Positions 1 to 32,670 of a stretch of 32,670 bases of DNA are shown here, in pieces; position 1 is the stretch's first letter, and the number at the start of each line of letters is the position of its first letter. The position numbers and the translations under genes were made by a program. The stretch is from Thermoplasmata archaeon (GTDB lineage: Archaea; Thermoplasmatota; Thermoplasmata; Halarchaeoplasmatales; Halarchaeoplasmataceae), in contig PULU01000074.1 of the NCBI GenBank assembly GCA_003551065.1, positions 1-32,670 of the forward strand, in the 5' to 3' direction. Under the pieces are notes generated by a model, which had not been told where the DNA came from, made no database searches, and saw nothing but the letters and a program-made list of their open reading frames with translations.

Positions 1-399
1 CCTGCTAGAAACATAATATTCTTGAGTTATGCCCTCTCATATGCAGAAAGCATAGATGCTGACACTATTTACATTGGTGCCACTGCAGTCGATTACAGCG
101 GATATCCCGATTGCCGCCCTGCCTTTTTTAAAGCCTTTAAAAAGATGGCTAAAAAAGGTACAAAAAGAGGTATAGAAGGTAAAAAGATCGATATCAAGAC
201 TCCTTTGATCGATAAAAGTAAAGCTGGGATCATAGGAATAGGTGATGAATTATCTGTTCCATTTGAAAAGACATGGAGTTGTTACAAAGGCGGTGAAAAG
301 GCCTGTGGAGTCTGTGATTCGTGTAAACTGAGGTTGAAGGGATTCGATGAGGCTGGTCTAAAAGATTCTATTGTTTATGAGGACATTAAAGATCAGTGA
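1..399 (+). CDS. queC: 7-cyano-7-deazaguanine synthase QueC, C-terminal part (5' truncated by window)
   Basis: This is the last 132 residues of a QueC-type enzyme; the frame is open from base 1, so the listed TTG at 22 is not the real start. QueC converts 7-carboxy-7-deazaguanine to preQ0 using ATP and ammonia, and in archaea preQ0 feeds archaeosine made in tRNA. The visible evidence is the family stretch PARNIIFLSYALSYAES at the window edge, then YIGATAVDYSGYPDCRP, and near the end the zinc-binding cysteine cluster CYKGGEKACGVCDSCKLR. The gene ends at a TGA that directly abuts the stop codon of the opposing gene. Family assignment is firm; the N-terminal PP-loop ATPase motif lies outside the window. 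Confidence 0.93.
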   Translation, partial: PARNIIFLSYALSYAESIDADTIYIGATAVDYSGYPDCRPAFFKAFKKMAKKGTKRGIEGKKIDIKTPLIDKSKAGIIGIGDELSVPFEKTWSCYKGGEKACGVCDSCKLRLKGFDEAGLKDSIVYEDIKDQ

Positions 400-1203
400 C
401 TACTGGTGCCCCTTTCCTTTTTTCTTGTAATGGAAAGAGTATATAACTGCTGATGCTGCCATTGTGAGTATTATAATTCCCGTATTCAAAAAGGGTATAT
501 CATCATCGTCATCCTCTCTTTCCATCAATTCGTAATCGGTGAGTTCCTCTGTTAATTGTAAATTTCCATACAGATACTCCTCTCTCTTAACCATATTTTT
601 GACTTCAGGTGAATAGTAATAATATTCTACAAATTCTCCCATACCTTCATATTGGGTGATATTAATAACATAAGTATCGAAGGTGCCTGCCGGTACCTCT
701 ACCGTGGTTATCTCTTCTACCTTAAATTCCAGTTCCCATTCTTGTTGTTTCTCCCACGTACCTCCATCCTCTGGTTCTCTCCAGATTATCGTTGCGCTAT
801 CCCAAGTCGTTCCAACATCTAAAGGAAATTCGAATCGTTTTAAAGTTGGATTATATGCGAAAGTCCCCTCATCACTCATTTCGGCGACCAATGATAATCC
901 ATCGATGGTATAGAAATGTGTTTCTACAAAATCATCTATTGTATAATTTATCATGTAGCAGTCGAATATAGTTTCATCGATATCTATATGTTCTCTTTCG
1001 GAAACCATTTCAGCAGTGTAATTCTGTACACGATAACTCTCATTGCTTCTATAACTCCAATTATCCCCCTCTACCCATGTTGGTACTTCATCAGCTGAGA
1101 TATCACTACTCTCAGTCATAAGGGCAGATGATGAGATGATCAAAAATGATATTAAAATTAAAACGGTAGTAGTAACATACCTTTTAGGACTATGGTTAAC
1201 CAT
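400..1203 (-). CDS. Secreted or membrane-anchored protein of unknown function
   Basis: This protein is about 267 residues long and I do not recognise a named family. A hydrophobic N-terminal segment (VLILISFLIISSSALM) looks like a signal peptide or anchor. It is followed by an exported-looking domain beginning PTWVEGDNWSY, rich in Tyr, Asp and Glu. After an acidic run (EREDDDDD) comes a C-terminal hydrophobic helix starting PFLNTGIIIL and ending in a basic tail (YKKKGKGHQ). I moved the start from the ORF-track position 1254 to the ATG at 1203. That ATG has AGGTGAT five to six bases upstream, and a TATA-like box (ctatataagc, minus strand, 1231-1240) lies between the two candidates. The extracellular domain is probably held at the membrane by its C-terminal helix. 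The gene is tail-to-tail with queC with no gap. Confidence 0.8.
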   Translation of the reverse strand: MVNHSPKRYVTTTVLILISFLIISSSALMTESSDISADEVPTWVEGDNWSYRSNESYRVQNYTAEMVSEREHIDIDETIFDCYMINYTIDDFVETHFYTIDGLSLVAEMSDEGTFAYNPTLKRFEFPLDVGTTWDSATIIWREPEDGGTWEKQQEWELEFKVEEITTVEVPAGTFDTYVINITQYEGMGEFVEYYYYSPEVKNMVKREEYLYGNLQLTEELTDYELMEREDDDDDIPFLNTGIIILTMAASAVIYSFHYKKKGKGHQ

Positions 1204-1230
1204 GATATCACCTAAATCATTTTTTGCACC

Positions 1231-1240
1231 GCTTATATAG
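1231..1240 (-). promoter_or_regulatory. TATA-like box for the secreted protein gene
   Basis: The minus strand reads ctatataagc about 30 bp upstream of the preferred ATG at 1203. This predicts a transcript starting close to the ribosome binding site AGGTGAT. It rules against the longer ORF start at 1254, which would lie upstream of the promoter. Confidence 0.5.
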
Positions 1241-1294
1241 TTTTTCCAAAACAAAGGATGGTAACATGAGGACTATTTTTATGTATAATCCCGT

Positions 1295-1313
1295 ACTTTT
1301 TCTCAAAAAAGTG
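1295..1313 (-). terminator. Possible T-rich terminator/hairpin downstream of tRNA-Leu
   Basis: About 75 bp beyond the tRNA 3' end the minus strand carries ACTTTTTTGAGAAAAAGT. This combines an AT hairpin with a T-run and resembles an archaeal T-rich stop signal. A second small dyad (GCTAAC / GTTAGC, 1317-1336) lies between it and the tRNA. The function is inferred. Confidence 0.3.
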
Positions 1314-1385
1314 CCTGCTAACTCACTAACGTTAGCTGCCCATTTTTATCAACTTCTTTCACATACGTTCAAGAAGCGTGATAAA

Positions 1386-1470
1386 TGCGGGGGGAGGGAT
1401 TCGAACCCTCGGACCTCTACAGGACAGCGCCCTGAACGCTGCGCCGTTGGCCATGCTTGGCTACCCCCGC
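1386..1470 (-). tRNA. tRNA-Leu (anticodon CAG)
   Basis: The minus strand folds as a complete class II tRNA. The 7-bp acceptor stem is GCGGGGG paired with CCCCCGC, followed by discriminator A73, which is typical of leucine tRNAs. The anticodon arm is CAGCG-TTCAGGG-CGCTG, giving anticodon CAG. A long variable arm with a short CCT/AGG stem is present, and the T arm is GAGGG-TTCGAAT-CCCTC. The CCA end is not encoded; the next bases are TTTAT. No intron is seen. The plus-strand 99-residue ORF covering this region is an artefact. Confidence 0.95.
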
Positions 1471-1665
1471 ATGTTGTAACGAGTTTGGGAATGAGCCTGA
1501 ACAATCCTCAGAATATTTTGTAAGCGTTGTTCCTGATGATGAATTGTTTTGAGAGCGTAGTATTTACAGCATATTTCTAGTCAATGATATACGTTCAAAT
1601 CCTTAAGATATCCTAGTTCATAGGTTTTACCAATCTGGTTCATATGGCCCATGTAATGGGTCATA

Positions 1666-2577
1666 TCATTCTTCGATGCCTTTCTGGATCTCTAAAATCT
1701 CCATCTCAAAAGTCAGAGGTGTATTGTTGACTTCTTCGTTGAAATCGAGGGTTATCTTTTCTTCTGAAACACCTACAACTATGCCGGTTGTATCGGATCC
1801 CTGACCGCTTTCCATCTTTATATCTTGAATATCGGCAAAATCCTCCCGATGTAAGGCTATATGTTCTGCATCTACTAAGCTTGGCTTATCCACCTCGTGC
1901 CAGAGTTCTATAACATCATCGGATGAATCTATCGAAAGTACTTCCGTTGTCCAGTCCCAGGACCCCTCGATATAAGTCTGATAAGTTTCTCCTTCATCTG
2001 GTTGATGCATCATCGTGACTATTTCTCCCTCGATGGAGATAACGGTTTTGTCCCAACTCCAGAATCTATCAGTAACAACCATATTGATATTGGGTTCTTC
2101 CCCATATCTCCTACTGAAAGTATCCATATCTATCTCTTCGTAGACTGGTATCTTTTCATCTCTCTCGATATCTACGATCAGATCTTCACTCCACTCCGGA
2201 TAAGCTTTTTCAGGAGGAACGGTGAAAGTTTTAGTCTCCCCTTCCTGCATACCTATAATATTTTCGTTCCATCCTTCTATAACCCCTTCTCCGACAGTGA
2301 ATTGGAACGGTTCTCCCCGATCTCGCTCGGTGAAAGTTATGATAGTTGGATCAGTTACCTCTCTACTTGAATCAAATATTCTTTCTTCCTCATAGATCCT
2401 ATCATCTTCAAGCCATCCTTTATAATGGACGGTGACTATATCTCCTTCTTCGACAACATTTTCTGGTTCTTCAACTTCTTCGTCCTCAGTGAAATAATAT
2501 CTATTAACAGCAAGAGCTCCACCGATAGAAGCACCAATCAAAACGATCACGATGATGTAGATTGTAGTTCTGTTCAT
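1666..2577 (-). CDS. Membrane-anchored FKBP-type peptidyl-prolyl cis-trans isomerase (SlyD-like, with large insert)
   Basis: This 303-residue protein has an N-terminal membrane anchor (about residues 5-26, IYIIVIVLIGASIGGALAV), so the catalytic part probably faces outside. The FKBP fold begins near residue 44 (GDIVTVHYKGWLEDDRIYEE) and continues through FDSSRE, GEGVIEGWNENIIGMQEGE and the flap region PPEKAYPEWSEDL. The chain then runs for roughly 130 residues through a poorly conserved part. It returns to the expected last strand, GIVVGVSEEKITLDFNEEV, then LTFEMEILEIQKG. In SlyD and archaeal long FKBPs an insert-in-flap chaperone domain sits at this place. Here it is longer than usual and contains the Trp-rich stretch EGSWDWTTEVLSI. 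Likely role: folding of exported proteins. The usual DFNHPLAG motif has become DFNEEVNN, so isomerase activity is not certain. Confidence 0.85.
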   Translation of the reverse strand: MNRTTIYIIVIVLIGASIGGALAVNRYYFTEDEEVEEPENVVEEGDIVTVHYKGWLEDDRIYEEERIFDSSREVTDPTIITFTERDRGEPFQFTVGEGVIEGWNENIIGMQEGETKTFTVPPEKAYPEWSEDLIVDIERDEKIPVYEEIDMDTFSRRYGEEPNINMVVTDRFWSWDKTVISIEGEIVTMMHQPDEGETYQTYIEGSWDWTTEVLSIDSSDDVIELWHEVDKPSLVDAEHIALHREDFADIQDIKMESGQGSDTTGIVVGVSEEKITLDFNEEVNNTPLTFEMEILEIQKGIEE

Positions 2578-2676
2578 GTGTTATCATCTAATAAAAAATG
2601 TGCCCATGTAATAAATGTTGCGGACTCAAACATCGAACATCCTAAGACAAAAAGTCATAGTTACCAATGTTATAAC

Positions 2677-2684
2677 TATAAATA
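2677..2684 (+). promoter_or_regulatory. TATA box of purA
   Basis: The sequence tataaata lies about 30 bp before the purA ATG at 2713, within tataactataaataag. It predicts a very short leader, as is common in archaea. Confidence 0.5.
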
Positions 2685-2685
2685 A

Positions 2686-3993
<1,308 letters not shown>

Positions 3994-3995
3994 TT

Positions 3996-5441
3996 TTAAA
4001 ACTGTTCAGAAACTTTAAACTCCTTTCTCTCTTTTTCCCGCTGTTCACTGAAATATTCTCTGATGTCTTCTCTAACCTGGGTAGGATAGTCCTCGTTTAG
4101 ACAAGCTAAACAAAGTTCATTTTTTTCTCTTCCTATACCCTTTACAAGACCGTCTATCGTTTGATAAGTAAGTGAATCACAGCCAATATCCTCTCTTATC
4201 TCCTCAACCTTTTTATTTGCTGCTTTTAATTCGTGCTTCGTAGGCATATCAACACCGTAATAACAAGGAGCTTTGATCGGTGGACACCCCACAAGGAAAT
4301 GAACCTCTTCGGCTCCAGACTTTTTGACTAATTGAACGAGTTTTTTGGAGGTGGTCCCTCTCACTATCGAGTCATCGACCAATGCCACTTTTTTACCCTT
4401 GAGTTCTTCGATTATAGGATTCAGTTTTGTTCTCACGCCTGTTTCCCTTGATAACTGATCCGGCATGATGAAAGTTCGTCCAACATATCTGTTCCGTAAT
4501 AAACCCTCACGATAGGGGACTCCTAATTCTTCAGCTATGGCCAAAGCATACGTTCTAGCAGTATCTGGTACGGGTATCACAACATCTAGATCGTGATCGT
4601 TTTCCTTCCATTTATTAGCCAATTCCTTCCCCAATCTCAGTCTAGCTTCGTAAACGTTCGTCCTTTCTATTGTTGAATCTGATCTAGCAAAATAGACCCA
4701 CTCGAACATACAGTGTCGGGACATATTAGGTCTCACTTGTCTAGTTTCGATGGTTTTAGTCTCTCTGATCAGAATAGCCTCACCAGCTTTCACGTCTCTT
4801 ACAATGTCGTATCCCAAAATATCTAAAACTATATTTTCAGAGGCTACTGCATAACTCGAACCTTCAAGGGTTACTTTCTTACCGAATATCATAGGTCGTA
4901 TGCCGTGTGGATCACGGAATACCAGAAGTCCAAATCCCTGAATCAAAGCTATTACGGAATAACTTCCATTCAGTCTGTCCATGGTCCTCCCCACAGCTCT
5001 GAACAACGCCTTTTCGTTGATCTTGTCTTCCTTAGCCAACTCTCTAGAGAAAACAGCTAGTATGAGTTCAAGATCACATTGGGACATGAGATTGAATCCT
5101 CCTTCTTCTTCGATCTGCTTGTAGTTGACTATATTACCATTGTGAGCCATCCCTATCTTCAGTGGATAGACCGTTTGGAATGGTTGTGCATCCCTTCCAG
5201 GTTCAGATCCTATCGTAGGATAGCGAACATGCCCGATACCCATGTTTCCTCTCAAATTACTTAGTGTATTTTTATCAAAGACATCTCCTACAAGTCCAGG
5301 TCCTTTTATGATACGGGTATTTCCATCCTCTGCAATATATATCCCCGCACCGTTCTGACCCCTATGTTGGATGGCAAAAAGACCATTGTATAACTCTAAG
5401 GGTGCCTTATCTGTTCCTAATATACCGACGATCCCGCACAT
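3996..5441 (-). CDS. purF: Amidophosphoribosyltransferase
   Basis: This enzyme transfers ammonia from glutamine to PRPP, the first step of purine synthesis. The start MCGIVGILGTD places the nucleophilic Cys at position 2, so no propeptide has to be removed. The track's GTG start four codons earlier would bury it. The glutaminase domain shows QHRGQNGAGIY, GHVRYPT and MAHNGNIVNY. The phosphoribosyltransferase domain contains VIPVPDTART and the PRPP loop VALVDDSIVRGTTSKK. Four cysteines at the usual places (RHCMFEW, PPIKAPCYY and the CLACLNEDYP pair) indicate the Fe-S form as in Bacillus. Length is about 481 residues. It is the last gene of the minus-strand run and converges on purA. Confidence 0.97.
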   Translation of the reverse strand: MCGIVGILGTDKAPLELYNGLFAIQHRGQNGAGIYIAEDGNTRIIKGPGLVGDVFDKNTLSNLRGNMGIGHVRYPTIGSEPGRDAQPFQTVYPLKIGMAHNGNIVNYKQIEEEGGFNLMSQCDLELILAVFSRELAKEDKINEKALFRAVGRTMDRLNGSYSVIALIQGFGLLVFRDPHGIRPMIFGKKVTLEGSSYAVASENIVLDILGYDIVRDVKAGEAILIRETKTIETRQVRPNMSRHCMFEWVYFARSDSTIERTNVYEARLRLGKELANKWKENDHDLDVVIPVPDTARTYALAIAEELGVPYREGLLRNRYVGRTFIMPDQLSRETGVRTKLNPIIEELKGKKVALVDDSIVRGTTSKKLVQLVKKSGAEEVHFLVGCPPIKAPCYYGVDMPTKHELKAANKKVEEIREDIGCDSLTYQTIDGLVKGIGREKNELCLACLNEDYPTQVREDIREYFSEQREKERKEFKVSEQF

Positions 5442-5538
5442 GTGAATTACCACGTTTGTCGTTTTTAATACAATTTAATCAAATATGTAGGGGTGTTTTA
5501 AATGTATCGTATGTAATGTGAAGTCGATCCTACTATCA

Positions 5539-5557
5539 ACTATTATATATAAATAGT
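5539..5557 (-). promoter_or_regulatory. Candidate purF promoter (near-palindromic TATA region)
   Basis: The segment actattatatataaatagt is almost self-complementary and resembles a strong TATA box. If used on the minus strand it leaves a purF leader of about 80 nt. A weaker alternative (gtattaaaaac, minus strand, about 5463-5473) would give a leaderless purF transcript. The choice cannot be made from sequence alone. Confidence 0.4.
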
Positions 5558-5607
5558 AAAATGGACTTTTATTTTATATTGAATACATCGATGGCTAAGA
5601 CTAGTAG

Positions 5608-6177
5608 TTATATTTGAACCTGACAAACCTTTATAAAATTTTCAAAGATCTCAACGCCGTATTCAGTATGATCCACTTCTGGATGGAATTGAAGACCATA
5701 TATTTTCTTATCTTTATGTTTGAAAGCTTGATATTTGCAGGACTCCGATGTTGCAAGGTGTATCAATTTTGGTCCCAATTCTTTTACTTCGTCATTGTGA
5801 GATTCCCATGCAACGAATTCGTTAGGTATGTCGATAAAAAGATCATTCTCTTCCAGAACTTTGATATTTGTTTTCCCATACTCTGGACTTTCACTTGCGC
5901 CAGCTTCACCATCATAATATCTCGCGATGAATTGTGCTCCAACACAGATCCCTAGGATCGGCACATCCAACTTTTCGAGATATTTATCGGTCCTACCAAG
6001 TTTTAGATTTTCATCGGATATACGTGGAGCTCCGCCGGATAATATCAACCCATCGACTTCGATATCCTCCACGGGTGTATCATTCTTGATTATATCTGAA
6101 TCTATATCGAGGTACTTGAGAACCCTCCATTCCCGATGTGTCCATTGACCTCCATTGTCTACTACATCAATTTTCAT
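5608..6177 (-). CDS. guaAA: GMP synthase, glutamine amidotransferase subunit (archaeal stand-alone GuaA subunit A)
   Basis: This 189-residue class I glutamine amidotransferase supplies ammonia to a separate ATP-pyrophosphatase subunit that converts XMP to GMP. It shows the N-terminal pattern IDVVDNGGQWTHREWRVL, the oxyanion strand DGLILSGGAP, the nucleophile elbow LGICVGAQ with Cys78, and the catalytic HPE triad part in LQFHPEVDHTEYG (His165, Glu167). In most bacteria this domain is fused to the synthetase; the stand-alone form is the archaeal arrangement. The synthetase subunit is not in the window. It follows pyrG by 21 bp on the same strand, so the two are probably co-transcribed. Confidence 0.95.
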   Translation of the reverse strand: MKIDVVDNGGQWTHREWRVLKYLDIDSDIIKNDTPVEDIEVDGLILSGGAPRISDENLKLGRTDKYLEKLDVPILGICVGAQFIARYYDGEAGASESPEYGKTNIKVLEENDLFIDIPNEFVAWESHNDEVKELGPKLIHLATSESCKYQAFKHKDKKIYGLQFHPEVDHTEYGVEIFENFIKVCQVQI

Positions 6178-6198
6178 GATCTCAAACCTTATAATATA

Positions 6199-7809
6199 TT
6201 ATTTATTTTTTTGTTCCATGGTAGCTTTGATGAATTCAAGGAACAATGGTGCTGGTTTCATAGGTCTAGATGTGAACTCAGGATGGAACTGGCAGCCGAT
6301 AAAAAAGGGATGGTCTTCCACTTCCAAGATCTCCATCCTTTTTTTGTTAGGTGATTTTCCACTGAATTTGATACCTTTCTCTTCCATTTCATCTTTGTAA
6401 TCCAAATTTACCTCATACCTATGTCTATGTCTTTCTTTGATCTCTGTAGATCCGTATATTTCATGAGCTCTTGTTCCTTCTTCTATCAGGATCTTCTCAG
6501 AACCTAGCCTCATGGTTCCTCCCATCATATCGATACCTCGCTGCATGGGCAGAAGATCGATCACTGGGTGAGGTGTCTTTTCGTTGAACTCTGAACTGTT
6601 AGCTTCTTCTAATCCTAAAACATTTCTACAGAATTCAATAACGGAAACCTGGAATCCCAAACATATAGTTAATATAGGCACTTTGTTTTCTCTAGCAAAG
6701 TTTACTGCATTGATCTTTCCTTCGATACCTCTATTACCAAAACCACCCGGAATCAAAATACCATCCACATCATCTAAAAGTTTCTTAGGTTCATTTTCTT
6801 CGAGTTCTTCAGATTCTATCCATTTGATGTTTATTTCAGTTTTTGCTTCTGCCTGGCAGTGATGGAAAGCTTCAACGTGACTTTTGTATGCGTCTTCAAG
6901 TTCACAATATTTCCCAACTAAGGCTATTTTGACTTTTTCTGTGGGATTCTCATAGTTATCTAGGAATTCTTTCCACTCATGGATATCATGTTCAGGTTCT
7001 CCCAAGTTCAATTTCTTCATAACGTAATCGATGAATCCCTCTTCTTCCAATATAAGTGGTACCTGATATATACTTTCAGCATCCGGAGAACTGATCACTG
7101 CTTCCTTTGGAACATCGCAAAATAATGAAATCTTTCTTTTTGTTGATTCTTCTAATTTCTTCGGACTCCTACCCACGATTATATCCGGTTGGATACCGAT
7201 CTCTCTGAGTGCCTGGACTGAATGCTGGGTAGGTTTAGTTTTTTGTTCACCAACCACATCTAAAACGGGTATCAAAGTTGTATGTATAAAGATGAAATCA
7301 TTACTTTCTTCTCCGACCTCCATATGTAGCTGCCTACTCGCTTCCATAAAAGGCATGCTTTCGATATCGCCGATAGTCCCACCGATTTCGACCAGGACAA
7401 TATCAGCATCGGTTTCATCTGCAACTTTCCAGATCCTTCTGTTGATCTCATCGGTTATATGGGGTATTATCTGAACCGTTTTGCCTAAATATTTTCCAGC
7501 TCTTTCCTTTTCTATAACACTTCTGTACACTTTACCCGTCGTTATATTGTCGTCTCCGCAGAGGTCGATATCCAAGAATCGTTCATAATTTCCAAGATCT
7601 AGATCAGCCTCAGTCCCATCGTCTAAAACAAATACTTCGCCATGCTCGAAAGGATTCATAGTACCTGCATCGCAGTTCAGATATGGATCTATTTTAATAG
7701 CAGTAACAGAAAACCCGTTGGCTTTTAACAATTTTCCGAGAGAAGAAGTAACGACACCTTTTCCTAAACCCGATAAAACACCGCCCGTGACAATTATAAA
7801 TTTCGTCAT
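6199..7809 (-). CDS. pyrG: CTP synthase
   Basis: This 536-residue protein has the usual full CTP synthase length. It makes CTP from UTP, ATP and glutamine. The N-terminal synthetase domain begins [18 protein letters not shown], continues with [19 protein letters not shown] and the [11 protein letters not shown] segment, and includes [13 protein letters not shown]. The C-terminal glutaminase domain shows [13 protein letters not shown], the nucleophile region TICLGFQ (Cys near 382) and [11 protein letters not shown]. It sits between the THEP1 NTPase (38 bp upstream) and guaAA (21 bp downstream), a plausible three-gene transcript for nucleotide metabolism. Confidence 0.98.
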
Positions 7810-7847
7810 ACTCTATTCACGGGAGAAGAGTAATGTAAAGGAAGTGT

Positions 7848-8378
7848 TTAAGTTTTTGGTTTCCTATCGTTTTGAGATAGTATTTTTGTCAGGCTATTTT
7901 CTATGTCGATTTTGGTTTGTTCGAAATCGCCATCTAAATGAACCACGGTACCGTATTTATTGAATTTTGAAACATAATTTCTGTGGAGGACAGCTAATAC
8001 AGGGATATCTGATTCTAAGAGTTCTATAACTGCATATTCAAATTTATCACTGAAGAGTTCCATGGTCCCTATTTCATCTATCACAACTAGATCAGTTTCT
8101 GGGGAGATGTTCTTCAAACATCTATCTGTGAAATCTTCTAGGTCTTTCATATCGACTCGGTATTTACTCAATTTTGGACCTTCATCTTGGTCAACATGAG
8201 CTAGGATACCTTCTTTACCCCTAGCAACATCTACTAATTTAAAACCGACTCTACGATTATTTTCCCTTATATCTGGAGTTCTTATCCCCTCTATCTTCAA
8301 ATCCTTCTCTTCTATGATCTGCTGAACTAAAGTGCTTTTACCAGACCCTGATGCTCCGGTGATAAAAATATTATTCAT
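7848..8378 (-). CDS. THEP1-family nucleoside-triphosphatase (COG1618)
   Basis: This 176-residue P-loop NTPase starts MNNIFITGASGSGKST, with the Walker A lysine at residue 14. The THEP1 signature continues as IRTPDIRENNRRVGFKLVD. The Walker B segment is LVVIDEIGTMELFS near residue 97, and the last family strand is VLAVLHRNYV. THEP1 proteins hydrolyse several NTPs in vitro; their cellular job is not settled. The ATG has GGTG seven bases upstream, and an AT-rich TATA region (about 8409-8426) lies ahead of it. Being first in line with pyrG and guaAA hints at a nucleotide-related role, which is inference. Confidence 0.92.
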   Translation of the reverse strand: MNNIFITGASGSGKSTLVQQIIEEKDLKIEGIRTPDIRENNRRVGFKLVDVARGKEGILAHVDQDEGPKLSKYRVDMKDLEDFTDRCLKNISPETDLVVIDEIGTMELFSDKFEYAVIELLESDIPVLAVLHRNYVSKFNKYGTVVHLDGDFEQTKIDIENSLTKILSQNDRKPKT

Positions 8379-8458
8379 GGATTCACACCAATTAGACCAA
8401 TGATCCTATTATATTTATTATTTATACTCAGGCTTATACGGTTTACAACCAAAAATTA

Positions 8459-8467
8459 CCTATATAG
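8459..8467 (+). promoter_or_regulatory. TATA box of acs
   Basis: The sequence ctatatagt inside tacctatatagtaa lies about 50 bp before the acs ATG. It predicts a leader of about 20 nt carrying the ribosome binding site AGGTG. It shares the 130-bp divergent region with the THEP1 gene promoter. Confidence 0.45.
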
Positions 8468-8510
8468 TAATTCATTACAGATAGAATAGTTAGAGATATA
8501 GGTGTTTAAA

Positions 8511-10463
8511 ATGACAGAAGAAGAAAGTCATATCGAATCAAGAATGGAAGGTAAGGACATATACTCACCTCCCGAGGAGTTCAAAGAACAGGCGAACGTG
8601 AATGATCCAGAAATATACAAGTACGCTGAAGAGAACTACGAAGAGTTCTGGGCAGACCTTGCTGAAAGACTCGATTGGTATGAAAAGTGGGACGAAGTGT
8701 TGAAGTGGGATCCACCTCATGCTGAATGGTTTGTTAATGGGAAATTAAATGCAGCATATAATTGTGTGGATAGACATGTTGAGAATGGAAAAGGCGATAA
8801 GAAAGCTCTTATCTGGGAAGGAGAACCTATGGATGAAACCAAGGAATACACTTTTTCAGAATTGAAAGATGAGGTTTCAAAATTTGCAAACGGTCTTAAG
8901 GAATTGGGAGTTAAAAAAGGAGATATCGTAACATTTTATCTTCCGATGATACCTGAGCTCGCTATCGGTCTTCTAGCATGTGCTAGGATCGGTGCACCTC
9001 ATAGTGTAGTTTTCGGAGGTTTTTCACCTTCCGCATTGAAAGAGAGGATAAATGATGCCGAATCAAAATTCTTAGTTACTGCTGATGGATATTACAGAAG
9101 AGGCAAAGTAATCAATATGTGGGAGAACGCTGAAGAAGCCTTAGAAGGTACGTCCAACGTGGAAAAAGTGATCGCTGTTGAAAGGATCGGAAGAGACGAT
9201 GTTGAATACGAAGAAGGAAGAGATGTCGTTTACGAAGATTTGGTAAAGGACCAGTCCAAGGAATGTGAACCCGAAAAGATGGACGCCGAAGATATGCTGT
9301 TCCTTATGTACACAAGTGGTACAACTGGCAAACCAAAGGGTGTAGTACATACTACAGGAGGATATTTAACAGGTACATCTGCAACCCATAACTATGTTTT
9401 CGACATCAAAGATGACGACATATACTGGTGTACAGCAGATATAGGCTGGATCACAGGTCACAGCTACATCGTTTATGGTCCATTAGCCAACGGAACAACC
9501 ACATTGATGTACGAAGGAGCACCTGACACACCCACTAAAGACAGATTCTGGCAGATAATAGAAAAATATGATGTAACTAAACTTTACACAGCTCCCACAG
9601 CTATCAGGTTGTTCATGAAATGGGGTAGAGAATATCCTGACAAACACGACTTATCTAGTTTGAAGGTTTTAGGTTCTGTAGGAGAACCTATCAATCCTAA
9701 AGCTTGGAAATGGTACCACGAAGTCATAGGTGGTGGAGAATGTCCCATCGTCGATACTTGGTGGCAGACCGAAACCGGTATGATGTTGATCACACCATTA
9801 CCAGGAATAACCGATCTGAAACCGGGTAGTGCAACACATCCATTCCCAGGTCTCAAAGCTGACATCTATGATGCAGCTGGAAATAGCCTTGAAGCTAACC
9901 AAGGAGGATATTTGGTTATCAAGCGACCGTGGCCATCGATGTTGAGAACACTCTACAAAGAACCAGAGAGATACGTGGAAACATACTGGTCAGAGTATGA
10001 AAACGATATCTATTTCGCAGGAGATGGTGCACGAATAGATGAAGACGGATACTTCTGGGTTGTAGGTAGGATAGATGATGTTTTGAACGTTGCAGGACAC
10101 AGGCTCAGCACCATGGAGATGGAAAGTGCACTGGTTGATCACGAAGCAGTTGCTGAAGCTGCGGTAGTTGGAAAACCGGATGAAGTGAAAGGACAAGTTC
10201 CTATAGCTTACGTGATCTTAGAGTCGGGTCGTGAAGCATCTGATGAACTGGCAAGTGAATTGAGAGCCCACGTCGGAAACATCATCGGTCCAATAGGTAA
10301 ACCCGCAGCAGTTAGATTCACAAGAGACCTACCAAAAACAAGATCTGGAAAGATAATGAGAAGGATTTTAAAGAAACTTGAAAAAGGTGAATCCGCTGGA
10401 GACACGTCCACACTAAGAAATCCAGATATCGTAGAAGAGATCAGAGAGATGGTCGAGGAGTAA
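8511..10463 (+). CDS. acs: Acetyl-CoA synthetase, AMP-forming
   Basis: This enzyme activates acetate to acetyl-CoA through acetyl-AMP. The 650-residue length is typical. The ATP-binding P-loop MYTSGTTGKPKGVVH lies at about 264-278, WWQTETG near 417, the hinge region VVGRIDDVLNVAGHR follows, and the C-terminal lysine motif PKTRSGKIMRR lies near 607-617. That lysine is the one acetylated in bacterial Acs to switch off the adenylation step. I start at ATG 8511, six bases after AGGTG, rather than at the GTG at 8502 that overlaps this site. It is monocistronic as far as I can see. An ADP-forming synthetase lies 10 kb away, so the cell has both acetate activation chemistries. Confidence 0.97.
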   Translation: MTEEESHIESRMEGKDIYSPPEEFKEQANVNDPEIYKYAEENYEEFWADLAERLDWYEKWDEVLKWDPPHAEWFVNGKLNAAYNCVDRHVENGKGDKKALIWEGEPMDETKEYTFSELKDEVSKFANGLKELGVKKGDIVTFYLPMIPELAIGLLACARIGAPHSVVFGGFSPSALKERINDAESKFLVTADGYYRRGKVINMWENAEEALEGTSNVEKVIAVERIGRDDVEYEEGRDVVYEDLVKDQSKECEPEKMDAEDMLFLMYTSGTTGKPKGVVHTTGGYLTGTSATHNYVFDIKDDDIYWCTADIGWITGHSYIVYGPLANGTTTLMYEGAPDTPTKDRFWQIIEKYDVTKLYTAPTAIRLFMKWGREYPDKHDLSSLKVLGSVGEPINPKAWKWYHEVIGGGECPIVDTWWQTETGMMLITPLPGITDLKPGSATHPFPGLKADIYDAAGNSLEANQGGYLVIKRPWPSMLRTLYKEPERYVETYWSEYENDIYFAGDGARIDEDGYFWVVGRIDDVLNVAGHRLSTMEMESALVDHEAVAEAAVVGKPDEVKGQVPIAYVILESGREASDELASELRAHVGNIIGPIGKPAAVRFTRDLPKTRSGKIMRRILKKLEKGESAGDTSTLRNPDIVEEIREMVEE

Positions 10464-10481
10464 AACCTTTCCCCAAACCCC

Positions 10482-10500
10482 TTATTTATTTTTTAATTTT
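10482..10500 (+). terminator. T-rich terminator after acs
   Basis: The plus strand reads ttatttattttttaatttt starting about 19 bp after the acs stop. It overlaps the 3' end of the opposing methyltransferase gene. Poly-T tracts without a hairpin are the usual archaeal stop signals. Confidence 0.45.
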
Positions 10501-11130
10501 ACATTTCAAAGTATAAACCATGCCGACCATATGACTGTTGATTCTTTCTACCTCGAATTCGTTTTCCAATATTTGTTCTATATCTCTATCCATATGTGTT
10601 CTTCCAAAGATTTTGGCAGAGATCATCATTGGATAAAAAAGTGGCTTTCCGTATGAATTTTCTGGCCTTCCGGTATCAAGTACTATCATACTACCCTCTT
10701 TTTTCAATATTCTAGCACATTCTTCGACTGCCTTTCTTGGATTCGGTAAAGTTGTAAAAGTAAAAGTAGCGATAATACTATCAAAATGATTATCAGGGAA
10801 TTTCGAATCTAATATATCATCATATTTAGCGCTAGCTTGCTCATGGATCTCCTTGTTTTTTATACGTTCACGAGATCTTTTTAGCATCCCTTCACTTATA
10901 TCTATCCCGATGACCTCACCTTCGTTGAGGTGTTGAGAGATCTTTGGCAGTATCCGTCCTGTTCCTGTACCAATGTCTAACACCCTTTCTTCCCCTGATA
11001 AGTCAAGTGCATCGATGGCCTTGTTTTTCCATTTCTCTTGAGGTCTCCCTACGATTGGGAAAGTATCCACAGAGTCATAAAATGAAGCCCATCTATCGTA
11101 CCTATTGGCGACCTTCTCTTTTTCAGCCAT
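10486..11130 (-). CDS. Class I SAM-dependent methyltransferase (UbiE/Coq5-like)
   Basis: This protein is about 214 residues. It opens with the UbiE-like segment VANRYDRWASFYDSVDTF. Motif I for S-adenosylmethionine binding is VLDIGTGTGRILPKI. It is followed by GEVIGIDISEGMLKRSRERI, motif IV-like FDSIIATFTFTTLPNPRKAVEE and LKKEGSMIVLDTGRPE. The substrate cannot be read from sequence; relatives methylate quinones, lipids or small molecules. The ATG at 11130 is preferred over the TTG one codon earlier. A TATA-like box (tttttatatta, minus strand, about 11150-11160) fits a leaderless start there. It converges on acs with 22 bp between the stop codons. Confidence 0.85.
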   Translation of the reverse strand: MAEKEKVANRYDRWASFYDSVDTFPIVGRPQEKWKNKAIDALDLSGEERVLDIGTGTGRILPKISQHLNEGEVIGIDISEGMLKRSRERIKNKEIHEQASAKYDDILDSKFPDNHFDSIIATFTFTTLPNPRKAVEECARILKKEGSMIVLDTGRPENSYGKPLFYPMMISAKIFGRTHMDRDIEQILENEFEVERINSHMVGMVYTLKCKIKK

Positions 11131-11190
11131 CAAAGTGTTAAAACCACTTCTAATATAAAAATTCTACATAGATATAACAACGTATCAATA

Positions 11191-12144
11191 TCACCATGGA
11201 TAAGTGATACCCAGTGTGAGTTCCTGGTAAATGACCAAGTATGTGAGTACATAACCCAGGATAGCACCAGAGTTTAGTAGAGGTAATCCTGCTTGGGGGT
11301 TACCTTTAAGAACGAACCTCATCAGTACTAATAATCCGATAACTGAACCCATTATACACCCGATAGCTACGATTGATGGGGCATATAGACCGGCAACTGC
11401 AAGACCCGGGAGATGATAGAAAGCCGAAACAGCCAATATACCTGGGATGATAAGATCACCTAGACCTATGAATATTGCATCCCTTTTTTTATCTTTATCT
11501 ACTTCCTGCATGATGCCTTCTTTCTGATAGAATGAATAGTCCAATCTCTTTGGTATTACGAGTATGACAGGAAGTTTCATCTTCATAACACCAGATGCAA
11601 GAGAGATCATATGTTTTGTTTTATAAACCGATATAAAATCATATACAGCTAAAACTATCAACAGAACGAAAACGGGTAGGATACCAAAACTCATGCCGAA
11701 TATGGCAGCTATACCCGCCCCCATAACTATACCGATACCATCTACAACGTACCACTCTGGGAATTTATACAGTAGATATGTAAGAGATATACCTGAGAAA
11801 ACAGCTATCATGAAGGGAAGATCCAAAGTAACTGAGCCGACTCTGAAGACGTATGGTATGAAATAAAATAAAACAGGATAGAAAACATAGAAGATAGTTA
11901 ACCCTACCACCGCCAATATCGCATACTGGATGAAACTGCCTTCGGTATATTTCATAACAGCCAGCATGACCCCTGTGAACAGGATGATAAGACCCACGTA
12001 TATGAGAGGGTTGATGGGATCATCTGTATCTTCTCCAAAGGCTTGGTACTCTTCGGGAAATAGATTTACGACAGCTACAGCTCCAAGCTGTACGATGATC
12101 ATTATGCATACGATTGCTACTACGGGCAGATATTTTCTATCCAA
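11191..12144 (-). CDS. Presenilin/signal-peptide-peptidase-type intramembrane aspartyl protease (A22 family, archaeal PSH)
   Basis: This 317-residue polytopic membrane protein has about nine hydrophobic segments. The two catalytic aspartates of GxGD proteases are visible: Asp169 in AVYDFISVY (YD motif) and Asp230 in IGLGDLIIPG (GxGD motif). The third signature, usually PAL, appears as AGLPLLNSG near 285-293, the form I associate with archaeal homologs. Known relatives cut transmembrane helices within the membrane; the archaeal substrates are unknown. The start codon is TTG, supported by a strong GGGGGT ribosome binding site five bases upstream. It follows the aIF2-beta gene by 11 bp and is probably translated from the same transcript. 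Confidence 0.88.
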   Translation of the reverse strand: MDRKYLPVVAIVCIMIIVQLGAVAVVNLFPEEYQAFGEDTDDPINPLIYVGLIILFTGVMLAVMKYTEGSFIQYAILAVVGLTIFYVFYPVLFYFIPYVFRVGSVTLDLPFMIAVFSGISLTYLLYKFPEWYVVDGIGIVMGAGIAAIFGMSFGILPVFVLLIVLAVYDFISVYKTKHMISLASGVMKMKLPVILVIPKRLDYSFYQKEGIMQEVDKDKKRDAIFIGLGDLIIPGILAVSAFYHLPGLAVAGLYAPSIVAIGCIMGSVIGLLVLMRFVLKGNPQAGLPLLNSGAILGYVLTYLVIYQELTLGITYPW

Positions 12145-12155
12145 CTTCTACCCCC

Positions 12156-12797
12156 TTATAATCTGCTAGCGAATGCCATGGTCCCCTTTACATTATTGAC
12201 CCTGATCTTCACTTCTTCTCCCTTGGTAGCACCGGGCACATATATGATGTATTTACCGACCTTTGCAACACCATCACCTTTGCTACCGATATCTTGGATC
12301 CTGACTTCGTATATGCCTCCTTCTTCGATCCGTTCAGATTCAGCAGTCTTGTGGACCCTTTTCTTCTTTCCTCTTACTGGTCTATGAGCTCCACAGGCAT
12401 CGCATTCTAATATATTGATCCTCCCGTCTTTGACCAAACGAGTATCTGGACGACCACATTCTGAGCATAACACATATTTTTCAACATAATTTTGTAATTT
12501 ATCCCTTATCTTCCTAGGGTTGATCTTACCTTTAAAAACTACCCGTCCATTTTCTCTATCACCGGCAGTAGCCAACTCACGGAGTAGATATTTCATCAGT
12601 TTTTCAGGCTCTCTATTTAACTGATCTGCGATATCGGAAAAATTTCTTAAGATGGTCGTGTTCCCCTCGACCATCGCTTCTATTTTTGGAACCTCGAATC
12701 TAGAATGGTCCGAGATCTTTTCGGGAAGGTCCTTCCTTGCTCTTTTTAATAAATCCCCGTAGTCGTTACCTTCCCCTTCTTTATCTTCTTCAGTCAT
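12156..12797 (-). CDS. Translation initiation factor aIF2 subunit beta with C-terminal TRAM domain
   Basis: The first 150 residues are the archaeal IF2-beta/eIF5 fold. They comprise the N-terminal helix YGDLLKRARKDLP, the alpha-beta core (ILRNFSDIADQLNREPEKL through FKGKINPRKIRDKL) and a four-cysteine zinc ribbon CSEC...CDAC (Cys111, 114, 132, 135). Residues about 153-213 form a TRAM RNA-binding domain: EGGIYEVRIQDIGSKGDGVA, then YIIYVPGATKGEEVKIRV. aIF2-beta helps the trimeric factor deliver initiator tRNA to the ribosome. TRAM-extended forms are, to my recollection, known from halophiles and some methanogens, so this is a lineage feature rather than a new fusion. A TATA-like stretch (about 12826-12834, minus) suggests a nearly leaderless transcript that also carries the protease gene. 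Confidence 0.93.
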   Translation of the reverse strand: MTEEDKEGEGNDYGDLLKRARKDLPEKISDHSRFEVPKIEAMVEGNTTILRNFSDIADQLNREPEKLMKYLLRELATAGDRENGRVVFKGKINPRKIRDKLQNYVEKYVLCSECGRPDTRLVKDGRINILECDACGAHRPVRGKKKRVHKTAESERIEEGGIYEVRIQDIGSKGDGVAKVGKYIIYVPGATKGEEVKIRVNNVKGTMAFASRL

Positions 12798-12893
12798 GTT
12801 ATCTAAATGCAGTTAGGTTTATTTGGTTTAAAAATGTATTGGTTTGACTCGGATGGGTCTTTCTAATTCCATAGGACAGCGTTTTTGTGATAG

Positions 12894-12903
12894 TTATTTA
12901 TAT
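12894..12903 (+). promoter_or_regulatory. TATA box of the universal stress protein gene
   Basis: The sequence ttatttatat is centred about 26 bp upstream of the ATG at 12924, which predicts a leaderless or near-leaderless mRNA. Confidence 0.5.
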
Positions 12904-12923
12904 CATGTCGGTGTTTTTAAAAC

Positions 12924-13364
12924 ATGTACGAAAAAGTTGTTATTCCTACGGATGGTTCCGAAGTCGCATTTAAAGGGATCAAAGAAGGATTAGAGATGGC
13001 CAAATGTCTAGGTATTAAGGCGGTAGCTGTATATGTGATAGACACGTCTGAATACCAGGGACTTCATCATGCTAGTATAAAGGGATCCGTAAAAAGTGGA
13101 TTAAAGGAAACCGGTACAAAAGCTTTGAAAGAAGTAAAAAAGATGGCTAACGAACTTGATGTATTATTGGAGACTAGGATAAAGGAAGGGAAACCATACC
13201 AAGAAATAAATAAAATAGCTAAGGCTAATGATATTATATACATAAGTAGCCATGGCCTTTCAGGTTTCACCCAATTCTTTTTAGGAAGTACAACTGAAAG
13301 GGTATTGAAACACTCCTCCGCGACAGTTGCAGTAGTGATGGGAGGATTTGTAAAAACTGAATAG
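12924..13364 (+). CDS. Universal stress protein, UspA family
   Basis: This 146-residue single-domain Usp begins MYEKVVIPTDGSEVAFKGI, where Asp10 contacts the nucleotide in ATP-binding members. The C-terminal ATP loop follows the expected pattern of G-x2-G, about nine residues, then G-S/T. It is seen in SSHGLSGFTQFFLGSTTERVLKHS, and the final strand is ATVAVV. The protein is therefore predicted to be the ATP-binding type; its output is unknown, as for most of the family. It is a monocistronic gene facing rpl10e tail to tail with a 12-bp gap. Confidence 0.92.
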   Translation: MYEKVVIPTDGSEVAFKGIKEGLEMAKCLGIKAVAVYVIDTSEYQGLHHASIKGSVKSGLKETGTKALKEVKKMANELDVLLETRIKEGKPYQEINKIAKANDIIYISSHGLSGFTQFFLGSTTERVLKHSSATVAVVMGGFVKTE

Positions 13365-13376
13365 TTCTTCTTACCT

Positions 13377-13883
13377 TTATTCAGCAGGATCTACTCTCTT
13401 CCTGCATGGTGAAGGTAATTTCATCGATGCCTTTCTCAAAGCTTCCTTTGCAGACAACTCGTTTTTTTCATCGACCCAGACCTTTATAACAGCTTGTCCG
13501 GAGTTCACTCTTGCAGCGTTGCCTACAGTCTTACCGAATGATCTTCTCATACCCTCGGATAATCTGTCTGCTCCTGCTCCTGTAGCTTGTTTATTTTCTC
13601 TAAGTACATGATGCGGATAGACTAGGATTTTGGCTTTGAAGTTTCCTTCTCCCACATTTTTTGTTAAGTACCTAGTAAGTACGACACGAGCGGCTTCAAG
13701 AGCATCATCTTTGATCTGGCATTTCTCTTCTATGATTAGAGTTACCTCTAAATCGAAATCAGCTTTACGATTACCCATGGTGAATTGACCTACACGGACA
13801 TGGGGTGTTCCTCCGATGTACTTCTTTCTGGTATAGCTTTGTCCTTTTATTTCACGGTACATCCGTCCTGGTTTTCGGGGCAT
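13377..13883 (-). CDS. rpl10e: 50S ribosomal protein L10e (uL16)
   Basis: This 168-residue protein is the archaeal counterpart of bacterial L16. It forms part of the large subunit near the A-site tRNA. Recognisable stretches are MPRKPGRMYREIKGQSYTRK at the start, VRVGQFTMGN, KILVYPHHVLRENK, GADRLSEGMRRSFGK and AVIKVWVDEKN. A TATA box (atttatatat, minus strand) about 30 bp upstream implies a very short leader and independent transcription from the DUF2299-like gene just upstream. Confidence 0.97.
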   Translation of the reverse strand: MPRKPGRMYREIKGQSYTRKKYIGGTPHVRVGQFTMGNRKADFDLEVTLIIEEKCQIKDDALEAARVVLTRYLTKNVGEGNFKAKILVYPHHVLRENKQATGAGADRLSEGMRRSFGKTVGNAARVNSGQAVIKVWVDEKNELSAKEALRKASMKLPSPCRKRVDPAE

Positions 13884-13910
13884 AGTATATCGCCTTCATC
13901 CTTTACTCTT

Positions 13911-13920
13911 ATATATAAAT
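13911..13920 (-). promoter_or_regulatory. TATA box of rpl10e
   Basis: The minus strand reads atttatatat at the distance expected for a start site about six bases before the rpl10e ATG. It lies immediately beyond the stop codon of the upstream gene. Confidence 0.5.
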
Positions 13921-13922
13921 TT

Positions 13923-14411
13923 TTACCTGTAAAGCGACGGCCCTGTTTTTGTACTGGACATCTCGTCCTTTTTCGAGACCGCGCCACCCAACGACTGGAA
14001 GTGTATAGTAGTTCTCATACCCATATTTATGACCCTTTGTATCATATCGAAAAGACTAGTTTTATTTAGTTCATCCATATAGATATGCTTCTTGATCACG
14101 ATAGAATCTGGTAATTTGTTGTCGTCACGATGAATATTGTATATCATTGCATTTTCAGACAATAACATAACCAAGGATTTTTCAAAATTGTTCCTCTGCT
14201 TGTTTTCCAATTTTTGAATGACCTTTTTATGTTCTTCACTCACATTCAATTTGTAAACTACCTCGAGTCTATCCACGTATCTCAGAGGCTTACCTAACAA
14301 TACTGTTCTATTACCATGTTTTAACTGGATCATCCAATCAAGTTTAGGATGCTCGTTTTCTTTGTACTCCCTGTCATCTTCGTCTAGCCATTCTGATATC
14401 TGCTCTTTCAT
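13923..14411 (-). CDS. Small soluble protein, DUF2299-like
   Basis: This 162-residue protein has no membrane segment or catalytic motif that I can see. The layout matches my memory of DUF2299: a start with WLDEDDREYK, a strand pattern LDWMIQLKHG, then a segment like SEEHKKVIQKLENKQRNNFE, and the later LPDSIVIKKHIYMDELNKTS. The match is by overall pattern and is tentative. The function of that family is unknown. A TATA-like box (attattatag, minus strand, about 14437-14446) suggests a leaderless transcript. It lies upstream of rpl10e, which has its own promoter. Confidence 0.6.
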   Translation of the reverse strand: MKEQISEWLDEDDREYKENEHPKLDWMIQLKHGNRTVLLGKPLRYVDRLEVVYKLNVSEEHKKVIQKLENKQRNNFEKSLVMLLSENAMIYNIHRDDNKLPDSIVIKKHIYMDELNKTSLFDMIQRVINMGMRTTIHFQSLGGAVSKKDEMSSTKTGPSLYR

Positions 14412-14469
14412 AGTATCTAATTGAACTAAAACATGCGACTATAATAATCCTTTCGGAAAAAGTTCGATA

Positions 14470-15030
14470 TCAAAGAAATACTATCTCTATAAGATATAAT
14501 ATTGACAATGGGACCATCACCATAAGAAAATCGTCATCGATGATTATAGAGGGATATTCTGCTAAAATAGCAACTACGGATCCTATTATAGCTAGGGGAA
14601 CTATTATCATGAAAGAATAACCAGTCATTAAGTTCATTATGATAATCCCTATTATAGCCCATGCTATCAGGGGTACAGAAGGATAATATTTGGGTATATG
14701 ATACTTTATTTCTCCTATGAGAGGATCTACTATACCCATACCGATAAAACAGAGTACATTCCAATGCATCGGAAAAAGAATCAAGGCAATACCCGCTGCT
14801 ATAGCTGCCCAAGCGTAGGCTGCGATCTGTTTTTTCTCATAATCTCTCATCCCAAATATATGCCATCCCTTATATAGTCTCAATCCCTCAAAGGCAAGGA
14901 TAGAAATAACTAATATGATCAATAGCGATCTTTTACTGTAACCGAAGATTTCGCTGGGTAATAAATAGTACACTAAAACTATCCAAGTCATCGAGTGTAT
15001 TACCCTTCGTAACAAATGATCTTCATTCAT
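14470..15030 (-). CDS. Integral membrane protein, distant dolichol/phytol kinase-like (COG0170 type)
   Basis: This 186-residue protein has about six hydrophobic helices. Two short features resemble CTP-dependent lipid kinases of the SEC59/phytol kinase group. The first is the mid-protein MGIVDPLIGEIK, where such enzymes have GD-A-x-x-G. The second is the C-terminal LAEYPSIIIDDDFLMVMVPL, where they have E-(x)n-DDN-(x)n-P. EGLRL after the second helix and RDYEKKQIAA also fit. If correct, it phosphorylates a polyprenol or similar lipid at the membrane. Key residues differ (DDD instead of DDN, GIVDP instead of GDA), so it could be an inactive or altered relative. The start has GAGAAGG close upstream. 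Confidence 0.55.
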   Translation of the reverse strand: MNEDHLLRRVIHSMTWIVLVYYLLPSEIFGYSKRSLLIILVISILAFEGLRLYKGWHIFGMRDYEKKQIAAYAWAAIAAGIALILFPMHWNVLCFIGMGIVDPLIGEIKYHIPKYYPSVPLIAWAIIGIIIMNLMTGYSFMIIVPLAIIGSVVAILAEYPSIIIDDDFLMVMVPLSILYLIEIVFL

Positions 15031-15123
15031 TTACCTTCTCCAATCATCAATCGGGTTTGACCTTATATTCAAACAGCGAGTAAACTAATCCATAATGTGG
15101 TAATATCTAAAGATTTGGTTTTT

Positions 15124-15138
15124 AAAAAAATAAAAAAA
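15124..15138 (-). terminator. T-rich terminator after paaK-type gene
   Basis: The minus strand reads TTTTTTTATTTTTTT about 20 bp beyond the stop codon of the phenylacetate-CoA ligase gene. It is the clearest poly-T signal in the window. Confidence 0.6.
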
Positions 15139-15156
15139 GGGTTTGATATAGAGAGA

Positions 15157-16473
15157 TCATATCTCTTCTATACGGTCTTCCTCTTCCCTTAGATCTACAA
15201 CTCTTTTAGCTTTTCCGACTGTCCTAGGCAACGTTCCAGGTTCGAGTAGTTTAACTCTAGCCTTTATATTCAAAATAGCCGTGATGTTTTCAGAAGTTCT
15301 CCCTAGTAATTCTTCTTCGTCGTATTCGTCTGAATCGTAGTATTCTCTGTCAACTTCCACTCTAACGAAAAGTTTGTCCAAAACATCTCTGTCAACTATT
15401 ATCTGATAATGCTCACCGATCCCTTCAGTTTCTAATAGAGCTTCTTCGATCTGGCTTGGGAATACGTTCACACCACCAACGATCAACATATCGTCGCTTC
15501 TACCTTCAATGCGCTTTATCTTAGGATGATACCTGCCACATTCACACTCTTCGTATTCGATAGTCGCGATGTCTTTTGTTCTGTACCTTAATAACGGCAT
15601 AGCTTCTCTGGAAAGCATAGTGAAAACCATCTCTCCTTTTTCTCCTTCTGGCAGTACTTCACCGGTATTCGGGTCGATAGTTTCAACATAGAACTCGTCT
15701 CCCCATATGTGGAGTCCATTTTGTTCTGGACATTCCACGGCTACTCCGGGACCATAAAGTTCGGACATGCCATAGACATCCTGTGCATTCAATCCGAAGG
15801 AATCTTGGATACTTGTCCTAGCTTCTTCACTCCACGGTTCCGCACCGAACATTCCAACTCTAAGATTGAAATCCTCTCGAGGGTCAAATCCATGCTTTTG
15901 GGCAGCCTCTGCTAGATAGATTGCATAAGATGGGGTACAAGCAAGAACTGAGGTTTGGAAATCTTTCATCATCTGGATCTGTTTTTTTGTGTTCCCTGTT
16001 GACGTGGGTAGTACTGAACATCCCAATTCTTCAGCACCCTGATGGAAACCTAAACCACCTGTGAACAACCCATATCCGTATGCGTTTTGAACTATATCAG
16101 ATGGTTCAACCCCTGCAGTCGAATAACATCTTGCCATCAGATCGTTCCAAGTGTCCATGTCGTTACGAGTGTATGAAACAACCGTGGGTTTTCCTGTAGT
16201 TCCGCTGGAAGCATGGAATCGAACTACATCATCTTTATTCACTGCCAATATCCCATAGGGATAGTGGTCTCTAAGATCATCTTTTACCGTGAAAGGGACT
16301 TTGTGTACATCGTCTAGACTTTTTATGTCCTTAGGGGTTATGCCTTCATTTTTGAATCTTCTCTTATACATAGGAACGTTATCGTAGGCATACTTTACCA
16401 TCTTGAGCATCTTCTCTTCCTGTACCTTTCTGATCTCGTCCCTCTTCATCAATTGAGCTTTTTTATTGAACAT
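15157..16473 (-). CDS. paaK: Phenylacetate-CoA ligase (AMP-forming, PaaK family)
   Basis: This 438-residue enzyme has the typical PaaK length. It activates aryl acids such as phenylacetate to CoA thioesters. The N-terminal segment KMVKYAYDNVPMYKRRF, the substrate-binding start VPFTVKDDLRDHYPYG, the P-loop FHASSGTTGKPTVVSYT, YGYGLFTGGLGFHQGAE, DVYGMSELYGPGVA and IEGRSDDMLIVGGVNVFPSQ are all family marks. In archaea such ligases often serve aromatic amino-acid fermentation together with ketoacid:ferredoxin oxidoreductases; none is in this window. The ATG is preceded by AAGGTGG at six bases. A flavodoxin gene lies 72 bp upstream on the same strand. The exact aryl acid is not predictable. Confidence 0.93.
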   Translation of the reverse strand: MFNKKAQLMKRDEIRKVQEEKMLKMVKYAYDNVPMYKRRFKNEGITPKDIKSLDDVHKVPFTVKDDLRDHYPYGILAVNKDDVVRFHASSGTTGKPTVVSYTRNDMDTWNDLMARCYSTAGVEPSDIVQNAYGYGLFTGGLGFHQGAEELGCSVLPTSTGNTKKQIQMMKDFQTSVLACTPSYAIYLAEAAQKHGFDPREDFNLRVGMFGAEPWSEEARTSIQDSFGLNAQDVYGMSELYGPGVAVECPEQNGLHIWGDEFYVETIDPNTGEVLPEGEKGEMVFTMLSREAMPLLRYRTKDIATIEYEECECGRYHPKIKRIEGRSDDMLIVGGVNVFPSQIEEALLETEGIGEHYQIIVDRDVLDKLFVRVEVDREYYDSDEYDEEELLGRTSENITAILNIKARVKLLEPGTLPRTVGKAKRVVDLREEEDRIEEI

Positions 16474-16545
16474 ATATTTCCACCTTGGATTTTATCTTAA
16501 ACCACCGAGTATAGAGAATGATTATAAGTTTTTCGAAAACCTATA

Positions 16546-17025
16546 TCACAATATACGTTCTAAAAAATTAGAGATATCCTCTAGATGTTTTCTCTCCTCG
16601 ACATCTTTATCTCTTAAACTCAAAACTTCTTTTGGTTCTCCTGCTATCTCCTGCATATCGTTAAACGTTTTAGATTCTCCGCCCCCGCCGTGCGTACAAA
16701 AAAATGCAGTTTGAGATATTTCATCTTTATAGTTTTCCAGGTATGTTCTGATAGCCGGTGTCACTTTCCCTGCCCACACAGGCGTACCTACTATCAACAT
16801 ATCAAAATTTTCAGGATGATAAGAAATGTCCTTTATCTCAGTTTTCTTTTTCATCAAGGCATCTTTACCTGCTATGACATATCCCGTATTCCCATCTCGG
16901 TTTTTCTTATCTATTATCTCCTCTGTTTTGACTTCTATATCTTTTTTATTCAATACCTCTTTAATGTCCATAGCCGCTTTCCTTGTTGTTCCTGTCCGTG
17001 AATAGTACGAGATCAATATATTCAT
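16546..17025 (-). CDS. Flavodoxin family protein
   Basis: This 159-residue protein begins ILISYYSRTGTTRKAA, where SRTGTTRK is the FMN-phosphate loop. Further marks are DMLIVGTPVWAGKVTPAI and AFFCTHGGGGESKTFNDM, the loops around the isoalloxazine ring. It is a short-chain flavodoxin of the kind that carries electrons in the cytoplasm or acts as a small FMN protein. GGGTAATC precedes the ATG. Lying between paaK and the lctP-type permease on the same strand, it may serve electron transfer in the same pathway, but this is only positional evidence. Confidence 0.9.
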   Translation of the reverse strand: MNILISYYSRTGTTRKAAMDIKEVLNKKDIEVKTEEIIDKKNRDGNTGYVIAGKDALMKKKTEIKDISYHPENFDMLIVGTPVWAGKVTPAIRTYLENYKDEISQTAFFCTHGGGGESKTFNDMQEIAGEPKEVLSLRDKDVEERKHLEDISNFLERIL

Positions 17026-17088
17026 GATTACCCTAGTTCTGAAACCATCCCTAGATATATCAATCTTATTATTTTATTTGAATACATG

Positions 17089-18675
17089 TCAGAATCCAAT
17101 GCTTACAAATATGGCTGTCATGATACTAAGGATCAAAGTTATTATGAACACTATCAGTAGATGTTTTCGCAGTATCTCACTCTCGAGTTTTCTTCCTTTT
17201 CCGATAGTGGCTACTGCGTTATTTATCTTAGACGGTGTTATGGCAGATGCTACTCCTCCAGCTACACCATGACCTGCATAAACAGACATGAATTGATTAT
17301 CAGAAAGACCGATCTGTTCGGTAACCTGACGCTGTATTCCGAATAATAGAACATTACTAGCTGTTTCACTTCCACCAACGATAGCACCGAAAAGACCTAG
17401 ACTAGCCGCTACAAAGATATACCCAGGTCCAAAAACATTACCGAGGAATAAACCAGCGATATAGTTCATATTGGAGTCTATATCTATGACTAATTCTTCT
17501 CCATTCATCGACCCTCCGCTCCATGCCATGATATAAGCTATGGAGAAGAAAAGACTGTATGCGATGAATGGTGCCCATATACTTCTCGACCAAGTTTTCA
17601 ATGCTTTTTTACTCTGTTTTATAGTCGGTTTCAATAAAAAGAATGAAGCGAAAGCTGTCACCCCGATCCAGAAGTAAACTTGGGCAAAAACATTGAAATT
17701 TACGGTTTCATAGGCGATTAACCAGCTGGTAAAACCAGGATCTAAAGTCCTTAAAAATTCATTGATAGCTGGAACACTTGCTATAGAAGCGAGAACTATT
17801 AGTAATAACCAAGGGGACAAGGCCCTTAACAATTTTTTCTTATCTATCGGTTCGTGTTCCAATATGATACCATTTCGCTTTCTATCCCACCGGAAATAAA
17901 GATAAAGTCCTATCATGGAAACTAGGCCAACGATCACCCCTAAAACCATGATCGGAGCCCTTATGATAACCAAAAATATAGACATAAAACCGATTATTAA
18001 ACCAGATAATAATGCAGGTACTAATCCTTTTTTAACAGATTTGATACCCCCGATTATCCATAACATCGCTATCGATAATATGGTGGCTATCACGGGTAAG
18101 AAAAGTGCGATCCTGAATGCGAATTCATAACCGAATTCTAATACAGACATACCCAACTCCCCGGCAAATAGTTCAGCAGGTAAAGTGATTGGTATAGATA
18201 GTATGGCAAAACTAGTACTAGCATTGTAGCCTAAAACCGAAATCGCTACAGCGGATGATGGTCCGAATCCCATAGCTATCAACAATGGAGGAAAAAGAGC
18301 AGGGGTCACTATACCCAAAGATGTAACAAAAGTTCCGAAACCTATCCCTATGAATAGTGCTTGTTCTTCTTTTGTATGGGCCACTCTTTTTATCGCTTTA
18401 GAGATGGTCCCTAGTGCCCCTACCTCCCTCATCAAAAATATCAGGAGCATAGTGAATATAATAGCTATGCTGATACCGAAAGATTCCAGGAAACCGTATA
18501 TTGCAGCTGTAGTAGCTACAAATAGACTAGTGTCAAAAAACACCACTGCAACTGTGAAACAAATGAGCAGCCCTAACACTGCCATCTCTGCTGCATTTCT
18601 TTTAAAGAATATGATCCCTATGAACACCGCAAAGAGCGGAAGAAGCACTAAAAGGAATTGTAATCCCATCATCAT
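17089..18675 (-). CDS. lctP: L-lactate permease family transporter (LctP)
   Basis: This 528-residue polytopic membrane protein has about a dozen hydrophobic helices. The LctP family marks are SLGIVTPALFPPLLIAMGF near the first third, GYNASTSFAILSIPITLP, and the C-terminal block GGSETASNVLLFGIQRQVTE followed by HGVAGGVASAITPSKINNA. Family members import lactate or glycolate with protons. No lactate dehydrogenase is in the window, so the real acid may be another short hydroxy or carboxylic acid. Three ATGs stand in a row at the start and the first is annotated. The gene is divergent from the fused ADP-forming acyl-CoA synthetase and shares a palindromic TATA region with it. This suggests the imported acid is handled by that cluster. 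Confidence 0.88.
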   Translation of the reverse strand: MMMGLQFLLVLLPLFAVFIGIIFFKRNAAEMAVLGLLICFTVAVVFFDTSLFVATTAAIYGFLESFGISIAIIFTMLLIFLMREVGALGTISKAIKRVAHTKEEQALFIGIGFGTFVTSLGIVTPALFPPLLIAMGFGPSSAVAISVLGYNASTSFAILSIPITLPAELFAGELGMSVLEFGYEFAFRIALFLPVIATILSIAMLWIIGGIKSVKKGLVPALLSGLIIGFMSIFLVIIRAPIMVLGVIVGLVSMIGLYLYFRWDRKRNGIILEHEPIDKKKLLRALSPWLLLIVLASIASVPAINEFLRTLDPGFTSWLIAYETVNFNVFAQVYFWIGVTAFASFFLLKPTIKQSKKALKTWSRSIWAPFIAYSLFFSIAYIMAWSGGSMNGEELVIDIDSNMNYIAGLFLGNVFGPGYIFVAASLGLFGAIVGGSETASNVLLFGIQRQVTEQIGLSDNQFMSVYAGHGVAGGVASAITPSKINNAVATIGKGRKLESEILRKHLLIVFIITLILSIMTAIFVSIGF

Positions 18676-18696
18676 TTTATCATTGGTTCGATATGG

Positions 18697-18718
18697 GATG
18701 ATATTTATAAATATTATC
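18697..18718. promoter_or_regulatory. Palindromic bidirectional TATA/operator between lctP and acd
   Basis: A 22-bp dyad with one mismatched pair is centred on ATATTTATAAATAT. It can present a TATA box to both strands. On the minus strand it sits about 30 bp before the lctP start. On the plus strand it predicts a start near 18733 and a leader of roughly 60 nt for acd. Its symmetry would also allow a dimeric regulator to bind. Confidence 0.5.
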
Positions 18719-18793
18719 TACGTTAGATTACACTTCGAGGACTCATGTTTAAATCCGAAAGTCATATTAAGGCCTATGTTTACTGCGATATCG

Positions 18794-20923
18794 ATGGCCG
18801 AAAAAGAAAAAGATCTCATCCCTCTCTTTGAGCCTGATTCGATAGCCATAGTTGGTGCATCCAGTAAAAAAGGGAAGGTCGGGAATATTTTACTTTCGAA
18901 CATCGTCAACTCGGGGTACGATGGGGTTGTATATCCTATAAATCCTAAGGGTGGGGAAATATATGGAAAAGAAGTTTACGGATCCATAGAAGAACTTCCG
19001 GATGGTATAGACCTTGGTATCGTAGTCATACCTGCCAAATACGTCAGAGAGGCTGTCCACAAATTGGGTGAAAAAGGGATAAAACATACTATAGTCATCA
19101 CATCGGGATTTTCAGAGATCGGTAATACCGATGAAGAAAATCTCATAGTTGAAGAGGCTGGAAAACACGGTATGAGGATCCTCGGTCCAAATGTATTCGG
19201 TATATATTCAGCAAAGGCAGAATTGAACGCTACATTTGGGCCCTCAGATGTATCCAAAGGCGAGATAGCCTTGATATCTCAGAGCGGTGCCCTTGGTATA
19301 GCTATGATAGGTAAGACAGCAATGCAATATCTGGGGCTTTCAGCCATCGTAAGCGTGGGAAATAAAGCAGATATCGATGATATGGATCTTATAGATTATT
19401 TCGCAGATGACGATGAAAGTAAAGTCATCATGATCTATATGGAGGGGCTCGAGAACGGACGTGAGTTCATCGACAAGGTGGAAAGTGAGATCCCTCCTGA
19501 AAAAGCCATCATCGTTATAAAAGCCGGTCGTTCAGAGAAGGGGGCGACGGCAGTGGCCTCTCATACTGGTTCGCTGGCGGGATCTGATAGAGTATTCAGT
19601 TCAGCATTCAAACAAGCTGGTATCTTGAGAGCCGATACCATCAATGAGGCTTTTAACTGGTCAAGGGCTTTTTCCAGTACACCTCTACCTGAAAACGATA
19701 AGGTAGTCGTGATAACCAATGGCGGCGGTATCGGAGTCCTGAGTGCAGATGCCGCTGAAAAATATGGTGTAGATCTGTTAGATGACCAGACTTTCCTAAA
19801 AGAGACCTTTGAGGAAACAATACCTCCTTTTGGTTCTACCAAGAATCCTATCGATATAACAGGGCAGGCAGGGAAGGAGGAATACGAGAAGGCATTAAGA
19901 AAAGCCTTCGAGAGCGATGAGATAGGTGCGGTAGTTGGTTTATACTGTGAGACAGGAACGACAGATGATGGGGAGGTTGCAAATGCTGTCAAAGAGATAC
20001 ACGATGATTTTGGTAACGAAAAGACCGCGGTGTACGCTTTCACAGGTGGAGAGGAAGTGAATGATTGTATTCAATGGTTAAGAAAAAATAATATATCCGC
20101 ATATACTGAAACTGATGATGCCATGTCTTCGTTAGGGGCTCTGTATAGAAGAAAGAGATATCTGGACAGGAAAGAAGAGATGGAAGATATAGATGCACCA
20201 GATATGGATATAGAAAGTATCAATGAGATTATCAACAGAGCCGTTAGTCAAGGTAGGGTAAATCTTTTGGAAGACGAGGCGAGAAAGATCTTAGACCTCG
20301 CAGGCATACCCATGGCAGAGGGTCGAGTCGTTAATACTCTTGAAGATGCGGTGAAAGCTGCGGAGGAGATAGGATATCCCGTGGTACTAAAAGTAGTCTC
20401 AGAGGATATCATGCATAAATCGGATGCAGGCGGTTTGGCTCTCGATCTAGAGAATGAAAAAGAAGTGGTGGATGCTTATCAGGCGATCTATTCTAACTGT
20501 AAAAGTAAGTACCCTAATGCACATATTCGAGGGATATCTGTAGCCGAGATGTTAAAGGGCGGTGAAGAAACCATAGTTGGCGGTACTTGGGATAATTCAT
20601 TCGGTCCCATGGTCATGTTCGGTTTAGGAGGGGTTTATGTTGAGATCCTGGAAGATGTAGTTTTCAGAGTGGCTCCCATATCAAAGAGAGAAGCTAGAAG
20701 GATGATAGGAGAGATCAATGCCTTCCCTGTTTTGGTAGGTGCACGGGGACAATCTAGAAAAGATCTAGATGCCTTGGCAGATATTATATACCGTATGTCC
20801 TTTTTGATGGATGAAGTGGACGACATATCCGAAATAGATTTAAATCCTATCAAAGCATTCGACCAAGGTAAGGGAGCAAAATCCGTTGATGTTGCTATTT
20901 CAATAAAAAGAAAGGTGATATAA
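18794..20923 (+). CDS. acd: ADP-forming acetate/acyl-CoA synthetase, fused alpha-beta (NDP-forming, COG1042)
   Basis: The protein is about 709 residues, the normal length for the fused form. It interconverts acyl-CoA + ADP + Pi with acid + ATP, the main substrate-level ATP step in many fermenting archaea. Domains in order: CoA-binding Rossmann domain (about 9-130, PDSIAIVGASSKKGKVGN), two succinyl-CoA-ligase-like domains carrying the phospho-His motif ASHTGSLAGSDRV (His257), and a C-terminal ATP-grasp domain (about 476-709) with the second His in IMHKSDAGG (His541). The ORF track extends it to 18350 antisense to lctP; that part is spurious. ATG 18776 is a possible alternative start. The DRTGG gene follows after 2 bp, so they form an operon. 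Substrate range (acetate, aryl acids, others) is not predictable. Confidence 0.94.
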   Translation: MAEKEKDLIPLFEPDSIAIVGASSKKGKVGNILLSNIVNSGYDGVVYPINPKGGEIYGKEVYGSIEELPDGIDLGIVVIPAKYVREAVHKLGEKGIKHTIVITSGFSEIGNTDEENLIVEEAGKHGMRILGPNVFGIYSAKAELNATFGPSDVSKGEIALISQSGALGIAMIGKTAMQYLGLSAIVSVGNKADIDDMDLIDYFADDDESKVIMIYMEGLENGREFIDKVESEIPPEKAIIVIKAGRSEKGATAVASHTGSLAGSDRVFSSAFKQAGILRADTINEAFNWSRAFSSTPLPENDKVVVITNGGGIGVLSADAAEKYGVDLLDDQTFLKETFEETIPPFGSTKNPIDITGQAGKEEYEKALRKAFESDEIGAVVGLYCETGTTDDGEVANAVKEIHDDFGNEKTAVYAFTGGEEVNDCIQWLRKNNISAYTETDDAMSSLGALYRRKRYLDRKEEMEDIDAPDMDIESINEIINRAVSQGRVNLLEDEARKILDLAGIPMAEGRVVNTLEDAVKAAEEIGYPVVLKVVSEDIMHKSDAGGLALDLENEKEVVDAYQAIYSNCKSKYPNAHIRGISVAEMLKGGEETIVGGTWDNSFGPMVMFGLGGVYVEILEDVVFRVAPISKREARRMIGEINAFPVLVGARGQSRKDLDALADIIYRMSFLMDEVDDISEIDLNPIKAFDQGKGAKSVDVAISIKRKVI

Positions 20924-20925
20924 AA

Positions 20926-21957
20926 ATGAAGAACCTTATAATCGCTTCAACAAGACCTGATGCAGGTAAGACAACAGTTGGTATAGCTATAGCTATGATG
21001 AAGAAGGACAGGTTCAATTATCTGAAACCCTTCGGAGACAGACCGATTTATAAGAAAAAAAGATTGATCGACTATGATGCAAAACTGTTCAAGAACATAT
21101 TGAACCTAAAAGAGGATTACGAGAAGTTCTGCATCGGTTTCGACCATTCAAAGATAAAATACGCCTACGATGAAAAAACTATCAAGGAAAAGATAAGAGA
21201 AAGGATCGAAGAGATGAGAGAGACTAGAGATAGTGTCATCATAGAAACGGGAAGTGAGTGGACTGTTGGCTCATCGATACATCTAGACCCGATCTCCTTA
21301 AACCAGTACATCGATTCTGACATCGTTTTCGTAGCCACTGGTGACCGTACTAGTATGATCGACGACATACATACGGTATCGAAATATTTTGATGCCCAGG
21401 ATATCTCTATCAAAGGAGTTGTACTAAATCAAGTAGAATCCGTAGAGGATATACAAAATTTTGCAGTGGATGAAATCGAAGGTCTAGGTATAGATGTTAT
21501 CGGTATAATTCCAGAGATCGACGAGCTTTCTTTGACTAGAGTCAGTTTCATCAACGATATGCTTTTTGGTAAGATCGTTGCCGGAGAGGCTGGATTGAAC
21601 AATCTTGTAGAGAATGTTTTTGTCGGCGCTATGAGTGCAGAGAAGATCGTTAGAAACCCTCATTACCAAAAAAGGAGAAAATTGATAGTAACTGGTGGAG
21701 ATCGCTCTGACGTAGTTCTGGCTTCCTTAGACGAAAAAACGTCAGCTGTGGTCCTGACGAACGATATAATCCCTCCGAGTAATATAATCTCTAGAGCGGA
21801 TAGAGCTGGGATACCGTTGATATCGGTTCCATTAGATACTTTTGAGGCGGCTAGAAGGATCGAACGTATGGATAGGATAACAACTATAGAAGATGATTTC
21901 AAGATAGAAAGGATCAAAGAAGATATCGCACCGAAGATCGATATCCGTTTTGATTGA
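20926..21957 (+). CDS. BioD-like P-loop / DRTGG domain protein (phosphotransacetylase N-terminal-like, COG0857)
   Basis: This 343-residue protein starts MKNLIIASTRPDAGKTT, a deviant Walker A as in dethiobiotin synthetase-like NTPases. The first 200 residues keep that fold (IIETGSEWTVG, VVLNQVES). A C-terminal DRTGG domain follows, with VTGGDRSDVVLASL near 247-260 and then AGIPLISVPLDTFEAARRIE. In bacterial Pta this pair precedes the phosphotransacetylase catalytic domain; here the catalytic domain is absent. The ATG has GGTGAT eight bases upstream, located inside the last codons of acd, so translation is coupled. Stand-alone forms are thought to be regulatory; nucleotide sensing for the neighbouring CoA ligase is my inference. 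Confidence 0.85.
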   Translation: MKNLIIASTRPDAGKTTVGIAIAMMKKDRFNYLKPFGDRPIYKKKRLIDYDAKLFKNILNLKEDYEKFCIGFDHSKIKYAYDEKTIKEKIRERIEEMRETRDSVIIETGSEWTVGSSIHLDPISLNQYIDSDIVFVATGDRTSMIDDIHTVSKYFDAQDISIKGVVLNQVESVEDIQNFAVDEIEGLGIDVIGIIPEIDELSLTRVSFINDMLFGKIVAGEAGLNNLVENVFVGAMSAEKIVRNPHYQKRRKLIVTGGDRSDVVLASLDEKTSAVVLTNDIIPPSNIISRADRAGIPLISVPLDTFEAARRIERMDRITTIEDDFKIERIKEDIAPKIDIRFD

Positions 21958-22009
21958 GACGAGAAAGAATTAAGTAGAGTTCAGCCCTAATAATTTTTGG
22001 GTAGATTAT

Positions 22010-23848
22010 ATGTCTCATGATATAGATTATGTGGAAGCCGATGATGCCTTAAGCAAGATAGGTAGAGGGGATAGGGTCTTTGTTGGATCTGGAGCCTCAG
22101 AACCACAATATCTGGTCAAAAAATTGATGGATCTTGCATCGGGTTTTTATGATACTGAGATATTTCATATACAAACATTGGGTGTCGCTGCTTACACTGA
22201 GGAGAAATTCGAGGACAGTTTTAGGCACAACGCTTTTTTTGTAGATGATAATACTAGGGAGGCAGTTGCCGAGGGAAGAGCGGATTACACACCTATTTTC
22301 ATGAGGGATATACCGAAACTTTTCAAAACCGGAAGGGTTCCACTAGATGCTTCATTGGTCCAGGTGTCTCCCCCTGACAAGCACGGATGGATGAGCCTTG
22401 GGATCGCGGTGGATATCATTAAATCCGCGGTGGAGAACTCGAAGATGGTGATCGCCCAGGTTAATCCAAAGATGCCAAGGGTCCACGGGGATTGTTTTAT
22501 CCATGTAGATGATGTTGATCATCTGGTCCATCATGAAGAAGATCTTTTAGAATTCGACCCAGTTGTTTCAGGAGACACAGCAAAAGAAATAGCAGGGAAC
22601 GTCAGCAGACTCATCGAGGATGGTGCCACTATCCAGATTGGGTACGGTGCTATCCCTAATGCGATATTGGAACATCTTGATGTAAAAGAAGATCTCGGAG
22701 TACATACCGAGATGTTGTCTGAGGAATTGGCTAATCTCATGGAAAGGGGTATAGTGACCAATCAAAAGAAAACCATCCATAAAGGTAAAAGCATAGCATC
22801 TTTCCTGATGGGGACTAAGAAACTCTATGATTTCGTTGATGATAATCCAGGTATAGAACTGAGACCCACGGACTATACAAATGATCCCTTCGTTATCGCG
22901 AAAAATCACAAGATGACAGCAGTCAATACCGCTTTACAGGTCGATCTTACCGGCCAGGTTTGTGCTGATTCATTAGGTTACAGTTTTTACAGTGGGATAG
23001 GAGGTCATGCTGATTTCATGAGGGGTGCAGGTTATGCAGACGATGGAAAATCTATCATAGCTCTTTCTTCAACAGCACAGAAGGGGAAGGTATCCAGGAT
23101 TGTATCTTCTCTTAATGAAGGAGCCGGCGTGGTCACTACTAGAGGGGATGTAGAATACGTGGTAACCGAGTACGGTGTAGCATATCTTAAAGGTAAAAAT
23201 ATCAGACAGAGAGCAATGGAATTGATAAATATTGCACATCCCAAGTTCAGGGAGGAGTTATTGAAGGAAGCGAAAGAACACCATCTTGTTTATCAAGATC
23301 AATTGCTCGTTCTTGGAGAGGGGGGACGCTACCCAGAGGAACTAGAAACGATCAAAACGATCAACGATAAAGAATACGTCTTTAGACCTATGAAGCCTAC
23401 GGACGACGAGCTTCTCAAAGATCTATTCTACTCTCTCTCAGATGAGAGTCTATATAAAAGATTCATGAGTGCTAGGAAGGATATGCCTCACGATCGAAGG
23501 CAGGATTTTGTCCAGATAAATTATAACAAAGAGATGGCCATAGTTGTCATCGATCAAGAGATCGAAGGACCCGACAGGATGGTAGGCGAGGCGGATTACC
23601 GTATCAAGGAAGGACAGAACGTTGCAGAGATATCGGTGATGGTGAGAGATGAATACCAGGGCATGGGGATAGGTACGGCTCTTGTGGAGTACTTGACCAT
23701 GATAGCAAAAAACCAGGGTCTTTATGGATTCACAGCAGAGGTTTTGGCAGACAACAAGAAGATGCTGAGGGTGTTCGAAAAGATGGGTTATGATATCGAA
23801 AAGAAGAGAAAATATGGAGAGTACGAGTTAAGGATGAGATTCACATGA
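22010..23848 (+). CDS. Acetyl-CoA hydrolase/CoA-transferase fused to C-terminal GNAT acetyltransferase domain
   Basis: This 612-residue two-part protein has residues 1 to about 450 as a family I-type CoA transferase (acetyl-CoA hydrolase / 4-hydroxybutyrate CoA-transferase group). It shows VFVGSGASEPQYLV, ASLVQVSPPDKHGWMSLG, IQIGYGAIPNAIL, the catalytic glutamate in VHTEMLSEE (Glu234) and GIGGHADFMRGA. Residues about 457-612 are a GNAT domain with the acetyl-CoA loop RDEYQGMGIGTALVEYL near 547-563. Its start, RPMKPTDDELLKDLFYSLS, then LYKRFMSA and INYNKEMAIVV, resembles the Pat/YfiQ lysine acetyltransferases. Similar fusions exist in bacteria. It moves CoA between acids. The GNAT part may acetylate proteins or act as an acetyl-CoA sensor. 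Its stop overlaps the next start by four bases. Confidence 0.93.
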   Translation: MSHDIDYVEADDALSKIGRGDRVFVGSGASEPQYLVKKLMDLASGFYDTEIFHIQTLGVAAYTEEKFEDSFRHNAFFVDDNTREAVAEGRADYTPIFMRDIPKLFKTGRVPLDASLVQVSPPDKHGWMSLGIAVDIIKSAVENSKMVIAQVNPKMPRVHGDCFIHVDDVDHLVHHEEDLLEFDPVVSGDTAKEIAGNVSRLIEDGATIQIGYGAIPNAILEHLDVKEDLGVHTEMLSEELANLMERGIVTNQKKTIHKGKSIASFLMGTKKLYDFVDDNPGIELRPTDYTNDPFVIAKNHKMTAVNTALQVDLTGQVCADSLGYSFYSGIGGHADFMRGAGYADDGKSIIALSSTAQKGKVSRIVSSLNEGAGVVTTRGDVEYVVTEYGVAYLKGKNIRQRAMELINIAHPKFREELLKEAKEHHLVYQDQLLVLGEGGRYPEELETIKTINDKEYVFRPMKPTDDELLKDLFYSLSDESLYKRFMSARKDMPHDRRQDFVQINYNKEMAIVVIDQEIEGPDRMVGEADYRIKEGQNVAEISVMVRDEYQGMGIGTALVEYLTMIAKNQGLYGFTAEVLADNKKMLRVFEKMGYDIEKKRKYGEYELRMRFT

Positions 23849-24591
23849 ATAGAGCTACCGATTCGATGGAAAAAGAACCAGTATGGGATATAGATCATGA
23901 TAGTGTTGAAGAAGTTATTAAAAAAGTGAAGAAGGAAGGCCGAAACACACTTTTAGAAAACGAGGCTCGAAAAGTGCTCGATGCTGCTGGAATCCATATG
24001 GCAGAGGGAAAAGTCGTTCATGATATACATAGTTGTGTCGAAGCAGCTGAAAGGATAGGATATCCCGTCGTTCTAAAAGTAGTATCTGAAGATATAATCC
24101 ACAAGATGGATGTTGGAGGCGTGGAGACAGGTATCCAAAATGAGAAAGAGCTTTTAGATGCCTATGAATCGATATGTTCCCAGGTAAAAAATAAAAAACC
24201 TAGAGCGAAGATCCGGGGGATTTCAATTTCTGAACACATAGAAGGTGGAGAAGAGGTCGTTATCGGAGGTATGATCGATCCATCCTTCGGTCCAGTCGTC
24301 ATGTTCGGACTCGGCGGGATCTATATCGAAGTTATAAAAGACGTAGTTTTCCGTATAGCCCCTATCGATGCTCAAGAAGCATGTGACATGGTGAGAGAGA
24401 TAAAGTCCTTTTCGATACTGATCGGTGAAAGGGGGAAGGGTAAAAAAGATCTTAGAGCACTAGCTGAGATGATCTCAAGATTGGGCGATCTGATGTATTT
24501 CGTAGATGATATCCAGGATATAGACCTGAATCCTGTAGCCTCTTTAGAAAAGGGTGCAGTTGCCTTAGATGTAGCTATCAACATAAAATAA
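23845..24591 (+). CDS. Stand-alone ADP-forming acyl-CoA synthetase beta subunit (ATP-grasp)
   Basis: This 248-residue protein is equivalent to the last third of the fused Acd upstream, about 60% identical by eye over 195 residues. It shows the ATP-grasp pattern GYPVVLKVVSEDIIHKMDVGG, with the phosphoryl-accepting His at 86. FGPVVMFGLGGIYIEVIKDV, ALAEMISRLGDL and IDLNPV follow. The usual HKSD is HKMD here. No alpha subunit gene adjoins it, so it must pair with one elsewhere, borrow the alpha part of the fused protein, or act alone. Translation is coupled to the CoA-transferase/GNAT gene by the ATGA overlap, so the two products are expected in similar amounts. The first methionine is taken; the Met at residue 8 is an alternative. 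Confidence 0.9.
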   Translation: MNRATDSMEKEPVWDIDHDSVEEVIKKVKKEGRNTLLENEARKVLDAAGIHMAEGKVVHDIHSCVEAAERIGYPVVLKVVSEDIIHKMDVGGVETGIQNEKELLDAYESICSQVKNKKPRAKIRGISISEHIEGGEEVVIGGMIDPSFGPVVMFGLGGIYIEVIKDVVFRIAPIDAQEACDMVREIKSFSILIGERGKGKKDLRALAEMISRLGDLMYFVDDIQDIDLNPVASLEKGAVALDVAINIK

Positions 24592-24649
24592 GATGTTTAA
24601 TGATCAGTAAATCGTAATCTTTATTATACCACTTTATATATCAAGGACC

Positions 24650-25630
24650 ATGAAAGCAGTTATTTTATCTGGAGGATTCGGGACCAGGATGAGACCATTG
24701 ACTTATACAACTCCTAAACCTTTACTACCTATTTTGAACAAACCCATGATCAGACATGTGATCGAACAGTTACCAGATCCAGTTGATGAAGTGATACTAG
24801 CAGCAAATTATAAGATCGATATGTTACGAGATTATTTCGAAGAAGCCGAGGTGGGACTCCCAGTTCGTGTAGTCGATGAGCCAAAACCACTTGGAACTGG
24901 AGGGGCGGTTAAAAATGTGGAGGAATATTTAGACGAGACGTTTTTTGTGATCAATTCAGATATCATCTCTAGTATCGATCTTGATGAATATCTTGAATTT
25001 TATAAGTCCAAAGAAGCCGTTGGAGCCATATCTGCTTGGGAAGTAGATAATCCTGAAGAATTCGGGATCTTTGAGCTGAATGGAAAAAATAAGATACTGC
25101 GTTTTCAAGAGAAGCCGGAACCGTGGGAGGCCTTTTCGAACACCATCAATGCCGGTCACTATATACTAGAGCCAGAAGTGCTCGATATGATACCACCAGG
25201 AGAAAAAGTATCCATGGAAGATGAGATATTCCCGCTGCTGGTGGATGATGGACTTTACGGTTTCGAATTCCAGGGATATTGGGTGGATTGTGGAAGACCT
25301 TCTAGTTTTTTCGAAGCTACCGAAACCTTATTAGATTATATAGGTGAAGAAAATCTGATAGGCGATAGGAGTTTTGTAGAAGGTGAAGTAAAAGAAAACA
25401 CAGTGGTAGGAGTAGATTGCACGGTAGGTAAAAGCACGATCTCTAGGTCGATACTCTTCGACGGTGTCGAGATAGATAACGGATGTACTATCGAAAACAG
25501 TATAATCGGTTACGATGCCATCATCGAAGACGATGTGACAGTGAAGGATTCGATCATATCTGACAACACATATCTGGAAGACGGTCAAGAGATAGTAGGA
25601 AAGAAGATAAAACCAGATGAGGTTGATTAG
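24650..25630 (+). CDS. NDP-sugar pyrophosphorylase (sugar-phosphate nucleotidyltransferase, GCD1/COG1208 type)
   Basis: This 326-residue enzyme joins a sugar 1-phosphate to an NTP. The N-terminal Rossmann-like domain begins AVILSGGFGTRMRPLTYTTP and PKPLLPILNKPMI, followed by EPKPLGTGGAVKNVE and FFVINSDIIS. INAGHYILEPEVLDMIP and YWVDCGRPSSFFEAT complete it. A short left-handed beta-helix of hexapeptide repeats follows (ENTVVGVDCTVGKS, NSIIGYDAIIEDD). Whether it makes UDP-GlcNAc, GDP-mannose or dTDP-glucose cannot be decided; the C-terminal helix is too short to suggest a second acyltransferase activity. It is directly followed by the phosphohexomutase with no gap, so both act in one nucleotide-sugar pathway. 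A TATA-like stretch at 24621-24630 fits a leaderless start. Confidence 0.9.
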   Translation: MKAVILSGGFGTRMRPLTYTTPKPLLPILNKPMIRHVIEQLPDPVDEVILAANYKIDMLRDYFEEAEVGLPVRVVDEPKPLGTGGAVKNVEEYLDETFFVINSDIISSIDLDEYLEFYKSKEAVGAISAWEVDNPEEFGIFELNGKNKILRFQEKPEPWEAFSNTINAGHYILEPEVLDMIPPGEKVSMEDEIFPLLVDDGLYGFEFQGYWVDCGRPSSFFEATETLLDYIGEENLIGDRSFVEGEVKENTVVGVDCTVGKSTISRSILFDGVEIDNGCTIENSIIGYDAIIEDDVTVKDSIISDNTYLEDGQEIVGKKIKPDEVD

Positions 25631-26980
25631 ATGTCAGAACTATTCGGAACCAATGGTGTTAGGGGTATAGTGAATGAAGACATGAACATAGATTTAGCTA
25701 CACGTTTGGGTAAAGCTATCGGTACATGGCTAAACGGAGGTACCGTGGCTGTAGGAACTGACACACGTTTATCCAACCACATGTTGAAGAACGCTGTTTC
25801 ATCAGCCTTGACCTCTACAGGTTGTGATGTTATCGATCTTGGAGAGGTACCTACTCCTGCGATCCAATTATTTACCCGAGAAAACACGGATCTAGGCATC
25901 GCTATCACGGCTTCGCATAACCCCCCCCAGTTCAATGGTATTAAATGCATAGATGATGATGGAACGGAACTTATAGAGGGAAAGGAGGAAGAGATAGAAA
26001 AGATATATTTTTCTGAGAACTTCCGTCTCGCAAGGTGGTCGGATGTGGGGAAAGTAATGTCTGACGATCCTATTCGAGAGTATATAGAATCTGTCGAATC
26101 TAAAGTCGATGAAAAGTCAATCAGGGATGCAGAATTAAAGGTCATAGTAGATTGTGCCAACGGAGCAGGTTCTTACACAACGCCGTATATATTGAAGGAT
26201 CTTGGGTGTGAGGTGGTGACATTGAATTCTCAACCAGATGGGACGTTCCCTGGTCATGAAAGCGAACCCACTGAAGATAATTTGAAGGACCTTATAGACC
26301 TTGTGAAAAGTTCTGATGCAGACTTAGGTATAGCCAATGATTGTGACGCCGATCGGGCTATTTTCATCGATGACAAAGGAAGATTCCTCCATGGTGATAA
26401 GACATTGACACTCATGGCTAAAAAGATAGTCGAGGAGATAGGTGGAGGTACAGTTGTCACTCCGGTCAGTTCATCTACCAGTGTCGAGGACGTAGTGAAG
26501 AGTTCTGGAGGAGATCTACTATATACCGCTGTTGGGTCGCCGATAGTGGCAAGGGAGATGATAGATAGAGGTGCTGTGTTCGGGGGAGAAGAAAATGGAG
26601 GATTGATATTTGCAGACCATCAGTATTGTCGGGATGCAGGGATGGCGGCGGCCAAGATAGTGGAGTTAGTTGCAATTGAAGGCCATCTTTCAGAACTCGT
26701 TGATGTACTTCCCTGTTACGCACTTGATAAAAGGGGTGTAGGATGTCCTGATGATCTAAAAGGAAAATTGATGGATGACTTGAAAGAAAGATTTAAATCT
26801 GAGGATTACAACGACGTTGATGGGTTGAAGATATATTATGATGAAGGGTGGGTACTTATAAGACCATCCGGAACTGAACCGAAATACAGGATATATTCAG
26901 AAGCTGAAGATCAGGATACTGCTAAAGAACTAGGTCACAAGCATCAAAAGATCGTGAGAGAAGTGCTGGAAAAAATTTGA
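25631..26980 (+). CDS. glmM: Phosphohexomutase, probably phosphoglucosamine mutase
   Basis: This 449-residue alpha-D-phosphohexomutase converts a hexose or hexosamine 6-phosphate to the 1-phosphate form. The start LFGTNGVRGIVNEDM is typical of archaeal GlmM-type enzymes. The catalytic phosphoserine is Ser95 in ITASHNPPQFNG. The metal-binding loop is DCDADRAIF, the sugar-binding loop GEENGGLIF, and the C-terminal phosphate-binding loop RPSGTEPKYRIY. The preference for glucosamine is inferred from the N-terminal pattern; phosphomannomutase activity is possible. The stop of the upstream nucleotidyltransferase (TAG) is followed at once by this ATG, and its ribosome binding site (GAGGTTGAT) lies inside that gene. 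The codons for HNPPQ contain an unbroken run of eight C bases. Confidence 0.9.
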   Translation: MSELFGTNGVRGIVNEDMNIDLATRLGKAIGTWLNGGTVAVGTDTRLSNHMLKNAVSSALTSTGCDVIDLGEVPTPAIQLFTRENTDLGIAITASHNPPQFNGIKCIDDDGTELIEGKEEEIEKIYFSENFRLARWSDVGKVMSDDPIREYIESVESKVDEKSIRDAELKVIVDCANGAGSYTTPYILKDLGCEVVTLNSQPDGTFPGHESEPTEDNLKDLIDLVKSSDADLGIANDCDADRAIFIDDKGRFLHGDKTLTLMAKKIVEEIGGGTVVTPVSSSTSVEDVVKSSGGDLLYTAVGSPIVAREMIDRGAVFGGEENGGLIFADHQYCRDAGMAAAKIVELVAIEGHLSELVDVLPCYALDKRGVGCPDDLKGKLMDDLKERFKSEDYNDVDGLKIYYDEGWVLIRPSGTEPKYRIYSEAEDQDTAKELGHKHQKIVREVLEKI

Positions 26981-27006
26981 ATAGTTTGATAGGTTAAATC
27001 CGCCAA

Positions 27007-27030
27007 ATGTATGACGAAGGCGTTATACAT
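27007..27030. repeat. Inverted repeat 1 (10-bp arms) after glmM
   Basis: The arms ATGTATGACG and CGTTATACAT are separated by AAGG; nine pairs match and one is G-T. It could be a hairpin at the end of the sugar-nucleotide transcript or an operator. It shares the half-site GTnTGAC with inverted repeat 2. Confidence 0.5.
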
Positions 27031-27060
27031 ACCAAAATTATAAATAACAACCAACCCCTA

Positions 27061-27068
27061 TTATATAT
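27061..27068 (+). promoter_or_regulatory. TATA box upstream of the unknown membrane protein gene
   Basis: The sequence ttatatat lies directly before inverted repeat 2 and predicts transcription starting near 27090, leaving a leader of about 20 nt. A second candidate (attataaat, 27037-27045) lies further up. Confidence 0.45.
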
Positions 27069-27069
27069 C

Positions 27070-27088
27070 GTCTGACATTGTGTCAGAC
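27070..27088. promoter_or_regulatory. Inverted repeat 2, operator-like dyad at the transcription start
   Basis: GTCTGACA-TTG-TGTCAGAC is a perfect 8-bp inverted repeat with a 3-base centre. It occupies the space between the TATA box and the predicted start site, the usual place for an archaeal repressor to block RNA polymerase. The binding protein is unknown. Confidence 0.5.
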
Positions 27089-27110
27089 CTGAAGGAGTTT
27101 GTGGGATAGG

Positions 27111-28010
27111 ATGCCACTTAGAAAGAAAAAACAGGAAACAGACCCGACGACCAAGAGATTGATGGATAAAGGTATAATTAAGATAAAGACTGACGGAGAC
27201 GATGAAGATCAGGGTGCTAAACAAAAGATAAAGAGATTCGGTAAAGTGACCTTTGATTTCTGGAGCGGTGTAAAATATACATTGATATTGTCGGCATTTC
27301 TGTGGTGGCTGCCCTTGTTTGGTCCCATGCTGGCAGGTTATGTCGGTGGTCGAAGGACCGGTGGGCCGAAAAAGGGGTTAGCTGCAGCCATCACAGCATT
27401 GAGTGTCGTAGGTTTAGTCCATATCGCATTTTCATATAATTTGGTACCGCCGAATATAATGGAACTGCTTAGTGTGCCGAGTAGTATTCTTGCAGCAGCT
27501 TATCAAAGACCAATGCTAGAACCGTATGTTCGTTTCTTGGAACTGTACTGGAGATCCTTCTTTTCTTCCGTTATCGAAGGACTTCCTTACTCTCCTAACA
27601 GCTATGTGATAACGATAATATTCGCATATATAGGAGGGGTGATTTCAGTAGAGAAAAAGAGAGAATTCGAGGATGCAAAAAGTTCTAACAGTACTATAAA
27701 CATCGATCTATCAAGTATGAGTAACCGTCCGATGCCGTCAACGAAATATTCGGATAAAAAAAGGATGCTTGTGAACTCGAATTTTAACTATGAACCAAGC
27801 CGGTCTGAAAGAGCTAGAACACCGAAAAGATGGGAAGATCTAAAACCTATACAGATAAGTCAAAAGAAGAAGAGATCAAGAAGAAAGCGAAGGAACAATC
27901 ATAAAAATGAACGAGAAACCGAAGTAAGTAGATACGAACCTGTACGATTTTCAAGGAAACCTGTCAGACATCACACCAATACCGAAGGCGATGATTGGGA
28001 GTTCCTGTGA
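27111..28010 (+). CDS. Unknown membrane protein with a basic C-terminal tail
   Basis: This protein is about 299 residues and I do not recognise a family. A charged N-terminal stretch of about 45 residues is followed by a hydrophobic block (YTLILSAFLWWLPLFGPMLAG, ending YVGGRRTGGPKKG), a second helix (LAAAITALSVVGLVHIAF) and a third near residue 175 (YVITIIFAYIGGVISV). The last 110 residues are hydrophilic and strongly basic, with RPMPSTKYSDKK and KKKRSRRKRRNNHKN. The small glycine-rich loop LFGPMLAGYVGGRR is the most distinctive motif and recalls small archaeal membrane proteins such as DUF5518, but the match is weak. The ATG at 27111 is preferred over the track's TTG, which almost touches the AAGGAG site. 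It is followed 49 bp later by pelota, which has its own TATA-like signal. Confidence 0.75.
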   Translation: MPLRKKKQETDPTTKRLMDKGIIKIKTDGDDEDQGAKQKIKRFGKVTFDFWSGVKYTLILSAFLWWLPLFGPMLAGYVGGRRTGGPKKGLAAAITALSVVGLVHIAFSYNLVPPNIMELLSVPSSILAAAYQRPMLEPYVRFLELYWRSFFSSVIEGLPYSPNSYVITIIFAYIGGVISVEKKREFEDAKSSNSTINIDLSSMSNRPMPSTKYSDKKRMLVNSNFNYEPSRSERARTPKRWEDLKPIQISQKKKRSRRKRRNNHKNERETEVSRYEPVRFSRKPVRHHTNTEGDDWEFL

Positions 28011-28027
28011 AAGATGGAAGCATAGAA

Positions 28028-28036
28028 GTTATTAAT
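28028..28036 (+). promoter_or_regulatory. TATA-like box of pelota
   Basis: The sequence gttattaat lies about 27 bp before the pelA ATG at 28060, consistent with a leaderless transcript. Confidence 0.4.
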
Positions 28037-28059
28037 CCCGAGTTGTATCAGTTCGAGTA

Positions 28060-29103
28060 ATGAAGATACTCCATCAAGATACAAGAACCGGTAAGATAAA
28101 GCTCAGAGTCGATAATTTGGACGATCTCTGGCATATAAAGAATATACTTAATCCTGAGGATATAGTTTCGGCGATGACTTATAGAAGGGAAGAAACACAA
28201 TCCGATAAGATACGTTCTGAAAGAGGAGAAAAGAAACGTATGAGGTTGGATATCGAGGTGGAGAAGGTAGAATTTCACGAATTTACCGATAGATTACGGA
28301 TATTGGGTGTGATAGTGGAAGGACCTCAAGATCTAGGTTCTTATCATACCTTGAATGTCACTGAAGGTGACCAGTTGACTATCATCAAGGAAGAGTGGAA
28401 GAGTCACGAACTAGATCGGTTGAAAGAAGCTGTTGAGCACAGTCAAAAACCGGTGATCACTTTCGTCGGTATGGAGCAGGGAGAAGCTACCATCTCTATC
28501 ATGAGGCAGTACGGTGTAAAAGAGATGGCCCACGTATCTCCTAACCTTGGTGGAAAGATGTACGATTCTGATAAAATTAGTAAACAGGATTTCTTCGATA
28601 TGATCATGACAAAGTTGGAACACATCACAGAACCTGGATCCCCCCTCGTGATATACGGACCTGGATTCTTCAAAGAGGATTTTTATGAATGGGCTAAGGA
28701 CAAGCGTCCTGAGATGGTCAAATATGCAGAAGTGATACCTGCCGGAGAAGGTGGTATGACCGGTCTACATGAAGTACTGAAAAGAGGTCAGGAAAGGGGA
28801 AGTTTAGATGGACAAAGGATGTCTTACGAGAGTGAGAAGGTAGAGGACCTCCTCAAAGAGATCAAAAAAGACGGATCCTACGCTTATGGTGAGGGATCTG
28901 TGAAACGAGCGGTTGATATGGGGGCAGTGGAAGAATTACTGATCATAGATACGAAAGTCAGAGACGAGCATGGGGAACAACTTATGAAACAAACTGAACA
29001 GTTGGGTGGGGATGTCGTGGTCATAAGTAGTACTCATGAAGGAGGAGAGAAACTTGAAGCTCTAGGCGGGTATGGGGCTTTACTGCGCTATAAGATCGAA
29101 TAA
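28060..29103 (+). CDS. pelA: mRNA surveillance protein Pelota
   Basis: This 347-residue archaeal Pelota is an eRF1-like protein. It enters the empty A site of stalled ribosomes together with aEF1A and aABCE1 and drives their recycling. The three domains are visible. The N-terminal Sm-like domain starts MKILHQDTRTGKIKLRVDNL, with DDLWHIKNIL and MTYRREETQSDKIRSERGEK. The central domain includes VITFVGMEQGEATISIMRQYG. The C-terminal domain carries GGMTGLHEVLKRG, YAYGEGSVKRAVDMGAVEEL and the closing GGYGALLRYKIE. As expected for Pelota, no GGQ peptide-release motif is present. The gene appears monocistronic. Confidence 0.97.
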   Translation: MKILHQDTRTGKIKLRVDNLDDLWHIKNILNPEDIVSAMTYRREETQSDKIRSERGEKKRMRLDIEVEKVEFHEFTDRLRILGVIVEGPQDLGSYHTLNVTEGDQLTIIKEEWKSHELDRLKEAVEHSQKPVITFVGMEQGEATISIMRQYGVKEMAHVSPNLGGKMYDSDKISKQDFFDMIMTKLEHITEPGSPLVIYGPGFFKEDFYEWAKDKRPEMVKYAEVIPAGEGGMTGLHEVLKRGQERGSLDGQRMSYESEKVEDLLKEIKKDGSYAYGEGSVKRAVDMGAVEELLIIDTKVRDEHGEQLMKQTEQLGGDVVVISSTHEGGEKLEALGGYGALLRYKIE

Positions 29104-29109
29104 CAAAAA

Positions 29110-29140
29110 ATTATTTTAGACTATTTTTCAATAAATTTTA
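29110..29140 (+). terminator. T-rich region after pelota
   Basis: The plus strand after the pelA stop reads attattttagactatttttc and stays AT-rich for about 30 bp. It may end the pelA transcript and also hold the promoter of the next gene. Confidence 0.3.
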
Positions 29141-29178
29141 TTATGGGAGAATACGTTACATTATGGGTGGACTCAAAG

Positions 29179-30519
29179 ATGGATCATTCTGTCATAATAG
29201 TGGGGGCAGGACCTGCAGGGATGTTCGCAGCCTATGAACTCTCAAGGGCCGACATCGATGTGCTAGTCATAGAGAAGGGTAAAGACGTCAATGATCGTAA
29301 GGAATTCGAGATAATGTCAGGGATCGGAGGTGCGGGTACCTTTTCCGATGGGACGGTCAATCTTAGACCTGATATAGGTGGTGATCTTACAGAATATACC
29401 AAGGATGAAGATAGAGCCTGGGGATTGGTCGATCATATACGAGAGGTATTGAAAAAACATGGTATGCCTGAGCCCATGAGGGAAAATCCAGAAAAGGAGG
29501 AAAAGCTTAAAAGACGTGCCGCCTCCGTTGGATCTAGATACCTTCCGATAATCCAGTCCCACATCGGATCTGACAAAGCACCTGATCTGATCAAATCCTT
29601 TAAGGAAGGATTGGAAAAGGATGGTGTCAAATTCAGGGTGAATACAGAGATCGAAGACCTAATTATCGAAGACAATCGGTGCACCGGTGTCGTAAGTAAG
29701 TCTGGTAAGAAATATTATGGTCAGTATATTTTATTGGCGCCCGGACGTGTCGGTATAGACTGGGTCCAGAGGTTGACGGAAAGATACGATCTAAAAGCGA
29801 ACTTCGCACCTATCGATATCGGAGTTCGGGTTGAGGTTCCCAGTATAATCATGGACCCAGTGATAGATGTGAATCGGGACCCAAAATTTCATTTATACTC
29901 GAAAAGCTATGATGATTTTGTCAGGACTTTTTGTACAAATCACCAGGGGTTTGTCGTGAAAGAAAATTACGACGGTTTCATAGGTGTGAACGGACATTCA
30001 AGGACTGATATTAAAACCGAAAACACCAACTTTGCTTTCCTAGTCAAGTTAAAATTGACAGAACCCTTGGAAGATACAACAAGATATGGTCGTGCTATAG
30101 CTCAATTGGCCACAACATTAGGCGGAGGTAAACCAATAGTCCAGAGGATAGGTGATCTTAGGGATGGGAGACGTTCTACCCGTACGAGATTATCGAGAAA
30201 TTCTGTACAGCCTACATTGGAAGATATCACCCCTGGAGATATATCCATGGCACTGCCTCAACGAGTAATGAATGACATCTTGGAGGGTTTGGATATGCTG
30301 AACGAGATAATCCCTGGTGTCAACTCCAGCAACACTCTACTTTACGCTCCTGAGATAAAATTTTATGCGAAGAAACTTCTAGTAGATGATAACTTGGAAA
30401 CCTCCATCCCACATCTTTTTGCTGCCGGCGACGGAGCCGGTTTATCACATGATATAGTGAACGCATCAGCCACGGGTGTTTTGGCTGGTCGAGGTATCCG
30501 TCGATGTATGGATAGATGA
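29179..30519 (+). CDS. FAD-dependent dehydrogenase/oxidoreductase (COG2509 type)
   Basis: The protein is about 446 residues. The N-terminal dinucleotide-binding motif is SVIIVGAGPAGMFAAYELS followed by VLVIEKGKDVNDR. Next comes MSGIGGAGTFSDGTVNLRPD, a loop I associate with the COG2509 family. The C-terminal FAD contact is HLFAAGDGAGLSHDIVNASA. RVGIDWVQRL and GVRVEVPS are also family-like. The substrate is unknown. Relatives are annotated as NAD(P)/FAD oxidoreductases without a defined reaction. I prefer the ATG at 29179, eight bases after GGTGG, over the track's ATG at 29143. The 12 extra residues (GEYVTLWVDSK) do not belong to the Rossmann fold start, though the longer form cannot be excluded. 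It converges on the DUF2797 gene, four bases apart. Confidence 0.87.
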   Translation: MDHSVIIVGAGPAGMFAAYELSRADIDVLVIEKGKDVNDRKEFEIMSGIGGAGTFSDGTVNLRPDIGGDLTEYTKDEDRAWGLVDHIREVLKKHGMPEPMRENPEKEEKLKRRAASVGSRYLPIIQSHIGSDKAPDLIKSFKEGLEKDGVKFRVNTEIEDLIIEDNRCTGVVSKSGKKYYGQYILLAPGRVGIDWVQRLTERYDLKANFAPIDIGVRVEVPSIIMDPVIDVNRDPKFHLYSKSYDDFVRTFCTNHQGFVVKENYDGFIGVNGHSRTDIKTENTNFAFLVKLKLTEPLEDTTRYGRAIAQLATTLGGGKPIVQRIGDLRDGRRSTRTRLSRNSVQPTLEDITPGDISMALPQRVMNDILEGLDMLNEIIPGVNSSNTLLYAPEIKFYAKKLLVDDNLETSIPHLFAAGDGAGLSHDIVNASATGVLAGRGIRRCMDR

Positions 30520-30523
30520 TCGC

Positions 30524-31357
30524 TCAGATATAAGATGGAGAGGATACCTTCATATTTCGACCCGGTAAGTCTGCCAGGTCCAATGCCTGTAAACCGTTGT
30601 TTTCATAGATAAGAAATTCTCCCTTGATACCTACCATCTTACCTCTATGAAGACCGGGAGTCGGCCTATACCTCGGTACTGCTCGGAGGGGTAGTGTGAT
30701 GGGGTAATCGTTTAAGAAGATCAATCTCCCGGTTTCTGTCCTGTTTTTTATAGACCTATATCTTGTTCTGATGGTTTCCTTATCTACCTTCTTAAAGAGG
30801 GTCTTCAGTTTTTTCTTTTTGCTCATACGCTGACTTATCTTGAGTTTTTCACTTAGCCTTATCTCTTCTTCCCTTGCTTGCTTTCTATGGGGTAGTGTGG
30901 CTAGTAGGGAATAGGCATCCGCACCTTGTTCGATAAGTCTAGTTTGTAATCTTGTTTTTTTTGTCATGCCTAATTTTGCATGTCTTCCGTAGAAAGCAAT
31001 GTAAACCGAATGTTCTTCCTCACAGAATCCCCCTTCACATCCTTCACAGTTCTGAGGTTCGAATATGCATTTGAGATCTGGTATGCTGTCAGGTGCACAA
31101 TCTTGACACTGGTTAAAATTATTCACAGGTCTTTCGTACGGGCAGGGAGTATAGGAGTTGTCCAGGCTTCCGATGCATTTCTTTTCCTGAGAGGTATTAA
31201 AATCGATCTTCCCCAGGTCAAGTTCTTTTATATCTTCACCATCATAGACTTTTAGTTCAGGTGAAAATGAGTTCCAACGGTAGGATATCACGTGCACTTC
31301 CTTCTGGTTTAACAGTTTTGTTCTGTCTTTCAATAGGGTGTCAGCTTTCTTGAACAC
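30524..31357 (-). CDS. DUF2797 protein: cysteine-rich zinc-binding-like region plus GIY-YIG-like segment
   Basis: This 277-residue protein matches DUF2797 by its cysteine layout: KCIGSLDNSYTPCPYE, NQCQDCAP, LKCIFEP, CEGCEGGFCEEE. Right after them comes HSVYIAFYGRHAKLGMTKKT, then RLQTRLIEQGADAYSLLATL. The cysteines probably bind one or two zinc ions. The later part has the spacing of a GIY-YIG-type fold (VYIA, KLGMT, R, RLIEQGA), which is my own reading. Function is unknown. The start is GTG; a TATA-like box (about 31376-31390, minus strand) ends at the right distance for a leaderless GTG transcript, and no other in-frame start precedes it. It is divergent from the HD phosphohydrolase gene. 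Confidence 0.85.
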   Translation of the reverse strand: MFKKADTLLKDRTKLLNQKEVHVISYRWNSFSPELKVYDGEDIKELDLGKIDFNTSQEKKCIGSLDNSYTPCPYERPVNNFNQCQDCAPDSIPDLKCIFEPQNCEGCEGGFCEEEHSVYIAFYGRHAKLGMTKKTRLQTRLIEQGADAYSLLATLPHRKQAREEEIRLSEKLKISQRMSKKKKLKTLFKKVDKETIRTRYRSIKNRTETGRLIFLNDYPITLPLRAVPRYRPTPGLHRGKMVGIKGEFLIYENNGLQALDLADLPGRNMKVSSPSYI

Positions 31358-31423
31358 GGTTCATCTAATGTTTTAGGAAAATATATGATTTATCCATATC
31401 TGTGTTCATTGATGAATTTGAAA

Positions 31424-31433
31424 TGACTTAAAT
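31424..31433 (+). promoter_or_regulatory. TATA-like box of the HD phosphohydrolase gene
   Basis: The sequence acttaaatac is centred about 26 bp upstream of the ATG at 31455, predicting a leaderless mRNA. It lies in the 97-bp divergent region shared with the DUF2797 gene. Confidence 0.4.
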
Positions 31434-31454
31434 ACCAATTGACATCTATTCGGT

Positions 31455-32670
31455 ATGATGACTTATAAAACTATCCAAGACACGGTTCATGGAAGTGTGA
31501 AATTATCTGGCCCTTTTCTAGAGTTATTGGAATGTCCCGAAATTCAAAGGTTGCATGGCATATCTCAGCTTGGATTGACTAAACTGGTCTTCCCAGGAGC
31601 TAACCACACACGTTTAGAACACTCGATAGGGACCTACCATGTAGCAGAAAGGATGGCAGAAAGTCTTGATCTAAAATCTCAAGAAAAAGATATCATAAAA
31701 GCTGCGGCTCTGTTACACGATGTTGGTCACGCCCCTTTCAGTCATACGTTGGAATCGATATTGAGCAAGGAAACAGATCATGACCACATGGATATAACTA
31801 AGAAGATAATCACTGGCGATATATTAGTTGAGGATAGGGATGTACCTATAATACCTGAGATATTGGAGAGAAACGATATCCCATCTGAAGAAGTTGCAGA
31901 CTTGATCAAAGGGAAGGATGATAATTCGAAGATAACTGATTTTGGTGTTCATAAAGGACAGAAGTATTTTGGAGATGAGAAATATCTATACCAGATGATA
32001 CACGGCCCTATGGACGTGGACCAACTCGATTATCTCTTAAGGGATTTTCATTATACTGGTGTTGCACACGGTGTTATCGATATCGAAAGAGTTCTACAGA
32101 CGATAGAGATATACAATGGAAATCTAGTGATTAGCAAGGGTGGAGTTCCCGCTGTCGAGGGCATGCTGGTAGCCAGAGGTTTGATGTTCTCATCTGTTTA
32201 TCTCCATAAAACAGCAAGGATAGCAGAACTGATGCTTGCAAAAGCTATAGATATGCTGGGTGAGGGTTATGACATGATCTACAGGATGACGGATTGGGAA
32301 TTACTGGCATATCTGAGGGATAAAGGCGATTTTCAAAAAGAAATCGTCGATCGTTTAAAATATAGAAAGTTGTACAAGAGATGTTTCTCCATAGACTCCT
32401 CTGATCAATTCGGGCAAGATGACTTTGGAATCGAAGAAGTTGACGGTATCCGAGGTATCAGGGAAATGGAAAGCCGGATCGCAAATAGGGCTCATGTTGA
32501 TGAAAAGAGGGTTTTGATAGATATACCTTACAAAGAGCTAAAACTATCTGAACCTAGGCTATCTAGGACCGATATAAAGATACTAGATGATGGCCGATTA
32601 TACAATCTATCGAAATATAGTCCATTGGGTTATGCACTGCAGAAACGTCCCAGTCAGCCATGGGTTTTGA
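31455..32670 (+). CDS. HD-domain phosphohydrolase (COG1078, dGTPase/SAMHD1-like), 3' truncated by window
   Basis: The frame is open from the ATG at 31455 to the last base, giving at least 405 residues. The ORF track lacks it because no stop is reached; the final TTG-A is not an in-frame TGA. The HD metal site is clear: HTRLEHSIGTYHVAERMA (first His), ALLHDVGHAPFSHTLES (HD pair), and MDVDQLDYLLRDFHYTG (last Asp). The opening DTVHGSVKLSGPFLELLECP and IQRLHGISQLGLTKLVFPGA are typical of COG1078. Relatives with this layout hydrolyse dNTPs to deoxynucleosides and triphosphate. The exact substrate here is unproven. A second ATG follows the first immediately. Confidence 0.92.
   Translation, partial: MMTYKTIQDTVHGSVKLSGPFLELLECPEIQRLHGISQLGLTKLVFPGANHTRLEHSIGTYHVAERMAESLDLKSQEKDIIKAAALLHDVGHAPFSHTLESILSKETDHDHMDITKKIITGDILVEDRDVPIIPEILERNDIPSEEVADLIKGKDDNSKITDFGVHKGQKYFGDEKYLYQMIHGPMDVDQLDYLLRDFHYTGVAHGVIDIERVLQTIEIYNGNLVISKGGVPAVEGMLVARGLMFSSVYLHKTARIAELMLAKAIDMLGEGYDMIYRMTDWELLAYLRDKGDFQKEIVDRLKYRKLYKRCFSIDSSDQFGQDDFGIEEVDGIRGIREMESRIANRAHVDEKRVLIDIPYKELKLSEPRLSRTDIKILDDGRLYNLSKYSPLGYALQKRPSQPWVL

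Follow-up and report, generated by a model that had tools for sequence, protein, structure and literature searches.

Introduction

Among the closest described systems are the protein acetyltransferases Pat/PatZ (type I) and PatA (type II), which inactivate the AMP-forming acetyl-CoA synthetase, Acs. The locus described here has in common with them a GNAT domain with its catalytic glutamate, the occurrence of Acs and a sirtuin in most genomes of the order, and an Acs gene in the neighbourhood in several lineages; it differs in that the GNAT domain is joined to an apparently active CoA-transferase, not to a dead NDP-forming synthetase domain, and in that a neighbouring gene encodes a live AcdAB, the fused ADP-forming acyl-CoA synthetase. 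In passages of two classification papers, prokaryotic lysine acetyltransferases of types I to V are described as fusions to inactive NDP-forming synthetase, cAMP, ACT or NADP domains, and a CoA-transferase fusion is not named (PMC6456759, PMC8556138). A search of openly accessible literature for a CoA-transferase-GNAT acetyltransferase found none. The parts of such a fused acetyltransferase switch are known, and it appears that their combination has not previously been described.

Two operons offer further points of comparison. In acuABC-acsA of Bacillus subtilis a GNAT likewise controls Acs and has a regulatory nucleotide-binding partner alongside it (AcuB, with a CBS domain and Ap4A; PMC13039410), but AcuA is a protein on its own, the operon also encodes the deacetylase AcuC, and there is no Acd. 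The luo operon of Desulfovibrio (DVU3025-3033) resembles our locus in its lactate permease, its stand-alone AAA+DRTGG protein (DVU3031), which is important for growth on L-lactate (PMC10102598), and the putative ADP-forming Acd that replaces Pta-Ack in six species (PMC4481167). It differs in that no CoA-transferase-GNAT is named there, and its lactate dehydrogenases and PFOR are absent from the locus described here.

That locus lies in a 32,670-nt stretch of DNA, referred to below as the window, from a halophilic Thermoplasmatota archaeon whose genome is 64% complete. Among named organisms, Ca. Saliniplasma halalkaliphilum is its nearest relative, with 90% identity over the fusion protein. The order is known from soda-lake and saline-lake MAGs, and its members are said to break down organic acids and carbohydrates (PMC11332174).

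Layout of the locus

The features of the locus are as follows, with the evidence for each in brackets.

15157-16473, minus strand: PaaK-type CoA ligase, a conserved neighbour upstream of acdAB (Pfam, NCBIfam, locus comparison)
16546-17025, minus strand: flavodoxin-like protein, a frequent conserved neighbour (Pfam, locus comparison)
17089-18675, minus strand: LctP-family permease (PF02652), divergent, accessory (Pfam, 4e-33)
18701-18714, no strand assigned: perfect 14-bp palindrome ATATTTATAAATAT, which holds the permease TATA box, its centre ~32 nt from the permease ATG (sequence comparison)
18755-18771, plus strand: predicted promoter of acdAB, BRE and TATA-like, CCGAAAGTCATATTAAG, ~27 nt before the ATG at 18794 (comparison of loci)
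18794-20923, plus strand: AcdAB, fused alpha-beta ADP-forming acyl-CoA synthetase (Pfam, NCBIfam, structure-database matches)
20926-21957, plus strand: stand-alone AAA_26+DRTGG protein, 2 bp after AcdAB (Pfam, NCBIfam)
21970-21976, plus strand: promoter-like TTAAGTA in a 52-bp gap, 37 nt before the fusion gene (by eye)
22010-23848, plus strand: fusion of a CoA-transferase and a Pat-type GNAT, hereafter the fusion (Pfam, structure matches, alignment, model)
23845-24591, plus strand: AcdB2, stand-alone beta (ATP-grasp) subunit, in 4-bp ATGA overlap with the fusion gene (Pfam, tree)

A preliminary description had named five genes here, from the permease to AcdB2, and all of them, with their coordinates and gaps, are real: a check of the open reading frames bore them out, and each scores above the Pfam gathering cut-off (in order, LctP; CoA_binding/Succ_CoA_lig/Ligase_CoA_2/ATP-grasp_5; AAA_26+DRTGG; AcetylCoA_hydro(+C)+GNAT; ATP-grasp_5). 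The tight coupling it ascribed to them holds at two junctions, the 2-bp gap between acdAB and the DRTGG gene and the overlap between the fusion gene and acdB2, but not elsewhere, as the 52 bp before the CoA-transferase gene illustrate. Nor does its shared palindromic promoter fit the comparison of loci. Such a palindrome turns up in just 0.8% of shuffled versions of the 118-bp gap, yet relatives do not preserve its symmetry, and acdAB has a BRE and TATA element of its own, whose position is conserved across the 13 loci compared (the window among them); the acdAB transcript would likely be leaderless. The TTAAGTA element recurs, by eye, in relatives where the CoA-transferase gene stands alone. 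Because acdAB has its own BRE and TATA element and the fusion gene its own promoter-like sequence, the plus-strand genes probably form two transcription units, acdAB-DRTGG and fusion-acdB2.

AcdAB carries the CoA-binding, Succ-CoA ligase, ligase-CoA and ATP-grasp domains in a single chain, each above its Pfam gathering cut-off. The alpha His 257 (ASHTG) and beta His 541 (HKSD), which we take to be catalytic as in Acd, are intact. Domains and catalytic histidines are shared with the known enzymes (8wzu, a 4-hydroxybutyrate-CoA ligase, which AcdAB matches full-length at 510 bits; 4xyl; 1wr2), but AcdAB falls under every NCBIfam equivalog cut-off, including those for 4-hydroxybutyrate (597 of 1300 bits) and acetate (502 of 567), and in the window's family, unlike in known Acd, a DRTGG gene follows it wherever the contig allows. 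The DRTGG protein, whose P-loop lysine (GK) is invariant and whose GGDR motif is nearly invariant, resembles the N-terminal regulatory part of class II Pta, the profile being matched only at 2-364 of 708. Assignment as a class II phosphotransacetylase was rejected: the PTA_PTB catalytic domain is absent and only the N-terminal half is matched.

Conservation of the core genes

Loci, given below by L numbers, were gathered by a search with the CoA-transferase-GNAT protein alone, so that no selection was made on its neighbours. Beyond the window's family the fusion is encoded at 64 loci. In 42 of these AcdAB is no more than 300 bp away, always on the same strand, and in 27 a DRTGG gene makes up the full trio, several others being cut by contig ends. 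The trio was found in Deltaproteobacteria-type lineages, Balneolales, Anaerolineales, a spirochaete, Eisenbacteria, Myxococcota and other Thermoplasmata families. Gene order is fusion-AcdAB-DRTGG in most bacteria and the other Thermoplasmata, AcdAB-fusion in Planctomycetes and AcdAB-DRTGG-fusion in the window's family. As the collection scan picks up close relatives only, the fusion is probably more widespread than these loci show.

The conserved core is AcdAB, the stand-alone AAA_26+DRTGG protein and the CoA-transferase-GNAT; the permease and the second AcdB are additions made within the family. The conserved acyl-CoA/acid module of the preliminary description, with an ATP-forming Acd, a CoA-transferase and regulatory parts, is therefore supported by gene co-occurrence, the check it had proposed, and very strongly so for these three genes, even across domains of life; its unit of five shrinks to three, LctP being present in only four loci of the family and AcdB2 in three of its six genera.

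The association is not universal. In two genera of the window's family the fusion lies apart from AcdAB-DRTGG in at least some genomes, and in one Thermoplasmata family (L093-L102, L105) it has neither Acd nor Acs nearby. Downstream of the fusion in L093, L095-L102 and L105 are genes for a xylose-isomerase-like TIM barrel and an NFACT (Rqc2-like) protein. In another two loci of one Thermoplasmata family, genes for citrate lyase alpha and citrate synthase lie directly upstream of fusion-AcdAB-DRTGG (L091:588-3222, L092:6491-9107), and in L009 a separate GNAT protein of 374 aa (2184-3305) divergently adjoins the fusion gene.

The CoA-transferase-GNAT fusion and its link to Acs

The first ~427 residues of the fusion are a CoA-transferase of the 4-hydroxybutyrate/butyryl type, with Glu234, presumably the catalytic residue as elsewhere in the family, kept in 63 of 65 homologues. 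A structure model built from 34 homologues (mean pLDDT 79) matches 2oas best, with a TMt of 0.92 and 44% identity. Fold and catalytic glutamate are thus held in common with the 4-hydroxybutyrate/butyryl-CoA:acetate CoA-transferases (2oas, 3gk7), from which the fusion differs in its added C-terminal GNAT and in its score for the butyryl-CoA:acetate equivalog (NCBIfam TIGR03948), 276 bits against a cut-off of 675. Among plasmid records no match covers 80% of the fusion; those listed reach the CoA-transferase half only and end at residue 413-414.

The GNAT domain occupies residues ~441-612, and among solved structures it comes closest to E. coli PatZ, S. lividans PatA and mycobacterial Pat; the best Foldseek match of the model's GNAT is 4u5y, the GNAT of S. 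lividans Pat (PatA) solved with the C-terminal domain of Acs. Glu540, kept in 52 of 56 homologues, aligns with residue 809 of the PatZ chain, which we take to be the catalytic glutamate. The domain is closest to protein acetyltransferases, not small-molecule ones, and is of Pat type in that its nearest relatives are Pat and its catalytic glutamate is retained, while the NDP-forming synthetase of the type I/II architecture is missing. No Acd-GNAT fusion of Pat type I/II was seen among the AcdAB matches.

A candidate target is encoded outside the operon, ~11.5 kb from the fusion gene:

8502-10463, plus strand: AcsA, AMP-forming acetyl-CoA synthetase, the proposed acetylation target (TIGR02188, 967 bits, above the cut-off of 725)

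It carries LPKTRSGKIMRR, with the PKTRSGK site that we take to be the lysine context acetylated by Pat. Elsewhere, 11 of the 64 loci have an Acs gene no more than 5 kb from the fusion. These loci represent five lineages (Anaerolineales, Planctomycetes, L038, L103 and the family of L085, L106 and L107), and in L103 Acs is directly upstream, at 146 bp on the same strand. About 0.5-1.2 such cases would be expected by chance, and with each lineage counted once the probability of at least five is 0.0002-0.008; this estimate takes in 806 kb of flanks and assumes two or three Acs copies per genome of 2-3 Mb. Of 16 genomes of the order, 15 gave an Acs-like match and 12 a sirtuin, while acetate kinase was found in none of the 16, control genomes having been matched in the acetate kinase and sirtuin searches. 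The Pat matches and the Acs neighbourhood suggest that the GNAT half, an acetyl-CoA sensor in the preliminary description, is more plausibly a lysine acetyltransferase of Pat type with Acs as its substrate.

A possible acetylation switch

We propose, with a probability of roughly one half, that the core genes make up a conserved module of acetate/acyl-CoA energy metabolism that carries an acetylation switch of its own, Acd yielding ATP and acid while the fusion would both exchange CoA and acetylate Acs. AcdAB would run in the direction acyl-CoA + ADP + Pi to acid + CoA + ATP, as the ATP-yielding, acid-forming enzyme of an order without acetate kinase. The AAA_26+DRTGG protein may be a nucleotide- or metabolite-responsive partner that tunes Acd, as the N-terminal domain of class II Pta does. 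Its intact residues suggest that the CoA-transferase half moves CoA between acetyl-CoA and another acid via Glu234. By analogy with Pat/CobB, the GNAT half would acetylate the active-site lysine of Acs (PKTRSGK) at high acetyl-CoA, and a sirtuin would reverse this. With Acs silenced, acetate would not be re-activated at the cost of ATP, so that Acd and Acs would not run an ATP-wasting futile cycle.

Some of the neighbourhoods would sit as well with a plain metabolic operon, in which AcdAB and the CoA-transferase deal with several acids derived from amino acids (branched, aryl or hydroxy) and the GNAT half acetylates a small molecule or serves only to stabilise or allosterically tune the transferase. 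The PaaK-type ligase and flavodoxin as conserved neighbours, the citrate lyase alpha and citrate synthase genes that precede the trio in L091 and L092, and the fusions of L093-L102 with no Acs nearby all point that way. Such an operon does not account for the affinity of the GNAT half with protein acetyltransferases or for the repeated presence of Acs near the fusion, and five related transferases that are not fused (L065-L069) have neither Acd nor Acs nearby; we consider it possible but rather unlikely.

It is tempting to speculate further that the fusion represents an undescribed class of protein acetyltransferase, spread through Thermoplasmatota and many bacterial phyla. Its active CoA-transferase would read the balance of acyl-CoA and acetate and its GNAT half would switch Acs off, one protein thereby setting Acd, Acs and transferase. 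This suggestion is tentative. Were it true, the control of acetate metabolism by acetylation, described chiefly in cultured bacteria that have Pat or AcuA, would exist in another architecture, spanning many uncultured phyla and archaea and built into the very gene set that makes ATP from acyl-CoA, and stand-alone AAA-DRTGG proteins would gain a concrete context and a testable role.

The second beta subunit

AcdB2 is found in three of the six genera of the window's family. Its copies group in a single clade (support 100/96), whose neighbours in the tree are the beta halves of AcdAB from the same family (100/99), which indicates a duplication of the beta half within the lineage. In Pyrococcus and Thermococcus the alpha and beta subunits of Acd are split and encoded apart. 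All seven relatives with AcdB2 also encode a stand-alone alpha subunit of a single type, which shares 34-41% identity with the alpha half of AcdAB and has its alpha His intact (in a genome of the window's genus it lies at G015:C37:2357-3706); at the threshold used, none of the eight without AcdB2 does so (Fisher 1.6e-4), although this pattern follows genera, three with and three without, and does not amount to fifteen independent cases. AcdB2 therefore probably pairs with a stand-alone alpha subunit encoded elsewhere. None was found in the window's own genome, a third of which is missing, and this, together with the restriction of AcdB2 to one clade on a branch longer than those of the AcdAB copies, would fit a spare or decaying copy that lacks a dedicated partner or swaps into AcdAB. 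Such a fate seems unlikely given the complete co-occurrence with the alpha subunit in relatives and the intact beta His and ATP-grasp motifs of all copies, which uniformly read HKMD where AcdAB has HKSD. L077 (G012:C92) has a second copy of the neighbourhood, in which both subunits of a split Acd, alpha followed by beta, adjoin a PaaK-type gene.

Permease and other neighbours

The permease matches the family domain PF02652 (115 bits, cut-off 27) but scores only 102 bits against the curated LctP transporter model TIGR00795, whose cut-off is 341. In the preliminary description LctP was to import an acid, the CoA-transferase to activate it with acetyl-CoA and Acd to recover ATP from acetyl-CoA, with DRTGG and GNAT as sensors only. 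The window, L004 and L013 do have LctP divergently beside AcdAB, and L081 has it close by; it is, however, missing or replaced in most loci of the family, was not found beside the trio outside it, and has a promoter separate from that of acdAB, all of which makes the scheme improbable and led us to reject LctP as a core part. In L011 (5563-6729), L015 (4884-6011), L078 (6683-7816) and L079 (5907-7091) its place by acdAB is taken by a conserved, unrelated multi-helix membrane protein with no Pfam match, for which the L011 structure model is poor (pLDDT 44). More regular neighbours of acdAB than LctP are the PaaK-type ligase and, often, the flavodoxin. A lactate link through FAD-oxidase_C proteins (lactate/glycolate oxidase type) was also considered, but with these in only 6 of the 16 genomes of the order it is not firm.

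Just upstream of acdAB in genus g3 is a gene for a HisKA_7TM and DUF835 protein, possibly a sensor (L081:2897-4195, L080:3374-4603). Elsewhere in the window, at 2704-8378, lies a nucleotide-synthesis cluster, named by eye, of adenylosuccinate synthase, PurF-like and GuaA-like amidotransferases and CTP synthase.
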